A stretch of 64,000 nt of DNA from assembly GCF_018847975.1 (NCBI RefSeq), contig NZ_CP072597.1:1837001-1901000 (forward strand), in the 5' to 3' direction. A program made the translations under genes and the position numbers. Origin of the DNA: Lysobacter sp. K5869. Its GTDB lineage: Bacteria; Pseudomonadota; Gammaproteobacteria; Xanthomonadales; Xanthomonadaceae. Of the stretch, positions 1-64,000 are shown one piece after another (position 1 is the stretch's first letter; every line of letters starts with the position of its first letter). Below the pieces are notes generated by a model. The model saw only the letters and a list, made by a program, of their open reading frames with translations. It made no database searches and was not told the DNA's origin.

Positions 1-285
1 ATGCTGTCGTACTCGCCCTACGACAATCTGAAGAAGCAGGCGTACCCGGCGATGTTCGTCGGCACCGGCCTGTGGGATTCGCAGGTGCAGTACTGGGAGC
101 CGGCCAAGTACGTGGCGCGGCTGCGCACGCTGGATACCGGCACGCAGCCGGTGCTGTTCCGCACCAACATGGACGCCGGCCACGGCGGCAAGTCGGGGCG
201 GTTCCGCCGTTATCGCGAACAGTCGGAGATGTTCGCATTCATGTTCGATCAGCTGCAGGTGAGCCACGAGGCGACGGCGAAGTAA
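1..285 (+). CDS. ptrB: Oligopeptidase B-type S9A peptidase, C-terminal part
   Basis: The frame is open from the first base, so the gene begins upstream and only its last 94 codons are visible. This is the end of the alpha/beta-hydrolase catalytic domain of prolyl-oligopeptidase-family enzymes. [17 protein letters not shown] matches the region carrying the catalytic Asp (about residue 26 here), and [15 protein letters not shown] carries the catalytic His (about residue 61). The YWEPAKY wording fits oligopeptidase B, which cleaves after Arg/Lys in short peptides, better than prolyl oligopeptidase. The nucleophile Ser and the propeller domain lie outside the window. The internal ATG at base 1 is not the true start. 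Confidence 0.85.
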
Positions 286-310
286 GCCGCGCGCCTCGGA
301 CGGTTCGACG

Positions 311-340
311 ACGGGCCCGGCGTTTGCCGGGCCCGTTCGT
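311..340 (+). terminator. Hairpin terminator after the peptidase gene
   Basis: An 11-bp perfect stem (ACGGGCCCGGC at 311-321, complement at 326-336) with a GTTT loop is followed by a weakly T-rich TCGTTTG. It starts 25 bases past the stop codon. The short T-tract makes it a weaker intrinsic terminator than others in the window. Confidence 0.6.
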
Positions 341-443
341 TTGTGGCGGCGGGTCGTGGCGCAGGGCGCGTGCGGGAATCGAAAGCGGGTAGCGAGGCGG
401 CGCGCTTCCGCTCCGATCGCCGCATTCGACGTGGGCGTATTTT

Positions 444-508
444 CGCGGTCGCGGCTTGCGCCGCTCCTACAGGGAGCCCATGTAGGAGCGGCGCAAGCCG
501 CGACCGCG
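444..508. repeat. REP-type palindromic element, inverted pair
   Basis: Two perfectly complementary 28-base arms (444-471 and 481-508) flank a 9-base loop. The arm core GTAGGAGCGGCGCAAGCC is the most frequent interspersed repeat of this window (see 20380, 21625, 29510, 30030, 54304, 61253 and 62360). It lies in the gap between the peptidase gene and the DUF454 gene, where no other coding sequence is seen. Confidence 0.85.
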
Positions 509-563
509 ACAGGTCGCCGACCGCGAACCCCGCGCAAGACCCGCATCCCCCCACCCCACGCCG

Positions 564-569
564 CATACT
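564..569 (+). promoter_or_regulatory. -10 box of a leaderless promoter (DUF454 gene)
   Basis: CATACT ends 6 nt before the ATG at 576 and no Shine-Dalgarno-like purine run lies between them. The spacing puts the predicted transcription start at the initiation codon, as for several other genes here. Confidence 0.5.
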
Positions 570-575
570 GCCCGC

Positions 576-1019
576 ATGTCCGTCCCGCCGCCCTCCGAGG
601 ACACCGCCCGAAACCCGGAGCCCGCCGCCGCGCCGCCGCCCGCCGCGCGCCCCAGCCGGTTCCGCTGGGCATGGTGGCTGCTGGCCTACGTCAGCCTCGG
701 CCTGGGCATCGTCGGCATCGCCCTGCCGGGCCTGCCGACCGTACCGTTCGTGCTGCTGTCGGCCTACGCCGCCGCGCGCGGCTCGCAGCGCTTGCATGCG
801 CGGCTGCTGGCGCATCGCCAGTTCGGCCCGATGATCCGCGACTGGCAGGCGCACGGCGCGGTCAGCCGCCGGGCCAAGCGGCTGGCGGTGTCGATGATGG
901 CGCTGTGCGCGGCGATCATGTTCCTGACCTCGCCGAAGTGGTGGATGGCCGCCAGCGGCACCGCGATCATGTCGGTGGTCGCGATCTGGCTGTGGCGCCG
1001 GCCCGAGCCGCCGGGCTGA
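576..1019 (+). CDS. YbaN/DUF454 family inner-membrane protein
   Basis: A 147-residue membrane protein of the DUF454 (YbaN) family; its molecular function is not established. After a proline/alanine-rich N-terminus of about 28 residues, a hydrophobic stretch carries the family signature (LGIVGIALPGLPTVPFVLL, about residues 42-60). The conserved RLHARLLAHRQFGPMIRDW motif follows, then two closely spaced hydrophobic segments near the C-terminus. Length is slightly above the usual 115-130 because of the N-terminal extension. The ATG at 576 was chosen because a CATACT box precedes it at leaderless spacing. It stands alone between the peptidase gene and lptM, all on the same strand. Confidence 0.85.
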   Translation: MSVPPPSEDTARNPEPAAAPPPAARPSRFRWAWWLLAYVSLGLGIVGIALPGLPTVPFVLLSAYAAARGSQRLHARLLAHRQFGPMIRDWQAHGAVSRRAKRLAVSMMALCAAIMFLTSPKWWMAASGTAIMSVVAIWLWRRPEPPG

Positions 1020-1151
1020 CCGGCGGGACCGGTGGGCCGCGCCGGTGTTCTCCAGGCCGGCTTGCCGCCGCGCGCCGCCCGCGCCTGAACCCGTACCCCG
1101 ACGCCGTTCCCACTCCCGCGCCCCGGGTTCGTTTCGGTCACCCCCGCGGGC

Positions 1152-1157
1152 TACACT
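1152..1157 (+). promoter_or_regulatory. -10 box of a leaderless promoter (lptM)
   Basis: TACACT ends 7 nt upstream of the ATG at 1165 with no ribosome-binding site in between. It would drive the lptM-dapF-DUF484 unit. Confidence 0.55.
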
Positions 1158-1164
1158 TCGGGGC

Positions 1165-1509
1165 ATGAATGCACGCCTCGCCTCGTTCCTGATCCCGACC
1201 GCGTTGACCCTGGCCCTGGCCGCCTGCGGCAACAAGGGCCCGCTGGTCCTGCCGACCGCGCCGCCGCCGCCCGAGCCGCCGAAGACCAAGCCCGGCGAGG
1301 TGCCGGTCACCATCTCCACCGTCAACGCGCCGCCGGTGGCGACCGATCAGCGCAAGAAGACTCAGGCCGTGCCGTCGCTGGACAAGGTGCTGGCGCCGCC
1401 GGCCGACGCCACCGACAAGAGCAAGACCGACAAGACCCAGCAGGACTCGTCCAGCGGCGAGGACAAGCCGGCCGAGCCGGTGCCCGCCAGCGGCCAGGGC
1501 GATGGCTGA
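1165..1509 (+). CDS. lptM: LptM (YifL)-like small lipoprotein
   Basis: A 114-residue lipoprotein. The N-terminus is a lipoprotein signal peptide with lipobox LALAAC followed by the diagnostic GNKGPL motif right after the lipidated Cys. In E. coli the homologue (formerly YifL) helps oxidative maturation of the LptD/LptE lipopolysaccharide translocon at the outer membrane. The GNKGPLVLP start is the conserved part; the Pro/Lys/Asp-rich tail is longer than in the 67-residue E. coli protein and looks disordered. The stop overlaps the dapF start by 8 bases, giving the same lptM-dapF order as E. coli. The start at 1165 is preferred over an in-frame ATG at 1045 because of the lipoprotein signal and the TACACT box. 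Confidence 0.85.
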
Positions 1510-2365
1510 GGCCGCCGCCGCCGCGAGCGCGCCGCTGCGTTTCAGCAAGATGCACGGCGCCGGCAACGACTTCGTCGTGCTCGACCTGCGCGGCGGCATC
1601 GCGCCGCCGGACGCCGAACTCTGCCGCCGCCTCGCCGACCGCCACACCGGCGTCGGTTGCGACCAGATCCTCACCGTCGAGGCGCCGCTCAGCGCCGGCG
1701 CGGTTGCCTCCTACCGCATCTGGAATTCCGACGGCTCGGCCTCGCAGCAATGCGGCAACGGCGCGCGCTGCATCGCCGCCTGGCTGGTGCGCGACGGCGC
1801 CGCCGCGGCCGGCGCCGGCTTCGTCGTCGACAGCCCGGCCGGCCGCCACGCGGTCACCCCGCTCGGCGAGGGCGGCTTCCGCATCGACATGGGCCGGCCC
1901 GAATTCGATCCCGCGCGCATTCCGCTGCGCGGTTATCCCAGCCGCCAAGACCAATACGTGCTCGACGTGCACGACACGGTGATCGGCTTCGGCGCGGTGT
2001 CGATGGGCAACCCGCACGCGGTGATCGAAGTCGACGACGTCGACGCCGCGCCGGTGGAGACCATCGGCCCGATGCTGCAATCCAGCCAGGAATTCCCCGA
2101 ATCGGCCAACGTCGGCTTCGCCCAGGTGGTCGCGCCCGACCGCATCCGCCTGCGCGTGTACGAGCGCGGCGTCGGCGAAACCCTGGCCTGCGGCTCCGGC
2201 GCCTGCGCCGCCGCGGCGGTGCTGATGCAGCGCGGCCGCATCCAGCGCGAGGTCGCCGTGCAACTGCCCGGCGGCGAGCTGCGCATCGCCTGGGCCGACG
2301 CCGAGGCCGCGCTGTCGATGTCCGGGCCGACCGCATTCGTGTTCGAAGGAGAGTGGAACCGATGA
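1502..2365 (+). CDS. dapF: Diaminopimelate epimerase
   Basis: A PLP-independent racemase-type epimerase converting LL- to meso-diaminopimelate for lysine and peptidoglycan synthesis in the cytoplasm. The 287 residues show the MHGAGNDFV start motif (17-25) and two catalytic cysteines as thiol acid/base: Cys84 in QQCGNGARC and Cys230 in TLACGSGAC. Length is slightly above the usual 274-280 owing to an Ala-rich N-terminus. It overlaps lptM by 8 bases and its stop overlaps the next start in an ATGA, so translation is probably coupled through the operon. Confidence 0.97.
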
Positions 2366-3045
2366 GCGAAAGACTCGGCGACAAGCCGGCCGAGCTCGGC
2401 GCGCACGAAGTCGCTTCGTGGCTGCGCCGCCATCCGCGCTTCCTGCAGCAGTTTCCCGATCTGTCGATGAGTCTGGTGGTGCCGCGCGAGGAAGGCTCGG
2501 CCGCCTCGCTCGCCAGCTATCAGCTGGAAGTGCTGCGCGACAAGAACCGCGAACTCTCGCGCCGCCTGCACGAGCTGTTCGGCAACGCGCAGGAAAACGA
2601 ACGCCTGGCGGTGCGCACGCACCAGCTGACCTTGGCGCTGATGCGCCAGGACAACGCCGGCGACACCTTGCGCGCGATGGCCGCGAGTCTGGCCGAGGAT
2701 TTCAACGGCGATCTGGTCCGGCTGATCGTGTTCCGCCGCTACGACGGCACGGCCGACAACGAGTGGCTGCAGATCATCGAGGACGGCGACGCGCGCCTGC
2801 AGCCGTTCCGCGACGCGCTCGCCGACGGCGAACCGCTGTGCGGCCGCCTGCAGCCGGAAAAGCACGACGTGCTGTACGCCGACCGCGCCGCCGACGTGCA
2901 ATCCACCGCGCTGCTGCCGCTGCCGGGCGTGGGCCTGATCGCGGTCGGCAGCCGCGACCCGAACCGCTTCTTCCCCGGCATGGGCACGCTGTTCCTGCGC
3001 ATGATGGGCGAATCGCTGGCGGTGGCGCTGCGCCGCTTCGATTGA
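2362..3045 (+). CDS. DUF484 (YigA-like, GAF-fold) protein
   Basis: A 227-residue DUF484 protein, a family usually encoded between dapF and xerC (yigA in E. coli). It begins with a helical part containing the family motif [18 protein letters not shown], then a predicted coiled segment ([22 protein letters not shown]), then a GAF-like alpha/beta domain (about 85-225). The biochemical role is unknown; conserved linkage hints at a tie with dimer resolution or cell-wall precursor supply. The start ATG at 2362 forms an ATGA overlap with the dapF stop. In-frame extension upstream runs entirely over dapF and was rejected. Confidence 0.9.
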
Positions 3046-3132
3046 AGCCCGCGCGGCGGCCGGGGCCGGCCGCCGCCCTCGCGCGTTCGCGAACAACCCG
3101 GCATCGCCACGCCGCGCTCGCGCGCGGCGGAG

Positions 3133-3138
3133 TAGGAT
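3133..3138 (+). promoter_or_regulatory. -10 box of a leaderless promoter (xerC)
   Basis: TAGGAT ends 7 nt before the ATG at 3146. The same bases include a GGAGTAGG purine run that could instead act as a ribosome-binding site for a longer message; both readings favour the ATG at 3146 over the one at 3137. Confidence 0.4.
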
Positions 3139-3145
3139 GCGCGGC

Positions 3146-4024
3146 ATGAATCCGGTCGACGCCTTCCTCGATCACCTGCGCGTGGAAAAGCGCATGTCCG
3201 CGCATACGCTCGACGCGTACCGGCGCGACCTCGACGCGCTGACCGTGTGGACGCTGCAATACGCCGGCGGCGACGTGCTCGCCCTGCAGGCCGAGGACAT
3301 CCGCGGCTTCATCGCCGCCGAACACCGCCGCGGCCTCACCCCCAAGAGCCTGCAACGGCGCTTGTCGGCCTGCCGCAGTTTCTACACGTGGCAGGTCAAG
3401 CAAGGCGCGCTCGACGCCAGTCCCGCCGCGCCGATCCGCGCGCCCAAGGCGCCGCGCAAATTGCCGCAGGTGCTCGATCCCGACGAAGCCAAGGCGCTGG
3501 TCGAAGTCGACACCGACGCGCCGCTGGGCCTGCGCGACCGCGCGCTGCTGGAACTGTTCTATTCCTCCGGCCTGCGCCTGAGCGAGCTGTGCGCGCTGCG
3601 CTGGCGCGACCTGGATCTCGACGACGCCCTGGTCACCGTGCTCGGCAAGGGCAACAAACAGCGCAGCGTGCCGCTGGGCTCGCACGCGCGCGCCGCCTTG
3701 GCCGAATGGCGCGCCTCCACCGGCGCGGCGTCGGACGCCTTCGTCTTCCCCGGCCGCGGCGGCGCGCAGATCAGCTCGCGCGCGGTGCAGTTGCGCGTGC
3801 GCCATCTCGCCCAACGCCAAGGCTTGTTCAAGCGCGTGCATCCGCATCTGCTGCGGCATTCCTTCGCCAGCCACATCCTGGAATCCTCCGGCGACCTGCG
3901 CGGCGTGCAGGAACTGCTCGGCCATGCCGACATCGCGACCACGCAGATTTATACGCATCTGGATTTCCAGCATTTGGCGAAGGTGTACGACGCCGCGCAT
4001 CCGCGGGCCAAGAGAAAGAGCTAG
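3146..4024 (+). CDS. xerC: Site-specific tyrosine recombinase XerC
   Basis: A 292-residue tyrosine recombinase that with XerD resolves chromosome dimers at dif. The N-terminal core-binding (SAM-like) domain spans about 1-90 and the catalytic domain about 105-285. The catalytic set is visible: Arg144 (SGLRLSELC), Lys168 (GKGNKQR), His234 and Arg237 (HPHLLRHSF), His260 (LLGHADI) and nucleophile Tyr269 (TQIYTHLD). An ATG nine bases upstream is possible but lies too close to the purine run. The stop codon (TAG, 4022-4024) is contributed by an inverted repeat element that abuts the gene. Position after dapF and DUF484 matches E. coli. Confidence 0.95.
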   Translation: MNPVDAFLDHLRVEKRMSAHTLDAYRRDLDALTVWTLQYAGGDVLALQAEDIRGFIAAEHRRGLTPKSLQRRLSACRSFYTWQVKQGALDASPAAPIRAPKAPRKLPQVLDPDEAKALVEVDTDAPLGLRDRALLELFYSSGLRLSELCALRWRDLDLDDALVTVLGKGNKQRSVPLGSHARAALAEWRASTGAASDAFVFPGRGGAQISSRAVQLRVRHLAQRQGLFKRVHPHLLRHSFASHILESSGDLRGVQELLGHADIATTQIYTHLDFQHLAKVYDAAHPRAKRKS

Positions 4025-4103
4025 GAGTTAGCGGATAGGAGTTAGGAGATAGAAAAGCAGTCCCCGCTTTTACTATCTCCTAACTCCTATCCGCTATCTC
4101 CTG
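4022..4103. repeat. TAGGAGTTAGCGG inverted-repeat element, copy 1
   Basis: The left arm (4022-4052, beginning TAGGAGTTAGCGGATAGG) and the right arm (4073-4103) form a long imperfect hairpin with a 20-base loop. The left arm starts exactly at the xerC stop codon. A second copy with perfect arms lies at 53216-53302. It separates xerC from hslV and could end xerC transcription. Confidence 0.85.
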
Positions 4104-4166
4104 GCCCCAGGGCCCTTGACTGCCCGCCGGTCGCCCCCATCCATGGCCTATCCCCCGGAGGTCGCC

Positions 4167-4718
4167 ATGGACCCGAGTCAGAATCCCAACGTTTTCCACG
4201 CCACCACCATCGTCTCGGTCCGCCGCGACGGCCGCGTCGCCATCGCCGGCGACGGTCAGGTCACGCTCGGCCACACGGTGATGAAATCCAACGCGCGCAA
4301 GGTGCGCCGCCTGGGCCGCGACGGCCAGGTGCTGGCCGGTTTCGCCGGCGCCGCCGCCGACGCGTTCACCTTGTTCGAATTGTTCGAGGCCAAGCTCGAA
4401 AAGCACGGGCAATTGACCCGCGCCGCGGTCGAACTGGCCAAGGATTGGCGCACCGAGCGCCGCCTGGGCAAGCTCGAAGCGCTGCTCGCCGTCGCCGACA
4501 AGGAAACCTCGCTGGTCATCAGCGGCACGGGCGACGTGATCGAGCCCGAGGACGGCATCGTCGCCATCGGTTCCGGCGGCATGTACGCGCTCTCCGCCGC
4601 GCGCGCCTTGATGGCGCACAGCACGCTCGACGCCCGCGCGATCGCGACGGAGTCGATCAACATCGCCGGCGACGTTTGTATTTATACGAATCGCAATGTG
4701 GTGGTGGAAGAGCTTTGA
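4167..4718 (+). CDS. hslV: ATP-dependent protease peptidase subunit HslV
   Basis: The Ntn-hydrolase peptidase of the HslUV (ClpQY) complex, forming a double hexameric ring that degrades misfolded and regulatory proteins in the cytosol. The 183 residues contain [10 protein letters not shown], whose first Thr (Thr13) is the catalytic nucleophile after processing. Other conserved motifs are [14 protein letters not shown] and [15 protein letters not shown]. coli HslV has only the initiator Met before this Thr; here 12 residues precede it, so a propeptide must be removed if this start is right. The start at 4167 has a GGAGG ribosome-binding site five bases upstream. hslU follows after a repeat-filled gap of 147 bases. 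Confidence 0.95.
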
Positions 4719-4740
4719 CAGCGGGAAAAAAGGGAAAGAA

Positions 4741-4863
4741 GGGAACGGGGAATGGTTGTCCCGTACTCGCCTTGACCTGCTTTCGCCTGCGTCGCTTCCA
4801 TTCCCCGTTCCCCTAATTCCCCTAATTCCCCTAATTCCCCTAATTCCCCTGCCCCTGCCCCTG
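4741..4863. repeat. Inverted repeat and CCCCTAATT tandem array between hslV and hslU
   Basis: GGGAACGGGGAATGG at 4741-4755 is complementary to 4798-4812. Four exact tandem copies of CCCCTAATT (4810-4845) follow, then three copies of CCCCTG (4846-4863) ending two bases before the hslU start codon. The array occupies the place where a ribosome-binding site would be expected, and none is seen. Confidence 0.85.
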
Positions 4864-4865
4864 CC

Positions 4866-6242
4866 ATGAAACCCGACAACAGCCACGCCACCATGACTCC
4901 GCGCGAGATCGTGCAGGAGTTGGACCGCCACATCGTCGGCCAGCATTCGGCCAAGCGCGCGGTCGCCATCGCGCTGCGCAATCGCTGGCGCCGCATGCAG
5001 TTGCCCGCCGAATTGCGCAACGAAGTGATGCCGAAGAACATCCTGATGATCGGACCCACCGGCGTGGGCAAGACCGAGATCGCGCGGCGTCTGGCCACCT
5101 TGGCCAACGCGCCGTTCGTCAAGGTCGAGGCCACGCGCTTCACCGAAGTGGGTTACGTCGGCAAGGACGTCGAGCAGATCGTGCGCGATCTGGCCGACAC
5201 CGCGGTCAAGCTCTATCGCGAGCAAGCCAAGACCCGCGTGCGCACCCAGGCCGAGGAGCGCGCCGAAGACCGCATCCTCGACGCGCTGCTGCCCAAGCGC
5301 GTGCCCGGCGGTTTCGGCTTCGGTTCGGAAACGCCGGCCGCCGACCACAGCGCGCCCGACAACGACACCCGCGCCAAGCTGCGCAAGCAACTGCGCAGCG
5401 GCGAGCTGGACGATCGCGAGATCGAGATCGAAACCGCGGTCAATCTCGGCGGCGTCGACATCATGGCGCCGCCCGGCATGGAAGAGATGGGCCAGCAGCT
5501 GCGGCAGATGTTCTCGCAGGTGTCCGGCGGCAAGACCCACAAGAAGCATCTGTCGATCAAGGCCGCGCGCCCGCAGCTGATCGAAGAGGAAGCCGCCAAG
5601 CTGGTCAACGAGGACGACGTGCGTCAGGCCGCCATCGAGGCCTGCGAGCAGCACGGCATCGTCTTCATCGACGAGATCGACAAGGTCGCCAAGCGCAGCG
5701 AGGCCGGCATGAGCGGCGGCGACGTCAGCCGCGAAGGCGTGCAGCGCGATCTGCTGCCGCTGGTGGAAGGCTCGACCGTCAGCACCAAGTACGGCGCGGT
5801 GAAGACCGACCACATCCTGTTCATCGCTTCCGGCGCGTTCCATCTGGCCAAGCCGAGCGATCTGATTCCCGAGTTGCAGGGCCGCTTCCCGATCCGCGTG
5901 GAACTGGGCGCGCTGAGCAAGGACGACTTCGTCCGCATCCTCACCGAGCCGAAGGCGGCGTTGACCACGCAGTACGTCGAACTGCTGCGCACCGAAGGGG
6001 TGAAGCTCGACTTCACCGCCGAGGCGGTGGACCGTTTGGCCGAGATCGCGGCGCAGGTCAACGAGCGCCAGGAGAACATCGGCGCGCGGCGTCTGCATAC
6101 GGTGTTGGAACGCTTGCTCGATGTGCTGAGCTACGAAGCGCCGGATCGCGACGGGCAGGCGGTGACGATCGATAAGGCGTATGTGGATCAGCACTTGGGC
6201 GAGTTGGTGCAGGATCCGGATTTGAGCCGGTACATTCTGTAA
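4866..6242 (+). CDS. hslU: HslU, AAA+ unfoldase of the HslUV protease
   Basis: The ATPase ring that unfolds substrates for HslV. The 458 residues begin with [17 protein letters not shown] after a short leader and carry Walker A GPTGVGKT (63-70), the GYVG pore loop (96-99) and Walker B IVFIDEID (about 265-272). An intermediate I-domain lies around 115-250, then the sensor and arginine-finger region (GRFPIRVEL). The conserved C-terminal tail ends in RYIL, which inserts into HslV to activate it. ATG 4866 is the first start; ATG 4893 (MTPREIV) also aligns with the family start and cannot be excluded. No Shine-Dalgarno is visible, only CCCCTG repeats. Confidence 0.96.
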
Positions 6243-6341
6243 TCGCGGTGGTTCGCGCCCCGTGTCCGCTGGCGCGGCGCGGGGCGGTCCCTATCGCCCC
6301 GACAACGCGGGTGCTCGCCTGAAGGAAGGGAGGGACGCGCA

Positions 6342-6737
6342 ATGCCGCAAGCGGATCCGGGCGGTCGGCCGTTGCAATCGCTGATGGCCCTGTATCGAGA
6401 CGAGCAAGGCGGCGTCATCGATGCCGAGCGCGCACGCATGCGCCGGATCGCCCTCGCGGCCGAGGCGTCCGCTGAAGGCGAGCGCGTTCTCGGCTACATC
6501 GAGCGTTTGAGCCAAGCGGGCGACCTGGAGTACGAGGAAGCCCTCAAGCTCGCGAACTTGTTCCACGAACTGTGTTTGTTGCGGCACTACCGCATCGGCG
6601 TGACCGACCGGGAGGTCGCGACGGCCGCGGCGCTCCTGCGCGAACGTTTGGCCGCGCGTGGTGCAGGAGCGCTGCGCCACGCGGTCGAGCGGGTGGCTGA
6701 CGACTTCGACCGGAGTTGGTGGTCGTCGGTGTTGTGA
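6342..6737 (+). CDS. Hypothetical protein, 131 aa
   Basis: I do not recognise this family. The protein is predicted to be mainly helical and charged, with no signal peptide or membrane segment. It has a central run of Ala/Glu/Arg helices (DAERARMRRIALAAEASAEG) and one cysteine, and ends in SWWSSVL. A good purine-rich ribosome-binding region (GAAGGAAGGGAGGG) lies just upstream of the ATG, which together with typical codon use supports a real gene. It sits alone between hslU and the SDR gene on the same strand. Confidence 0.6.
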   Translation: MPQADPGGRPLQSLMALYRDEQGGVIDAERARMRRIALAAEASAEGERVLGYIERLSQAGDLEYEEALKLANLFHELCLLRHYRIGVTDREVATAAALLRERLAARGAGALRHAVERVADDFDRSWWSSVL

Positions 6738-6865
6738 GGTTCCGCGCCGGTCGTCCGGCTGAGCGCGGCGCGCGTTTGGGCCGGCTAAGGCGAGCGCAAT
6801 CGTGGCGTTCCGTGGCGGATGCGGGTCGCGGTTTATTGACAGTCCCCAGCTCCGCCACGCTCTGC

Positions 6866-6871
6866 TACCGT
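6866..6871 (+). promoter_or_regulatory. -10 box of a leaderless promoter (SDR/DoxX-like gene)
   Basis: TACCGT ends 8 nt before the ATG at 6880. No purine run lies between, consistent with a leaderless message. Confidence 0.4.
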
Positions 6872-6879
6872 GTCGCCCC

Positions 6880-8208
6880 ATGGACGACCCCGCACCCGCA
6901 AGCGCGCCACGGATCGACGCATCTCCGCAGAAAACGGCGCTGGTCGTCGGCGCCAACGGCTTTCTCGCCGGCTATCTCATCGCCTCGCTGCGCCGCCACG
7001 GTTGGCGCGTGCTGCGCGGCATCCGCGACGGCGGCCGCGCGCTGCGCGAGGACGAACGCCGCGCCGATCTCGCGCGCATGACCTCGCCGCGCGACTGGCG
7101 CGAAGCGCTGCAAGGCGTGGACGCGGTGGTCAACGCCGCCGGCATTTTGCGTGAAACCGGCGCGCAAACTTTTCAGACCATCCACGTCGACGGCCCGCTC
7201 GCGCTGGCGCGCGCCTGCGTCGAGTTCGGCGTGCCGCGCTTCGTCCAGCTGTCCGCGCTCGGCGAGCCGGCCGACGGCGAGTTCATCGCCTCCAAGCATC
7301 GTTTCGACGACGAACTGCTGCAGCTGCCGCTGAGCGCGGTCGCGCTGCGGCCGTCGGTGGTCTACGCCGCGTCCGGTTCGTACGGCGGCACCTCGCTGCT
7401 GCGCGCGCTGGCCGCGTTTCCCGGCCGCCATCTGCTGCCCGGCGACGGGCGCTGGCCGCTGCAACCGGTCGCGGCCGAAGACCTCGGCGAACTCGCCGCG
7501 CGCGCGGCGGGCGGCGAACAGCGCGGCGTCTACGAAATCGGCGGGCCACGGCCGCTGAGCCTGCGCGAGTATCAAGCGACGTGGCGGCGCTGGCTGCGCA
7601 TCGACGGCAGCGGCGCGGTGTTCTTCCCCGAATTCCTGGTGAGCTGGCAGGTCGCCGTCGGCGAACGCCTGGGCCGCGGCCCGGTCGGCGAAACCATGTG
7701 GCGCATGCTTCGCCGCGGCAACGTCACCCGGCCCGACGCGCATGCGCGCGTGCGCGCCGACTTCGGCCACGCGCCGGCCGATCTGAGTGAGGCGCTGGCG
7801 GCGACGCCGAGCCAAGTGCAGGACCGCTGGCAGGCGCAGCTGTACTTTCTCGCGCCGGCCTTGCGCTTGTGCATCGTCGCGCTGTGGCTGATTTCGGCCG
7901 TCGCCGGTTGGCTGACGCCGGCCGCGACCATCGACGCGATGACCGCCGGCACGCCGCTGGCCGCGTGGCAGCCGGTCGCGCTGGCGCGCATCACCGGCGG
8001 CCTGGACGCGGCGCTCGCGTTGGCCTTGCTGATCGGCTGGCGGCCGCGTTGGGTGCTGGGTTTGATGGGCGTCAGCGTGCTCGCCTACACGCTCGCGTTC
8101 GGCGCGCTGCTGCCGGCGCAATGGCTCGATCCGCTCGGCGGATTGGCGAAGAACCTCGTGGTGCTGCCGGCGCTGGCGGTGGCGTGGGTGCTGGCGGACC
8201 GGAGATAA
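6880..8208 (+). CDS. NAD-dependent epimerase-like SDR fused to a DoxX-like membrane domain
   Basis: A 442-residue fusion. Residues about 18-300 form an atypical (extended) short-chain dehydrogenase fold with the nucleotide-binding motif VGANGFLAGYL (GxxGxxA, from residue 24) and a VVNAAGILRE strand; this group resembles NmrA/complex-I-subunit-like and sugar-epimerase-like SDRs. Residues about 315-442 contain four hydrophobic segments (LRLCIVALWLISAVAGWL and following) like DoxX-type proteins. The pairing suggests a membrane-bound redox or quinone-related function, but the substrate is unknown. The downstream DUF2269 gene starts four bases after the stop, so the two probably form an operon. 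Confidence 0.85.
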   Translation: MDDPAPASAPRIDASPQKTALVVGANGFLAGYLIASLRRHGWRVLRGIRDGGRALREDERRADLARMTSPRDWREALQGVDAVVNAAGILRETGAQTFQTIHVDGPLALARACVEFGVPRFVQLSALGEPADGEFIASKHRFDDELLQLPLSAVALRPSVVYAASGSYGGTSLLRALAAFPGRHLLPGDGRWPLQPVAAEDLGELAARAAGGEQRGVYEIGGPRPLSLREYQATWRRWLRIDGSGAVFFPEFLVSWQVAVGERLGRGPVGETMWRMLRRGNVTRPDAHARVRADFGHAPADLSEALAATPSQVQDRWQAQLYFLAPALRLCIVALWLISAVAGWLTPAATIDAMTAGTPLAAWQPVALARITGGLDAALALALLIGWRPRWVLGLMGVSVLAYTLAFGALLPAQWLDPLGGLAKNLVVLPALAVAWVLADRR

Positions 8209-8212
8209 GACG

Positions 8213-8686
8213 ATGCTGTATCTGTGGGTGAAATGGATTCACATCCTGTCCTCGACCTTGCTGTTCGGCACCGGCCTGGGCATCGCGTTCTTCTTCTGGA
8301 TCGCGCACAAGCGCGGCGACGCGAAAGTCATCGCCGAGACCGCGCGCACCGTGGTCATCGCCGACGCCTGCTTCACCGCGCCGGCGGTGCTGGTGCAGTT
8401 CGGCACCGGCGTGTGGCTGGCGTTGCAGCTCGGCATGCCGTGGTCGGTGTTTTGGCTGAAGACCGCGTTGATTCTGTTCTTCGTGGTCGGCGCCTGCTGG
8501 TTGCCGGTGCTGTGGCTGCAGGGGCGCGCGCGGCGGTTGGCGGCGGAAGCGGCGGCTGCGGGCGCGCCGTTGCCGGCGAGCTATCACCGCACGATGTTCT
8601 GGTGGTTTTGGTTGGGGTGGCCGGCGTTTTTGAGCGTGGTGGGGATTTTTTGGTTGATGGTGTTGAAGCCAACCGGAGTTACGTAG
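8213..8686 (+). CDS. DUF2269 family integral membrane protein
   Basis: A 157-residue protein of the DUF2269 family with about four transmembrane segments. The characteristic start MLYLWVKWIHILSSTLLFG is followed by segments near residues 45-65, 78-98 and 127-150. Family function is unknown. It begins four bases after the SDR/DoxX-like gene and is probably translated from the same message; the same pair order is frequent in related genomes as far as I recall, implying they work together in the membrane. A repeat array follows directly. Confidence 0.85.
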   Translation: MLYLWVKWIHILSSTLLFGTGLGIAFFFWIAHKRGDAKVIAETARTVVIADACFTAPAVLVQFGTGVWLALQLGMPWSVFWLKTALILFFVVGACWLPVLWLQGRARRLAAEAAAAGAPLPASYHRTMFWWFWLGWPAFLSVVGIFWLMVLKPTGVT

Positions 8687-8723
8687 CCCCGCCGCCGCAA
8701 CCCGAAGCCAAGAACCCCCAGCC

Positions 8724-8968
8724 CATCATTCCGGCAAAAAGCCGGAATCCTCTAACCCCCTCATTCCGACGAAAGCCGGATTCCTCCCAACCCCGTCATT
8801 CCGGCGAAAGCCGGACTCCTCCCAATCCCGTCATTCCGACGAAGGCCGGAATCTTCCCAACCCCGTCATTCCGGCGAAAGCTGGAATCCATTTTGCTGTT
8901 GCTCCCGCTCTTACGCGAAAGCCACAAAGACAAGATCAAAATGGATTCCGGCTTTCGCCGGAATGACG
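8724..8968. repeat. Array of GTCATTCCGGCGAAAGCCGG palindromes with exact 35-bp period
   Basis: Five head-to-tail units begin with TCATTCCG at 8726, 8761, 8796, 8831 and 8866, an exact 35-base period. Each unit is a small hairpin (CCGGCGAAAGCCGG type) plus a C/T-rich linker of near-identical sequence. A sixth copy lies inverted at about 8938-8968. This accounts for most of the gap between the DUF2269 gene and the convergent GNAT gene; no coding sequence is seen. Confidence 0.9.
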
Positions 8969-9042
8969 GATCTTCGGGGACGAAAGGGAAGCGACGAGGA
9001 GGGAACATCCGCGCAAACGCCGCGATGCGACACACGCATCCT

Positions 9043-9513
9043 TCAGCGCCGCACTTCCAGAATCACCCCCACCGCCGGAAACTCGTCGCTCCCCGCCAAC
9101 CGCCCCAGCCTCCGCTCGATCTCGACGAACCCCTCCGACCGATACAACGCGATCGCCGGCTCGTTGCCCTCCAGCGCCTGCGTCGAAACCACCGGCCCCG
9201 ACGCCGCAAGCGCATGCCGCAGCAGCGCGCGTCCGACGCCTTGCCGGTAACTGTCGGGATCCACGTACAGCCAATTGAGCGAGGCGCGCTGGAACGCGAC
9301 GAAGCCGCGCACCACGCCGTCCACTTCGGCCACGTCCAGCCGTCCGTCGAACAAGCCTTCGCTGTGCGCGGTGCGCGCGAGCGTGCGGAACGCGGCGACG
9401 CCGGCGCTGCGCTGCAATTCGTCCAGGCGCGCGCGGTCGTGGATCTGGCACAGGCGCGGCCAGTCGCTGAGCTGGTAGGCGCGGATCGACAGCGGGACGG
9501 GGACGGCGGCCAT
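9043..9513 (-). CDS. GNAT family N-acetyltransferase
   Basis: A 156-residue acetyl-CoA-dependent acyltransferase with the GNAT fold. Motif A (LYVDPDSYRQGVGRALLRHA, about residues 82-101) contains the Q/RxxGxG/A pyrophosphate-binding loop, and motif B (ALEGNEPAIALYRSEGFVEI, about 113-132) follows. The acceptor substrate cannot be told from sequence. The start has no clear ribosome-binding site; CAGAAT nine bases upstream could be a -10 box for a leaderless message. It converges with the DUF2269 gene across the repeat array. Confidence 0.88.
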   Translation of the reverse strand: MAAVPVPLSIRAYQLSDWPRLCQIHDRARLDELQRSAGVAAFRTLARTAHSEGLFDGRLDVAEVDGVVRGFVAFQRASLNWLYVDPDSYRQGVGRALLRHALAASGPVVSTQALEGNEPAIALYRSEGFVEIERRLGRLAGSDEFPAVGVILEVRR

Positions 9514-9574
9514 GTGCGGCCGATTCTGCGCCGGCCCCCGGCGCTTGCACAGTGACGGGAGTAAGCGTGCCGGC

Positions 9575-10804
9575 TTACATGTTCGGCGACACCCGCCGGA
9601 TCAGGCACACCGCTTCGCGCCCGCCGCCGGGCCGCGGCCGGAAGATCGCGACGTAATCGCGCGCCGGCGCGCCGGCGCTGGCCAAGGCCACGTAGGTGGC
9701 GTCGCCGAAGCGGAACGGCAGCGCGGTGGTGTAACGAGTGCGGAAGAACTCGTCGCCGCCGGCGATGCCGGGCAGCGGCGCCGGCACCGATTGCGTCGGC
9801 GGCTGGCGCTGGCCCCAGGCCGCGTTGCGCAGATCGTCGCACTGCGACAGCGGCGGGTGCGCGCGGTCCCATTGGCACGGCACCGCGGCGATCGCGCCGT
9901 CGCCGCCGCGCGCGGCGAAGCCGTCGGCGGACGCGCCGGACACCACCACCAGCGGTGAGTAGTACCAGCCGCCTTGGCCGTCGCTGTCGCTGGAATAGAC
10001 CTGGTCGATCAAACCGTCGTTGTCGAAATCGAACTCGTCCGCGCGCGCGGCGCCGTAGGCGAATTCGAGCCCGTCGGGCAGCGCGACCTCGTTCTGGCGC
10101 TCGCCGGCGTTGAGCCGCCGCAACGCGCCGGCGAACGGCGCGCGCTTGAACGGATCGAACGCCGACCACGACGCTGTCAGTTCGCGCTCGGCCTCGGCGC
10201 AGACCGGGCCGCGGTCGAGCAGGCGCTCCAGGCTGCCTGCGGCCGGGCCGGGCGTGGCGACGGCGTATTCGGTTTCGTCCACCGGCAGCGAACTCAGCGC
10301 GCGGTCGGCACCGAGCAAGGGCGCGCACGCGGCCGACTGGCTGCAGTCGTAGACGATATCGCGGTCGAGCCGATAGCTCCACGGCGCCGGTTCGGTTTCG
10401 CAGCGCGCACGCACCGGGCGCTGGCTGGCGACCTTGCGCCCGTCGACCCACATCGAGAAAAACGTGGCGGCGTCGGCGTTGCAGGAACCGACGATGGGTT
10501 CGGCCTCTTGCTGCACGCGCACCCGCACGGTGCGTCCGTCGGCGAAGCGGCAATCGCCGGTTTGCCCGGGCGCGAGCGCGAGGCTGCGCGGCCGGTCGAG
10601 ATCGCCGGTCTCGAAGGTTTCGCTGAGCGGCTGCGCGCAACCGCCGCGCGCCGGCACTTCGGTGCGGACCAAGGTGGCCTTGGCGCCGTCCTCGGCTTGC
10701 CGGCAGATCAGCGCGACCGCGGCGGTGGCGCCGCAGGCGGGCGCTTGCGCCGCCGCCGGAGCGGCGGCGAGCAACAGCGCGGAGGCGATGAAGCGTGCGT
10801 GCAT
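9575..10804 (-). CDS. Secreted hypothetical protein, 409 aa
   Basis: It carries a clear Sec signal peptide (MHARFIASALLLAAAPAAAQA, cleavage after AQA) and about ten cysteines in the mature part, suggesting a periplasmic or extracellular disulfide-bonded protein. A calcium-loop-like sequence DFDNDGLIDQVYSSD (about residues 269-283) resembles FG-GAP/thrombospondin-type acidic loops. I do not recognise the family and assign no function. A GGAG-type site precedes the ATG. The cytosine-deaminase gene lies upstream on the same strand, 34 bases away, so co-transcription is possible. Confidence 0.7.
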   Translation of the reverse strand: MHARFIASALLLAAAPAAAQAPACGATAAVALICRQAEDGAKATLVRTEVPARGGCAQPLSETFETGDLDRPRSLALAPGQTGDCRFADGRTVRVRVQQEAEPIVGSCNADAATFFSMWVDGRKVASQRPVRARCETEPAPWSYRLDRDIVYDCSQSAACAPLLGADRALSSLPVDETEYAVATPGPAAGSLERLLDRGPVCAEAERELTASWSAFDPFKRAPFAGALRRLNAGERQNEVALPDGLEFAYGAARADEFDFDNDGLIDQVYSSDSDGQGGWYYSPLVVVSGASADGFAARGGDGAIAAVPCQWDRAHPPLSQCDDLRNAAWGQRQPPTQSVPAPLPGIAGGDEFFRTRYTTALPFRFGDATYVALASAGAPARDYVAIFRPRPGGGREAVCLIRRVSPNM

Positions 10805-10838
10805 GGAAACTCCTTTTCCGTTGCGGGTGGCGAGGGGA

Positions 10839-11294
10839 TCAGTCCTCGCCGATGTCCTCGTTCCACACCTCGGGATTGGCCGCGATGTAGCCGCCGAGCA
10901 TCTCGATGCATTCCTGATCGGCCAGATCGATCACCTCGACGCCGCTCTCGCGCAGCCAGTCGATGCCGCCGCGGAAGTTGACCGATTCGCCGACCACCAC
11001 GGTGCCGATGTTGAACTGGCGCACCAGCCCGCTGCAGTACCAGCACGGCGCCAGCGTGGTGACCATGATGGTGTCGCGGTAGCGGCGCTGGCGGCCGGCC
11101 TTGCGGAAGGCGTCGGTTTCGCCGTGCACCGAGGGGTCGTTCTCCTGGATGCGGCGGTTGTGCCCGCAGCCGAGCAGGCGGCCGTCGTTGTGGTACAGCG
11201 CCGCGCCGATCGGGATGCCGCCCTCGGCGATGCCCTGGCGGGCCTCGGCGACGGCGGTGGCGAGCAAGGCGCGGTAGTCGGGGGTGGCGATCAT
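10839..11294 (-). CDS. Cytosine deaminase-like nucleoside/base deaminase
   Basis: A zinc-dependent deaminase of the CDA superfamily, 151 residues. Active-site motifs are HGET (His57, Glu59) and PCWYC (Cys84, Cys87). The ending, with VVGESVNFRGGIDWL and a final NPEVWNEDIGE, closely recalls the small fungal cytosine deaminase (yeast FCY1, about 158 residues) rather than bacterial CodA or TadA. It likely converts cytosine to uracil for pyrimidine salvage, but the substrate is inferred from similarity recalled, not tested. It is the first gene of the leftward pair with the secreted protein and is divergent from the DUF417 gene. Confidence 0.85.
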   Translation of the reverse strand: MIATPDYRALLATAVAEARQGIAEGGIPIGAALYHNDGRLLGCGHNRRIQENDPSVHGETDAFRKAGRQRRYRDTIMVTTLAPCWYCSGLVRQFNIGTVVVGESVNFRGGIDWLRESGVEVIDLADQECIEMLGGYIAANPEVWNEDIGED

Positions 11295-11431
11295 GCGTAA
11301 CTCCTGTGCGTATCGCCGTGCAGTCTGGCGCGCCGGGGCGTCCGGGTCGAGAGGCCGCGCGAATCCTTTCGCGCCGCGCGGGCCTCTTGTGACCGTACGC
11401 GCCGATGCGCGCGGGAGATGGAGCGGTAACG

Positions 11432-12334
11432 ATGCATTGTTCGATGGAACGCGCGCCGACGGCGCGCGCGTGGGCGGTCTCGGCGCGGGCGCTGGGGCTG
11501 CTGATGCTGTGGTTCGGCGCGATGCGCGCTTTCGAGTTCGAAATCGCCGCCTTGGGCAAGACCTTGGCCGGCGCGGGACTGTCGGCGCTGGCGACGCAAG
11601 CGGCGTGGCTGAGCCCGGCGCTGGGCGCGCTGGAATGCGCGATCGGCGCGGTGTTGCTGGCCGCGCCCTCGGGCCGATGGCGCCGCGGCGCGGCGTTCGC
11701 GGCGATGGCGTTCTGGGCCGCGGGTTTGCTCGGCCTGCTGAGCCCGGCCGCGTGGGTGCACGACGCGCCCTACGGCGGCTTCCCGGTGATCGGTTCGGGC
11801 CAGACCCTGCTCAAGCACCTGGGCATCGCCGGCCTCGCCTTGGGCGTGTTCGCGCACGAGCGCGGCTGCGGCCGCGGCCGGCGCCGCGCGCTGTGGACGC
11901 TGTGGGCGGGGCAGTGGCTGGTGCTGGGCTGGATCGGCGCGATGAAGTTCACCCGGGTCGAAGCCGAGGGCGTGGCCGGGTTGATGCAGAGCAGCCCGCT
12001 GTTTTCCTGGCTGTACGGACCGCTGGACGTACAGGGCGCGTCCAATCTGATCGGCGCCATCGAATTGCTCACCGCGGCGTTGATCGCGACCTGGCCGCGT
12101 TGCCCGCGGGTGGCGCGCTGGGGCTTGCTCGCCGCGATCGCGACGTACCTGCTGACCAACAGCTTCCTGCTGAGCCTGCCGGGCTGGCAGCCGGGTTACG
12201 GCTTCCCGTTCGTCGGCGGCACCGGCCAGTTCCTGCTCAAGGACGTGTTGCTGCTGCTCGGCGCGTGGGCGCTGCTGCGCGCGGGTGCGGCCGATCGCCG
12301 CACCGGCTCAGCCCGCGCCGCGTCCGCGGCGTAG
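11432..12334 (+). CDS. YkgB/DUF417 family membrane protein
   Basis: A 300-residue integral membrane protein of the DUF417 family, with about eight hydrophobic segments. The family signature MKFTRVEAEGVAGLMQSSP followed by FSWLYG is present around residues 171-195. The role is unknown; E. coli YkgB is linked to chlorine-stress resistance (rclC). The usual family length is about 190-200; here the conserved part is in the C-terminal two thirds and an additional N-terminal membrane region is present. The start at 11432 was chosen for a GGAG eight bases upstream. The last 27 bases overlap the end of the convergent elaA-like gene. Confidence 0.78.
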   Translation: MHCSMERAPTARAWAVSARALGLLMLWFGAMRAFEFEIAALGKTLAGAGLSALATQAAWLSPALGALECAIGAVLLAAPSGRWRRGAAFAAMAFWAAGLLGLLSPAAWVHDAPYGGFPVIGSGQTLLKHLGIAGLALGVFAHERGCGRGRRRALWTLWAGQWLVLGWIGAMKFTRVEAEGVAGLMQSSPLFSWLYGPLDVQGASNLIGAIELLTAALIATWPRCPRVARWGLLAAIATYLLTNSFLLSLPGWQPGYGFPFVGGTGQFLLKDVLLLLGAWALLRAGAADRRTGSARAASAA

Positions 12335-12784
12335 CAGGTCGATGTGCGGGATGCCGTCCTCGACATACGGCTCGGACGAAGGCTCGAAGCCGTAGCGGCC
12401 GTAATAGGCCTGCAAGTGCGACTGCGCGCCGATCTGGATGTCGGCGCCGGGCCAGCGCCGCTCGATCTCGATCAGCGCCGCCTCCAGCAGCGGCCCGCCC
12501 AGGCGCTGGCCGCGGAATTCCAGCGCGGTCAGCACCCGGCCGAAGCTGACTTGGGGATAGCTCAGGCCGGCCGGCAGGATGCGCAGATACGCGGCGAGCC
12601 GGCCGTCGGCGGCGCGGCCCATCAAATGCACCGCCTCGGGGTGCTGGTCCTTGCCGTCGGGATCGAGGTAGACGCAGTTCTGCTCGATCACGAACACTTG
12701 CGAGCGCAGGCGCAGCAGCTCGTAGAGCTCGTCCAGGCTCAGGTCGGCGTAACGCTTGGCTTGCCAGCTCACGGTCGGGCTCAT
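12308..12784 (-). CDS. elaA: ElaA-like GNAT acetyltransferase
   Basis: A 158-residue GNAT protein of the ElaA group. The typical N-terminal part (LYELLRLRSQVFVIEQNCVYLDPDGKDQ, given here in parts: LRLRSQVFVIEQNC then Y.D.DG.D) is followed by RILPAG, GRVLTALEFRGQRLGGPLL and YYGRYGFEP. The function is an uncharacterised acetyl-CoA-dependent transfer. A CATGAT six bases upstream of the ATG may be a leaderless -10 box. Its 3' end overlaps the DUF417 gene by 27 bases in convergent orientation. Confidence 0.88.
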   Translation of the reverse strand: MSPTVSWQAKRYADLSLDELYELLRLRSQVFVIEQNCVYLDPDGKDQHPEAVHLMGRAADGRLAAYLRILPAGLSYPQVSFGRVLTALEFRGQRLGGPLLEAALIEIERRWPGADIQIGAQSHLQAYYGRYGFEPSSEPYVEDGIPHIDLLRRGRGAG

Positions 12785-12906
12785 CCCCGCATCATGCCAA
12801 AGCGCGAGGGCGCCGGAGCGGAGCGGGGCTAATCCTTTTGTGGGAGGGGCTTGCGGCCGGGGCGCGGGGCGCGCGGCCCGGCAAAGCCCGGGCCCGGCCG
12901 GCATGC

Positions 12907-12912
12907 GATAAT
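12907..12912 (+). promoter_or_regulatory. -10 box of a leaderless promoter (ubiE)
   Basis: GATAAT, five of six consensus positions, ends 7 nt before the ATG at 12920 with no Shine-Dalgarno. It is one of the clearest examples of the window's leaderless pattern. Confidence 0.65.
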
Positions 12913-12919
12913 CGCGCCC

Positions 12920-13681
12920 ATGAACGAATCCAAGCCCCAGCCCGACACCACCCACTTCGGCTACCGCGAGGTGCCGCGCGAACAGAAGCGCAAGTTGGTC
13001 GGCGAGGTGTTCTCCTCGGTCGCCGGCAACTACGACCTGATGAACGACCTGATGAGCCTGGGCATCCATCGGGTTTGGAAGCGTTACTTCACCGCCACCG
13101 CCCAGGTCCGCCGCGGCGACCGCGTGCTCGATCTGGCCGGCGGCACCGGCGACATTGCCGCGCTCTTGCGCGAACGCGTCGGCGACAGCGGCAGCATCGT
13201 GCTCGGCGACATCAACTACGACATGCTGAAAGTCGGCCGCGACCGCATGACCGACCGCGGCCGCGTCTCCGGTTTCGAGTACGTGCAGTGCAACGCCGAA
13301 GCGCTGCCGTTCCCCGACGCCAGCTTCGATCTGGTCACCATCGCCTTCGGCCTGCGCAACGTCACCGACAAGGACGCCGCGCTGCGCGAGATGCTGCGCG
13401 TGCTCAAGGTCGGCGGGCAGGCGCGGGTGCTGGAGTTCTCGGAAGTGAAGGCCGAGTGGTTCAAGCCGATCTACGACTTCCACTCGTTCAACGTGCTGCC
13501 CAAGCTCGGCCGTTTGTTCGCCGGCGACAGCGACAGCTACCGTTATCTGGCCGAGAGCATCCGCCAGCACCCGCCGCAGGACGAACTCAAGCGGATGATG
13601 GTCGAGGCGGGTTTCGCGCGGGTCGACTACAAGAACCTGTCGGCCGGGATTTGCGCGGTGCATACCGGCTACAAGGCCTGA
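12920..13681 (+). CDS. ubiE: Ubiquinone/menaquinone C-methyltransferase UbiE
   Basis: An SAM-dependent class I methyltransferase that C-methylates the benzoquinol ring in ubiquinone (and demethylmenaquinone) synthesis. Of the 253 residues, family motifs seen are [30 protein letters not shown] (about 30-48), the SAM-binding DLAGGTGD (71-78), and the [13 protein letters not shown] and FGLRNVTD motifs. The start at 12920 rather than an upstream in-frame ATG at 12851 is supported by the family N-terminus and the GATAAT box. A strong terminator follows. Confidence 0.96.
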
Positions 13682-13705
13682 GCCTCGCGGGTCGGCCGCG
13701 AACGG

Positions 13706-13735
13706 AAAAACGCTGGGCATCGCCCGGCGTTTTTC
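13706..13735 (+). terminator. Intrinsic terminator after ubiE
   Basis: A stem of ACGCTGGGC and GCCCGGCGT around a three-base loop is flanked by five A residues on the left and TTTTTC on the right, 25 bases past the ubiE stop. The flanking A and T runs make it usable in both directions. Confidence 0.85.
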
Positions 13736-13756
13736 GTTGTGCGATGGCGCTGAAGT

Positions 13757-14122
13757 CTCTGGATCTCCGCTTTCGCGGGGACGACGCGCTGGAAGCGGCG
13801 TATCGAAGCCGGATGAGCCAGCGACGGCGACGCCGCCTCTGCGTTGGCGAATCGCCCATCGTCATGCCCGCGAAGGCGGGCATCCAGGGCTTGGTCGCGA
13901 TGCGGTCGCGAGGTTTTTTGAAATCGGCTCGGCGAGAGCGAAAGCAAAATGGGTTCCGGCTTTCGCCGGAATGACGGCGTGGGGATTGTCGGCGTGGATA
14001 ACGACGGCGTAGAGAGCGACGACGTAGAGAACGACGGGGTGGAGAACGACGGGGCGGAGAATGTCCGCGGTGGAGCGCGCGACGAACCCCGCTGGCCGCA
14101 TGCCCGCAGAGGCGGGCATGCG
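13757..14122. repeat. Scattered ATTCCGGCGAAAGCCGG-type palindromes
   Basis: Four degenerate copies of the same repeat type as the 8.7-kb array occur at about 13757-13785, 13861-13887, 13948-13976 (inverted) and 14098-14122. With the 15-bp tandem repeat at 13994 they fill the gap between ubiE and the convergent SDR gene. No credible gene is seen there. Confidence 0.8.
13994..14068. repeat. 15-bp imperfect tandem repeat, five units
   Basis: Units begin at 13994, 14009, 14024, 14039 and 14054, typified by GTAGAGAACGACGGG. The third and fourth differ by one base; the first, second and last are more diverged. The period is a multiple of three and the frame is open, but no start or coding context supports translation. 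Confidence 0.8.
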
Positions 14123-14147
14123 CGAGCTGGGTCGCGATAACGCGCGA

Positions 14148-14891
14148 TCAGGCCGAAAAACCGCCGTCCACCGAAATCTGCGTGCCGGTGATGAAGGCGC
14201 CGCCCGGACCCGCCAGATGGGCCACGGTCGCGGCGATGTCGTCGGCGCTGCCGAACTCGCCCAGCGGCAAGCCCGCGCGCTGATGGTCGGCGCCTTCGCC
14301 GTTGGCGGGGTTCATGTCGGTGTCGATCGGGCCCGGCTGTACGGTGTTGACGGTGATGCCGCGCTTGCCCAGATCCTGCGCCAGGCCCTTGCTCAAGCCG
14401 ACCACCGCGGCCTTGCTCAGCGAGTACAGCGCCATGCCCGGCGCGCCCACGCGCTCGCCCAGGCAGCTGCCGATGGTGACGATGCGGCCGCCGCGCGGCA
14501 GATGCTTGGACGCCGCCTGCGCGGCCACGAACGGCGCGCGCACGTGGATCGCCATGACCCGCTCGTAGCTTTCCAGCGATTCGTCCTCGAACGGGCCGTA
14601 GGGGAAGATGCCGGCGTTGTTGACCAGGATGTCGAGGCGGCCGAGTTCGGCCACGGTGCGCTCCACCGCCGCGGTCACCGCGTGCGCGTCGGCGCTGTCG
14701 GCGGCGATGGCGATCGCGCGGCGGCCGCCGGCGCGGATTTGCGCGGCGAGGTCTTCGGCGCGCTGGGCGGAGCTGACGTAGGTGATCGCCACGTCGGCGC
14801 CGTCGGCGGCGAGACGGCGGGCGATGGCGGCGCCGATGCCGCGGCTGGCGCCGGTGACGAGTGCGACTTTGCCTGCGAGGGGTAGGGTCAT
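14148..14891 (-). CDS. SDR family oxidoreductase (FabG-like)
   Basis: A classical short-chain dehydrogenase, 247 residues. Cofactor motif TGASRGIG (13-20), NNAG (91-94), and the catalytic Ser142, Tyr156 and Lys160 (YSLSK) are all present; the C-terminus ends in the typical GTQISVDGGFSA. An NADPH preference is suggested by the Arg in the TGASRG loop. The substrate is unknown; it resembles 3-oxoacyl-ACP reductase paralogues rather than housekeeping FabG since no fatty-acid genes are nearby. It is divergent from the M1 aminopeptidase gene across a 359-base gap. Confidence 0.92.
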   Translation of the reverse strand: MTLPLAGKVALVTGASRGIGAAIARRLAADGADVAITYVSSAQRAEDLAAQIRAGGRRAIAIAADSADAHAVTAAVERTVAELGRLDILVNNAGIFPYGPFEDESLESYERVMAIHVRAPFVAAQAASKHLPRGGRIVTIGSCLGERVGAPGMALYSLSKAAVVGLSKGLAQDLGKRGITVNTVQPGPIDTDMNPANGEGADHQRAGLPLGEFGSADDIAATVAHLAGPGGAFITGTQISVDGGFSA

Positions 14892-15214
14892 GTCTAAAGT
14901 TCCGAATGTTGGAAGAACGGGACAAGGCTAGCCGGCCCGGGAACCGCGCGCCAGTCCACGCCGTCGGGACGATGCGTATCGCCGAGGCGGTCAGATGGCG
15001 CGGAGCGCGGTGGCTCGGTGCCGCCGCGCCGCCGACATCGGCGCCGTCGAAACCGGCGCCGCCGCACGCCGCCGACACGGCGGCAGCCATCGACGCCGAA
15101 GCAGCCGCCTCCACGCCGACCTCTCGAACCCGCCGCCCCGACCCGGACATCGCCCGCGCGCCGCCGCCCGCGCCGACTGCCAAGATGCACAAGCCCCGCC
15201 GCGGGACGAGGCGC

Positions 15215-15220
15215 TACACT
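15215..15220 (+). promoter_or_regulatory. -10 box upstream of the M1 aminopeptidase gene
   Basis: GCTACACT contains a TACACT hexamer that would give a leader of about 25 nt before the ATG at 15251. The rest of the 359-base divergent gap (14892-15250) is GC-rich and shows no other feature I can support. Confidence 0.4.
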
Positions 15221-15250
15221 CGGCCCTTCGCCCGTCTCCGTGATCCTTCG

Positions 15251-17218
15251 ATGCGCACTTCGATCCTCACCGTCTGTCTCGTCGCGGCCCTCACCGCCGC
15301 CGCCGGCTGCTCGCGCGATGCCGCCGCGCCTGCCGCCGATTCGTCCAAGCCCGCCGCGACGCCGGAGGCCAAAGTGAGCGACACCGCCGTAGCCGCGGCC
15401 GACCGCGACGAACATTCCTACGCCCAGCCCGATCTGGTCCGCGTCGACGATCTGGCCCTGGAGCTGAAGGTCGACTTCGCCGCCAAGACCCTGTCCGGCA
15501 GCGCCACCTACACGCTCGACTGGACCGATCCCAAGGCCGTCCAACTGGTGCTCGACACCCGCGACCTGAAGATCGAGCAAGTGTTCGGCGAAGCCGCCGA
15601 CGGCAAGTGGCAGGAACTCAAGTTCGCCCTGGCCGACGCCGACAAGACCCTCGGCAGCAAGCTCACCATCGAAGCGCCGCAGCGCAACAAGCGCATCCGC
15701 GTCGCCTACACGACCTCGCCCGGCGCTTCCGGCCTGCAGTGGCTGGAGCCGTCGATGACCGAGGGCAAGAAGCAGCCCTTCATGTTCAGCCAGTCGCAGC
15801 AGATCCACGCGCGTTCGTGGGTGCCGCTGCAGGATACGCCGAGCGTGCGCTTCACCTACACCGCGCACGTGACCGCGCCGAAGGACGCGATGGTGCTGAT
15901 GAGCGCCGACAACGATCCCAAGGCGGCGCGCGACGGCGACTACAGCTTCAAGATGCCGCAGAAGATTCCGTCGTACCTGCTCGCCATCGCCGCCGGCGAT
16001 CTGACCTTCCAGCCGATCTCCAACCGCAGCGGCGTGTGGGCGGAGCCGGCGATGGTCAAGAAGGCCGCGACCGAGTTCGCCGACACCGAGAAGATGATGG
16101 AAACCACCGAAGGCCTGTACGGCCCGTACCGGTGGGAGCGTTACGACATCCTGGTGCTGCCGCCCTCGTTCCCGTACGGCGGCATGGAGAATCCGCGCCT
16201 GACCTTCGCCACGCCGACCGTGATCGTCGGCGACAAGTCGCTGGTCTCGCTGGTCGCGCACGAACTGGCGCACAGCTGGTCGGGCAACCTCGTCACCTTC
16301 AGCAGCAGCAAGGACGCCTGGCTCAACGAAGGCTTCACCAGCTACGTCGAGAACCGCATCGTCGAGGCGCTGTACGGCAAGGAGCGTTCCGACATGGAGA
16401 ACGTGATCGGCCGCAACGAGCTCGCCGCCGAGTTCAAGACCATCGATCCCAAGCTGCAGGCGCTGGCGCTCAAGCCGGGCACGCTGAAGGATCCCGACGA
16501 CGCTTCCAGCGCCACCGTCTACACCAAGGGCGCGTGGTTCCTGCAGTTCCTCGAACAGCGCTACGGCCGCGAAGTGTTCGATCCGTTCCTGCGCGGCTAC
16601 TTCGACCACTTCGCGTTCCAGTCGATCCCGACCGCGAAGTTCGTCGACTACGCCAAGGCCAACCTGCTCGCCAAGCATCCGGGCAAGGTCAGCGAGGCCG
16701 AACTGGACGAGTGGATCTACGGCCCGGGCATTCCGAAGTCGGCGCCGGCCACGGTGTCGCCGCGCTTCGACGCGGTCGACGCCGCGCGCAAGGTTTGGCT
16801 CGACAGCGGCAAGTTGCCGGACGCCGCGGCCACCGCGAAGTGGAGCACGCAGGAATGGGTGCACTTCGTCGAAGGCATGCCGGAAAAGCTCAGCGTCGAT
16901 CAGCTCAAGGCGCTGGACGGCGCGTACAAGTTCACCGGTACGCCCAACGGCGAAATCGCCCAGCGCTGGTATCCGCTGGCCGTGCGCAGCGGCTACCACG
17001 CCGCTGACGCCGCGATCTCCGCGTTCCTGCAGAAGATCGGCCGCCGCAAGCTGATCATGCCGACCTACGACGAGCTGGTGAAAACCCCCGAAGGCCTGAA
17101 GCTGGCCGAAGAGACCTTCGCCAAGGCCAAGCCGGGCTATCACCCGATCACCACCGGCTCGGTCGAAGCCGCCATCGCCAAGGCCAAGGCCGCACCGGCC
17201 GCGGCGGCGGGACAGTAA
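15251..17218 (+). CDS. M1 family aminopeptidase, lipoprotein
   Basis: A 655-residue zinc aminopeptidase of the M1 family, closest in build to leukotriene-A4-hydrolase-like bacterial enzymes. The N-terminus is a lipoprotein signal peptide (lipobox AAGC, Cys20), so it is probably anchored in the envelope facing the periplasm. The exopeptidase motif GGMEN lies near residue 311 and the zinc site HELAH(337-341) plus Glu360 (NEGFTSYVE) is intact. A C-terminal helical domain follows. It likely trims peptides from the N-terminus. The start was moved to 15251 from a longer open frame because the lipoprotein signal begins there. The following hydrolase gene starts 13 bases downstream. Confidence 0.93.
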   Translation: MRTSILTVCLVAALTAAAGCSRDAAAPAADSSKPAATPEAKVSDTAVAAADRDEHSYAQPDLVRVDDLALELKVDFAAKTLSGSATYTLDWTDPKAVQLVLDTRDLKIEQVFGEAADGKWQELKFALADADKTLGSKLTIEAPQRNKRIRVAYTTSPGASGLQWLEPSMTEGKKQPFMFSQSQQIHARSWVPLQDTPSVRFTYTAHVTAPKDAMVLMSADNDPKAARDGDYSFKMPQKIPSYLLAIAAGDLTFQPISNRSGVWAEPAMVKKAATEFADTEKMMETTEGLYGPYRWERYDILVLPPSFPYGGMENPRLTFATPTVIVGDKSLVSLVAHELAHSWSGNLVTFSSSKDAWLNEGFTSYVENRIVEALYGKERSDMENVIGRNELAAEFKTIDPKLQALALKPGTLKDPDDASSATVYTKGAWFLQFLEQRYGREVFDPFLRGYFDHFAFQSIPTAKFVDYAKANLLAKHPGKVSEAELDEWIYGPGIPKSAPATVSPRFDAVDAARKVWLDSGKLPDAAATAKWSTQEWVHFVEGMPEKLSVDQLKALDGAYKFTGTPNGEIAQRWYPLAVRSGYHAADAAISAFLQKIGRRKLIMPTYDELVKTPEGLKLAEETFAKAKPGYHPITTGSVEAAIAKAKAAPAAAAGQ

Positions 17219-17231
17219 GAACGCAGGGCGC

Positions 17232-18212
17232 ATGCGCACGCCTCGCGCCCTGCTCAAGACGGCCGCCCTCGTGGCGGCCGTTTTGCTGTGCGCGCTCGCG
17301 CTGTGGCTGTGGCCCGATCCGTATCGCGTGGTGCTGGCCGACTACGCGCGCCAGCGCTGGCAGGCCGGGCTGACCCGCAACGCGGCGAAGATCGACGACC
17401 ACCGCTGGGTCTACGCCTACAACGACGACGCGCCGGCGAACGCGCCGACCGTGGTGATGATCCACGGCTTCACCGGCAGCAAGGAAAACTGGTATCCGCT
17501 GGCGCAGCGTTTGCGCGGCCGCTATCGCTTGTTCGCGCCGGACTTGCCCGGCTGGGGCGAAAGCGAGCGCAAGGCCGGCGGCGATTACGGCTTCGTCGCG
17601 CAAAGCGCGCGCGTGGCCCGCTTCATCGAACAAGTGGCGCGCAAGCCCGGCAGCGAGGTGGTGCTGCTCGGCCATTCGATGGGCGGCGGCATCGTCGCGC
17701 TGACCGCGGCGCGGCATCCGCGCGAGGTCGATCGCATGGGCCTGTTCGACGCGGCCGGCGTGCGCTTCAACGACAACGCCTTCGGGCTCGCGGTGCTGCG
17801 CGGCAAGAACCCGTTCGCGGTGAACGACGCGGCTTCGCTGCAGCGCTACATCGACATCGTGTTCTACGACGACGCGGCCAAGCCGGTCATCCCGTGGCCG
17901 GCCAGCCGCATCTACATCGACAAGCGCCGCCGCGATGCCGACTTCGAGCAAGCCGTGCTCGACAAGATCGGCCGCAGCGACGAACGCTTCCTCCCCGGCA
18001 TCGAAGCCGCCGGCATCCGCCAACCGTCCTTGCTGCTATGGTGCGCGCAGGACGTGGTGATCGACCCCAGCGCCCTGGACCTGTACGCCGCGCGCCTGCC
18101 GCAAGCGCAGCGCGTGCTGCTGCAAGGCTGCGGCCATATGTCGATCGTCGAACGCCCGCAACAAGCCGCCGACGCGGTGAACCGACTGATAACCGAGGCC
18201 CGCCCGCGATGA
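17232..18212 (+). CDS. Membrane-anchored alpha/beta hydrolase
   Basis: A 326-residue alpha/beta-hydrolase. An N-terminal hydrophobic segment (about residues 8-28) probably anchors it in the inner membrane. The oxyanion region HGFTGSKENW and nucleophile elbow GHSMGGG (Ser149) are clear, with a later catalytic Asp candidate in WCAQDVVID and the His in GCGHMSIVERP. It resembles lipase/esterase members such as those of the AB_hydrolase_1 family; the substrate is unknown. It lies 13 bases after the aminopeptidase gene and its stop overlaps the next start in an ATGA, so three genes form one unit. Confidence 0.9.
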   Translation: MRTPRALLKTAALVAAVLLCALALWLWPDPYRVVLADYARQRWQAGLTRNAAKIDDHRWVYAYNDDAPANAPTVVMIHGFTGSKENWYPLAQRLRGRYRLFAPDLPGWGESERKAGGDYGFVAQSARVARFIEQVARKPGSEVVLLGHSMGGGIVALTAARHPREVDRMGLFDAAGVRFNDNAFGLAVLRGKNPFAVNDAASLQRYIDIVFYDDAAKPVIPWPASRIYIDKRRRDADFEQAVLDKIGRSDERFLPGIEAAGIRQPSLLLWCAQDVVIDPSALDLYAARLPQAQRVLLQGCGHMSIVERPQQAADAVNRLITEARPR

Positions 18213-18940
18213 AGCTCCATCACGCCACCGCACTGCTCGCCGCCGCGATGATCCTGGCCGGCTGCGAACAGCCCGACCCCAAGATCGCCGAAGCCGCGCA
18301 GGCGGCGCAGAAGGAGCAGGCGGCCGCCGCCGAAGCCAAGAACTTCGACAACGCCTACGCCGAACAGAAGTGGGACATGGCCGCGGCCTACGGCGAGATG
18401 GTGACCTCGAAGTACGCCGGCACGCCCACCGCCGAACGCATCCGCGCCCAGTACGAGGAAGCGCAGGGCAAGGCCAAGACCGCGCGCGAACAGCGCCGGG
18501 TCGAATCGCTGTGGTCGTACATGAGCACGCCGGTGAAGCTGGCCAAGGGCAAGGACGGCACCCAGCTGTCGGCCTCGATCTACGCCAAGGCCAACGTCGA
18601 GACCGACGGCGGCACGCCGCGTCCGGTGCAGCTGATCTTCCGCGACCATCCCGATTGGGGCCGCAGCAGCTACCTCGTGCTGCAAGCCGGCGATTTCAAT
18701 TGCTACGGCGGGTGCAAGCTCAAGGTCACGCTGGACGGCAAGACCAAGACGATGGCCGGCAGCCGGCCGAAGACCGACGAAGCCATCGCCATGTTCGTCG
18801 AGGACGAGCGCGGCCTGTGGCGCGCGGTGGGCGGCGCGAAGGAGTTGAGCATCGAATTCCCGGTCAAGGCCGGCGGCACCCGCACCGCGACGTTCGAGGT
18901 GGGCGGGTTGAAGCCGGAGAAGATGCCGGGTTGGAAGTGA
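18209..18940 (+). CDS. Hypothetical lipoprotein, 243 aa
   Basis: The N-terminus MKLHHATALLAAAMILAGC is a lipoprotein signal with lipobox LAGC (Cys19). An Ala/Glu/Lys-rich helical segment follows, then a beta-rich C-terminal part containing a CYGGC pair (GDFNCYGGCKLKV). I recall similar domains of unknown function in Xanthomonadaceae lipoproteins but no named family. Translation is coupled to the hydrolase by an ATGA overlap. A role at the inner face of the outer membrane is inferred from the signal only. Confidence 0.8.
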   Translation: MKLHHATALLAAAMILAGCEQPDPKIAEAAQAAQKEQAAAAEAKNFDNAYAEQKWDMAAAYGEMVTSKYAGTPTAERIRAQYEEAQGKAKTAREQRRVESLWSYMSTPVKLAKGKDGTQLSASIYAKANVETDGGTPRPVQLIFRDHPDWGRSSYLVLQAGDFNCYGGCKLKVTLDGKTKTMAGSRPKTDEAIAMFVEDERGLWRAVGGAKELSIEFPVKAGGTRTATFEVGGLKPEKMPGWK

Positions 18941-18966
18941 TGCGCGGGATTTGACGGGAGCCGAGC

Positions 18967-19608
18967 ATGGATTCGTGGCACAAGGGACTGTGCGTTGGGG
19001 TGGCCGCGGCGCTGGCCTGGTCGGCGCAAGCGGCGCCGCCGAAAAAGGCCGAGCCGCCCAAGGAGATTTACTCGTTCAAGCGCGATGCGGCGCCCGCGCC
19101 CGGCAGCGCGCGGGCGCAGGCCTTGGCGGCGCTGGCCGGCGCGCAGGAAGCGACCTTGTCCTCGCTGCAATCGTGGACCTTCCCGGACGAGCTCAAGGAC
19201 CTCAGCGAAGTGCCCAGGGCGCAGCACAACCAAGCGGTGGCCGAGCGCTACCAGCGCAGCCGCCAACAATGGTGCGAAAGCGCCGAATGCTTCTACCAGA
19301 CCCGCGTACTCGGCCGAACGCCGGTCGCCGCCGCGGACCTCGACGCGATGCGCAAGCTGCTGCGCGGCGCGCTCGGCGCGGTGCCGCCGTACCCGTCGAC
19401 CTGCCTTCCCCAATACCGCCACGCGCTGAGTTACGTCAGCGCGGGCAAACGCTACGACATCCTGCTGAGCTATCCGTGCGGGCAGATACTCATCGGCATC
19501 GACGGCCAGGAACGCGAACGCGGGCAGGCGTCGCTGACTCAGCAACGCGCGCTGGACGAAATGCTGACCCGCGCCGGGGTGCCCTTGGCCGCGCCCGCGA
19601 AACCCTGA
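18967..19608 (+). CDS. Secreted hypothetical protein, 213 aa
   Basis: A signal peptide ends at AWSAQA (residues 1-22). The mature protein has four cysteines (CESAEC, STCLPQ, SYPCG), suggesting disulfides in the periplasm, and no recognisable domain. GGGAG lies 5-10 bases before the ATG. It follows the lipoprotein gene by 26 bases on the same strand and may belong to the same operon as the aminopeptidase. Confidence 0.72.
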   Translation: MDSWHKGLCVGVAAALAWSAQAAPPKKAEPPKEIYSFKRDAAPAPGSARAQALAALAGAQEATLSSLQSWTFPDELKDLSEVPRAQHNQAVAERYQRSRQQWCESAECFYQTRVLGRTPVAAADLDAMRKLLRGALGAVPPYPSTCLPQYRHALSYVSAGKRYDILLSYPCGQILIGIDGQERERGQASLTQQRALDEMLTRAGVPLAAPAKP

Positions 19609-19629
19609 GCCGCGGCCGCGCAGGCTTGC

Positions 19630-19635
19630 TACGCT
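19630..19635 (+). promoter_or_regulatory. -10 box of a leaderless promoter (GH25 gene)
   Basis: TACGCT, preceded by TTGC, ends 7 nt before the ATG at 19643. No Shine-Dalgarno is present. Confidence 0.5.
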
Positions 19636-19642
19636 GACGGCG

Positions 19643-20380
19643 ATGAACGCGAAACTCGCCCGCCCGCGCTGGCGCCGCATCCTGTGGCGCACCCTCGCCA
19701 TCGCCGCCGCGGTGCTGGCGATCAGCATCGCCGCGCGCTGGTGGTTCCTGCATTGGCAGCCCGATCGCGCGCGCTATCCGCTGCGCGGGATCGACGTGTC
19801 GCACCATCAAGGCATCGTCGATTGGAAGACCGTGGCGCGCGACGATGTCGCTTTCGCCTATCTGAAAGCCAGCGAAGGCGGCGACCACCGCGACCGCCGC
19901 TACACCGACAACGAACGCGAAGCGCGCGCCGCGGGCGTACCGGTCGGCGCCTACCACTTCTTCACCTTCTGCCGCGGCGGCGCCGAGCAAGCGGCGAACT
20001 TCCTCGCCGCCGCGCCCGCGAGCGCCGACGCGCTGCCGCCGGCGGTGGATCTGGAGTTCGGCGGCAACTGCGGACGCCGGCCGGACGCGGCGGCGATGCG
20101 CGCCGAGCTCGACGCGTTCCTCGCGCCGGTGGAGGCCGCGTATGCCAAGCCGGCGCTGTTGTACGTGACGCCGGAATTCTTCGACGCGTACCGCGAGGCC
20201 TTGCCGGCGCGGCCGTTGTGGCGGCGTTCGATCCTGCATGCGCCGGATTCGCGCGCGGCTTGGGCGGTGTGGCAGTACCACAATCGCGCGCGGGTCGAAG
20301 GCATCGAGGGGCCGGTGGATCTCAATGTGTTCGAGGGCGATGCGGCCGCGTTCGCGCGTTGGCGCACGTCGGTGCGTTAG
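19643..20380 (+). CDS. GH25 family lysozyme-like glycosidase
   Basis: A 245-residue glycoside hydrolase family 25 (Chalaropsis-type) muramidase. A membrane segment (about residues 14-36) acts as signal anchor, then the GH25 barrel begins with GIDVSHHQG (Asp51) and includes the catalytic-strand motif AVDLEF (Asp136, Glu138) and AYHFFTF. It would cut the MurNAc-GlcNAc bond of peptidoglycan. In a predatory or bacteriolytic organism it could act on own or foreign walls; the anchor favours a periplasmic self-directed role. A long inverted repeat starts at its stop codon. Confidence 0.92.
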   Translation: MNAKLARPRWRRILWRTLAIAAAVLAISIAARWWFLHWQPDRARYPLRGIDVSHHQGIVDWKTVARDDVAFAYLKASEGGDHRDRRYTDNEREARAAGVPVGAYHFFTFCRGGAEQAANFLAAAPASADALPPAVDLEFGGNCGRRPDAAAMRAELDAFLAPVEAAYAKPALLYVTPEFFDAYREALPARPLWRRSILHAPDSRAAWAVWQYHNRARVEGIEGPVDLNVFEGDAAAFARWRTSVR

Positions 20381-20507
20381 CCGCGCGATCTACCTGTAGG
20401 AGCGGCGCGAGCCGCGACCGCGAATACGCAACTACGGCGAAACGTTCGGCGCGATCGGTCGCCCCGCAGTCGCGGCTTGCGCCGCTCCTACAGGTAGATC
20501 GCGCGGC
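20380..20507. repeat. REP-type inverted pair with 38-bp arms
   Basis: Arms at 20380-20417 and 20470-20507 are complementary over 38 bases with one mismatch, enclosing 52 bases. Each arm includes GTAGGAGCGGCG. The pair sits between the convergent GH25 gene and the alpha/beta-hydrolase gene and could terminate both. Confidence 0.88.
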
Positions 20508-20513
20508 TCGCGA

Positions 20514-21536
20514 TTACCGCTTGGGTTTCGTGTGCCCGCCGCCTTTGAACTGCGCATCGAAAAACTTCACCGCCGCCGCATTGATCTCGCGATGCGCCGC
20601 CGCCCGATCCACCCCCGGCGCATCGGTGCAAATGACGGGCACTTCTTTCGCGAACCCCGCGCTGCACGGCGGCAGGAACACGTAATGCCCCGCGCCCGGC
20701 ACTTCGGCGAAGCCCGCGAGATTCGGCACTAAACCGCGGATGCGCAGCCCGTTGTCGGCCGGCGCCAACACCTGATCCTTCTGCGCGATGTAGAGGAACA
20801 CGGGGTTCTTCATCGCGCGGAAGCTGTCGGCGTCGAACAAGATGCTGAAAGGCGCCATCGCGAACCCGGCGCGCACGCGCTTATCGACGGTCGGCGGCGG
20901 ATGGGCAATCGTCTGCATCTTCTCGGGCAACGGCTGGTCGCACAGTTCCGGCATGCCCGGATGCTGTTCGCAATACTTCGGAAACAGCGCGAAATCGGGC
21001 GTCGCGCCCAGCAGCAACAACGTGGTGTAGCCGCCCGCCGAGAACCCCGCCGCGCCGATGCGCTTGGCGTCGATGTGCGCGCCGATGCGCTTGTCGGCGA
21101 GCAACGCGTCGATCGCCGCGCTGGCCTGCCACGCGCGGCCGAGCAGGGCGCGATCGGTGCCGGCGCCGCTGGCGTCGTCGTAGCTGTCGCCGGTGTGCTG
21201 CGGCGCGACGACGATGTAGCCGTGGCGCGCCAGTTCCGCGGCGAGATCGTGGTGGCCGTACATACTGCCCAGGTGGCCGTGCGAGAGCACGATCAGCGGG
21301 AACCGGCCGGCCGCGGGCGCGGCGTCGCGCTGGGCCTGGATCGGGTACGGACCGACTTCGGTGGACACCTCGCTGCCGGCCTCGGTGCTGGGATAGAACA
21401 CCGCCGCGGGCACCTTCGTGCCGGTGACCGGCTCGCGGGTTTCGATCGTGCCCAGGCCGACGCCGTCGGCGTGAGCGGCGCAGGCGGCGAGCAGGGCGGT
21501 CAGCAGCAACGGCAGGCGGAGCGTGGCGCGGCGCAT
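20514..21536 (-). CDS. Secreted alpha/beta hydrolase (dienelactone hydrolase/PAF-acetylhydrolase-like)
   Basis: A 340-residue exported hydrolase with a signal peptide (MRRATLRLPLLLTALLAACAAHA). The nucleophile elbow is GFSAGG (about residue 166) and SHGHLGS is the oxyanion region. The late GAGHYVFLPPC carries the catalytic His. The organisation resembles platelet-activating-factor acetylhydrolase/dienelactone hydrolase-like predicted dienelactone hydrolases (COG4188). It probably hydrolyses esters in the periplasm or outside. The start was set at the ATG with the signal peptide; open frame upstream lacks support. Confidence 0.88.
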   Translation of the reverse strand: MRRATLRLPLLLTALLAACAAHADGVGLGTIETREPVTGTKVPAAVFYPSTEAGSEVSTEVGPYPIQAQRDAAPAAGRFPLIVLSHGHLGSMYGHHDLAAELARHGYIVVAPQHTGDSYDDASGAGTDRALLGRAWQASAAIDALLADKRIGAHIDAKRIGAAGFSAGGYTTLLLLGATPDFALFPKYCEQHPGMPELCDQPLPEKMQTIAHPPPTVDKRVRAGFAMAPFSILFDADSFRAMKNPVFLYIAQKDQVLAPADNGLRIRGLVPNLAGFAEVPGAGHYVFLPPCSAGFAKEVPVICTDAPGVDRAAAHREINAAAVKFFDAQFKGGGHTKPKR

Positions 21537-21624
21537 GGGGCGGAGTCCCGGCGAGGTGATCGCGCCGATTCTACGGCCGCTGCGGCGGTGCGCCATGACA
21601 ACGACGGCGTTATGCGAGCTGCGC

Positions 21625-21790
21625 GTAGGAGCGGCGTGAGCCGCGACCAACCGAAGAGGACGAATACCACGTCGCTGTCCGAGGTCGGGATATCCGGATT
21701 CGCAAAAAAGATAGCCGGCCGGTTTTGGCTTCGGAAGCTTCGCTTGTGTGCGTCGCTTCGGTCGATCGCGGCTTACGCCGCTCCTACAGG
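21625..21790. repeat. REP-type inverted pair
   Basis: GTAGGAGCGGCGTGAGCCGC at 21625 and its inverted partner ending in CGCCGCTCCTAC near 21789 flank about 120 bases. It lies between the two leftward genes and, with the terminator at 21817, fills the 332-base gap. Confidence 0.8.
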
Positions 21791-21816
21791 CGAGCCACGC
21801 CGGGCTCTCGCAAAAG

Positions 21817-21844
21817 AAAAATCCCGGCCGAAGCCGGGATTTTC
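21817..21844 (-). terminator. Intrinsic terminator of the PfkB kinase gene
   Basis: On the minus strand an ATCCCGGC stem closes on a TTCG tetraloop and is followed by a T-run (ATTTTTC). It begins 25 bases past the kinase stop. Stem bases are 21821-21828 and 21833-21840. Confidence 0.88.
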
Positions 21845-21868
21845 CGGTTCTCGCGAACGCCGCCGAAC

Positions 21869-22801
21869 TTACAGCGCGTAACCGAACTGCTGACGGAACT
21901 GCTCGGCGAACTCTTCGTAATCGAAGCGCTGGTTCTGCGTGCCCGGATGCTCGACCTTCAGCGCGCCCATCAGGTTGCCCATGCGGCCGATGGTCAGCCA
22001 GTCGTAGCCCTTCTCGATGCCGAAGATCAGACCGGCGCGGAACGCGTCGCCGCAGCCGGTCGGGTCGGTCACGCGGCGCTCGTACGCCGGCGGGATGGTG
22101 TAGGTCTCGTCCGGCGTGTGGATGATCGCGCCGCGCGGGCCGAGCGTGGTGATGTAGGCCTTCACCCGCGACACGATCTGCTTCTCGTCCCAGCCGGTGC
22201 GGGTCTGCAGCAGGTTCGACTCGTAATCGTTGACCACCACGTAATCGGCCTGCTCGATGAAGGCGCGCAGCTCTTCGCCGTTGAACAGCGGCATCGCCTG
22301 GCCCGGATCGAAGATGAAGGGAATGCCGAGCTCGCTGAATTCCTTCGAGTTCTGCAGCATGCCCTCGCGGCCGTCCGGCGCGACGATGCCGAAGGTGACG
22401 CCGGCGACGTCGCGCACGTGGTTGCTGTGCGAGTTCGACATCGCGCCGGGATGGAACGCGGTGATCTGGTTGTTGTCCAGGTCGGTGGTGATGAAGCACT
22501 GCGGGGTGAACTGCTCCTCGAACACGCGCACGCAGTCCAGGCGGATGCCGTAGGACTCCAGGTGCGCGCGGTACGGGCCGAAATCCTGACCGACGGTGGC
22601 CATCGGAATCGGATCGCCGCCGAGCAGCTTGAGGTTGTAGGCGATGTTGCCGGCGCAGCCGCCGAACTCGCGGCGCATGCGCGGCACCAGGAACGAGACG
22701 TTCAAGATGTGGACCTTGTCCGGCAGGATGTGGTTCTTGAACTGGTCCGGAAACACCATGATGGTGTCGTAGGCCAGCGAGCCGCAGATCAGCGCAGACA
22801 T
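21869..22801 (-). CDS. PfkB family carbohydrate/adenosine kinase
   Basis: A 310-residue ribokinase-fold kinase. Signature 1 is in the REFGGCAGNIAYNLKLLGG region (about 44-62) and the anion-hole motif is DPTGCGDAFRAG (246-257), with catalytic base Asp252. The form GCGD instead of GAGD and the overall length are like proteins annotated as adenosine kinase in xanthomonads. It would phosphorylate adenosine or a sugar using ATP; the exact substrate is uncertain. GGGGTGA seven bases upstream serves as ribosome-binding site. It is divergent from mreB. Confidence 0.9.
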   Translation of the reverse strand: MSALICGSLAYDTIMVFPDQFKNHILPDKVHILNVSFLVPRMRREFGGCAGNIAYNLKLLGGDPIPMATVGQDFGPYRAHLESYGIRLDCVRVFEEQFTPQCFITTDLDNNQITAFHPGAMSNSHSNHVRDVAGVTFGIVAPDGREGMLQNSKEFSELGIPFIFDPGQAMPLFNGEELRAFIEQADYVVVNDYESNLLQTRTGWDEKQIVSRVKAYITTLGPRGAIIHTPDETYTIPPAYERRVTDPTGCGDAFRAGLIFGIEKGYDWLTIGRMGNLMGALKVEHPGTQNQRFDYEEFAEQFRQQFGYAL

Positions 22802-22939
22802 GTAGGTTCACCCCGAAGATTCGTTATTGGACACGTCGTCGTTGCGGAGTCCGATCCGCGAACGCAAAAACGGGCGACTTTGTGGCCGCCCGGCGGCGGT
22901 AGGGTAGCCGCTGGACGCGCGCGCGGCCAGTTCTTTGCG

Positions 22940-23110
22940 CCGCCGGCCCCGGCCGACCCCGGTTTTCCGACCCCGCGACCGGGCCATCTTGCCCCCGGAC
23001 CGGACCCGTCGCCCGGGGGCGGAAGACAGGGACGGCCCGCGACCCGACCCCGGTCCGGCCCGGCCCCGGACCTAGGGTTATCCCCAGGGTCGGCGACCCG
23101 TCCGGCCGGG
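22940..23110. repeat. GC-rich degenerate GACCCCGG repeats and hairpin upstream of mreB
   Basis: The 424-base gap between the kinase and mreB holds many degenerate GACCCCGG/GACCCG words and a hairpin GGTCCGG (23052-23058) with CCGGACC (23066-23072). No coding potential is seen. It might be a protein-binding or structured leader region. Confidence 0.5.
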
Positions 23111-23153
23111 CCTTTGCTGAATAGCCGGCGCCCCCCGAAACCGTTGATTTTCC

Positions 23154-23182
23154 TTGCTCGCAGGGGGGGCGATTGCTAGGCT
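23154..23182 (+). promoter_or_regulatory. Candidate mreB promoter
   Basis: TTGCTC (23154-23159) and TAGGCT (23177-23182) are separated by 17 bases, giving a leader of about 37 nt before the mreB ATG at 23226. The -35 match is weak (TTG only). Confidence 0.45.
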
Positions 23183-23210
23183 AACGCCCCCGCTCCGCCC
23201 CCATTTTTGA

Positions 23211-24272
<1,062 letters not shown>

Positions 24273-24302
24273 TCCGCGCGAAGATCCGACCGCGCGGCGC
24301 GC

Positions 24303-24332
24303 GCGGACTGCGTTTCCCCCGATGCAGTCCGC
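24303..24332 (+). other. Hairpin between mreB and mreC
   Basis: GCGGACTGC (24303-24311) pairs with GCAGTCCGC (24324-24332) around a 12-base loop. No T-run follows, so it is more likely an attenuator or mRNA-stability hairpin that could lower mreC expression relative to mreB than a strong terminator. Confidence 0.5.
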
Positions 24333-24457
24333 CCATGCGCCCGTCGCGCGATGTAAGGGCTAAGATTCAAACCGAGTTCCATCGTCACGCGCGCAGCGAA
24401 CTTTCGCTGCGTTCGCGTTTCTACTCCACCTGATTCCGATACCGACTCCCCGGCCCG

Positions 24458-25639
24458 ATGCCCCCTTACGCCGGCCCACCCACCGCAGCCCGTAGCGGCG
24501 AAGTCGCCGATACGTTGCGCCTGATGGCCTATCTGGCGCTGGCCCTGGCGTTGATCCTGTTCGATCACAGCGGCGGCTGGCTCAGCCAAGCGCGCAAGCA
24601 GGCCGCGACCCTGGTCGCGCCGTTGTGGGCCGTGGCCGGCTGGCCGGGCCGGCTGGTCGAACGCGTCAGCGACGACGCCGGCACCCTGAGCCAGCTCACC
24701 GACGAAAACCGCCGCCTGCGCAACGAAGCGCTGCTCAATCAGGCGCGCATGGCGCGGCTGCAATCGGTGGCCGCCGACAACCAGCGTCTGCGCGGCCTGC
24801 TGGAAGTCGCCGAGCGCGGCAACCTCGACGTGGTGCTGGCGCCGATCCTCGACATCGACCTGGACCCTTCGCGCCAACGCCTGATCCTGGATGTCGGCAG
24901 CCGCGAACGCGCGCGCGTCGGCCAGAGCGTGATCGACGCCGGCGGCCTGCTCGGCCAGATCACCGGCATCACCCCGATGCACGCCAGCGTGCTGCTGATC
25001 ACCGACCCCTCGCACGCGGTGCCGGTCAACGTCGCCCGCAACGGCGTGCGGCTGGTGGTGTACGGCGAAGGCCGCAGCGACCACCTCACCCTGCGCAGCG
25101 TGCCGCTGTCCAGCGACGTGCGCGTCGGCGACGTGCTGGTCACCTCGGGCCTCGGCGGGCGCTTCCCGCCGGGCTTCCCGGTCGGCACCATCACCGCGCT
25201 CAAGCCCGACGACAGCCGCGCCTTCCTGCTCGGCGAAGTGAAGCCGGCGGCCCAGCTCGACCGCGGCCGCGAAGTGCTGGTGCTGCTGTCGCTGCCGCCG
25301 CCGCCGGTGGACATCAACAACTTCGACACCCAGCCGGCGATGCCGGAAACCGCGTCGGCGTCCTCGCCCGCGGCCCAGGCCGCGGCCGAACAGGCCGCCG
25401 CGCAGCGCCTGAGCGAGCTCAAGCAGCGCAAGCCCAAGGGCCACAGCGCGACCGCGCCGGAAGAATTGAAGTCCGAAATCGAACCCGCGCCGGCCGCCGA
25501 CAATGCCGCGAACGCGACGACGGCCGCGAACCCGCCCGCCCGCGCCGCCGCCGCGCCCGCCGCGCGCTCGCCCGCGCCGCGCACGCAACCGTCCGCCCCC
25601 GCCGCGCCCGCGCGCGCCCAACCGGAGCCGCAGCGATGA
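24458..25639 (+). CDS. mreC: Rod shape-determining protein MreC
   Basis: A bitopic elongasome protein, 393 residues. After a short cytoplasmic N-terminus there is one membrane segment (about residues 25-42), a coiled-coil stretch (SQLTDENRRLRNEALLNQ and following, about 75-115) and the periplasmic beta-rich MreC domain (about 120-275, including VGQSVIDAGGLLGQI and TSGLGGRFPPGFPVG). The C-terminal 110 residues form a Pro/Ala-rich low-complexity tail that is longer than in E. coli MreC (367 aa total). It binds MreB, MreD and PBP2. Its stop overlaps the mreD start. Confidence 0.96.
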   Translation: MPPYAGPPTAARSGEVADTLRLMAYLALALALILFDHSGGWLSQARKQAATLVAPLWAVAGWPGRLVERVSDDAGTLSQLTDENRRLRNEALLNQARMARLQSVAADNQRLRGLLEVAERGNLDVVLAPILDIDLDPSRQRLILDVGSRERARVGQSVIDAGGLLGQITGITPMHASVLLITDPSHAVPVNVARNGVRLVVYGEGRSDHLTLRSVPLSSDVRVGDVLVTSGLGGRFPPGFPVGTITALKPDDSRAFLLGEVKPAAQLDRGREVLVLLSLPPPPVDINNFDTQPAMPETASASSPAAQAAAEQAAAQRLSELKQRKPKGHSATAPEELKSEIEPAPAADNAANATTAANPPARAAAAPAARSPAPRTQPSAPAAPARAQPEPQR

Positions 25640-26121
25640 CCCGCGCCCGCCACCACTGGGTGCTGCCGGTCAGCCTCGTCGCCGCGCTCGCGCTGAGCCT
25701 GCTGCCGCTGCCGCAACTGATCGCGCCGCTGCGCCCGTACTGGCTCGGCCTGGTGCTCGCCTACTGGGTGATCGAAGACCCCGACCGCGTCGGCCTGGGC
25801 TTCGCCTTCATCGTCGGCCTGTGCGGCGACCTCGTCTCCGACGGCCTGCTCGGCGAACAAGCGCTGCGGCTGGTGGTGATGGCCTTCATCCTGCAGCGCT
25901 TCCGCGCCCGCTTGCGCTTCTTCCCGCTGTCGCAGCAAGCGCTGGCCATCGGCGGGTTGATGCTCAACGACCGCATCGTCACCTCCGTCCTGCACATGGT
26001 GCTGCGCGAACCCTCGCTGCCGAGCGCTTACTGGTTCGGCCCGCTGGTCGGCATGGCGCTGTGGCCGCTGATCTTCCTGCTGCTCGACGCGCTGCGCCTG
26101 GGCACGTGGCGGAGGCGCTGA
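25636..26121 (+). CDS. mreD: Rod shape-determining protein MreD
   Basis: A 161-residue polytopic membrane protein with about five hydrophobic segments, matching the E. coli length of 162. It forms the elongasome complex with MreB and MreC. The family features include a membrane start WVLPVSLVAALALSLLPLP and the GFAFIVGLCGDLVSDGLLGE loop. It overlaps mreC by 4 bases (ATGA) and is followed after one base by mrdA. Confidence 0.95.
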   Translation: MTRARHHWVLPVSLVAALALSLLPLPQLIAPLRPYWLGLVLAYWVIEDPDRVGLGFAFIVGLCGDLVSDGLLGEQALRLVVMAFILQRFRARLRFFPLSQQALAIGGLMLNDRIVTSVLHMVLREPSLPSAYWFGPLVGMALWPLIFLLLDALRLGTWRRR

Positions 26122-26122
26122 G

Positions 26123-28375
26123 ATGGGACCGCGCCGCCGCCTGCTCAACCGCCGTCCGCGCGTGCTCAAGAACACCGCGGCCGAGGCCGACCAGTTCCGC
26201 CTGCGCGCCGCCGTCGCCTTCTTCTGCGTACTGGTCGGCGTGGTCGGCCTGGGCTTCTGGTACTTCCGCCTGCAGGTCTGGCAGCACGACGACTACGCGA
26301 TGCGCTCGGAGCAGAACCGGGTCAAGCTGCGCCCGGTCGTGCCCGGCCGCGGCCTGATCTACGACCGCCGCGGCCGCATCCTCGCCGACAACGTCCCCGC
26401 GTTCCGCATCGAAGTCACCCCGTCGGAAGCCGGCGACAGCGACAAATGGCTGCCGCAGCTCGCGCGCGTGATCGCGCTGACGCCCGAGGACATCTCGCGC
26501 TTCGAGGCCGAACGCAAAGCCACCCGCGGCTTCAAGCCGATCGTGCTCAAGCTGCGGGTCAGCGACGAGGAAGTCTCGGCCTTCGCCGTGGACCGCTGGC
26601 GCTTCCCCGGCGTCGAACTCGTCTCCTACCTCAACCGCCGCTATCCCTACGGCGACTTGTTCGCGCACGTGCTGGGCTACGTCGGCCGCATCGACACCAA
26701 GGACCAGGAAGCGCTCGGCGTCAACGCCGGCGTGCTGACCCACATCGGCAAGACCGGCCTGGAGCGTTCCTACGAACAACAACTGCGCGGGCAAGTCGGT
26801 TACGAGCAGATCGAGACCAATGTCGACGGCCGCCCGATCCGCCAAGTCGGCCACGTCCCGGCCAAACCCGGCGCCGACCTGCGCCTGAGCATCGACCTCG
26901 ACCTGCAACGCGCCATGGTCACCGCCTTCGGCGACATGGACGGCTCGGCCGTCGCGGTGGACCCGCGCACCGGCGAAGTGCTGGGCATGGTCAGCCTGCC
27001 CAGCTACGACAGCAACATGTTCGTCAACGGGATTTCCAGCGCCAATTACAAAGCGCTCAACGAAGACCCGTCGCGCCCGCAGTTCAACCGCAACGTGCTC
27101 GGCGGCGGCCCGCCGGGTTCGACCATGAAGCCGTTCATGGCGCTGGCCGGCCTCGACAGCGGCTTCCGCCGGCCCGAAGACAAGATCCTGTCCACCGGCG
27201 AATTCCACATCCCCGGCCAGAAGCGCGGCTACCGCGACTCGCACGGCGGCGGCCACGGCTGGGTCGATCTGCGCGAATCCATCGCCCAGTCGGTCAACAC
27301 CTACTACTACAAGCTTGCCCTCGACATGGGCATCGACCGGGTCGATCAGTACATGACCCGCTACGGCTTCGGCCAGAAGACCGGCATCGACCTGCTCGGC
27401 GAAAACCCCGGCATCCTGCCGTCGCCGGCGTGGAAGGCCAAGCGCAACAAGAAAGAAGGCTGGTACCCGGGCGAAACCGTCATCGCCGGCATCGGCCAGG
27501 GCTATTGGGTGGTGACCGCGCTGCAACTCGCGCGCGGCACCGCCGCCATCGCCAACAACGGCACCCTGCGCCAACTGCACCTCGTGCGCGAAATCCGCAC
27601 CGGCTACGAATCGCCGTGGCTGCCGAAGGAGCTCGACGCGCCCACCCGCATCACCGACAACCCCGCGCACCTGCAAGCCGTGCACGAAGGCATGGAATCG
27701 ACCATCCACGGCGGCCGCGGCACCGCGCGGATCATGGCGCGCGGCGCGCCGTACCGCATGGCCGGCAAGACCGGCACCGCGCAGAAGGTCAGCCGCAAGG
27801 GCAACGTCAGCCTCAACCCGCACTCGCTGCCGTACCACCTGCGCCACCAGGCGCTGTTCGTCGGCTACGCGCCGGCCGAGAACCCGACCATCGCGGTCGC
27901 GGTGGTGGTCGAACACGGCGGCTACGGCGGCAGCACCGCCGCGCCGATCGCGCGCAAGATCTTCGACGCGTGGCTGCTCGGCAAGATGCCCGAGCCGCTG
28001 CCGGACAAGGACGGCAAGGCCGCGCCCACCGTCGCGCCGCTCGCCGTCGCGCCCGGCGCGGCGCCGACCGTGACCCCGGGCCAAGCCGTCGGCGAAGGCG
28101 CCGCGCCGGCCGAACACCAAGTCGTGGCGGTGCCGGTCAACGGCGCCTGGGCCAAGGTGATCGCGATGGCCAACGCGCGCGTCGCCGCCCAGCCCGGCCA
28201 CGTGCCGCAGGCCGAAGGCGGCAACGAGGCCGGCCTGAAACCGAACCTGCCCGGTTACGTGGCGCCGGCGGAGCAGGGCGGACAAACGCCCGCACGCAGC
28301 GACGATGCGCTGATCGAACCCAACCTCGACCCCGAAGACGACGACGTGACCCCGACCGTGGAGCCGCAGCGGTGA
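26123..28375 (+). CDS. mrdA: Penicillin-binding protein 2 (transpeptidase)
   Basis: The class B PBP of cell elongation, 750 residues. A single membrane anchor lies at about 26-48, then the pedestal domain (RGLIYDRRGRILADN at about 75-89), then the transpeptidase with SxxK Ser333-Thr-Met-Lys336, SVN in the IAQSVNTYYY region, and KTG (Lys549) in AGKTGTAQK. It is about 110 residues longer than E. coli PBP2 because of a C-terminal Ala/Pro-rich tail. It cross-links glycan strands made by RodA. The stop overlaps the next start in a GTGA. Confidence 0.97.
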   Translation: MGPRRRLLNRRPRVLKNTAAEADQFRLRAAVAFFCVLVGVVGLGFWYFRLQVWQHDDYAMRSEQNRVKLRPVVPGRGLIYDRRGRILADNVPAFRIEVTPSEAGDSDKWLPQLARVIALTPEDISRFEAERKATRGFKPIVLKLRVSDEEVSAFAVDRWRFPGVELVSYLNRRYPYGDLFAHVLGYVGRIDTKDQEALGVNAGVLTHIGKTGLERSYEQQLRGQVGYEQIETNVDGRPIRQVGHVPAKPGADLRLSIDLDLQRAMVTAFGDMDGSAVAVDPRTGEVLGMVSLPSYDSNMFVNGISSANYKALNEDPSRPQFNRNVLGGGPPGSTMKPFMALAGLDSGFRRPEDKILSTGEFHIPGQKRGYRDSHGGGHGWVDLRESIAQSVNTYYYKLALDMGIDRVDQYMTRYGFGQKTGIDLLGENPGILPSPAWKAKRNKKEGWYPGETVIAGIGQGYWVVTALQLARGTAAIANNGTLRQLHLVREIRTGYESPWLPKELDAPTRITDNPAHLQAVHEGMESTIHGGRGTARIMARGAPYRMAGKTGTAQKVSRKGNVSLNPHSLPYHLRHQALFVGYAPAENPTIAVAVVVEHGGYGGSTAAPIARKIFDAWLLGKMPEPLPDKDGKAAPTVAPLAVAPGAAPTVTPGQAVGEGAAPAEHQVVAVPVNGAWAKVIAMANARVAAQPGHVPQAEGGNEAGLKPNLPGYVAPAEQGGQTPARSDDALIEPNLDPEDDDVTPTVEPQR

Positions 28376-29487
28376 GAGTGATCCTGCGCTACCTGTGGGA
28401 CCTGGGCCAGCGATTCACCCGCACCCTCGACCTGATGATGCTGGCCGCGCTGCTCGCGCTGATGGTCATCGGCCTGGCCGTGCTCTACAGCGCCGGCGAA
28501 CACTCCACCCGCATGGTCTTCGCCCAGGGCTCGCGCTTCGCCGTCGGCCTCGCCGCGATGTGGGGCCTGTCGCGCATGTCGATGCCGCAACTGCGCAACT
28601 GGACGCCGGTGATCTACGCCGTCTCGATGATCCCGCTGCTGGCGGTGCTGGCGATCGGCACCGGCAAGCACGGCCGCCACTGGATCGACCTGAAAGTCTT
28701 CTACTTCCAGCCGGCCGAGCTGCTGAAACTGAGCCTGCCGATGATGGTGGCGTGGTACCTCAACCGCCAACAGCTACCGCCCAAATTCCTCACCGTGCTG
28801 GTCGCCGGCGTGCTGATCGGCGCGCCCACCGTGCTGATCCTGCTGCAACCCGACTTCGGCACCGCGATGCTGGTCGGCATCAGCGGCGCGTTCGCGCTGT
28901 ATCTGGCCGGCCTATCGTGGTGGTGGTTCGTCGCCGCCTTCGGCGCCGTCTCCGCGATCGCCCCGGTCGCCTGGTTCTGGCTGCTGCGCCCGTACCAGAA
29001 AGACCGCATCCTGACCTTCCTCAACCCCGAGAGCGACCCGCTCGGCACCGGCTGGAACATCATCCAGTCCAAGATCGCCATCGGCGCCGGCGGCATGACC
29101 GGCAAAGGCTGGCTGCAAGGCTCGCAATCGCACCTCAACTACCTGCCCGAACACACCACCGACTTCATCTTCGCCGTGCTTAGCGAGGAATTCGGCTGGG
29201 TCGGCGTCGTCACCGTCCTCGCCCTGTACCTGTTCGTCGTCGGCCGCTGCCTGTGGATCGCCGCCGGCGCCCGCGACGGCTACTCGCGCCTGATCGCCGG
29301 CGCGCTGGGGCTGGCGTTCTTCGTCTACGTGATCGTCAACGGCGGCATGATTTCCGGCCTGCTGCCGGTGGTGGGCGTGCCGATGCCGTTGCTGAGCTAC
29401 GGCGGCACGTCGGCGGTTTCGTTGCTGGCGGGGTTGGGCGTGGTGATGGCCGTACGCGCGCACAAACCGGTGCACGGCGGCCGCTGA
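28372..29487 (+). CDS. mrdB: RodA, SEDS family peptidoglycan glycosyltransferase
   Basis: A SEDS glycosyltransferase polymerising lipid II together with PBP2. The 371 residues with about ten membrane segments match E. coli RodA (370). The motif QPDFGTA carries the essential Asp; GNI(I)QSKIAIGAGG and PLLSYGGTS are also typical. The start is GTG at 28372 in a GTGA overlap with mrdA; a second GTG lies at 28378. Last gene of the cluster; a REP element follows. Confidence 0.96.
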   Translation: MRVILRYLWDLGQRFTRTLDLMMLAALLALMVIGLAVLYSAGEHSTRMVFAQGSRFAVGLAAMWGLSRMSMPQLRNWTPVIYAVSMIPLLAVLAIGTGKHGRHWIDLKVFYFQPAELLKLSLPMMVAWYLNRQQLPPKFLTVLVAGVLIGAPTVLILLQPDFGTAMLVGISGAFALYLAGLSWWWFVAAFGAVSAIAPVAWFWLLRPYQKDRILTFLNPESDPLGTGWNIIQSKIAIGAGGMTGKGWLQGSQSHLNYLPEHTTDFIFAVLSEEFGWVGVVTVLALYLFVVGRCLWIAAGARDGYSRLIAGALGLAFFVYVIVNGGMISGLLPVVGVPMPLLSYGGTSAVSLLAGLGVVMAVRAHKPVHGGR

Positions 29488-29509
29488 CCGCGTAAGCCGC
29501 GCTGCTCCC

Positions 29510-29538
29510 TGTAGGAGCGGCGCAAGCCGCGACCGCGA
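29510..29538. repeat. REP-type element, single copy
   Basis: TGTAGGAGCGGCGCAAGCCG and following bases, 23 bases past the mrdB stop. A single orientation; no inverted partner nearby. Confidence 0.8.
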
Positions 29539-29585
29539 ACTCACAACCACGGCGCCACCCCACCCACCGCAGCAAGGAGCAAGCG

Positions 29586-30002
29586 ATGGCCGGCTACCTC
29601 CGCCTCCACCCCGAACGCCGCGACGCCACCGGCCGCTTCGAAGCGCTGCCCGAAACCGACCGCCTGCGCGCCCGCAACTACACCCGCTTCGCCTTCCTCG
29701 CCGGCGTCAGCAACTGGGCCAACATCGTCCCGATCAGCCCGCCGCGCGGCTTGCCCGACGACGCCAGCGAGACCGTGCAGGGAACCTTCGCCAAAGGCCA
29801 GCACCACGCCCCATCCTGGCTGACGCTCGACGAACTGCTGAACTTCGACTACGACCAACCGCTGCGCTTCCGCGAAGACGTCCGCCCCGAACAATGCACC
29901 GCCGGCACGTACCGCGAACTGCTCGACGACGATTTCCTGCAAGCACTGCGCGACCTCCAAGCCCAGGGCGCCACGCGCCTGGTCTTCTGGTTCGACTACT
30001 GA
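29586..30002 (+). CDS. Hypothetical protein, 138 aa
   Basis: A soluble acidic protein without signal peptide. NYTRFAFLAGVSNW, PPRGLPDDAS and HHAPSWLTLDELLNFDY recall a group of small uncharacterised proteins in phages and actinobacteria that share an F/LAGV...RGLPDD.S...SWLTL.E pattern. This is from memory and needs a search. The sequence AAGGAGCAAGCG before the ATG gives a good ribosome-binding site. It stands between REP elements, isolated from mrdB. Confidence 0.65.
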   Translation: MAGYLRLHPERRDATGRFEALPETDRLRARNYTRFAFLAGVSNWANIVPISPPRGLPDDASETVQGTFAKGQHHAPSWLTLDELLNFDYDQPLRFREDVRPEQCTAGTYRELLDDDFLQALRDLQAQGATRLVFWFDY

Positions 30003-30029
30003 CCCACCGCGCGGCTTCGGTTTCCCCTT

Positions 30030-30057
30030 GTAGGAGCGGCGTGAGCCGCGACCGCGG
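30030..30057. repeat. REP-type element, single copy
   Basis: GTAGGAGCGGCGTGAGCCGC and following bases at 30030, 27 bases past the preceding stop. It marks the left boundary of the low-GC region. Confidence 0.8.
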
Positions 30058-30110
30058 GCCATGACGGCCCGCGCAAGCCGAATCCGAGCGAGACAGGCGT
30101 GGCTTTCGTC

Positions 30111-30626
30111 TCAACCGCCTGCCGCGTTCTTGCGGTTCGCGCGTCGTGGCGTCAATTCCTCGTGCGGCGCTATAGCTGGCTCTGTGCTTGGTGTTGCGTC
30201 ACACACCAGTTGCTTCGCCAACTCGGGATGTTCCCGGCAGAAACGCGCGTTCGCCGCCAAATCGTTCCAGTGTTGGGCTGATGCCAGCTGGTCGTCCGCA
30301 CATTCGAGCAAACGACGTTGTTGTTCCAGAGGTAGCGACTGGCCGAGGGTCACTAAGACGACATCTAGGTAGTCTCGGGCATCGGAAATGGCGCGTTGCC
30401 TGAGTGCAGAAGCCTTGATTCGTAACAGATCGAGCATGCCGGGTTGTAGGCGAGACAATTGTTCTATGGTTAGCTGGCCGCTCGAGATGGATAACTGCAG
30501 TAAATCAAATCTATGTGGCTCAAAAAATGATTCAGACACGAGAGCGCTCCTTCGTTGGTGTGACGACGCATCTGAGCGTAGCGCTCCGTCTTGGATATCT
30601 GAAAAATCGATAATCTTGCTAAGCAA
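30111..30626 (-). CDS. Hypothetical protein, 171 aa, low-GC
   Basis: I do not recognise this protein. It is predicted to be mostly helical, with a middle part rich in Leu and Arg (ALRQRAISDARDYLDVVLV) and a Pro/Ala-rich end. Codon use is clearly less GC-biased than in flanking genes, suggesting acquired DNA. It is divergent from the next gene. Confidence 0.5.
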   Translation of the reverse strand: MLSKIIDFSDIQDGALRSDASSHQRRSALVSESFFEPHRFDLLQLSISSGQLTIEQLSRLQPGMLDLLRIKASALRQRAISDARDYLDVVLVTLGQSLPLEQQRRLLECADDQLASAQHWNDLAANARFCREHPELAKQLVCDATPSTEPAIAPHEELTPRRANRKNAAGG

Positions 30627-30683
30627 TCAGGTTGGTGAATTTCCTTCTTCTTGCAATATGACCTGCTGAATGTGGGGGCGATT

Positions 30684-31241
30684 ATGAAGGGTGACATCTG
30701 GGCGCAATGGCAGGCGTGGACGGCCATTTATGCGGCGCTAGTGGCGACGGCGGTTTTGGGCTTAGAGGTCCGCAGATGGTTTGAGTCTGGAGTTCGTCTG
30801 ATTGTTGATGCAATGCCAAACGCTAGTATCAGCGGCTCGGGGGCGGACGAAAGGTATCTTGTGGTAACAGTGTCGAATCGTGGTGATCGGTCCGCAACCA
30901 TTACACACTTTGCCGTGGTTGATTATGGTGGAAGATGGGAACGATGGTGGCGTTGTTTGCTTCGCCGTAGTAAGAAAACTTTATTGGTGCTCGATCCTAG
31001 AATCAATGAGGCTTACCCTCCTGCGCTTCCATCTGTCTTGCAGCCTGGGCAGCAATGGCAAGGGATCGCTAAATGGCATCTTCTTGGAGCATTAGAGCCG
31101 AATTTGGCTAAGAGATTTTTTGTGGCGATATATTCCTCTGATAGAAGAAGGCCGCGAGTGTGTCGTGTGTCGGTTCTTGAGCTCTCAGGGTCAAGAACTA
31201 GGATGTTGGAGGAAGAGGCTCGAGGCGATTTTATGGATTAA
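30684..31241 (+). CDS. Hypothetical membrane-anchored protein, 185 aa, low-GC
   Basis: An N-terminal membrane segment (about residues 10-28, WTAIYAALVATAVLGLEV) is followed by a soluble beta-rich domain (LIVDAMPNASISG, YLVVTVSNRGDRSATITHF) resembling the many one-TM hypothetical proteins with an Ig-like outer part. No family is recognised. The ATG at 30684 follows a GGGGG run; an upstream TTG is not convincing. Base composition is low-GC like the divergent neighbour. Confidence 0.55.
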   Translation: MKGDIWAQWQAWTAIYAALVATAVLGLEVRRWFESGVRLIVDAMPNASISGSGADERYLVVTVSNRGDRSATITHFAVVDYGGRWERWWRCLLRRSKKTLLVLDPRINEAYPPALPSVLQPGQQWQGIAKWHLLGALEPNLAKRFFVAIYSSDRRRPRVCRVSVLELSGSRTRMLEEEARGDFMD

Positions 31242-31368
31242 CGGCCTGCGGAGACTTGGCGGCGACGCGCTTGGCCGCTGGACAGAGGCTGACGTTTATG
31301 ACCGATGTCCCTCCAACGGCGGGCGCGCCGAGCCGCACGATGAAGCAAATCAGCTCAAGGGGCTGACC

Positions 31369-31872
31369 ATGAAAGAGGTCATGTTTGCCATAAAGGTCGC
31401 GACGCTGTTAGCGGCCTCCTTCACCACCGGCTTCACGGCCAACAAGGCGCTTTCGCCGCAAGACGTACGCCTGCGGGTGGAACAAAGCGGCGCGCCGGCC
31501 GTAGTGCGGGCCATCTGGTCTTCACCCGAGAAAACGAGGCAGCTGCTCTCCGGCGTCAGCTCCGGCGATCCACGCTGGATCGATGTGGCGGAGCGATTGG
31601 CGCCGGGTGTCGATGCCGGCGCTTCGGAGGATCTGGACGCCGCTTTGGCGCAGGCGCTGTTGGTGCAGCCTTACGTCGTGCTTCCTTGGCTGAAGCGCCA
31701 CTGGTGGAGCGATGGCCTGTCCGTCTGCGAGTTCGCGGCCGACAGCGAGTTGCCGCCGGGATACCTGGAGAAGCTGAAAGTCGCCTTGTCGCGAAAGCCG
31801 CCTAAGCAGGTGGCGGCGCTGCGCGAAGAGTGCCTGCGTGGCTTGGCGAGCAGTCGGCGTCCGGCGGGATAG
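31369..31872 (+). CDS. Hypothetical exported protein, 167 aa
   Basis: An uncleaved or cleaved signal-like N-terminus (MKEVMFAIKVATLLAASFTTGFTA) is followed by a helical acidic domain of unknown function with two cysteines. AAGGGG six bases before the ATG is a good ribosome-binding site. GC content returns to the genome norm, so it is probably not part of the low-GC pair upstream. A 67-bp hairpin element begins just after its stop. Confidence 0.55.
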   Translation: MKEVMFAIKVATLLAASFTTGFTANKALSPQDVRLRVEQSGAPAVVRAIWSSPEKTRQLLSGVSSGDPRWIDVAERLAPGVDAGASEDLDAALAQALLVQPYVVLPWLKRHWWSDGLSVCEFAADSELPPGYLEKLKVALSRKPPKQVAALREECLRGLASSRRPAG

Positions 31873-31878
31873 CGTTAT

Positions 31879-31945
31879 CAAACAGGGGTCAGAGTAGCCT
31901 TTCTCTCTATAAGTCGAGAAAGGCTACTCTGCCCCCTTTCTAGCG
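31879..31945. repeat. 67-bp hairpin element, copy 1
   Basis: Contains arms GGGGTCAGAGTAGCCTTTCT(C) at 31885-31905 and the complement at 31916-31936 around a 10-base loop, flanked by CAAACA and TTTCTAGCG. One base (31932) breaks the pairing. Identical apart from that base to copy 2 at 32386-32452, in the same orientation. Confidence 0.9.
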
Positions 31946-31957
31946 AAGGAGCTCGCC

Positions 31958-32338
31958 ATGCACCACTCGCGTCTTTGCGCCCTTCTCATCGACTGCAACA
32001 CCTCCGACATCGACCGTGCCGCCCGGTTCTGGGCCGACGCGCTGGGCCGTGCGGTGGATCCCGATCATCCGGGAACCCGCGGCAACTACCGCATGCTGGA
32101 AACGCCGCCGGATGAGCCGATCGTGCAGATTCAGAAGGTCGACCACGAGAGTCGGGTTCATATCGATATCGAGACCGACGATATTCCTGCGGAGGTGGCG
32201 CGTCTTGAGGCGCTGGGCGCAACGATGGTCGACCGCCTGGAACGCTGGGTGGTGATGCAGGCGCCCACGGGGCAGAGGTTCTGCGTGGTGCGGGTGCAAC
32301 GGCCTGGGTTCCCGAAGAACGCGACGGCCTGGGATTAA
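31958..32338 (+). CDS. VOC (glyoxalase-like) family protein
   Basis: A 126-residue vicinal-oxygen-chelate fold protein of the glyoxalase-like type. The betaalphabetabetabeta start (LCALLIDCNTSDIDRAARFWADALG) and second module (VHIDIETDDIPAEVARLEALGA, in parts) are visible, with His162-type ligands not assignable with confidence. Substrate unknown; relatives include antibiotic-resistance-like dioxygenase-fold proteins. GAAGGAG lies eight bases before the ATG, partly supplied by the end of the hairpin element. The gene is bracketed by two direct copies of that element. Confidence 0.85.
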   Translation: MHHSRLCALLIDCNTSDIDRAARFWADALGRAVDPDHPGTRGNYRMLETPPDEPIVQIQKVDHESRVHIDIETDDIPAEVARLEALGATMVDRLERWVVMQAPTGQRFCVVRVQRPGFPKNATAWD

Positions 32339-32385
32339 GCGCGGACGCGCCAACCAATTCGACATCAGCCCCCACATTTATCGCG

Positions 32386-32452
32386 CAAACAGGGGTCAGA
32401 GTAGCCTTTCTCTCTATAAGTCGAGAAAGGCTACTCTGACCCCTTTCTAGCG
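32386..32452. repeat. 67-bp hairpin element, copy 2
   Basis: Same sequence and orientation as copy 1, with perfectly complementary 21-base arms (32392-32412 and 32423-32443). The GGGGTCAGAGT end motif is similar to that of small non-autonomous palindromic elements associated with REP-type transposases; no transposase lies in the window. Confidence 0.9.
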
Positions 32453-32510
32453 CGGACACGCACAGCACCCATGCGCTAAATTCACGAACGTCCTCCGACG
32501 GCCCAGAACC

Positions 32511-32816
32511 ATGACCAAACTCTATTGGACGGAACGCTCGATCCCCGCACTGGAGGGCCTGTCCTTCATGGAGCGCCATTCGGCCAAGGGCTCGGTGCAC
32601 AAGGAGGTTTGGAGACACTGGGAAGTCTGGCTGCCCGCCGTGTTGCTGCCGGTCAGCTACATCCTGGCGCTGCTGAAGCTGCCGGATTTCCCCTACAAGT
32701 TCGCAATCCTCACGGTATCGCTGCTGACCCTGTGGCGGCTGTCGATGCTGCCGGTCCATTACTACCTGCAGCATCATTTGGAACTCAAGCCTTGGCGCCG
32801 ACCGAGTCTGAGTTAG
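32511..32816 (+). CDS. Small membrane protein, 101 aa, hypothetical
   Basis: Two hydrophobic segments (about 42-58 VWLPAVLLPVSYILALL and 66-82 FAILTVSLLTLWRLSML) predict a two-TM inner-membrane protein with charged ends. No family recognised. It starts 58 bases after the second hairpin element and is followed 49 bases later by the phosphatase-like gene on the same strand. Confidence 0.55.
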   Translation: MTKLYWTERSIPALEGLSFMERHSAKGSVHKEVWRHWEVWLPAVLLPVSYILALLKLPDFPYKFAILTVSLLTLWRLSMLPVHYYLQHHLELKPWRRPSLS

Positions 32817-32865
32817 CCGCGGCGGGGAATCGCGCCCTGGCCCGGATCAACCCAATCCCGAGTTC

Positions 32866-33342
32866 ATGAAAGAAGACCACCCCAAAACCAAAGAAAAGCG
32901 CGAGAAGAACTGGAAGCTCCTCTACCTGCGTTCTGAAAAACTCGCCCGCGCCAAGCAACTCGGCATCGACTACCCGCACCCCTCGAACAAGCACGAGATC
33001 GAGGACAACGAACCCCTCAACCTCCTCTTCATCTGCAGCCGCAACCAATGGCGCAGCCCGACGGCCGAGGCCGTGTGGCGCAACCACCCTGACATACGGG
33101 CAAGATCCGCCGGCACCAGCCCCAACGCGCGCCGGCACGTGTCCGTCGACGACATCCGTTGGGCGCACTCCATCTTCGTCATGGAGAACAAGCATCGGTC
33201 CCGGCTGATGGCGGAGTTCGGCCGCGTCATCGCCAACAAGCCGGTGCATGTGCTCGACATCCCGGACGAGTATCAGTACATGGACCCGGAGTTGGTCGAT
33301 CTGCTCAAGGCCTCAGTGGGGTCCATCCTCGGGCTGCCGTAA
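32866..33342 (+). CDS. Low-molecular-weight protein tyrosine phosphatase-like (COG4551 type)
   Basis: A 158-residue protein whose C-terminal 108 residues match the small predicted protein tyrosine phosphatases: strand LNLLFIC followed by the CX5R loop C57-SRNQW-R63 and SPTAEAVW, then a later MENKHRSRL segment. The usual second Asp motif (DP) is not evident, so catalysis is uncertain. An unusual Lys/Glu-rich N-terminal extension of about 48 residues precedes the domain; an alternative start inside it would remove it but I see no better ribosome-binding site. It converges on the metzincin gene. Confidence 0.75.
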   Translation: MKEDHPKTKEKREKNWKLLYLRSEKLARAKQLGIDYPHPSNKHEIEDNEPLNLLFICSRNQWRSPTAEAVWRNHPDIRARSAGTSPNARRHVSVDDIRWAHSIFVMENKHRSRLMAEFGRVIANKPVHVLDIPDEYQYMDPELVDLLKASVGSILGLP

Positions 33343-33405
33343 CCCCTGGCTCCCCGCCGAGCCTATTCGCCAATTCCTGCGCAACCATCGTCCGAAGCCG
33401 GCGCC

Positions 33406-35586
33406 TCATCCGCCGCGCCCAAGCCCACGCTCGGTCGTGAACTTCACCGCCCGTTTCGCAACCCCTCCGCGCCACTCGGTCTGCACCACCAACTCGTGAT
33501 CCCCCGCAGCGGGCGCGGCGAGCCAGCGCTCGCGACCGTCCCCGATCAGCACGCCATCGAGCCACCACGTCAGCCGATCCTCGGGCAGCGGTTGACCGGA
33601 GCTGTCGGTGAGGTTGCCTTGCAATTGCATCGGACGGCCGACGCGGAAGGTCTTGCCGCCGGACGGGCTGATGAGGGCCAGCACCGGCTCGCGCTCGGGC
33701 AGGTCCACGGCGAACGGTTCGGATTCGCCGGAATGGAAACCGTCGTGCGCGATCAGCCGGACTTGTATGCGGTTCGGCGGCAGGCCTTGCAGCGCCAACC
33801 GCGCCTGGTTGCCGCGCAATCCGATGCCCAAGCTGTGCCAGGCGTCTTTCTCGTCGCAGCGCCATTGCGCCCAGACGTCCTTGACGTCGGCGCCCTCCAG
33901 CGCCCATTCCAGCGCGAGTTCTTGCTCGCCGCCCACCTTCGCTGTCGCGTGCGTGAAACGCGGCGGCTGCGCGCTGGCCTTACGGCTCCAGGTTTGCTTG
34001 TCCGGCCCATCGATCCGCAGCGATGCGCCCGGCGCGACGTTGCGCAGGTACGCGCGGAACGCGAACGGCGGCGCATCGTCGTCGCGATGCGCATGGCCAC
34101 CGCCGCAGCAGCAGCCACCGCCTTGCGGTTCGCGCCGCATCAACACCGCGCGCGACAGCACGCCGCCTTGCTCATCCAGCAATTGCGCGCTCCATTGCGT
34201 CGGAATTCCCAGCGCAGGCGCCGCCACCTCGATACGCGCGACCGATTCGACTTCGATCCGTCCGTTCTCCAGCACCCGCCCCTGCACGGAAATCACCGGC
34301 GTCATGCGCCACTCCGGGCCTTGATAGCGCCACGGCGGGTCGGGCCACCACAGGTGTTCGAGGTTGAAGGGCCGCTCCAACGGCGGCAGGATCGGGAAAT
34401 CCGGCGGCAGCCATTCCGGCGCCAGTCGCGGATGGCTGAGCAAGCGCCGATGCTGGTACAGCGACATCCAGCGCGGCCGGCAATAGCTCATGTAGTCGGC
34501 GACGAGTTGCGGGTCGTGAATCGTGCCGTCGCGGATATCCAGGCCGAACTCGCCGATCGACGCCGACATGTACGGCTCATAGGTCGGATAGTCGGGGTCT
34601 GTGGTGCCGCCCGCACCGCAGGGCGTGTGCTGGAACCCGTAGCCGTGCCCGGTCTCGTGCAGAAACGTCTGATCGTTGCCGACCGCGGCCGCACCCAGCC
34701 CGTCGTCGCCGCAGCCGGGCACGCCCAGCGGAATTCCGCTCGGCAACAGGCCGTAGTACACGACGTCGTCGCGATTGCCGTCGTTGTCGCGCAGCAGCGA
34801 CATCGCGTCGAGAAGATCGTTCCAGTTGTCCGAACACTTGCCGGGCGCGACGCGCGCATCGTCCAGCGGCGTGGACCAATCCAGGTTCGAGCAGACCGCG
34901 AACGAACCGGTGGCCTGCACCGGCATCGCCGCCAACGCGGTCGCCGCGGTGGTTTGCAGATCCGCCAGCGTCGGCGCCGCCAAGACCAATCGCGTCACCG
35001 GCGCGCCCGGCGTCGCCGGCGCCGACGTGCTGTCGCCGTCGTAGGCGACCAGAATGCCGCGCACGCGCAGCGTCTGCACCAACTGCGCGCTGACGTTCAC
35101 CGACTTCTCGCTGCCCTCAAAGCCGGTCAGGCGCGCGGTCAGGCGCAGCGTTCCGTACAACTCGTTGGCCGATATCACGAAGTTGAGGCTGCGTCCCAGG
35201 TCGCCGCGCTCGTCGCGGTAGGTCGGGAGTTGTTCGGCGCTGACCGGGCCGCCTTGCGGCGCGTAGGTGTCGACCGGCTCGTACTCGTGCAAGCGATTCC
35301 GACGCGACACTTCCAGCGTCCCGGTGACGTTGGCGACGGTGCCGAGCAAGCCCGAGCGCACGTACACGCGCACCCATGCGGCTTTGAACGCGATCAGCTG
35401 CACCGAATTGTCGGCGCTGCGGTCGGCCGCATCGGTCAGGTGCTCGTTTGCGCGGTGGTATTGGATGGCTTGGGTGACTTCGATGCCGCTCACCCGCGCC
35501 GACCACAGGCGATAGCGATCGACGAAGGATTCCTGCCATGCGCGGCGGAGGCCGGTGGTTAGTTGATCGAGGAGGTGGGGAGGCAT
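33406..35586 (-). CDS. Metzincin-type zinc metalloprotease-like protein, 726 aa
   Basis: The zinc-binding signature HETGHGYGFQH (His310, Glu311, His314, His320) fits the metzincin consensus HExxHxxGxxH, and the Met-turn candidate DYMSYC (Met366) follows at 46 residues. Residues about 30-240 form a beta-rich N-terminal domain (SGIEVTQAIQ start). The C-terminal part (about 430-726) looks like two or more Ig-like modules and has a Cys cluster GGGCCCGGGHAH near 490. No signal peptide or membrane segment is visible at the chosen start, which has AAGGA upstream; a longer open frame begins at 35754. Secretion route and substrate unknown. Confidence 0.78.
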   Translation of the reverse strand: MPPHLLDQLTTGLRRAWQESFVDRYRLWSARVSGIEVTQAIQYHRANEHLTDAADRSADNSVQLIAFKAAWVRVYVRSGLLGTVANVTGTLEVSRRNRLHEYEPVDTYAPQGGPVSAEQLPTYRDERGDLGRSLNFVISANELYGTLRLTARLTGFEGSEKSVNVSAQLVQTLRVRGILVAYDGDSTSAPATPGAPVTRLVLAAPTLADLQTTAATALAAMPVQATGSFAVCSNLDWSTPLDDARVAPGKCSDNWNDLLDAMSLLRDNDGNRDDVVYYGLLPSGIPLGVPGCGDDGLGAAAVGNDQTFLHETGHGYGFQHTPCGAGGTTDPDYPTYEPYMSASIGEFGLDIRDGTIHDPQLVADYMSYCRPRWMSLYQHRRLLSHPRLAPEWLPPDFPILPPLERPFNLEHLWWPDPPWRYQGPEWRMTPVISVQGRVLENGRIEVESVARIEVAAPALGIPTQWSAQLLDEQGGVLSRAVLMRREPQGGGCCCGGGHAHRDDDAPPFAFRAYLRNVAPGASLRIDGPDKQTWSRKASAQPPRFTHATAKVGGEQELALEWALEGADVKDVWAQWRCDEKDAWHSLGIGLRGNQARLALQGLPPNRIQVRLIAHDGFHSGESEPFAVDLPEREPVLALISPSGGKTFRVGRPMQLQGNLTDSSGQPLPEDRLTWWLDGVLIGDGRERWLAAPAAGDHELVVQTEWRGGVAKRAVKFTTERGLGRGG

Positions 35587-35869
35587 GGCAAGGTCCTTTT
35601 GCGGAATGCGGCGTGGCGCTGGTTGCTCGCGCACTGATCTATCCAAGGGCAATCCATGCGTTGCGCACTGCGATCTGGGAACGGGTGCATGCGGGGGATG
35701 CCATTGGATACAACGCTGGTGTTCCGGCCGACCGGACATCCGATGTGCATGCACGGCTCAAGGTGAGCGTTGCATGCGAGAAGGTCAGCCCTCGACGCGA
35801 ATAAACGCAGGTGTCAGTTCACCCGTCCACCAGAACAAGTATCGGTGTTAGAACTGTAGAGCAGGCGTC

Positions 35870-36664
35870 TCACGGGCTAGTTCGATCAAGCGACTTTGCG
35901 AGCATGCTGATAAAAGAAATGTAGGCGACTGCATTCTCTGGGTTGTCTTGAACAAGTCCATGTGCTCGAGGGTTTCTAATCGCGAGCATGGCGCCGGAGA
36001 ACAGAAACATCATTCCTTGCTGTTCACTCCGCTCACTATCATTCTGCTGCTCGTTGAACTTGAGAATTGGTGATTTTGGGCTAAAGACTAATTGCATGAG
36101 CTCCGTGCCACTAGGATCCATGCGCATGCTTCTCATCTTGACGAGCATGTCTAGAACTTTGCACGAATTCTCAACCGCTTCTGCGTAGTGTCCGTCCGAA
36201 AATAGCTTTGAGCAGGCACGAGAGATTTCAGGGTGCAGATCCAGGTCTCCGAATGCTCGACGAGCTTTGGAAACGGATGACTCTCCGCCATCCTCGAGTT
36301 TTTCGTGAAACAGCTCAATGATGGTTTTAAGATTTAGTATTTCTCGCTCCCTGCTTTCCTGGACGCTCTGAATTACGTCGCGAAGCGGGGTTTCGTATAT
36401 CATGTTGTAGCCAGCAGTATCGAGTGATCTGGGTTGAAATCTGTTGTATTCCAGCGTGCCATGACCGAACACCTCAGCTACTGTGTCTTTGAGCTTGTTC
36501 TCGATCGAGTCTAAGCGTGGATCACCCCTCTGCGTGAGAGAGTTGGGATTGAATTCCTCCAAGTCTCTTATCCGGCGCTCTAGCTTTGGAATAGCTGAGC
36601 GCATCTGCTCTGAGGAGAGATTTGCCGCAGTTGGTTGTTGTGAGGGGGGTTTTCTAGCAGCCAT
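35870..36664 (-). CDS. TIGR02391 (Ymh-like) family protein
   Basis: A 264-residue protein. The N-terminal half is helical (coiled-coil like); the C-terminal part matches the TIGR02391 domain: LHPEISRACSKLFSDGHYAEA, GTELMQLVFSPKSPILKFN, and GMMFLFSGAMLAIRNPRAHG, with the RNPRAH motif resembling HEPN-type RX4-6H sites. The family is recurrent in phage-defence and abortive-infection contexts, though activity is not established. The GC content is low compared with neighbours. The upstream gene on the same strand is also of abortive-infection type. Confidence 0.88.
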   Translation of the reverse strand: MAARKPPSQQPTAANLSSEQMRSAIPKLERRIRDLEEFNPNSLTQRGDPRLDSIENKLKDTVAEVFGHGTLEYNRFQPRSLDTAGYNMIYETPLRDVIQSVQESREREILNLKTIIELFHEKLEDGGESSVSKARRAFGDLDLHPEISRACSKLFSDGHYAEAVENSCKVLDMLVKMRSMRMDPSGTELMQLVFSPKSPILKFNEQQNDSERSEQQGMMFLFSGAMLAIRNPRAHGLVQDNPENAVAYISFISMLAKSLDRTSP

Positions 36665-36769
36665 GCTCTAGCTCCTCATTAAGTGTGATAAGACTCGTTG
36701 CGACATCCGATGCCTGACTTAACCATGTCGTGAAGGGGGCTCAGCTTGAATGATTTCTAGTCACCAGTC

Positions 36770-37678
36770 CTAAGGCTTGTTGGGGCGGTCATTGTGTGTC
36801 TCAGTAAGAAAGACGGCCAGAGTTGAGGCCGCTCCGGCCGCAAGTTTTGCGTGACGAGGTTTAAGCCCCTTTGTGCTCGCGACCTTGCCATGTCCGGTGC
36901 CATAGTGATTCCTTAGCTCTGCAACGCCTTGGGTAATTGAGGCTAAGTTACTCAGTAATCTCTTGATGGTCTCCGCAGCTTTTGCTTTGTCTGGGATGTC
37001 ATCGGGCGTCAGCTCCAATTCCTTGGCAGTTAGTTTTACTAGCTCTGGAATGTCGGCGGTCCTTGAGAACACCACGTTGCGATCAGACAGAATCGTCTTG
37101 CAGCAGGTTTCGACAAGCTCTTTGGCCGTCCCAATAGCAAGTGACGGATCATTGATTATTGCAGCTTCAATGCGTGTAATTTGCTGTGAGACATAAGATG
37201 GGTCCGTGCCTGCAAGGCTCTCGCGGGCGGCATTGATGCCCGGCGTGGCACTGATTCCAACATATCGGCCGATATAGACAGGCTTTCCAGAGAGACGAGT
37301 GCGCTCAACTAGTTGGAACCCATCATTTCGAAGGTACTGATTAAACATTTGGCAGATGCGCTCTGCTTCTGTCGAGTCAGAGCGGACAACCGGATGCAGC
37401 ACCTCGGCGAGAAATCTGAGAAAAATCTCATCATCGCCATTAAGAATGTTTAGTCGGGTGTCGTAGAAGACCCAGTCATCGTTCCAATCGTAGTTGTTGA
37501 CGCGATGCTGCCAGATATCACCAGCGGCATCCTTGAAGCGTGGATCAAACGAAGGGAGGCTCTGCAGATCAAAGAGGCGAGAAAGGAACTCCGTCTCTTC
37601 TAGGCGGCCGTACAGATTGACCTGTTCAGCTATCATGGCATCGATAATGTCGCGGCGAGTGAGCTGCGATATCTTCAT
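36770..37678 (-). CDS. Abortive infection family protein (AbiJ-like N-terminus, Abi_C domain)
   Basis: A 302-residue protein. The start MKISQLTRRDIIDAMIAE with YGRLEETEFLSRLFDL resembles AbiJ N-terminal domain 3, and the C-terminal half shows the Abi_C region: AKELVETCCKTIL, then AELRNHYGTGHGK. The RNHYGTGHG motif is like the HEPN RX4-6H ribonuclease-type motif. It probably acts as a phage-induced toxin that arrests the infected cell; this is inferred from the family. It is 105 bases upstream of the TIGR02391 gene and shares its low GC content, so the two are likely a unit. Confidence 0.88.
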   Translation of the reverse strand: MKISQLTRRDIIDAMIAEQVNLYGRLEETEFLSRLFDLQSLPSFDPRFKDAAGDIWQHRVNNYDWNDDWVFYDTRLNILNGDDEIFLRFLAEVLHPVVRSDSTEAERICQMFNQYLRNDGFQLVERTRLSGKPVYIGRYVGISATPGINAARESLAGTDPSYVSQQITRIEAAIINDPSLAIGTAKELVETCCKTILSDRNVVFSRTADIPELVKLTAKELELTPDDIPDKAKAAETIKRLLSNLASITQGVAELRNHYGTGHGKVASTKGLKPRHAKLAAGAASTLAVFLTETHNDRPNKP

Positions 37679-38037
37679 GGGCTATCGACAATCTCTCTTT
37701 TGGGAAATGCTTCGTAAGCCCCGAGGTGGGGTATGCGCCAGATGTTCAAGCAGCCTCAGAACGCCGTCAAGGCGCTTCTCGGGCAAGGGTCAATCACGTT
37801 AGCGGCACACCCTATCGCAGGTCTGCTGGCGTGCATATTGAATAATTCGAGGCGATAAGTTGCGTGGCCTCATATTCTCGTTTTCCCGTCACTAGTAGCG
37901 TCGCTGCCGGGCTGTCGCTCCGGAATTCTATTGCAGATACGTATTTGGGCGATGAAATCGGACTTGTCTGATTGACGGCCCTTGTTAAGCCACGCAAAAT
38001 CGTAATCACGGAGTCTCTAAACTCCGCACAAAGCGGT

Positions 38038-38065
38038 ACCCACCTCCGTCAATTGGTGGGTTTTT
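38038..38065 (+). terminator. Terminator-like hairpin
   Basis: ACCCACC (38038-38044) pairs with GGTGGGT (38055-38061) around a 10-base loop and is followed by a T-run that continues to 38065. No gene upstream on this strand ends here, so it may belong to the structured leader downstream, or terminate readthrough from an unseen promoter. Confidence 0.6.
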
Positions 38066-38178
38066 CATGCCTGGCGTTTAGGCATGTCGACGCGTTTTCC
38101 TGCGTCGGGAGGGCGGCTAATACAATACCCGAAAGGGGAATACGCCCACCGGCTTTGTGCGGTTTAGAGCCTCCCGAC
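38066..38178 (+). ncRNA. Structured leader RNA candidate
   Basis: A first hairpin has stem CATGCCT/AGGCATG (38066-38072, 38080-38086). Then an outer stem GTCGGGAGG (38104-38112) with CCTCCCGAC (38170-38178) encloses two hairpins: CCC-GAAA-GGG (38128-38137, a GNRA tetraloop) and ACCG/CGGT (38148-38151, 38160-38163). The three-way-junction layout precedes a small ORF whose ribosome-binding site is at 38222. I recall a comparable leader (CCC-GNRA-GGG then CCGGCTTTGT hairpin) upstream of DUF3077-type genes in Pseudomonas; this is memory, not a search. Confidence 0.55.
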
Positions 38179-38238
38179 ACCCCGCCGGCCGCACGCCGCG
38201 CCGCGCGGGTTTTCCGCTCAAGGACAGGAGTGCCGCGT

Positions 38239-38523
38239 ATGCCCCGTAAATCCGACCCTACGCCCCCGCACGAAGGGGTGGTCATGCCCGTTGACGCGTT
38301 CAAAGCGCTTTCCGCTTTCCAGCAGGAGTTGCACGGGATCGTGCGGACTTTGCAGCCGGAGGTGTTGGTCGAAATCGGTTATCCCGCCGGGCAGGACCAT
38401 CGCTTGCTGCGGGAGGTGTTCCAGGCGCTGGCGCGGCGGCTGGATCCGGTGATGGATGCCTGTGTGTGGTCGCCCGTCGGGGACGAGGGGGCGGGGCCGG
38501 CGCCGTCGCGGCGTCTGCACTGA
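38239..38523 (+). CDS. Small protein, 94 aa, unknown, behind a structured leader
   Basis: A soluble protein with a helical core (AFKALSAFQQELHGIVRTL and HRLLREVFQALARRLDPVMDAC, in parts). It has GGACAGGAG eight bases before the ATG. I do not recognise a family with certainty; the gene organisation, a small ORF after a folded leader, resembles the DUF3077 group of Pseudomonas. GC content is back to genome average. An alternative longer frame from 37972 passes through the leader and is rejected. Confidence 0.6.
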   Translation: MPRKSDPTPPHEGVVMPVDAFKALSAFQQELHGIVRTLQPEVLVEIGYPAGQDHRLLREVFQALARRLDPVMDACVWSPVGDEGAGPAPSRRLH

Positions 38524-38633
38524 CTCGTGGGGGCCCTGCTCCGGTAGCGGGCAGGGCGGTTGCGACTCGCCCTGTCTCGCCGTTGATGCGGTGGGACTTG
38601 GGGTCGACCCGGGCCGCGCCAATCGCAAGCCAA

Positions 38634-38678
38634 AAAAGCCTTGCGTGCGAGCCGAAAGGCGTCGAGCGCAAGGCTTTT
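38634..38678. terminator. Terminator-like hairpin with GAAA loop
   Basis: AAAAGCCTTGCG (38634-38645) pairs with CGCAAGGCTTTT (38667-38678). Inside is a second stem-loop GCC-GAAA-GGC (38651-38660). The flanking A and T runs give a bidirectional terminator shape 110 bases after the small ORF. Confidence 0.6.
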
Positions 38679-38699
38679 GGGGTCGTCGTTAGGCGGTTT

Positions 38700-39040
38700 T
38701 TTGCTCGCCTGTAAGCCGCGCCGTCCCGGTCGCCGCATCGCGCATCCCGGCCGCAAGGCGATTCGCTTTGCGCGTGGGCTGCCGATGCTTGCGCGTGACT
38801 GTTTACGTGTTGCGTTCGCAAAGCGTCGGGTATTGCGCGCAAGCCGTTGGGTTTGCGGTTGCGGCGCGGAGACTTGCGTGTGCTGCGAGACGGCTTGCGC
38901 GCGAGCCGTTGCGGCTTGCGAGCGCAACGCTTGGTGTGTTGCGCGCAAGCCAAATACGACGCGGGCAACCCGTGCGAGGTTGCGGCTGGGTGTTGACGCG
39001 TCGCGTGCAAGCCGCGACGGGTTGCGGCCCGGGCTGCGCG
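38700..39040. repeat. Degenerate TTGCG/CGCAAGCC word array
   Basis: This stretch repeats short words TTGCGCGCAAGCC, TTGCGTTCGCAAAG and variants at roughly 20-25-base intervals, in both orientations. Open frames through it read as Arg/Ala-rich noise on several strands. No gene is seen between 38524 and 39304. Confidence 0.55.
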
Positions 39041-39304
39041 GCTTGCGCTGGGGCCGCCAACCCGGCAGCCCGACAAAGCTGCAGGACGCGGCGGGCCGCG
39101 CCAAGCGCTTGATCCGTAAACCATCGTCCTCGCCATCGGCGTTCAGCGCCGCTGGCGTCGGCGTGCGCACTCGCCCCCAACCGTCCCGCCGCTCGCCCGC
39201 CCATCCGGCCGCTCGCCCCCCGATTCCCCCACTCGACATTTAATCCCCGCGCCCGCCCGGGCCCGGCGATAGCGTGCGATGGCACCCCCATCGAGGCCAC
39301 CCCC

Positions 39305-39652
39305 ATGCTGACGTCGAGCGATCTCATCCAGGCCCTGCGGCCGGCTTTCATCGTCTATGCGTTGGCCATGGCCTCGACGGGGGCGGCGCTGCGCTTCGCG
39401 CCCGACGACGCGCGGCAGGCGGCCGCGCGCACGCCGGCGGCGCTGCGCTGGGTGCAGCGGGCGGAGCGCGCGTTCGGCGAGGCGGCGGTGGAGCGGCCGG
39501 TCGCCTCGGTCGCGCGCGCGGCGGCGCCGTTGCAGGCCGGGCTGCGCGCGCACGCGGACACTTGCGCGCGGGTCGCGGCCGAGGCGCTGCCGGCGCCGGC
39601 GGCCGCCGCGCACGGGGCGTTCGTGGCCGGCGCGCTGGCCGCCTTGCCCTAA
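39305..39652 (+). CDS. Hypothetical protein, 115 aa
   Basis: An Ala-rich, mostly helical sequence with a hydrophobic N-terminal segment (AFIVYALAMASTGAAL, about residues 14-30) and one Cys. No ribosome-binding site is clear and no family is recognised, so this is a weak call based on codon use and frame length. Confidence 0.35.
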   Translation: MLTSSDLIQALRPAFIVYALAMASTGAALRFAPDDARQAAARTPAALRWVQRAERAFGEAAVERPVASVARAAAPLQAGLRAHADTCARVAAEALPAPAAAAHGAFVAGALAALP

Positions 39653-39740
39653 GCGCCGTCGGACGGCGCGCCGCCGGTCCGGCGGCGCCGGCTTTTCGCT
39701 AAGCTGGCCGCCAGCGCCCGCACGGAGCCGCCGCGCCGCC

Positions 39741-40367
39741 ATGACCGACCTGACTCTGGAAACCACCCGCTTCCGCGAATGGGCCGGCGGCGGGCTGAGC
39801 CCGCGCGAGGGCCAGTGGGAGTGCGATTACAGCCATTGGCCGGCGTGGCACCGCGCGGTGCTGAGCTGGGTGGAGGGCGGCGACCCGCGCGCGTGGTCGG
39901 ACGCCGAAGTCGGGCATGTGCTGTACGCCATCGCCCGCGACAACGACGCGCGATACCTCGTCCGAGAAATCCGCAAGCGCCGCCCGAGCGCGCTGCGTTT
40001 CCTTGCGCGCGCCTCGCTCGCGCACGGCGAGGCCGATGCGCGCTGGCAGTTGGCGGTGGAACTCGGGCATCTGGCCGACGACGAGGAAGCGCAGGCGCTG
40101 CTGCTGGCGCTGGCGACCGATCAAGACGAATACGTCCGCCGCCGCGCGATCCGCGCGCTGGCCGGCCTGCGCGTGCGCGCGGCCGAGGAACTGGCGTGGG
40201 CGGCGTGGCATCGCGCGGACGAGTATCAGGAGTGGGCGCGGATGTCGGTGTTGGAGTGTTTGCAGGAATTGGAGTCGCCGCGGTTCGAGGCGTTGCTGGG
40301 GGATGCCTTGCAGGACCATCGGCCGTTTTTGCGGCAGTTCGCCGAGCGCTTGCAGACTATGCGGTGA
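39741..40367 (+). CDS. HEAT-repeat-like protein, 208 aa
   Basis: A soluble helical protein. Residues about 90-205 show HEAT-like helical pairs (DDEEAQALLLALATDQDEYVRRRAIRALAGL, in parts; then MSVLECLQELESPRFEALL), of the type seen in lyase-like PBS repeats. The N-terminal part is rich in Trp (WECDYSHWPAWHRAVLSWV). Function unknown; such proteins usually bind other proteins. It converges with the XVIPCD gene 40 bases downstream. Confidence 0.72.
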   Translation: MTDLTLETTRFREWAGGGLSPREGQWECDYSHWPAWHRAVLSWVEGGDPRAWSDAEVGHVLYAIARDNDARYLVREIRKRRPSALRFLARASLAHGEADARWQLAVELGHLADDEEAQALLLALATDQDEYVRRRAIRALAGLRVRAAEELAWAAWHRADEYQEWARMSVLECLQELESPRFEALLGDALQDHRPFLRQFAERLQTMR

Positions 40368-40407
40368 GGGTCGTCCGCGAATTCAAGCGCATCGCCCTTC
40401 GGCGTTT

Positions 40408-41853
40408 TCAGCGGGCCGGCCCGCTGCGTTCCGGGGCGTCCGATTCCAGCGGCTTGTGTTCCATGGCTATTCGCGTCTCCCGCTGGCGGTCGAACTCGCC
40501 GGCTTGCTCGGCGGTCAGCTGCAACCGCTGCGCGGCAGCCGTTACGTCGATCGACGCGACGAACCCGGGCGTTGTCCCGTACACATGCATCTTGTCGCCG
40601 ACCATGGCGACGCCGGCGATTCGTTCGGCGCCATCCAACCCCGCGCGTTTGGCCTCCAGCATCGCCTGCGCGACCGTTTCATCGGAGAGGTGGTGCGGCG
40701 CCCGCTCCCGGATCTGGTCGAACGCCGCCCGGTCTTGCGGGCTAAGCAGATGCAAAGCTCGATCTTGCTCGGCGGATCGTGCCGGCGTTGGACGTTCGTC
40801 GGTCAGATGGGGCGAGCGCAACTGCGCCCATTGCGACGCGTACTCCGACATCGGGCGTTGCAGGGCCTCCTGCGGATTCACGCTCACCCGCCGCTCGGGC
40901 TCGAAGGCATTGCGCCTTTCGATGCCGTGAACACCGCCATCGGACTCCAGTCGGACGTTGGCGATGGTCGTTTTCTGCCGTTCCGCCTCGACCAGGAGCG
41001 CGGCGGCGATCAACAGGCTGTTCGGCCCGGAGGGGATTGCATGGCTTTCCTCCATTCGCCTGACTTCTGAGAGGGTTCTTTCGAATGCGGTATGTCCCGG
41101 GTGTTCGGGGTTGGCGAAATCGGTCAGCGGGGGATTGCGCGGCGGAGGCGGTGCCGTCGGTTCCGCTCGATGCTTGATGAGCAGTTGGTAATCGCGCAAA
41201 TACAGGTCGCGTTGTGTAAGCAGGCCATCGGCATCCTGATCTTTCAAGCCATCTGGGCGTGTATAGGGAAAGTTCGGAATCGGGCCCGACAGTTGCGCTA
41301 TCGCGTCCCTATCCTCGATCCGGCCCTCCTTCCAGGACGAATAGACGACGGCGGCGCCGATGCCCGATCCGCTGCTGTAGCCGATGAACTTCCAGTTGAT
41401 CGTTCGAAAGTCCTCGTTGCCCTTCAAGTCCTGAAAGATCGGGAACGCGTTGAACACCGTGCGCGCTTCAAGGTCGGCCCGATAAGCTACGTAATCCTCG
41501 GCGCGTCCGCCGCGGAACGGCATCGTCGCGGTGTTGTATTTGTCGTGTCCGATTTCGTGAGCGAGGGTGGTGAAGATCGCCAGCTCGGAAAGAATGGTGG
41601 AACTTTGCGGCGGGCCTTTGAGCGATTCGTAGCTCGCTTGGTTGACGACGATCTTCGGCGGTTCGGTCGGGTGATAGTAGGGTAGGTGGGTCTCTGGGTC
41701 GGTTACGATGGTTCCGCCATTGCGGAAGAACTGGGCGAAGTCGGAACTGGCATGACTGGATTCCAGGATCCATCCTTGCATCCGTTGCGGCATGTCGCGG
41801 AAAACGGAGCTACCCTTCAGAACATCTCGATCGTTGCTGGCATTGGTCGACAT
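40408..41853 (-). CDS. XVIPCD-domain metalloprotease, putative type IV secretion effector
   Basis: A 481-residue protein without signal peptide. Residues about 85-135 hold a zinc-protease motif HEIGH (His99, Glu100, His103) in FTTLAHEIGHDKYN with a downstream acidic residue near 129. A Pro-rich linker leads to an XVIPCD-like domain (about 242-345): NPEHPGHTAFERTL, EVRRMEE, LIAAALLVEAERQKTTIANVRLE, RVSV, EA.QRPM.E. That domain recruits toxins to VirD4 of the X-T4SS that kills rival bacteria. The C-terminal part (about 350-481) recurs in Lysobacter effectors as I recall. GGGGAGGGAA precedes the ATG. Divergent from a lipoprotein gene. Confidence 0.75.
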   Translation of the reverse strand: MSTNASNDRDVLKGSSVFRDMPQRMQGWILESSHASSDFAQFFRNGGTIVTDPETHLPYYHPTEPPKIVVNQASYESLKGPPQSSTILSELAIFTTLAHEIGHDKYNTATMPFRGGRAEDYVAYRADLEARTVFNAFPIFQDLKGNEDFRTINWKFIGYSSGSGIGAAVVYSSWKEGRIEDRDAIAQLSGPIPNFPYTRPDGLKDQDADGLLTQRDLYLRDYQLLIKHRAEPTAPPPPRNPPLTDFANPEHPGHTAFERTLSEVRRMEESHAIPSGPNSLLIAAALLVEAERQKTTIANVRLESDGGVHGIERRNAFEPERRVSVNPQEALQRPMSEYASQWAQLRSPHLTDERPTPARSAEQDRALHLLSPQDRAAFDQIRERAPHHLSDETVAQAMLEAKRAGLDGAERIAGVAMVGDKMHVYGTTPGFVASIDVTAAAQRLQLTAEQAGEFDRQRETRIAMEHKPLESDAPERSGPAR

Positions 41854-41916
41854 CGGGTTCCCTCCCCTAGTGGGCAGGCGATCATCGTAGAAGAACGATT
41901 CGCGGAGAGGTGAAGC

Positions 41917-42447
41917 GTGCGGGCGTTGAAAGTGTCTTTGCCACTGGTTTTGCTGCTCTTTGGCGGGCTGATGGTGTCTAGTTGCACATCGAATCAGCCG
42001 CGTCCCGATCATGCGGGCTCTGCGTCTTTAGTCGCCGAGGATTTGCTTCGGATTCCGCTTCGCGAAGGGCGAGTTGGATACGAGCGGTTGGTTGTCGGGT
42101 TTGCGAATTCCGAGGTTCAGCAAGAGCATCTGACGCGCCCCGATCTGCCAGCGCAAGTACGTCATGCAGGCCGTCACTTGCGACTGGCCGACGGCTCCGT
42201 CGTCGAATCGGTGCAGGTGGGGTCGGGAGCGGGCGCCAACGTGCGAATCGGAAAACAGCCCTGCTTTTCAGTAGGCCGGGCGGCTAGGGCAGGTGGAATA
42301 GAGCTCGCGCCGCCGTATCTGTCTTTGATCGAGGATGGGAAGTTGGTGCGTTCCTTTACGGCGCGTGGCGACGGCGTCACGGTGACCTTCACAACGCTTG
42401 CTCCGGATTACCGTTGCGTCTTTTCTGTTTCAATCTATGTCGTCTGA
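41917..42447 (+). CDS. Putative lipoprotein, candidate immunity protein
   Basis: A 176-residue protein starting at GTG (GGAGAGG six bases upstream). The N-terminus is a lipoprotein signal peptide with lipobox VSSC (Cys23). The mature part is mainly beta-strand with a few cysteines and no recognised domain. X-T4SS immunity proteins (X-Tfi) are typically periplasmic lipoproteins encoded next to their effector, which is the case here, but divergent orientation with only 62 bases between starts is less usual than an operon. Confidence 0.6.
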   Translation: MRALKVSLPLVLLLFGGLMVSSCTSNQPRPDHAGSASLVAEDLLRIPLREGRVGYERLVVGFANSEVQQEHLTRPDLPAQVRHAGRHLRLADGSVVESVQVGSGAGANVRIGKQPCFSVGRAARAGGIELAPPYLSLIEDGKLVRSFTARGDGVTVTFTTLAPDYRCVFSVSIYVV

Positions 42448-42624
42448 GCGAAGTTCTGCTCGGCGCGTGCGGTGAAAACTGGCTAATAGGCGAGACCACG
42501 GAACATGGCGGGGTATGGGGCGCAGGCTCCAATGTGTGATCCGAGAGCGATCTGCGATCACTTTTTGCACTGCGGAAGGGAGTATCTTCTGCTTCCTGTG
42601 AGCCTCTCGGTTGGAGCCCACGCG

Positions 42625-43194
42625 ATGACCGGCAAGCCTTCCAAGCCTACCAGCAAAGCGACGAAGAAAACCGCCGCTAAAGCCACGGCGAGAACGACCG
42701 TCCAGAAAGCGACGGCCAAGAAAATCGTCGCGAAGAAGACGGCGGCCACGAGCGCGGCGGCGAGCGCTAAGCCGCGAGTCGCGGCATCCGATCCGCCCCG
42801 CCTCCTCTCCGGCGGCAACCCACAAATCCCCAAGGGCTACGGCGACGCGCCGGTGCAGGCCTATCTCGCCGCGATGCCCGGTTGGAAGCGCGAAGTCGGT
42901 CGCCGCCTCGACGCTTTGGTCGAGCGCACCGTTCCGAGCGTGCACAAGGCGGTGAAGTGGAACACGCCGCTGTACGGGGTCGAAGAGGGGAGTTGGTTCC
43001 TGGCGATGCATTGCTTCGACCGCTACGTCAAACTCACCTTCTTCCGCGGCGCGGCGCTGAGTCCGGTGCCGGCGGAGCGGTCGAAGATCGAAGGCGTGCG
43101 CTATCACCATATCCATGAGCGCGATCCGTTCGACGAGACGCTGCTCGGCGATTGGATCGCGCAGGCCAGCCGGTTGCCCGGCGAACGCATGTGA
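42625..43194 (+). CDS. DUF1801 (YdhG-like) protein with histone-like N-terminal tail
   Basis: A 189-residue protein. Residues 1-52 are a Lys/Ala/Thr-rich low-complexity tail (repeats of KATAKK type), like histone H1-related tails, that could bind DNA or RNA. Residues about 65-185 are a DUF1801 domain (VQAYLAAMPGWKREVGRRLDAL, KWNTPLYGVEEGSWFLAM). TTGGAG eight bases before the ATG supports this start over an upstream ATG. A second DUF1801 gene follows after 61 bases. Function unknown. Confidence 0.8.
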   Translation: MTGKPSKPTSKATKKTAAKATARTTVQKATAKKIVAKKTAATSAAASAKPRVAASDPPRLLSGGNPQIPKGYGDAPVQAYLAAMPGWKREVGRRLDALVERTVPSVHKAVKWNTPLYGVEEGSWFLAMHCFDRYVKLTFFRGAALSPVPAERSKIEGVRYHHIHERDPFDETLLGDWIAQASRLPGERM

Positions 43195-43255
43195 GTCGCG
43201 CGCGGCGTGGGGGCGCCGCGCGCGGGTCGTTCCATCACGAATCGGGGAGTGTGCG

Positions 43256-43657
43256 ATGAAGAAGAGCAAAGAAGCGACCGGCGCGCAGTCGGGCGCGGCG
43301 GCGTCGAAATTGATCGACGAGCGCATCCAGGAATTGGGCGACTGGCGCGGCGAGACCTTGGCCAAAGTACGCAAGCTGATCCACGAGGCCGATCCGGAAG
43401 TGGTCGAGGAATGGAAGTGGCGCGGCGTGCCGACGTGGTCGCACGCCGGGATCCTGTGCACGGGCGAGACCTACAAGAGCGCGGTCAAGCTGACTTTCGC
43501 CAAGGGCGCGTCGCTGCCGGATCCGAAGGGCTTGTTCAATTCCAGCCTCGACGGCAATACCCGCCGCGCCATCGACCTTCACGAGGGCGATACGCTCGAC
43601 GGCAAGGCGCTGCAGGCGTTGATCCGCGCGGCGGTGGCGTTGAACACGTCGAAGTGA
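43256..43657 (+). CDS. DUF1801 domain protein, 133 aa
   Basis: A compact DUF1801 protein: IDERIQELGDWRGETLAKVRKLIHEADP, in parts, then EEWKWRGVPTWSHAGILC and VKLTFAKGASLPDP. A GGGGAG ribosome-binding site lies six bases before the ATG. It is a paralogue of the neighbour upstream but lacks its Lys-rich tail. Both follow each other on one strand and could be co-transcribed. Confidence 0.85.
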   Translation: MKKSKEATGAQSGAAASKLIDERIQELGDWRGETLAKVRKLIHEADPEVVEEWKWRGVPTWSHAGILCTGETYKSAVKLTFAKGASLPDPKGLFNSSLDGNTRRAIDLHEGDTLDGKALQALIRAAVALNTSK

Positions 43658-43869
43658 GGCGCGGCGGCTGACAGCGGCGGGGCCGACGCCGTCGCGCGCG
43701 GGCCGGCGGACGGTTTCGACCGCGGCCGCGCGGCCACGTACACTGGCGGCCCAGCCGGGCAGGCCGGACGCGCGTCCGGCCCGGCCGCGGCGCCGATGCG
43801 GCGCCGGCTTCGTACGGGGAAGCGCGCAAGAATCCGCGCCCCCGCGTCCTCCCTCATCTCGCCGTCGCT

Positions 43870-44379
43870 ATGGAACAGCCCCAGGACATCCGACTTTCGT
43901 TTTCGCTCAGCCTTCCGGAACAACTCCGCCTCGCCGCGGTGATGATGTTCCAGCGCAAGCTGTTTTTGATTTTCGGTTTGGGCTGGCCGGTCATCGGCGT
44001 GGTGCTGGCGATCTTCGCGCTGATGTCGGGGCTGCCGGCCGGCGCGCCGATGTGGCGGCTGGTCGGGTTCTGTTTCGTGTTCATGCCGGTGCTGCTGGCG
44101 ATCAGCGCATTCGGCGCGCTCGCCGTGGCCCGGCCGATGCGCGAGCCGCTGGACTATGTGTTCGACCATGCCGGCATTCACGTGTCGACCAGCGCGTTCC
44201 AACACACCCACGGCTGGAACCAGATCGGCCGCTTCAAGCGCGTCGGCGGGTTCTTGCTGTTCTTCTTCTCGCCGCGCCACGCGCATGCGATTCCGCTGCG
44301 GGCGTTGCCGGGGCCGCAAGTCGAGGCGGCGCTGGCGGCAATGGCGCAGGCCCACGGGGTCGGGACGCACCCGCACTGA
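43870..44379 (+). CDS. YcxB-like membrane protein
   Basis: A 169-residue protein with two membrane segments (about 29-52 and 60-85) followed by a soluble domain of the YcxB-like type (HVSTSAFQHTHGWNQIGRFKRVGGFLLFFFSPRHAHAIP, in parts). Function unknown. It starts an operon-like row of three overlapping genes: its TGA overlaps the following ATG in TGATG. Confidence 0.8.
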   Translation: MEQPQDIRLSFSLSLPEQLRLAAVMMFQRKLFLIFGLGWPVIGVVLAIFALMSGLPAGAPMWRLVGFCFVFMPVLLAISAFGALAVARPMREPLDYVFDHAGIHVSTSAFQHTHGWNQIGRFKRVGGFLLFFFSPRHAHAIPLRALPGPQVEAALAAMAQAHGVGTHPH

Positions 44380-44867
44380 TGCGTATCCGCGCATGCCGCG
44401 ACGGCGAGGAGGCCGCGTTGCTGGCGATCTTCCGCGCGGCGGTGCGCACCACTGCGGCGGACGATTACAGCGCCGAGCAGATCGACGCGTGGTCGCCGGC
44501 GCGATGGACGCAGGCGCAGCGCGAGCGCTGGATCGAGCGCGTGTGCGCGCTGCGTCCGTTCGTGGCCGAACTCGACGGCGCGGTCGCCGGTTACGCCGAT
44601 CTGCAGGACGACGGGCTGATCGACCACTTCTACGTCTCGCCGGACTTCGCCCGCCGCGGCGTCGGCGCCGCGCTGATGTCGCACCTGCTCGCGCTGGCGC
44701 GTGCGCGCGGCCTGAGCGCGGTGCACGCGCACGTAAGCCGCACCGCGCAACCGTTCTTCGCCCGCTTCGGGTTCGAGATCGTGGCGCAGCGCAAGCCGGT
44801 GGTGCGCGGGGTGGAAGTGCCCAATGCCGAGATGCGCGCGGTGTTGGCCGCGCCGGAGGCCGTATGA
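44379..44867 (+). CDS. GNAT family N-acetyltransferase
   Basis: A 162-residue GNAT enzyme with motif A FYVSPDFARRGVGAALMSH (about 87-105) and motif B (AHVSRTAQPFFARFGFEI). Its overlap with YcxB-like (one base) and with the next gene (ATGA) indicates coupled translation. The acceptor is unknown. Confidence 0.9.
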   Translation: MRIRACRDGEEAALLAIFRAAVRTTAADDYSAEQIDAWSPARWTQAQRERWIERVCALRPFVAELDGAVAGYADLQDDGLIDHFYVSPDFARRGVGAALMSHLLALARARGLSAVHAHVSRTAQPFFARFGFEIVAQRKPVVRGVEVPNAEMRAVLAAPEAV

Positions 44868-45184
44868 AAAAACGCCGCACGCCGCGCGAGAAGAAAGAGC
44901 TCAGCCTGGACCGCGACTGCCGCAACACGGTGGCCGAGAGCCCGTGGGGCGCCCGCGCCGCGATCGCGCGGCGCAAGCGCTGGGTGAATCAGTCCTACCG
45001 CAAAGCGGTGCAGCAAGAACTGTCGGCGCTGTCCGGCGGCGAACCCGCCGATGCCGAGGCGGTCGAATCGACGGTGGCGGCGACGCGCCGCCACGGTTGG
45101 CGCAAGCAAGGCGACATGCCGTTGCGCAAGGCGCTGACTTTGCGCCGTTCCAAGGGCGCTCGCGGAAAGCCGCCGCGTTCTTGA
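44864..45184 (+). CDS. Small basic protein, 106 aa, hypothetical
   Basis: A Lys/Arg-rich protein (MKKRRTPREKKELSLDRDCRNTVAESP, in parts) with a probable nucleic-acid-binding character. No family recognised with certainty. It overlaps the GNAT gene in ATGA and ends 13 bases before the convergent hydrolase gene. Confidence 0.65.
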   Translation: MKKRRTPREKKELSLDRDCRNTVAESPWGARAAIARRKRWVNQSYRKAVQQELSALSGGEPADAEAVESTVAATRRHGWRKQGDMPLRKALTLRRSKGARGKPPRS

Positions 45185-45197
45185 AGCGGGGCCGCGG

Positions 45198-46328
45198 TTA
45201 CGGCGCCACGTCGCCGGCCTTCTGCGCATACGGCCGCGCCTTGCTCACCAGCGACAGCAGGAACTTGCCCGGTTCCTCGGTCATCGGCATGTGCGCGGAG
45301 TGCTCGAACCACACCAGATCCTTGCCCGGCGCCTTCACCTGCGCGTACCACTCGGCGGCGACATCGGAGTTGACGTTGGTGTCGTGGCGGCCCAGCAGCA
45401 GGATCAGCGGGCAATCGAGCGTCTTGTTCGCGCTGAGGTCTAGCGCCATCAATTGCGGCAGCAGGATCGGCGTGGCGAAGTCGTTGCCCTTCCACAGCCC
45501 GCGCAGTTGCTCGTCGCTGTAGTCCGGCGACAGCTTGGACAGGTCGCTGTCGGCGTCGTTGTTCTGCCGGTACGCCATCGTCCCGCCATAGTGCTGCAGC
45601 CATTTACGTTGCGCGTAGATCTGCTGGATCGTCGGCGGATGGCCCGGCGCGGCGTAGGGCGCCAGCGCTTCGAGTTCGCGCACCGCTTCGGCGTTGCCGT
45701 CGCGCTTGGCCGCGTCGAGGGTGGCGCGCCAGCCGCGGCGCTCGCTCTCGGCCGCGTCGGTGGCCTGGCCGACGCCGATGTAGGCGTGCAGCCATTGCGG
45801 ATGCCGGCGCGCGGTTTCCAGGCCGAGGTAGCTGCCGTAGGAATGGCCGAGCAGGAAGATCTTGTCTTTGCCCAGATCTTTGCGCACCCAGGCGACCATT
45901 TCCTCGACGTCGGCGATCATGCGCTCGGGCGTCAGCGTGGGCTCGATCTGCGCTTGCGGCGTCAGCAGATGGGTCTTGCCGGCGGCGCGCTGGTCCCAAT
46001 GCACGACGGTGAAGTATTCCTCCCAGCCGCGGCCGTTCCACCAACTCATCGGCATCGACACGTAGCCGGGGCCGCCGTGCACGACCAGCAGCACCGGGTT
46101 GCGGCGGTCGTTGCCGCGGATCGACACCCATTGGTCGATCCCGCCGATGCGCACCTTCTGGCCGCGCTCGATCCCATTGGGCGTCACGATCCGTCGCGAT
46201 TCGGCGACGATGGCCACCGCTTCGGCGCGGTTGGTCGGTTTGACCGGCTTGAGCGGCGGCTCATCGGCGTGGGCGGCGCCGGCGGCCAGGGCGGCGGCGA
46301 GGACGAGGCGGCGGGCGAGGGCGTGCAT
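45198..46328 (-). CDS. Secreted proline iminopeptidase-like alpha/beta hydrolase
   Basis: A 376-residue exported hydrolase. Signal peptide MHALARRLVLAAALAAGAAHA is followed by the alpha/beta-hydrolase core with HGGPG (oxyanion region, typical of prolyl aminopeptidases, S33), WDQRAAGKT, the nucleophile elbow GHSYGS and a late HSAHMPMTEEP with the catalytic His. A role in peptide degradation outside the cytoplasm is likely, the substrate uncertain. Confidence 0.9.
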   Translation of the reverse strand: MHALARRLVLAAALAAGAAHADEPPLKPVKPTNRAEAVAIVAESRRIVTPNGIERGQKVRIGGIDQWVSIRGNDRRNPVLLVVHGGPGYVSMPMSWWNGRGWEEYFTVVHWDQRAAGKTHLLTPQAQIEPTLTPERMIADVEEMVAWVRKDLGKDKIFLLGHSYGSYLGLETARRHPQWLHAYIGVGQATDAAESERRGWRATLDAAKRDGNAEAVRELEALAPYAAPGHPPTIQQIYAQRKWLQHYGGTMAYRQNNDADSDLSKLSPDYSDEQLRGLWKGNDFATPILLPQLMALDLSANKTLDCPLILLLGRHDTNVNSDVAAEWYAQVKAPGKDLVWFEHSAHMPMTEEPGKFLLSLVSKARPYAQKAGDVAP

Positions 46329-46524
46329 GCGGGCTCCGGGCGAAGGACGGGCGATGGGAGTCCTGGATACGGCCAGGGCGGGATCGGTTTACACCGGATC
46401 GACGGCGCTTGCCCGGGCCGGCGGCGGGAACGATGATCCGGCAGTCCGAAGTCTGCCGGCCTGAGCGCGCCGATCCCGCGCTGCCGCGCATCTCGGCGCC
46501 GTCGAGCCGCCGAACGAAGAGAGC

Positions 46525-46974
46525 ATGAGCGACGCCTTCCTCACCGCCACCGGCACCCTGCGCTACAGCCCCGCCCTGGGCAAAACCGGCCACGCGCGCC
46601 GCGACGGCGGCAGCACGCTGTGGTGGCTGATCGTGGAGTGCGATCCCGAACTCGGCCGTTATCTGCGTCATCAGTTCTTGCTCGGGCATCGCCGCACGCG
46701 GCCGTTGCAGGGGCCGCTGTGGGGCGCGCACATCTCGGTCATTCGCGACGAGCGGCCGCCGCACGAGGCTTTGTGGAAGCGCTGGGACGGGGCGACAGTC
46801 GAATTCGAGTACGACCCCGCGGTGCGCGAGACCCAGGGCTTCGTGTGGTGCCCGGTGCGTAGCGAGCGTTTGCTGGCCCTGCGCGAGGAACTCGGCTTGC
46901 CGCGCGAGCCGCAGCCGCCGTTGCATCTGACTATCGGCAACGTCAACCAACTCGGCGCGCGCGCCGCCGACTGA
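46525..46974 (+). CDS. 2H phosphoesterase-like protein
   Basis: A 149-residue protein. Two motifs of the 2H superfamily are visible: HIS at residue 69 in WGAHISVIRDE and HLT at residue 134 in PPLHLTIGNVN, separated by about 65 residues, which is a common spacing. Members hydrolyse cyclic phosphates or act in RNA repair; which reaction is unknown. It stands alone after the divergent hydrolase gene. Confidence 0.7.
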   Translation: MSDAFLTATGTLRYSPALGKTGHARRDGGSTLWWLIVECDPELGRYLRHQFLLGHRRTRPLQGPLWGAHISVIRDERPPHEALWKRWDGATVEFEYDPAVRETQGFVWCPVRSERLLALREELGLPREPQPPLHLTIGNVNQLGARAAD

Positions 46975-47111
46975 ATCGCGGTTACGGGCGCCGAACGGGT
47001 GCGGCATCGGCGCGCACCTAGGGCCAGTCCTAATTCCGCCGTCCGCCGCGCGCGGGCAAGCTGTGCGACGCAGGGGCCGCGCCAGGACGGCGCATTCATT
47101 CAGGACGAGCC

Positions 47112-48560
47112 ATGAGTTCTATCGACCCACGCGGCATCGACGCCGCCCGCGCGATCCAGATCGTTCGCGACAACTTCGCCGATTTCGACACCGCCAAGCC
47201 CAATTGGCTGCCGTTGCCCGACGGCAAGGTCAGCCTCGACGATTTGCGCGTGGTCGCGGCCAACGCCGAAGGCAAGTTCTCGCCGGAAGAAGCGCAGGCA
47301 GCGCAATTCCTGGTCGACAGCAAGGCCGCGCGCAGCGCGCTCGATGTCGGCGCCGGGCGCGGCGAGGTGGACGGCACGATTTCGCGCGAGGATGCCGACG
47401 GCGCGTGGAACAGCGTGCAATCCGGCGAACTCGATCAGCGCTTGCTCGATACCGCGGCCGGCCTCGGCGGCGCGGACGGCAAGTTCGGCGCCCAGGACGT
47501 CGCCGCGGCGCGCCAGGACATCGCGATTGCGCAAACGCTGAAGGATGCGTTGGGCAAGCTGCCCGACGATCTGCCCTTGCAGACGCAGGTGCAGGCCGCG
47601 CTGGCGATGCACCGCAACGCCGACGACGAACAGGCGCTGACGCAGGTCGGCACGCTGATCGATTCGCCGGCGTTCCGCGGCTTGAACGAAGACCAGCAGA
47701 CGCAGGCGCTGGCCTTGTTCGGCAACAACACCGCGGTGTCGTCGGCGGCGCGCCAAAAGCTCGAAGGCCTCGATCTCAACGATACCGCGTCGCTGCGCAA
47801 GTTCATGCTGACCGAAGCGCGTCCGACCGATCTGTGGCGCGACGCTGCGCCGGATTCGGGCGTGGCCGACAGTCGGCGCAAGCCTTACGACATCAGCGGG
47901 CCGGAAACGACCGATTACGAGTTCGCGTCCGGCACCGAGCCGAACAAGAACGTCAAAGAGCCGGCGCTGAAGTACACCGTGCACGTCGATGGGCGCGAGA
48001 TCGACGTGATCGTGCCGGCGAGCGAGGCGCGCGACGACGGCAAGTCGTATCCGACCGTCGATCAGATCGCCAAGGGGCTGGCCGCGCAGCCTTCGCCGTC
48101 GCTGGCGGCGACCGAGAAGGTCGTGGTCAATCCGTACACGCCGAAGGAAACCGATAAGAACGGCCAGGTCGTCGACAGCGGCGCCGACATGTACGCGACC
48201 GGCGGTTCGTTCTACGTCAATCCGCACGGCGTCGACCGCCCGCGCGTGCAGAAGGATTTCGATTTCACTTTCATGCACGAGACCGCGCATTTGGTGCGGC
48301 AGCCGAGCGGGCCGTTCGGCATTCCGATGGAGTGGAATCTGGCGGTGCAGAAGGATCAGCTGTTCTCGACCCACTACGCCGACGACCGCTACGTCGCCGA
48401 CGGCGGCAGCGCGATCGATAAGGATCTGGGCATCGACCCGGGCGAGGATTTCGCCGAGGCCTACATGACGTATCACTTGGTCAAGGGCACGCCGGACGAA
48501 GCGCAGATGCGCGCGCTGATGCCGGAGCGGTTCGCGATCCTGGACCGCATGTTCGGCTGA
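47112..48560 (+). CDS. HETAH zinc-protease-like protein with EF-hand-like loops
   Basis: A 482-residue protein without signal peptide. The N-terminal 140 residues contain three acidic loops of EF-hand type: LPDGKVSLDDLR (about 35-46), GEVDGTISREDADG (about 84-97) and GADGKFGAQDV (about 117-127). The C-terminal half has HETAH (His389, Glu390, His393) and 55 residues later DFAEAY (Glu449), the arrangement of gluzincin-like proteases. The combination suggests a calcium-regulated, perhaps secreted, protease; both inferences are unproven. The gene is monocistronic. Confidence 0.7.
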   Translation: MSSIDPRGIDAARAIQIVRDNFADFDTAKPNWLPLPDGKVSLDDLRVVAANAEGKFSPEEAQAAQFLVDSKAARSALDVGAGRGEVDGTISREDADGAWNSVQSGELDQRLLDTAAGLGGADGKFGAQDVAAARQDIAIAQTLKDALGKLPDDLPLQTQVQAALAMHRNADDEQALTQVGTLIDSPAFRGLNEDQQTQALALFGNNTAVSSAARQKLEGLDLNDTASLRKFMLTEARPTDLWRDAAPDSGVADSRRKPYDISGPETTDYEFASGTEPNKNVKEPALKYTVHVDGREIDVIVPASEARDDGKSYPTVDQIAKGLAAQPSPSLAATEKVVVNPYTPKETDKNGQVVDSGADMYATGGSFYVNPHGVDRPRVQKDFDFTFMHETAHLVRQPSGPFGIPMEWNLAVQKDQLFSTHYADDRYVADGGSAIDKDLGIDPGEDFAEAYMTYHLVKGTPDEAQMRALMPERFAILDRMFG

Positions 48561-48796
48561 GCGTCGCCGGCGGCAGGCCCAAGGCGGCCCGGGATCGCGC
48601 GAGCGGTTCCGGGCTGCGTCGTTGGGCGGGTCTCGGTTCGCGGTGTCCATCGCTTGGGTCGCTGCGACGCGCACGAATCCGAGCCCCGCTGTTCATCTTT
48701 CCGAGGCTCGCGAAGGCCCGCCCAATCCGCAAACCCTACATGAATAAAATCGGTTAAGTCCCGCAATGCCAAGGTTTTTGCCTTGCATTCGCGTGC

Positions 48797-48802
48797 TACT
48801 CT
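48797..48802 (+). promoter_or_regulatory. -10 box of a leaderless promoter (mltB)
   Basis: TACTCT, preceded by TGC, ends 7 nt before the ATG at 48810. No Shine-Dalgarno is seen. Confidence 0.55.
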
Positions 48803-48809
48803 CGCGCCG

Positions 48810-50033
48810 ATGACCCGACGCCACACCGCCCGTTGCGCCCTGTTCGGCGCGCTCACGATCGCGTTGGCCGCCTGCGCTACGCAGCCGCCGATCGCGCCCA
48901 TCGCTTCCGCCCAGGCCGCACCGCCGGCCGTTCAGACGCCCGCGCCGGTCAAGCCGGCGACCCCGGTGGTCGGCACGCCCGCGCTGCCCGAGCCGGTGGT
49001 GCAGATGCCGCTGGAACAGGCCCGCGCCCAGTTCGTCGCCAACACCGCGATCCAGTACGGCCTGGAGCCGGCCTATATCGAGTCGGTGCTGGCCAAGGCG
49101 CAGATCAAGGACGGCATCATCGCGGCGATGTCGCGGCCGGCCGAGGGCAAGCCGTGGCGCGATTACCGCCCGATCTTCATCACCCAGGCGCGCATCGACG
49201 GCGGCAAGGCCTTCCTCGCCGAGCACCGCGCCCAGCTCGAGCGCGTGCAGGCGCAGACCGGCGTGCCGGCCGAGATCATCGTCGCCATCGTCGGCGTCGA
49301 GACCAGCTTCGGCAAGAACACCGGCAAGTACAGCGTGGTCGACGCGCTCTACACCTTGGCCTTCGCGTATCCGCGCAGCGGCGATCCGGCCAAGCTCGAC
49401 CGCGAGAACCGCCGCGAGGCGTTCTTCCGCGGCGAGCTGGCGCAATTGTTCGCGCTGGGCAAGGAAGAGGGCATCGACATCACCACCCTGACCGGCAGCT
49501 ACGCCGGCGCGATGGGCTGGGGCCAGTTCATGCCGTCGAGCTACCGCGAGTTCGCGGTGGACGGCGACAACGACGGCAAGCGCAATCTGTTCACCGATCT
49601 GGACGACGTGTTCGCCTCGGTCGCCAATTACTTCGTCAAGAAGGGCGGCTGGGTGCGCGGCGGCCCGGTGGTGGCGCGCGCCGAGCGCGCTGCGACCGCG
49701 GCGGATTTCGCGCCGGAGAGCATGGACCCGGTGTATTCGCTCAAGGACCTGGCCGCGCGCGGCTATCGTCCGCTGACCCCGGTGGCGCCGAGCGAGACCG
49801 CGACGCTGCTGAATCTCGACGGGGTGAACGGTCCCGAATATTGGCTCGGTTTCCGCAACTTCTACGCGATCACCCGCTACAACATCTCCAAGCATTACGG
49901 CATGGCGGTGTATCAGTTGGCGGAGGCGATCGCCGGACGGGAGAATCCCTTGGCCACTGCGACCGCACCCAGCGCTCCTGCCGCGACCGCCGCTCCGGCG
50001 GCGACGGCGAAACCCCAGGCGCCGCGCCCGTGA
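48810..50033 (+). CDS. mltB: Membrane-bound lytic murein transglycosylase B
   Basis: A 407-residue lipoprotein (lipobox LAAC). The lytic transglycosylase domain spans about 70-370 with the catalytic Glu164 in VGVETSFGKNTG and the SYAGAMGWGQFMPSSYR motif. It cleaves the glycan strand with anhydro-sugar formation at the outer membrane. Its GTGA overlap with rlpA links the two lytic enzymes translationally. The C-terminal 30 residues are Ala/Pro-rich. Confidence 0.95.
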   Translation: MTRRHTARCALFGALTIALAACATQPPIAPIASAQAAPPAVQTPAPVKPATPVVGTPALPEPVVQMPLEQARAQFVANTAIQYGLEPAYIESVLAKAQIKDGIIAAMSRPAEGKPWRDYRPIFITQARIDGGKAFLAEHRAQLERVQAQTGVPAEIIVAIVGVETSFGKNTGKYSVVDALYTLAFAYPRSGDPAKLDRENRREAFFRGELAQLFALGKEEGIDITTLTGSYAGAMGWGQFMPSSYREFAVDGDNDGKRNLFTDLDDVFASVANYFVKKGGWVRGGPVVARAERAATAADFAPESMDPVYSLKDLAARGYRPLTPVAPSETATLLNLDGVNGPEYWLGFRNFYAITRYNISKHYGMAVYQLAEAIAGRENPLATATAPSAPAATAAPAATAKPQAPRP

Positions 50034-51700
50034 GCGCGGCCGGCCCGAAGCGGCCGTCGATCGAATGGATCGCACGGCTGGTCGTCGCCGCGCTGCCGCT
50101 GGCCCTCGCGGCCTGCGCCAGTTCTCCCAAGAAATCCAGTTCCGAGGCGCTCGCGCTGCCCGACCGCGACCGCGTGCACAGCTCGACCCTGGCGCACGGC
50201 GGCGGGCGCAAGAAATCGCCGTACGCGGCGGCCCAGGAAGACCTCAGCAAGCGCGGCAACTACAAGGCCGGCGGGCTGTACGCGCCGGGGGTGAAGGACA
50301 GCACGCCGGATTACATTCCCGACGTGGATGCGATCCCCGAACCCGAAGTGGTGGCCGAGGCGCGTTCGCAGTTCGGCAACCGCTCGCCGTACGTGGTGCT
50401 GGGCAAGACCTACAAAGTGCTCGACTCGCACGACGATTACGTCGAGACCGGCACGGCGTCGTACTACGGCCAGAAATTCCACGGCCGCCGCACCTCTAAT
50501 CTGGAGGTGTACGACATGTTCGCCTTCACCGCCGCGCACAAGTCGCTGCCGCTGCCGAGCTTCGCCCGGGTCACCAATCTGGACAACGGCAAGTCGGTGA
50601 CGGTGCGGGTCAACGACCGCGGGCCGTTCCACGACGACCGCGTGATCGATCTGAGCTACGCGGCCGCGGTCAAGCTGGGCATCACCCAGCGCGGCACCGG
50701 CCGGGTCGAGGTGCGCGCGCTGCATCCGGGCGAGGCGGCGCCGCCGGTGTACGCCAGCGCGGCCAACAATCCGCCGCCGGCGCCCGCGCCGGCGAAGACG
50801 CCGAGCGCGATGGACCGCTTGGTCTCGGCGATGCCGATCGCCAGCGCCAACGCCGGCGAACTGCCGCCGGGCGTGCGCATCGCCACCGGCAAGCCGGCAC
50901 CGATGAACGCGGGCGCGGCCGCCGCGCCGGTCAAGACCACCGTCGCCACCGGCAAGCCGGCCCCCGTGGCCGCGCCCGAGCCGGTCAAGACCACGGTCGC
51001 CACCGGGCAGCCGGCGCCGGTCAAAACCACGGTCGCGACCGGCCAGCCGGCCGCCGCGCTGGCCTCGACCGGCAAGCCCGGCCCGCACGACTACCGCTTC
51101 GACATGATGCAGAACGGCAAGTCGATGACGGCCGACGAGTTCGACGCCTGGATGAAGTCGCGGCAAGTGCGCGTGGCGACCGGCAAGGCCGTCGCCGTGG
51201 CGCCGCCCAAGCCGCTGACCAAGGCCGAGAAGCGCGCCCTGGAGAAGCAGCAGCGCGAGCAGCAGAAGTTGCTGGCCAAGCAGCAGAAGGACCAGCAGCG
51301 CGCCCTGGCCGAGGCCGAAAAGGCCGCCAAGAAGGCCGGCCAGACCGCGCCGGCCACGGCCGTCGCCGCGGCTGCGGACACCCGCTTGCCCGCGCCGCCG
51401 GCCGCGCCGCCGCCGCCGACTCCGGCCAAGGCCGCCGCGGTGGTCGCCGCCAACACCCCGTCCGCCGGCGACGTGACCCTGCAGGTGGCCAGTTTCTCCG
51501 CCCGCGGCAACGCCGACCGCGCCCTGGGCATGCTGCGCGGCGCCGGCATCGCCGCGGCCAAGCTGCTCGACGGCAACGCCGCCAACGGCCAGAAAATCTG
51601 GCGTCTGCGGGTCGGCCCGCTGCAGGCCGACGCCGCGCCGGAACTTGCCGCCCGCATCGTCGGTCTGGGTTTCGGCCAGCCGCAACGCGTGCGCGACTGA
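50030..51700 (+). CDS. rlpA: RlpA-like septal ring lytic transglycosylase with SPOR domain
   Basis: A 556-residue lipoprotein starting at GTG 50030 (lipobox LAAC). It holds a double-psi beta-barrel RlpA domain (about 135-240; GTASYYGQKFHGRRTS and VRVNDRGPFHDDRVIDLSYAA, in parts), then a long Ala/Pro-rich linker with tandem VKTTVATGxPAP repeats (50928-51060), a Lys/Gln-rich helix (EKQQREQQKLLAKQQKDQQ) and a C-terminal SPOR domain (about 480-556) that binds denuded glycan at the septum. It is about 190 residues longer than E. coli RlpA. Likely acts in daughter-cell separation. Confidence 0.93.
   Translation: MSAAGPKRPSIEWIARLVVAALPLALAACASSPKKSSSEALALPDRDRVHSSTLAHGGGRKKSPYAAAQEDLSKRGNYKAGGLYAPGVKDSTPDYIPDVDAIPEPEVVAEARSQFGNRSPYVVLGKTYKVLDSHDDYVETGTASYYGQKFHGRRTSNLEVYDMFAFTAAHKSLPLPSFARVTNLDNGKSVTVRVNDRGPFHDDRVIDLSYAAAVKLGITQRGTGRVEVRALHPGEAAPPVYASAANNPPPAPAPAKTPSAMDRLVSAMPIASANAGELPPGVRIATGKPAPMNAGAAAAPVKTTVATGKPAPVAAPEPVKTTVATGQPAPVKTTVATGQPAAALASTGKPGPHDYRFDMMQNGKSMTADEFDAWMKSRQVRVATGKAVAVAPPKPLTKAEKRALEKQQREQQKLLAKQQKDQQRALAEAEKAAKKAGQTAPATAVAAAADTRLPAPPAAPPPPTPAKAAAVVAANTPSAGDVTLQVASFSARGNADRALGMLRGAGIAAAKLLDGNAANGQKIWRLRVGPLQADAAPELAARIVGLGFGQPQRVRD
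50928..51060. repeat. Tandem repeat coding VKTTVATG in rlpA
   Basis: Three in-frame copies of an about 36-39-bp unit read VKTTVATGKPAP, VKTTVATGQPAP and VKTTVATGQPAA. They lie in the linker between the catalytic and SPOR domains. Confidence 0.8.
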
Positions 51701-51884
51701 ACCTCCGCCGCCGGCCGAAACCGCCGGCGGCTGCAAGCGCCGCGCATCTCAGGCACGATGCACGGCTCGCGGACCGCAGCAGGAAGGCACGGTCCGGCCA
51801 CTTTCGACGGTGGCCGCCAGGACGGCGGCGCCGACCTCCAAGCCTTGCGGCCGGCACGGTACCGGTCCCGGAGACTGTTCAACG

Positions 51885-53138
51885 ATGAGTTACCGCTTCA
51901 CCCCGCGCGCGGCCGCCTTCGCCGCGCTGGCCTCGGCCTTCCTCGCCACCGCCGTCGCCGGCCTGGCTTCCGCTCAGGCGCCCGCCGCCAAGCCCGCCGC
52001 CGCCGCCGCCGCTCCGGCCGCCGCGCAGCCGCCGGCCAGCGACGCGCTGCCGGTCCCGCCGCCGCCGCAGATCGCCGGCACCGCTTGGGTGCTGATGGAC
52101 GCCGCCAGCGGCAACATCCTCGCCAGCAACAACCCCGACATGCGGGTCGAGCCGGCCAGCATCACCAAGGTCATGACCAGCTATGTGATCGCCGCCGAAA
52201 TGGCCGGCGGCAAGGTCAAGGACACCGATCAGGTGATGATGACCGAGAACGCCTGGCGCAAGGGCGGCGCGGCCACCGACGGCAGCTACTCCGGTTTCGC
52301 GGTCAACCAGACCGCGCCGCTGGTGGAGATGGAAAAGGGCATGGTGGTGCAGTCCGGCAACGACGCCGCGATCGCCCTGGCCGAGCACGTGGCCGGCAGC
52401 GAAGACGCCTTCGCCGCGCTGATGAACCAGTACGCCGCGCGCATCGGTCTGAAGAACAGCCACTTCATGAACCCGCACGGGCTGTCGCAGGAGAACCACT
52501 ACTCCACCGCGCACGATCTGGCCCTGCTCGGCCGCGCGCTGATCCACGACTTCCCGGTCGCGTACTCGTACAACAAGATCAAGGAACTCAAGGTCGGGCC
52601 GATCACCCAGCCCAACCGCAACCTATTGCTGTGGCGCGATTCCTCGGTCGACGGCATCAAGACCGGCCACCACTCCAAGGCCGGTTACTGCCTGATGGCT
52701 TCGGCCATGCGCGGCGACCAGCGCCTGATCTCGGTGGTGATGGGCTCGAGCTCCGAGGCCCAGCGCGCCAGCGACAGCCAGGCGCTGCTGAACTGGGGCT
52801 TCCGCTTCTTCGAGACCCACAAGCTCTACGACGCCGGCAAGGCCGTCGCCAAGCAGAAGGTCTGGAAGGGCCAGTCCGCCGAAGTGCAGCTCGGCGTCGC
52901 CGAGCCGCTGCTGGTGACGGTGCCGCGCGGCAAGTACCCGCAGCTCAAGCCGAGCATGGACGTGCCCAAGACCCTGGTCGCGCCGATCAAGAAGGGCCAG
53001 GCCATCGGTTCGGTCAAGGTCATGCTCGACGGCAAGGTGGTCTCGCAGCGCCCGCTGGTCGCGCTGGCCGCGGTCGAGGAAGGCGGGTTCTTCAAGCGGC
53101 TGTGGGACGAGTTTTGGATGTGGTGGGAATCGGAGTAA
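51885..53138 (+). CDS. dacC: D-alanyl-D-alanine carboxypeptidase (PBP5/6 type)
   Basis: A 417-residue low-molecular-mass PBP. A signal peptide (about residues 1-30) precedes the peptidase S11 domain with SxxK Ser92-Ile-Thr-Lys95, SGN at 157-159 and KTG at 259-261; a beta-rich domain and a C-terminal amphipathic helix (GFFKRLWDEFWMWWESE) for membrane attachment follow. It trims the terminal D-Ala of pentapeptides. It follows rlpA by 184 bases on the same strand, so it may have its own promoter. An Ala/Pro-rich insert lies between the signal and the domain. Confidence 0.95.
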   Translation: MSYRFTPRAAAFAALASAFLATAVAGLASAQAPAAKPAAAAAAPAAAQPPASDALPVPPPPQIAGTAWVLMDAASGNILASNNPDMRVEPASITKVMTSYVIAAEMAGGKVKDTDQVMMTENAWRKGGAATDGSYSGFAVNQTAPLVEMEKGMVVQSGNDAAIALAEHVAGSEDAFAALMNQYAARIGLKNSHFMNPHGLSQENHYSTAHDLALLGRALIHDFPVAYSYNKIKELKVGPITQPNRNLLLWRDSSVDGIKTGHHSKAGYCLMASAMRGDQRLISVVMGSSSEAQRASDSQALLNWGFRFFETHKLYDAGKAVAKQKVWKGQSAEVQLGVAEPLLVTVPRGKYPQLKPSMDVPKTLVAPIKKGQAIGSVKVMLDGKVVSQRPLVALAAVEEGGFFKRLWDEFWMWWESE

Positions 53139-53156
53139 GGCTCCCGCGCATCGACG

Positions 53157-53184
53157 AAAAAGGCCGGCATTCGCCGGCCTTTTT
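53157..53184. terminator. Bidirectional intrinsic terminator after dacC
   Basis: AGGCCGGC (53161-53168) and GCCGGCCT (53173-53180) form a perfect stem around a four-base loop. Preceding A and following T runs allow use in both directions. It lies 18 bases past the dacC stop. Confidence 0.9.
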
Positions 53185-53215
53185 CATGCGCGGAAGGAAG
53201 TGGGTGGGTAGAGGC

Positions 53216-53302
53216 TAGGAGTTAGCGGATAGGAGTTAGGAGATAGCAAGAGCTTGCGGGCAACCGCTTCTCTATCTCCTAACTCCTATCCGCTAACTCC
53301 TA
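53216..53302. repeat. TAGGAGTTAGCGG inverted-repeat element, copy 2
   Basis: Perfectly complementary 31-base arms at 53216-53246 and 53272-53302 enclose 25 bases. The arm is identical to the left arm at 4022-4052. It lies between convergent dacC and the SGNH hydrolase gene. Confidence 0.92.
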
Positions 53303-53307
53303 GCGCT

Positions 53308-54216
53308 TCAGCGTTTGGCCGCCGGCAACTTGGCCAGCATCGCACCGCGGAACTTCGTTGCCAGCGCGTGGAACCCGGCCTCGGTCGGGTGCATCTCGTC
53401 GAACCACTGCGCCGGCTGGGTCAGCGTGCCGCGCAGATCGACGTAATCGAAGGTCGCGGCGAAGCGCGGGTCGGCCTTGAGCGTGCGCAGCACGTTCTGC
53501 TCGAAGCCGTCGATCAGCAGGCGCGCGAACTTCGGACGCTCGGCTTCGACGATGCCCAGGATGTTCGGCCCGATCCACGGCCCCACGCTTTTCTTCAGCA
53601 GCGCGGCCACGCCGAGGTTGCCCGGCGTCAGCGCGCCGGGTTGGCCGATCAGCCGCGGATAGTCGTAGGAATGCGCCAGCACCGGCACGCCCGGGCGCGC
53701 CGCGATCGCCGCTTGCAGGAACAGCGCATAGGCCTTGCGCACGGTTTCGTACTTGCCGCTGTCGAGCACGAGTTGGAACGCCGCCTGCGCGCTGAGCCCG
53801 GTGCGGTTGCCGAGGGTGCGCTTGAGGAAGCTGTCGACGAAATCGTTGCCGCCGGCGCTGAGCAGGATCAGGTCGAAGTCGAACTTGGAATACCAGCCGA
53901 TCAGGTCGTCGATATTGTCGCGCACAAACATCGAACGCTTGGGATCGTCGGGATTGCGCGAGGCGTGGTCGCCGCTGTGTTCGGCGCGGAAGAACAAACC
54001 GCCGTTGCCGAGCAGCGGCACGCCGCGCGCCTCGTCGTCCGGCGCGGGCGAGACGATCCAGTCGAGCAGGTTCATCGCCAGCGGCGTGGAGAACCACGAA
54101 TCGCCTTCGCAGAACACCACCGGCGTGCGCGCCAGCACGCCGGCGTGCTTGAGCTGCTGGTACAGCGCGCGGAACTGGCCGCGCAAGGGCAGGGCGACGG
54201 ACTGGCTGGGGGGCAT
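53308..54216 (-). CDS. SGNH/GDSL-type hydrolase
   Basis: A 302-residue serine hydrolase of the SGNH fold. Block I GDSW (Ser40), block III GGND (Asn124) and block V DEMHP (near residue 278) are in place; the block II Gly is not certain. No signal peptide is visible at the chosen start, so a cytoplasmic or leaderlessly exported enzyme is possible. Substrate (ester or acetyl group) unknown. It ends five bases from the inverted-repeat element. Confidence 0.82.
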   Translation of the reverse strand: MPPSQSVALPLRGQFRALYQQLKHAGVLARTPVVFCEGDSWFSTPLAMNLLDWIVSPAPDDEARGVPLLGNGGLFFRAEHSGDHASRNPDDPKRSMFVRDNIDDLIGWYSKFDFDLILLSAGGNDFVDSFLKRTLGNRTGLSAQAAFQLVLDSGKYETVRKAYALFLQAAIAARPGVPVLAHSYDYPRLIGQPGALTPGNLGVAALLKKSVGPWIGPNILGIVEAERPKFARLLIDGFEQNVLRTLKADPRFAATFDYVDLRGTLTQPAQWFDEMHPTEAGFHALATKFRGAMLAKLPAAKR

Positions 54217-54303
54217 GGCCGGGCTCCGGGAGCGGGACGATGCGCCAATTTAGCGCGCTTCTTGCGCACGAATTGAGACCGGCCCGTTGCAACGGAAAGC
54301 CCC

Positions 54304-54388
54304 TGTAAGAGCGGCGTAAGCCGCGACCGCGACCTCCGGCCTACGACGCAAGCGAGGTGTCGCGGTCGCGGCTTACGCCGCTCCTACA
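54304..54388. repeat. REP-type inverted pair
   Basis: Arms at 54304-54332 and 54360-54388, differing at one base from perfect. The right arm supplies the TAG stop of the HAD phosphatase gene. Confidence 0.88.
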
Positions 54389-54989
54389 CGGGCTCCGGGA
54401 CGCTTTCGACGGCGCGCTCGCGCCAGCGCCGCTTCTCGATCTTGCGCACGTTCGCCTCGCCCGCCAGGGCGTCGAGGTAGGGAATCAGCTGCAGCAATTC
54501 GTCGTCGTGCGGATCCTCGCCGAGGTATTCGCTGACGCACACCAGGTTGCCGTAGTTCTGCGCGTGCTTGCTCGGCGTGTCGTCGATGGCGAGCAGGCGT
54601 TCGAGCCGATATCCGTGGGATTTGAGCTTGTGCAGGCGCTTGCGGTTGAGGTATTCGCCGGTGCTCCAGTCGCGGCTCAGCGAGCAGCGTTCGCTCGACC
54701 ACAAAAAGCGCAGCGCTCCGGGTGGAAACAGCGCGGCGCAGACGGCTTCGGCGTAGAGGCGGCCCGAGGAGGTCCACACGCCGACGTCGTAACGCGCCAG
54801 CACGTGGTCGAGGAAGGTCTGCAGGTGCGGGCGGCGGTAGACGTGGTAGCCGACCGCGCGGAAATCGGCGCGGCGGTCGAGTTCGACATCGCTGGCGTAG
54901 AGCAGGGTTTCGTCGAGGTCGAGCATCAGCGCGAGGCGGTCGCCGCTGGGCGGCGCGGGGCGGTCGCGGGACGCGGCGCGGCGGTTCAT
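54384..54989 (-). CDS. FCP1/SCP-like HAD family phosphatase
   Basis: A 201-residue HAD phosphatase. Motif I is DLDETLLY (Asp24, Asp26), motif II VWTSSGR, and the C-terminal part has AIDDTPSK and NYGNLVCV; this set is that of the FCP1/NIF (eukaryotic RNA polymerase II CTD phosphatase-like) group. Its stop (TAG) is inside a REP element. The start overlaps the stop of the upstream gene by ATGA, so the two are an operon. Target unknown. Confidence 0.85.
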
Positions 54990-55699
54990 GGCGCGGCGCC
55001 CGCAGGCGTCGGCGCGCTCGCAGGCGTCGGCGCGACCGCGCGCGCCTGCCGCCACAGCGCATCGAGCAGCGGCCACGCGTTGCGGTCGCAGGCGCGGTCG
55101 CGGGCGTAGTAGCGGCCGTCGACGCAGGCCTCGAAGAACGCTTGGCGCAAGCGATGGCGGTCGGCGCAGAACACCGCGCTGCGCTGCGGCGCCGACCACA
55201 GCTCCGGCGCGTCCAGGGCCGCGCGCAGCGGCGCCAGCGCGGCCAGCGGCAGTTCGCGTTCGGCCGCGCCCACGCCGGGCGCGAGCGCTCGCAGGCGGGC
55301 GCGCTCGCCGGACACCTCGATGTCGAGCCGCCACGCGCTCTGGCCGGGCCCGCCGAGCAGCAGGGCGTAGCGTTCCTCCATCGGCGCCTCGTCGTCGTCC
55401 GGCAGCGCCGGCGGGCGGGCGAAATCCGGCGGCAGGCGCTCGGGCTCGACCTCGTCGGCGCCGCAGGCGGCGGCCAGCGCGGGCCGGCCGGCGGGGGCGG
55501 CTTGCGCGGATTTGCGCAGCAGCTCGCGGATGTCCGGGTCGGTCGCGTCCATCGGCGCCGGCGGCAGCGCGATCCAGCCGGCGCGCTCGGGCCGGCGCAG
55601 CGTCGGCACGGCCACCGCCAGCGCGGCGGCGAACAGCAGCAGGGCGAGCAGGGTGGGCGCCTTGGGGCGGATCGAGTGCTGGCGGTCGCGCGGGCCCAT
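54986..55699 (-). CDS. Membrane-anchored hypothetical protein, about 237 aa
   Basis: A single hydrophobic segment near residues 15-35 ([17 protein letters not shown]) and a soluble, Ala/Pro/Arg-rich domain with cysteines ([28 protein letters not shown]). No family recognised. The start is uncertain: an ATG at 55699 is used; a GTG at 55732 in the same frame is an alternative. It is followed by the FCP1-like phosphatase with a 4-base overlap. Confidence 0.6.
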
Positions 55700-55871
55700 C
55701 GTGGCCTGAGTGGCGGAAGCGGAGCGCACCACGTTAACGGTTGTCGCGCCGTTGCGGCAGACGCCGCCGCGAGCGCGCCGCGCCCCGGTTCATGCCGAAT
55801 TTGGCGGTTGGATCTGGCGGCTGGCGGCGCCCGCGTTCCACCGCTGCAATGCCGGCGTCCCGCCGCCGCGC

Positions 55872-55900
55872 TTGGGTTGCCCTGGCGGCGGACCCATAAT
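55872..55900 (+). promoter_or_regulatory. ybeD promoter, leaderless type
   Basis: TTGGGT (55872-55877), 17 bases, CATAAT (55895-55900). The -10 box ends 7 nt before the ATG at 55908, which argues for that start over an in-frame ATG at 55899 lying within the box. Confidence 0.6.
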
Positions 55901-55907
55901 GACGGCC

Positions 55908-56186
55908 ATGGACATCCATTCCGACAACCCCGATCACGGCTTCCAATTCCCCGGCACCTTCGAGCTCAGCGCGATGGGCTCGGCCGAGGCCGGCCTGGAA
56001 CGCGAGCTGCCCAAGCGCCTGCTCGAGGCCGGGATCGACGTGGAAACCGAAACCATCCAGTGGAAGCAGTCCTCGACCGGCAAGTACGTGTCGGTGCGGA
56101 TCACCTTCCGCGCCGCCGACCGCGCGCAGTACGACCTGGCCCATCAGGTCCTGCGCGATCACCCGGAAGTGAAGTGGACGCTGTAA
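55908..56186 (+). CDS. ybeD: YbeD (DUF493) family protein
   Basis: A 92-residue DUF493 protein, linked to lipB throughout the Gammaproteobacteria. Motifs [11 protein letters not shown] and [19 protein letters not shown] (in parts) fit the family; E. coli YbeD is 87 residues with an ACT-like ferredoxin fold and possible regulatory role. Start chosen at 55908 by the leaderless promoter rule, three codons inside the longest frame. It overlaps the lipB start by 13 bases. Confidence 0.9.
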
Positions 56187-56869
56187 TCGACGCCGTCGCC
56201 GACGTGTTCGGCGGTCCGTCCGCGCCGCCGCGCGCGCAACTGCGCGAACTCGGCCGCCAGCCCTACGAGCCGGTATGGCGGGCGATGCAGGCCTTCACCG
56301 ACGCGCGCACCGCCGACACGCCCGACGAACTGTGGCTGGTCGAGCACGACCCGGTGTTCACCCTCGGCCAGGCCGGCAAGGACGAACACGTGCTGATGCC
56401 GGGCGATATCCCGGTGATCCACGTCGATCGCGGCGGGCAAGTGACCTACCACGGCCCCGGCCAGATCGTGCTGTACCCGCTGCTGGACCTGCGCCGGCTC
56501 AAGGTCGGCGTGCGCGAGTACGTGGACCGGATCGAGCAGGCGACCATCGACACCCTGGCCGAATGGAACATCGAAGGCGCGCGCCGCGACGGCGCCCCGG
56601 GCGTGTACGTGGCCGGCGCCAAGGTCATGGCCCTGGGCATCCGCGTGCGCCGCGGCTGCACTTTCCACGGGCTGGCGTTCAACATCGCGATGGATTTGTC
56701 GCCGTACCAGCGCATCAATCCCTGCGGTTACCAGGGGCTGCGGGTGACCTCGGTGCTAGACTTGGGCGGCCCCTCGGGCATGGACCAGGTCAAGCCGGTG
56801 CTGGTCGCGCAGATCGCGCGCCAGTTCGGTTTGAGCGTCGAGGATGCGGCGCCGTTGAATTTCGGTTGA
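56174..56869 (+). CDS. lipB: Lipoyl(octanoyl) transferase
   Basis: Transfers octanoyl from acyl-carrier protein to lipoyl domains. Of 231 residues, family motifs are [34 protein letters not shown] (in parts), the catalytic Lys in [14 protein letters not shown] and the catalytic Cys in [13 protein letters not shown]. The start is GTG 56174, overlapping ybeD. LipA is encoded 163 bases downstream, after a repeat. Confidence 0.95.
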
Positions 56870-56875
56870 CCGTTT

Positions 56876-57012
56876 TTCCTTCTCCCGCCCAGCGGGAGTG
56901 GGTGCCCGAAGGGCGGATGAGGGCGCATGAATCCGCCCGGCGCCGCGACACCGCAGGCCGCCGAAAGCCCCTCACCCCGGCCCTCTCCCACACCCGGGAG
57001 AGGGAGTCCAAC
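56876..57012. repeat. Interspersed palindromic repeats between lipB and lipA
   Basis: A CTCCCGCCCAGCGGGAG hairpin at about 56882-56898 and a second, CCCTCTCCCACACCCGGGAG-type palindrome at 56980-57005. Both resemble the CCCTCTCC repeats widespread in Pseudomonadota intergenic DNA. No gene is in this gap. Confidence 0.7.
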
Positions 57013-57032
57013 GAATCAGAGCCGAAGCACAC

Positions 57033-58070
57033 ATGAGCGACACCGCGACCAAGACCATCCCGCTCACCGTCGTCGGCGCGGCCGATCCGGTCGCGGCCCC
57101 GGCGGTGCTGCAGTCCACGACGATGACGCCGGGCGCCAAACAGCTCGGCGGCGACAAGATCAACCGCTCGCCGGTGCAGTTCGCCGACGCGCCGGTGCTG
57201 CGCAAGCCCTCGTGGATCCGCGTGCGCATCCCCTCGGGCAACTCGGTCGCCCAGCTCAAGGCCAAGCTGCGCGAGAACCGTCTGGTGACGGTGTGCGAGG
57301 AAGCCAGCTGCCCGAACATCCACGAGTGCTTCGGCCACGGCACCGCGACCTTCATGATCCTCGGCGAGGTCTGCACCCGCCGCTGCTCGTTCTGCGACGT
57401 CGCCCACGGCCGGCCCAAGCCGCCGGATCCGCAGGAGCCGATCAACCTGGCCAACACCGTCGCCGACATGGGCCTGAAGTACGTGGTGGTCACCAGCGTC
57501 GACCGCGACGACCTGCGCGACGGCGGCGCCCAGCACTTCGTCGACTGCATCGCCGCGATCCGCGCGCAGAGCCCGCGCACCAAGATCGAAGTGCTGACCC
57601 CGGACTTCCGCGGCAAGGGCCGTATGGAACGCGCGCTGGAAATCCTGGCGAACAATCCGCCGGACGTGTTCAACCACAACGTCGAGACCGTGCCGGACCT
57701 GTACGCCAACGTGCGTCCGGGCGCCGATTACCAGTGGTCGCTGACCCTGCTGCAGAAGTTCAAGGCGCAGCATCCGGAGGTGGCGACCAAGTCCGGCATC
57801 ATGCTCGGCCTGGGCGAAACCATGGAGCAGGTGCAGGCGACCTTGCGCGACCTGCGCGCGCACGACGTCGACATGATCACCATCGGCCAGTACCTGCAGC
57901 CGACCGCGCACCACCACCCGGTGCTGCGCTACTGGACGCCGGAAGAGTTCAAGGAACTCGAGGTCTACGGCATGTCGCTGGGCTTCACCCACGTCGCCTC
58001 CGGCCCGCTGGTGCGTTCGTCGTACCACGCCGACCGTCAGGCCATCGACGCCGGGTTCGCGCAGGCCTGA
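57033..58070 (+). CDS. lipA: Lipoyl synthase
   Basis: A radical SAM enzyme inserting two sulfurs into octanoyl groups. The 345 residues carry both iron-sulfur sites: Cys88, Cys93 and Cys99 ([12 protein letters not shown]) and the radical SAM CX3CX2C at Cys114, Cys118 and Cys121 (CTRRCSFC). The C-terminal RSSYHA motif that ligates the auxiliary cluster is also present. The N-terminal 45 residues before the conserved part are unusual and may be disordered. A strong terminator follows. Confidence 0.97.
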
Positions 58071-58099
58071 GCCGCGCTGGCGCCGCGAGCGGCGATGCG

Positions 58100-58130
58100 A
58101 AAAAGCCGGCGCTTGCGCCGGCTTTTTTTT
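58100..58130. terminator. Intrinsic terminator after lipA
   Basis: A GCCGGC/GCCGGC stem around GCTTGC, preceded by four A and followed by eight T (58122-58130). It starts 30 bases past the lipA stop and can serve the convergent lipoprotein gene. Confidence 0.92.
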
Positions 58131-58158
58131 CGCTGCGCGGCGCGAACGCGCGTCGCGC

Positions 58159-58560
58159 TTACGGCGCCGGGGCGAGTTGGAATTCGACCGTGTCCTTGAC
58201 GCCCGGGTATTTGCGCTTGAGCAGCAGGCGACCGTCGCGGCCGATGCAGCGTCCGTCCGGAGAGCCTTCGACATAGGGTTCGGCGACGAAATAAGTCTCG
58301 GGATCGAAGCGCATCGAGCGTCCCGCATCGGCGAATTTCAATTCCAATTGCTGCGCGCGTTCGAAGCACAGCTGCCGCCAATCGAAGTCGGTGAGCCGCG
58401 CCGCCTCGACCACGGCCGAATCGCGGCCTTCGAGTCGGCGCGCGACCTGTTCGGCGAAATAGCGCCGGTGCGCGTCGCCGCGCGAATCGGCGCAGCCGCC
58501 GAGCAGGCTGGCGCTAAGGACGGCGAGGGCGGCGAGGGCGGCGAGGCGGGCAGGGCGCAT
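58159..58560 (-). CDS. Hypothetical lipoprotein, 133 aa
   Basis: A lipoprotein signal (lipobox LLGGC, Cys22) followed by a charged helical region and a beta-rich tail with two more cysteines. No family recognised. It is divergent from prc across a 395-base gap; its minus-strand leader is GC-rich. It ends opposite lipA's terminator. Confidence 0.68.
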   Translation of the reverse strand: MRPARLAALAALAVLSASLLGGCADSRGDAHRRYFAEQVARRLEGRDSAVVEAARLTDFDWRQLCFERAQQLELKFADAGRSMRFDPETYFVAEPYVEGSPDGRCIGRDGRLLLKRKYPGVKDTVEFQLAPAP

Positions 58561-58955
58561 GGCGGGGCGGTGAGCGGAGGTGAGGCGGCGCGTTCGCGGC
58601 GTCGCGGCGGTTCGGGTCGGACGGGTTCGGTTCGCGCGGCAGGCGCACGCAAAACGCGCCGGCGACAGGCCGGCCGCAGTTTGCCCGACGCCAACATAGG
58701 CCGGCCCCGATGGGGCGGCAAGCGCGCTGTGCGGGCGCCCGCCGCGGTCCCGCGACCGCCGCCGAAACGCCCGCCGCCGCGCGCCCGCGACCGCTCACGG
58801 CGGCAATCTGAACCGGATTCACCCCTGCAACGCGCATTTGCGCCGGGCCGCGTGACAGGGCCGGCAACTTTCGGCACTGTGGTCTTGTCCAAGTCCGCAC
58901 CATCCTCCTGCTGCAACCGCCAAGTCCGGCTCCCCCGGCCGGGAAGACCCTCGCG
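58561..58955. other. Divergent gap between lipoprotein gene and prc
   Basis: A GC-rich 395-base stretch with no supported ORF, repeat or clear promoter. A weaker AT part (about 58860-58930) just before prc is the likely promoter zone. Confidence 0.4.
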
Positions 58956-61169
58956 ATGACCTCCAAGAACACGCGTGCCCTGACCCTGTTCGCAGGCCTG
59001 CTGCTCACCGCTCCGCTGGCCTTGCTGGCGCGGCCCGACGGCGCGGCGGCCTCGAATTCCGTTTCGACCCTGCCCAGCGCGCCCACCGCCGACCAGACCA
59101 CGGCGGCCAAGCTCGTCTACGGCCTGCTCTCCGACAGCCGCTACGCCTACCGGCCGCGCGCGCTCGACGACGCGCTGTCGGCCGACATGTACAAGCGCTA
59201 TCTCGAATCGCTCGATCCGAACAAGCAATTCTTCAGCGCCGCCGACATCGGCCGCTTCGACGCGTTCAAGACCAAGCTCGACGACGCGATCAAGAGCGGC
59301 GATCTGACTCCGGCGTACACCATCTTCAGCACCTACCGCCAGCGCGTCGACGAACGCGTCGCCTACGCGCGCGGCCTGCTCAAGCAGACCGGCAACTTCG
59401 AGTTCACCGGCAACGAGCGCTACGAGTACGACCGCAAGGAAGCGCCGTGGCCCGCCGACACCGCCGCGGTCGACGCGCTGTGGAAGCAGTCGGTGCGCAA
59501 CGACTGGCTGCGCCTGAAGCTCGCCGGCAAGAAGCCCGAGGACATCGCCAAGACGCTGGACAAGCGCTACGCGAACATGGCCAAGAGCATCGGCGAGCTC
59601 AAGGGCGAGGACGTGTTCCAGACCTTCGTCAACAGCTACGCCAACGCGATCGATCCGCACACCGACTACCTCACGCCGAAGTCGGCCGACAACTTCAACA
59701 TGACCATGTCGCTGTCGCTCGACGGCATCGGCGCGCAGCTGCAGAAGCAGGACGATGTGGTCGCGATCCGCGAGATCATCCCCGGCGGCCCGGCCGCGCG
59801 CAGCCATCTGGTCAAGCCCGGCGACCGCATCGTCGGCGTCGGCCAGGGCGACAGCGGGCAGATGGAGGACGTGATCGGCTGGCGCATCGACGACGTCGTC
59901 GCCAAGATCCGCGGCCCCAAGGGCACCAAGGTGCGCCTGGACGTGATCCCGGCCGAAGCCGGTCAGGACAGCAAGCCCAACCGCATCGTGCTGGTGCGCG
60001 ACAAGGTGCGCCTGGAAGAACAGGCCGCCAAGTCGGAAATCATCGACATTCCCGCGGCCGGCGACGGCCCGGCCAAGCGCATCGGCGTGATCAAGCTGCC
60101 GGGCTTCTATCAGGACTTCGAAGGCCGCCGCAAGAACGCCAACGACTATGCCTCGGCCACCCGCGACGTCGCCAAGCTGCTGGTCAAGCTGCGCGCCGAC
60201 AAGGTCGACGGTGTGGTGCTGGACCTGCGCAACAACGGCGGCGGTTCGCTCAACGAAGCCATCGAGCTCACCGGTCTGTTCATCGACCGCGGCCCGGTGG
60301 TGCAGGTGCGCGAATCCGGCGGCCGGGTCAGCGTGGAAGGCGACAGCGACAACGGCATCGCCTGGGAAGGCCCGCTGGCGGTGCTGATCAACCGCGGTTC
60401 GGCCTCGGCTTCGGAAATCTTCGCCGGCGCCATCCAGGACTACGGCCGCGGCCTCGTCATCGGCGAAACCAGCTTCGGCAAGGGCACGGTGCAGAACCTG
60501 GTCGATCTGGACCGCTGGCCGGCCAACGAGACCGCGCGCTTCGGTCAGGTCAAGCTGACCATCGCCCAGTTCTTCCGCGTCAGCGGCGGCTCGACCCAGA
60601 ACAAGGGCGTGGTGCCCGACCTCGCCTTCCCGGTGTCGGTCGACGCCACCGAGTACGGCGAGAGCACCTACGACAACGCGCTGCCGTGGACCAAGATCGC
60701 CGCCGTGCAGCACACCAGCTACGGCAACTTCGCGCCGTTGCTGCCGAAGCTGGAAACCCTGCACAGCTCGCGCATCGCCGGCGACAAGGAATTCCAGTGG
60801 TGGTCGCAGGACGTGGCGCAGTTCCGCGAAGAGCGCGCCAAGAAGTGGATCTCGCTCAACGAGGCCGACCGCCGCGCCGAGCGCGACCGCGAGGACGCCA
60901 AGCGCAAGCAGCGTCAGGACGAGCGCAAGCAGCTCGGCTTGGCCCTGGATCCGCTGGCCGACGATTCCAACGACGACGGCTTGGCTTCGTCCGAGCGCGA
61001 CATCGTCAAGGACGCGGCGCGCGAGAAGCTGGCCGACAAGCGTCCGGACCCGCTGCTGCGCGAATCGGCCACGATCCTGGCCGACGCGGTGCGCCTGCTC
61101 AACAACGACCGTCAGCTCTCGGCGCAGGTGCTGCCGACCGCGACGCGGCCGGGGCATTGGGCCGACTGA
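58956..61169 (+). CDS. prc: Tail-specific protease (Prc/Tsp), S41
   Basis: A 737-residue periplasmic C-terminal processing protease. A signal peptide is followed by a long helical N-terminal region, a PDZ domain (about 240-330; LSLDGIGAQLQKQDDVVAI, in parts), and the S41 catalytic part with Ser484 in GSASASEIFAGA, Asp495 and Lys509 (GETSFGKGT), matching the E. coli Ser430/Asp441/Lys455 spacing. The C-terminal extension (about 600-737) is typical of the longer Prc type. It trims periplasmic proteins and regulates MepS-like hydrolases in E. coli; here an analogous role is inferred. Confidence 0.96.
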   Translation: MTSKNTRALTLFAGLLLTAPLALLARPDGAAASNSVSTLPSAPTADQTTAAKLVYGLLSDSRYAYRPRALDDALSADMYKRYLESLDPNKQFFSAADIGRFDAFKTKLDDAIKSGDLTPAYTIFSTYRQRVDERVAYARGLLKQTGNFEFTGNERYEYDRKEAPWPADTAAVDALWKQSVRNDWLRLKLAGKKPEDIAKTLDKRYANMAKSIGELKGEDVFQTFVNSYANAIDPHTDYLTPKSADNFNMTMSLSLDGIGAQLQKQDDVVAIREIIPGGPAARSHLVKPGDRIVGVGQGDSGQMEDVIGWRIDDVVAKIRGPKGTKVRLDVIPAEAGQDSKPNRIVLVRDKVRLEEQAAKSEIIDIPAAGDGPAKRIGVIKLPGFYQDFEGRRKNANDYASATRDVAKLLVKLRADKVDGVVLDLRNNGGGSLNEAIELTGLFIDRGPVVQVRESGGRVSVEGDSDNGIAWEGPLAVLINRGSASASEIFAGAIQDYGRGLVIGETSFGKGTVQNLVDLDRWPANETARFGQVKLTIAQFFRVSGGSTQNKGVVPDLAFPVSVDATEYGESTYDNALPWTKIAAVQHTSYGNFAPLLPKLETLHSSRIAGDKEFQWWSQDVAQFREERAKKWISLNEADRRAERDREDAKRKQRQDERKQLGLALDPLADDSNDDGLASSERDIVKDAAREKLADKRPDPLLRESATILADAVRLLNNDRQLSAQVLPTATRPGHWAD

Positions 61170-61193
61170 GCCTCGCCGGGTTTTCGCTGCACG

Positions 61194-61225
61194 GAAAGCG
61201 CGCCTCTCGGCGCGCTTTCTTTTTG
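61194..61225 (+). terminator. Intrinsic terminator after prc
   Basis: GAAAGCGCGC (61194-61203) and GCGCGCTTTC (61210-61219) with loop CTCTCG, followed by TTTTT. It begins 24 bases past the stop. Confidence 0.92.
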
Positions 61226-61252
61226 CCCGCGACGAAAGCGTCGGAGCATGCC

Positions 61253-61279
61253 TGTAGGAGCGGCGTAAGCCGCGACCGC
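61253..61279. repeat. REP-type element, single copy
   Basis: TGTAGGAGCGGCGTAAGCCG and following bases, 28 bases after the prc terminator. Confidence 0.82.
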
Positions 61280-61387
61280 TCCCTGCCAATCTCGCGCCGC
61301 AAGCCGCGCAGAGCGAAACCCGAAGCTCATTCGCCAAGGAAAACCCCCGCCCACAAGATGCGGATAGCGACCCCGCCCGCACCGGCC

Positions 61388-61393
61388 TAGTCT
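61388..61393 (+). promoter_or_regulatory. -10 box of a leaderless promoter (ada-type gene)
   Basis: TAGTCT ends 6 nt before the ATG at 61400. No ribosome-binding purine run lies between. Confidence 0.45.
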
Positions 61394-61399
61394 TGCCCT

Positions 61400-62293
61400 A
61401 TGAACGCCAAATCCCCCCTGCGCAAGTCCGGTCCCGGCGCCGCCGCTCAGACGGCCGCCGGCGAATCCCTCCACGCCGCCCCCGCCGACAAGCTCGAGCG
61501 CGCACGGCAACTGCTCGACGGCGGCGAACTGTCGCTGACCGAGTTGTCGGCCGCGGTCGGCCTCAGCCCCTCGCACCTGCAGCGCCGCTTCAGCGCGCGC
61601 TTCGGCCTGAGCCCGGCCGAGTACCTCGCCCAGCGCAAGCTCGGCAGCCTGCGCAGCGCGCTGCGCGACGGCAACGACGTCAGCGCCGCGCTCTACGACG
61701 CCGGCTACGGCTCGCCCTCGCGCGTGTACGAGGCGGGCGCGGCGCGACTGGGCATGACGCCGGCGCGCTACCGCGCGGGCGGCGAGGGCGAGCAGATCCG
61801 CTGGAGCGTCACCCGCACCGCGCTCGGCCTGGCGTTGGTGGCGACCACCGCGCGCGGCATCTGCATGGTCGAACTCGGCGACGACGCGGCGGCGTTGGAA
61901 GCGCGGCTGCGCGACGAATTCCCGCGCGCGTCGCTGGAGCGCGTGGACGCCGGCCGCGACGAATTCCTCGCCCCGCGCGTGCAGGCCGTGGCCGACACCC
62001 TCGGCGGCGGCGAGCGCGAGGTGCCGGTGGATCTGATCGGTACCGCGTTCCAAAAGAAGGTGTGGGACGCGCTGATGAAGATCCCACCGGGGCAGACCCG
62101 CAGCTACGAAGAAGTGGCGCGGCAGATCGGCTCGCCGCGTGGTGCGCGCGCGGTGGCGCAAGCCTGCGCGAACAACAAGGTGGCGGTGGTGGTGCCGTGC
62201 CATCGCGTGGTGCGCGGCGATGGGTCGCTGGGCGGGTATCGCTGGGGGCTGCCGTTGAAGGAGAAGCTCTTGCAGCGCGAGCGGGCGGCTTGA
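61400..62293 (+). CDS. Ada-like AraC-HTH/methylated-DNA-protein cysteine methyltransferase
   Basis: A 297-residue protein with an AraC-type HTH module (about 30-120; GLSPSHLQRRFSARFGLSPAEYLAQRKLG, in parts) and an O6-alkylguanine-DNA alkyltransferase domain (about 135-295) with the acceptor Cys267 in PCHRV and a helix-turn-helix IGSPRGARAVAQAC. Unlike E. coli Ada it lacks the N-terminal zinc-binding domain that senses methyl-phosphotriesters, so it may repair DNA and regulate, but not by that route. It repairs O6-methylguanine. Confidence 0.92.
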   Translation: MNAKSPLRKSGPGAAAQTAAGESLHAAPADKLERARQLLDGGELSLTELSAAVGLSPSHLQRRFSARFGLSPAEYLAQRKLGSLRSALRDGNDVSAALYDAGYGSPSRVYEAGAARLGMTPARYRAGGEGEQIRWSVTRTALGLALVATTARGICMVELGDDAAALEARLRDEFPRASLERVDAGRDEFLAPRVQAVADTLGGGEREVPVDLIGTAFQKKVWDALMKIPPGQTRSYEEVARQIGSPRGARAVAQACANNKVAVVVPCHRVVRGDGSLGGYRWGLPLKEKLLQRERAA

Positions 62294-62359
62294 GGGGCGC
62301 GTCGTATGGCGCCGCGATTGGTTTCGCGATGCTGCGAGTTGCGTCGCGCCGCGACAGTG

Positions 62360-62745
62360 GGGTTGCGGCGCGAGAGTGAAACGGCGCGGTCGCGGCTTGC
62401 GCCGCTCCTACAGGGGGATTGCGTGGCTTGCGGTTGAGTCGGGCGACGGCGAAGTCGTGTCGGCGCAAGCTGAGGCCGATCCGGCCGAAGCCGCTGTAGG
62501 AGCGGCGTGAGCCGCGACCGCGGCATTCGGGTTGCGGCGCGAGTTCGAAGCAGCGCGGTCGCGGCTCACGCCGCTCCTACGGGAAGGTTGCGCTGCGATG
62601 GAATCGGGCGACGACGACGCTGCGCCGGCGCAAGAAGAGGCCGATCCGGCCGAAGCCGCTGTAGGAGCGGCGCGAGCCGCGACCGCGACATTCGGGTTGC
62701 GGCGCGAATTTGAAGCAGCGCGGTCGCGGCTCACGCCGCTCCTAC
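62360..62745. repeat. Tandem array of paired REP elements, about 165-bp units
   Basis: Two and a bit repeats of a unit of about 165-169 bases, each containing a REP in one orientation then one in the other (GGTTGCGGCGCGAG... GCGGTCGCGGCTC... GCCGCTGTAGGAGCGGCG). The unit start words occur near 62360, 62530 and 62695. This fills the gap between the Ada-type gene and the convergent Lrp gene. Confidence 0.88.
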
Positions 62746-62779
62746 CGACAGCGGCAGCGGCCGCGGCTCGAACTGCCCC

Positions 62780-63286
62780 TCAACCGCCACGCCGCTTGCG
62801 CGCCGCGCGCGGCGCATCGCGCGTGGGCAGTTCCAGTCCGTGCTTGACCACGTCGAACACGAGGTGGGTGTCGTAGCGCTTGACGTTGCCTTCGTCGAGG
62901 AACAAGCGGTCCACCACCTGCCGGCAGTGGGCGACGCCGGTGGTGGCCAGGATCACCAGGTAATCCCATTCGCCGGCCAGCGTGTAACACTGCTGCACCT
63001 CCGGCGCGGCGCGCACGCGGGCGTGGAAGGCGGCGTTGCCTTCGGCGGATTCGCGTTCCATGGTGACCCACACCGCGGCCAGGGTGCTGCCCAGGGCCAT
63101 CGGGTCGAGCACGGCGACCTGACGCATCAGGCCGTCCTGGCGATAGCGGGTCATGCGGCGCTGGACCGCGCTCGGCGACAGGCCGACCGCATCGCCGAGC
63201 TCGCTCAGGGTCGCCGAGGCGTCGTGTTGGAGCAGCTCGAGCAGCTTGTGATCGAATTCGTCCAGGACCAGGGGGGCAACGTTCAT
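62780..63286 (-). CDS. Lrp/AsnC family transcriptional regulator
   Basis: A 168-residue feast/famine regulator. An N-terminal winged HTH (FDHKLLELLQHDASATLSELGDAVGLSPSAVQRRM, in parts) is followed by the RAM effector domain (about 70-150; YTLAGEWDYLVIL). Members bind amino acids and regulate neighbouring or metabolic genes. Divergent from the GNAT gene over 140 bases containing an AT-rich palindrome. Confidence 0.93.
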   Translation of the reverse strand: MNVAPLVLDEFDHKLLELLQHDASATLSELGDAVGLSPSAVQRRMTRYRQDGLMRQVAVLDPMALGSTLAAVWVTMERESAEGNAAFHARVRAAPEVQQCYTLAGEWDYLVILATTGVAHCRQVVDRLFLDEGNVKRYDTHLVFDVVKHGLELPTRDAPRAARKRRGG

Positions 63287-63309
63287 GCAAGATTTTTGCG
63301 TCCCTGCGG

Positions 63310-63319
63310 GAAAATTTTC
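63310..63319. promoter_or_regulatory. GAAAATTTTC palindrome, candidate Lrp-type operator
   Basis: A perfect 10-base palindrome in an AT-rich stretch between the divergent lrp-like and GNAT genes. AT-rich dyads of this type are typical for Lrp/AsnC proteins; autoregulation is inferred. Confidence 0.45.
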
Positions 63320-63426
63320 AACCGCAATTTGACTGACATCGATACGCTATTCTTGCTCCGGCGGCGCCAAGAATTTTTAGGTGCCGGCGCGATCCCCCCG
63401 ACCCCTCAAGAACGGACGCCCCCGGG

Positions 63427-63939
63427 ATGTCCCGGTACGTGACGCAAGCCGCTGTACCCGAGCAGATCGGCGAGATTTTGGCGCTGATCCGCGAACATGG
63501 GCCCAATCCCTGGAACTACCTGCCCGAGCAGGAGCTCGCCGCGCACTTGGCGGGGATCCGGCGTGGGCGCACCCAGGCGATGGTCGCGCTGGCCGGCGGC
63601 GAAATCGTGGCGGTAGTCACGTTCGAGCCGAGCGACGCCTTCCATCGCTATCAGCCGGCCGGGCGCGAGATCGCCTGGCAGGGCCATGTCGGCGAGGCGG
63701 TGGTGCATCGCGGCCACCGCGCGCAGGGGCTGGGTTCGCGCCTGCTGGAATTGGCGGTGGCGCGGATGCGCGCGATGGGGCTGCGCGAGATCTACATCGA
63801 GCGTCACGAAGACAACGAAGGATCGGCCGGGATGATGCGCAAGGCCGGCTTTGAGGTGATCGACGTGTACGACGACCCGCGCCGGCGCGTGGTCGGCAGC
63901 GGCCGCACCAGCGTGTCGCGGTTTCTCGCGCGGGAGTGA
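63427..63939 (+). CDS. GNAT family N-acetyltransferase
   Basis: A 170-residue GNAT enzyme. Motif A (GEAVVHRGHRAQGLGSRLLE, about 91-110) and the later RHEDNEGSAGMMRKAGFE (in parts) are typical. Divergent from the Lrp-like gene, which may regulate it. The substrate is unknown. CCCGGGATG shows no strong Shine-Dalgarno. Confidence 0.88.
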   Translation: MSRYVTQAAVPEQIGEILALIREHGPNPWNYLPEQELAAHLAGIRRGRTQAMVALAGGEIVAVVTFEPSDAFHRYQPAGREIAWQGHVGEAVVHRGHRAQGLGSRLLELAVARMRAMGLREIYIERHEDNEGSAGMMRKAGFEVIDVYDDPRRRVVGSGRTSVSRFLARE

Positions 63940-64000
63940 GCGCGGCGGCCGGCGCGCGCGATCGGATCGCGCGGGCGGGCGGGCGGCGGCGACGGCACGG

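Follow-up and report, generated by a model that had tools for sequence, protein, structure and literature searches.

A candidate two-RNA antisense module of the C4/IsrK kind in front of an XAC0095-like gene of Lysobacter sp. K5869

The leader of a 94-codon gene in Lysobacter sp. K5869 belongs to the RNA family sRNA-Xcc1 (Rfam RF02221) and is preceded by an element, termed RNA1, that is complementary to one loop and one junction of the leader RNA, termed RNA2. The most likely reading is a two-RNA antisense module of the C4/IsrK kind, set before a small host gene, in which pairing between RNA1 and RNA2 probably sets readthrough. The anatomy, the pairing and its covariation, the cargo genes and the missing second target site (a2/b2) are read directly from the DNA. 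The window analysed is a stretch of 64,000 nucleotides of contig NZ_CP072597.1, and positions are given within it.

The leader RNA and its upstream partner

The initial annotation had described a set of hairpins and stems, a terminator-like hairpin at 38039-38065 and an ORF at 38239-38523, all of which are present where it placed them. The leader structure lies far above chance. The structured leader is real and is already known, as a full-length member of RF02221 (cmscan, 80.7 bits against a gathering score of 53, E 3.4e-13), so it is not the undescribed RNA that had been suggested. Folding energy is weaker evidence than this score, with z values against chance of -1.36 for a 191-nt stretch of the leader, -1.86 for RNA2 (38104-38186) and -2.92 for 38104-38178. 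The new part appears to be the upstream partner RNA1, which was apparently overlooked. The features of the locus are as follows.

37972..38000, plus strand: RNA1 promoter, sigma-70-type, TTGACG-17 nt-CAAAAT, 9 nt before the GGAG hairpin
38010..38065, plus strand: RNA1 (a1/b1 or IsrK-like), putative short terminated transcript, judged by its promoter and terminator
38010..38025, plus strand: a1 hairpin, GGAG-loop-CTCC; loop 38015-38021, CTCTAAA, antisense to RNA2 38163-38169
38027..38036, plus strand: b1, CACAAAG then CGG, antisense to the RNA2 P3 loop 38153-38159
38039..38065, plus strand: RNA1 intrinsic terminator, CCCACC-10 nt-GGTGGG-TTTTT
38066..38086, plus strand: perfect 7-bp hairpin (38066-38072/38080-38086) between the RNA1 terminator and RNA2
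38087..38108, plus strand: hairpin TCGACGC/GCGTCGG, competing with the 5' strand of stem P1 of RNA2
38104..38186, plus strand: RNA2 = sRNA-Xcc1 (RF02221), three-stem RNA, cmscan 80.7 bits
38104-38112/38170-38178, plus strand: RNA2 stem P1, 9 bp
38128-38137, plus strand: RNA2 P2 tip, CCC-GAAA-GGG hairpin
38149-38162, plus strand: RNA2 P3, the second hairpin
38153-38159, plus strand: RNA2 b', the P3 loop, CTTTGTG
38163-38169, plus strand: RNA2 a', junction TTTAGAG
38180..38213, plus strand: GC-rich hairpin with a TTTT end, between RNA2 and the ribosome site
38220..38230, plus strand: Shine-Dalgarno region AAGGACAGGAG, 8 nt before the ATG
38239..38523, plus strand: 94-aa ORF, XAC0095-like small protein, NF047335 27.5 bits
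38634-38678: GAAA-loop hairpin after the ORF

The RNA1 block was found by lining up the genus copies of RF02221 and starts about 95 nt upstream of RNA2. Its promoter and its complementary element (38010-38036) both precede position 38066, at which the initial annotation began. The segment 38007-38066 folds into two hairpins (z -3.26). In an alignment of 52 copies, the composition of which is given below, the promoter is complete in 47 copies and its TTGAC box is kept in 50, the hairpin-plus-T terminator is found in all 52, and the stem of the a1 hairpin is invariant.

Sequence changes leave stem P1 of RNA2 intact: among 185 distinct strand pairs there are 85 distinct helices of at least 7 bp, and 183 of the pairs form at least 6 contiguous base pairs. 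Helices of at least 8 bp are formed by 153 of the 185 cognate pairs compared with 40.5% of non-cognate strands, which pair this often because the sequences are alike. Inside the 52-copy alignment P1 is nearly invariant, with one of nine pairs varying. Some loci found via the RNA1 pattern have RNA2 copies with the tip CTCC-TTCG-GGAG in place of CCC-GNRA-GGG, and this exchange supports the small tip hairpin. The hairpin that competes with P1 (38087-38108) is paired in 97.5% of cells of the 52 copies, compared with 28-48% in slid controls; its changes are mostly one-sided G-U changes, and one of seven pairs changed on both sides, no better than in shuffles. It is a possible precursor switch. In X. 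campestris, where sRNA-Xcc1 was first reported, RACE gave a length of 88 nt and Northern blotting one of about 100 nt, according to the available text of PMC2996969. The mapped length of 88 nt is consistent with the 87 positions of the RF02221 model, and the model begins at the first base of P1.

Complementarity of RNA1 and RNA2

Pairing was tested on the 81 of 294 core matches in which an a1 hairpin of the GGAG/GGAA type and a P3 of the form CCG-N8-CGG are both present. Both selection patterns are blind to complementarity, and removal of duplicates left the 52 copies, none of them from the viral set, with 32 distinct b1 sequences and 37 distinct loops. The b1 element pairs with b' at 7 of 7 positions in all 52 distinct copies, as against 8.9% of non-cognate combinations, whose mean is 5.04 of 7; the highest mean reached in 10,000 permutations was 5.50, compared with the observed 7.00. 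On the alignment, 100% of the b1:b' cells pair and both-sided changes occur at all seven pairs; the a1:a' helix is paired in 93.4% of cells, with both-sided changes at three of seven pairs. The whole paired structure is formed in 98.6% of cells compared with 37-51% in slid controls, and its covariation score is 0.194 compared with 0.050 in shuffles. The shuffles leave relatedness in place, but the pairing extends to distant groups as well. These variable, covarying loops of RNA2 argue for RNA pairing over a riboswitch ligand pocket.

This structure-based comparison of b1 with the P3 loop replaced cruder complementarity scans. Exact upstream complements of at least 7 nt were found for 27/28 distinct 3' segments in the genus set, 75/76 in the named-genome set and 60/67 in the viral set, against 25-28% for non-cognate segments, a level that is high because relatives share loops. 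In the named-genome and viral sets they lie mostly 71-124 nt upstream. Among modules with both flanks, 216 of 233 carry such a complement, compared with 27% for non-cognate combinations; the sense strand of these modules gives 65 of 233. With duplexfold, 188-nt upstream regions and the 3' part of RNA2 gave a mean of -37.4 kcal/mol for cognate and -29.9 kcal/mol for non-cognate partners. The two groups were separated in the mean alone, since long GC-rich alignments prevail, and the cognate RNA ranked first for just 21 of the 171 upstream regions (3/28, 14/76 and 4/67). Gapped local alignment ranked the cognate RNA best for 62/171 (15/28, 31/76 and 16/67), or 22/28 within the genus set alone, and above all 50 shuffles in 98/171.

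The association also holds from the RNA1 side. A DNA pattern for RNA1 that includes no RNA2 letters gave 109 matches in 42 of 198 family genomes, and for the reversed pattern none were listed in these 198 genomes. A listed RF02221 match follows 55-167 nt downstream on the same strand in 96 of the 109; in the other 13, RNA2 is recognisable by eye in 12 (3 degenerate, 2 cut by N) and absent in one. At the window locus, cofolding of RNA1 and RNA2 gains 12.7 kcal/mol over the separate folds, and the second genomic copy gains 9.0 kcal/mol; the crossed combinations of the two copies gain 7.0 and 0.6 kcal/mol. The exact a+b pair is unique in this genome to RNA1 and RNA2 themselves. Sequence evidence for the pairing anatomy of RNA1 and RNA2 is strong, and we conclude that sRNA-Xcc1 would work like an antisense RNA of the C4/IsrK type. 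Because the address differs between loci, differently addressed copies would recognise themselves.

Downstream genes and the second target site

This genome has 2 copies of RF02221. In the genus, 15 of 20 genomes carry it, with 30 copies altogether; it also occurs in 60 of the 198 family genomes sampled and in 26 of 369 from the class, 12 of the latter above the cut-off. Both collection scans with the core motif gave at least 120 stretches, and the motif is common in viral contigs (at least 120 stretches); the invariance of the core in L082-L321 reflects how these loci were selected, because the search motif fixes the conserved core. The proposal of a recurring module of RNA and downstream ORF stands: 29 of the 30 genus copies have an XAC0095 match within 250 nt behind them, and for 280 of the 294 core matches in the loci retrieved, an ORF of 40 aa or longer starts at most 220 nt away, the median being 53 nt past the approximate P1 end. 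Nine of the 14 copies lacking a nearby ORF lie less than 300 nt from a sequence end. Conversely, the RNA precedes 29 of the 58 XAC0095 matches found in the genus.

The 252 distinct downstream proteins were grouped by single-linkage clustering, with members scanned only in part and with ORF starts picked by a simple score (nine proteins have only 40-46 aa, and some are probably spurious). The largest cluster (132 of 252; 50 from named genomes and 82 viral) is of the phage antirepressor type, and all 14 members scanned match AntA, Bro-N, P22_AR_N/C, pRha, KilA-N, ORF6N or ANT. The suspected phage connection is supported. The second cluster (67 of 252) is XAC0095-like, and smaller clusters hold 10 proteins of no recognised kind, 6 proteins of which the single member scanned matches pRha below threshold, and 5 proteins with a SymE match in one scanned member. 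Of the further idea that the module controls a toxin, only this minority cluster of 5 among 252, with its one scanned SymE member, can be retained; the window ORF has no Pfam match. The proposed link to DUF3077-type genes of Pseudomonas found no support among the ORFs examined: the two that were scanned match Bro-N, and 13 of 14 further ORFs from Pseudomonas-type loci look alike by eye. At the Pseudomonas loci L083 and L094, the Bro-N-type gene begins some 125 nt beyond RNA2, and b2, a ribosome site and an ATG lie well before it, an arrangement that recalls the translational coupling of icd or orf45. At L392, L396 and L398, an XAC0095-type module adjoins a second module in back-to-back orientation, and both possess an RNA1 and an RNA2 of their own. 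The second ORF at L396 is a SymE match, the two modules there share the address CACACAG, and the SymE-side RNA2 is degenerate; given the shared address, these modules may cross-regulate.

The window ORF scores 27.5 bits with NF047335 (XAC0095), under the curated cut-off of 34, and six of seven scanned XAC0095-type relatives behind similar leaders pass this cut-off (L002 with 53.3 and L090 with 72.3 bits, for example). Homologues number 33 at E<=0.001, the named ones mostly from Lysobacter (L. enzymogenes and relatives). The predicted structure of the 94-aa protein, from 16 sequences, consists mostly of two helices (mean pLDDT 76.5), and a PDB search gave no match at E<=0.001; therefore no function is assigned from structure. 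In X. citri, XAC0095 is said in the accessible part of PMC2883993 to interact with HrpG, and an XAC0095 transposon mutant is among the altered-virulence mutants in the available text of PMC2653504. Four XAC0095 genes lacking the RNA (L329, L331, L333 and L334) share the operator-like palindrome TATTCAAAAATAGAATA, beside which L331, the one locus examined for this, has a divergent HTH_3 gene encoding an 80-aa protein. These palindromes, the HTH_3 neighbour and the antirepressor cargo elsewhere suggest that XAC0095 proteins may act on DNA-binding regulators. In the window, the region after the ORF (38600-39060) holds many repeated TTGCG/CGCAAGCC-like words and hairpins. Directly upstream of the locus lie two Abi-related genes on the minus strand (35870-37678; Hypoth_Ymh, and AbiJ_NTD3 with Abi_C), a possible defence spot.

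The two main cargo classes differ in a second target site. In the antirepressor class, 103 of 112 copies have a downstream complement of at least 7 nt, at a median of 26 nt before the start codon, compared with 19.4% for non-cognate combinations, and in several of the copies displayed it runs into the ribosome site. Phage P1 carries the signature b1-CGG versus b2-AGG (GTTAGTGCGG, GTTAGTGAGG). The antirepressor copies have b1-CGG in 94/112 and b2-AGG in 40/112 (non-cognate 4.3% and 1.9%), whereas the swapped signatures b2-CGG and b1-AGG occur in 0/112 and 1/112. In the XAC0095 class, the upstream a1/b1 complement is kept in 67 of 68 copies, whereas a downstream complement of at least 7 nt occurs in 10 of 68, not above the non-cognate level, with a median position inside the ORF. 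The window copy (L001) has a longest downstream complement of 6 nt and thus no a2/b2 over its ribosome site; its GC-rich hairpin at 38180-38213 sits where antirepressor copies have a2/b2-like complements. Among the 29 XAC0095 genes of the genus lacking the RNA, 17 were read, and three of these (L348, L350 and L351, the last identical to L387) retain the promoter and RNA1. Judged by eye, none of the three has an intact terminator U-tract. Joint loss of RNA2 and the U-tract, in three cases, accords with attenuation but would also suit antitermination or plain decay. The three loci are natural variants useful for work on the mechanism.

Proposed control and relation to known antisense RNAs

We infer the transcripts, their processing and the regulatory outcome as follows. 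A sigma-70 promoter would give a short RNA1, with the a1 hairpin and b1-CGG, that mostly stops at the intrinsic terminator, and readthrough would give a longer transcript holding RNA2 and the 94-aa ORF. By analogy with C4, RNase P may free RNA2 as a small RNA by cutting at the foot of P1, and the b' loop and a' junction of this RNA would then bind the b1 and a1 elements of the locus that encodes it. Where an antirepressor gene follows, a' and b' mostly also match the complement before the start codon, like a2/b2 in phage P1, and RNA2 would cover that site too. In the window class this second site is absent and only the terminator-side site is left, which points to control by readthrough: pairing beside the RNA1 terminator would set readthrough into the ORF, a feedback attenuation as with the P4 CI RNA. 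The window copy is probably a domesticated, self-addressed version that acts at the RNA1 terminator.

RNA1 might instead be an activator or sponge that pairs in trans with RNA2, opens or titrates it and so raises expression of the ORF. IsrK does so in Gifsy-1, where according to the accessible text of PMC4825925 the short RNA switches on its own readthrough mRNA, and RNA1 likewise has its own promoter and terminator and a cofolding gain of 12.7 kcal/mol with RNA2 in the window. The XAC0095 class, however, lacks a complement at the ribosome site by which RNA1 could free the ORF, and we regard this explanation as possible but doubtful. It shares all its anatomy with the attenuation model, so that sequence cannot separate the two; nor can it decide the sign of control, which by analogy could be termination, as with P4 CI, or the opposite, activation by the short RNA, as with IsrK. 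It is rather unlikely that the upstream element and RNA2 are merely alternative folds of one transcript that switches in cis, with no trans-acting RNA. The partners do lie in one transcription direction, 55-167 nt apart, and the hairpin that excludes P1 is conserved, but an intrinsic terminator stands between them in 52 of 52 copies and sRNA-Xcc1 has been observed as a separate RNA of about 88-100 nt, by the available text of PMC2996969.

SymE-type ORFs behind some copies (PF08845 at L054 and L396), together with a 2025 integron paper whose accessible text pairs sRNA-Xcc1 with symE, call to mind a type I toxin-antitoxin system with RNA1 as antitoxin and the ORF as toxin. The two largest cargo clusters are nevertheless of the antirepressor type and XAC0095-like, RNA1 is complementary to RNA2 with no complement at the ribosome site in the window class, and SymE occurs only at other copies than that of the window, whose ORF lacks a Pfam match, all of which makes a pair of the SymE/SymR kind highly improbable here. 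Least probable of all is that sRNA-Xcc1 is an independent trans-acting virulence sRNA to which the ORF and the upstream complement are incidental. A 2011 paper, by its title as cited in the available text of PMC12444791, calls it trans-acting and under HrpG/HrpX control; against this stand the upstream complements in 216 of 233 modules, well beyond the non-cognate and sense-strand levels, the same protein family behind 29 of 30 genus copies, and the lack of a second exact a+b site in this genome.

With the readthrough-controlled antisense module as the preferred reading, a wider one may be offered tentatively, at less than even confidence. RF02221 may be an unrecognised lineage of C4/CI-type phage immunity RNAs, domesticated in Xanthomonadaceae as portable, multi-copy, self-addressed attenuators (several per genome, mainly self-regulating), each driving an XAC0095-type protein that would act on DNA-binding regulators like phage antirepressors. 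This would amount to the transfer of a phage lysis/lysogeny RNA switch to host genes, and since its address code can be read, specificity, the insulation of copies from one another and the way the second target is gained or lost are all open to direct testing. If sRNA-Xcc1 homologues are C4-type RNAs with a built-in partner, their first target would be their own locus and predictions of distant targets that use the b' loop would need rethinking.

In the accessible parts of the published accounts, sRNA-Xcc1 figures as an sRNA with predicted trans targets (212 host targets in one study of a homologue), as an RNA carried in vesicles, or as a cassette-borne RNA that precedes symE. The portions of this literature available to us name no upstream partner and no antirepressor link, and an earlier mention, for instance in the 2011 paper or in subscription journals, is possible. 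In the literature searched, the one paper found to mention sRNA-Xcc1 alongside C4 antisense RNA or an antirepressor is on Xylella; it has C4, isrK and sRNA-Xcc1 close together in one strain and, in the portions available, draws no link. Rfam files sRNA-Xcc1 as a lone sRNA gene outside any clan, whereas here it is paired with RNA1.

With E-value limits of 1 for the window, 0.01 for 16 other loci and 10 for L089, the Rfam models C4, c4-a1b1 and isrK gave no match, and the c4 of phage P1 has no match to the RF02221 model; among the 16 loci there are no sequences intermediate between the RF02221 and C4 models. Kinship with C4 therefore rests on anatomy and not on a model score. The P4 CI RNA, with seqA and seqC, is likened to the module by description and not by sequence: in the accessible text of PMC4825925 it is a processed leader RNA that pairs with upstream and downstream sites and causes transcription termination, whereas the window class has no downstream site like seqC. 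IsrK of the Salmonella prophage Gifsy-1 (RF01394) is, in the same text, a short RNA that ends at a terminator and is complementary to a segment further along its own readthrough mRNA, and the putative RNA1 likewise has a promoter, an intrinsic terminator and a complement in the readthrough mRNA of its locus; IsrK differs in acting on the translation of orf45-anrP, whereas the window has one ORF.

The closest likeness in anatomy is to C4 of phages P1 and P7 (RF01695, RF03163). In P1 it forms part of the immunity locus that controls the lytic switch, where a2/b2 lie across the ribosome site ahead of the antirepressor operon. The P1 record annotates a promoter, a1 and b1 (putative targets), the C4 RNA, a2/b2 (targets, icd ant mRNA), icd and ant1. 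By Rfam, this stretch holds c4-a1b1 at 218-270 and C4 at 338-423, and a sub-threshold isrK match at 231-312 (35.1 bits against a gathering score of 50) that ends in the terminator. RF02221 copies share with C4 the promoter, a1 in a hairpin loop, b1-CGG, the terminator, the upstream a1/b1 complementary to a'/b', a three-stem RNA whose closing stem P1 is long, with an a' junction and a b' loop, and the controlled ORFs behind it. According to the available text of PMC5320573, RNase P processes C4 at the 5' end of stem P1, and the annotated C4 starts at the base of its own P1, as the RF02221 model does. The RF02221 copies differ in that RNA2 has a distinct conserved core and in that the window copy, with no a2/b2, precedes an XAC0095-like ORF in place of an antirepressor.
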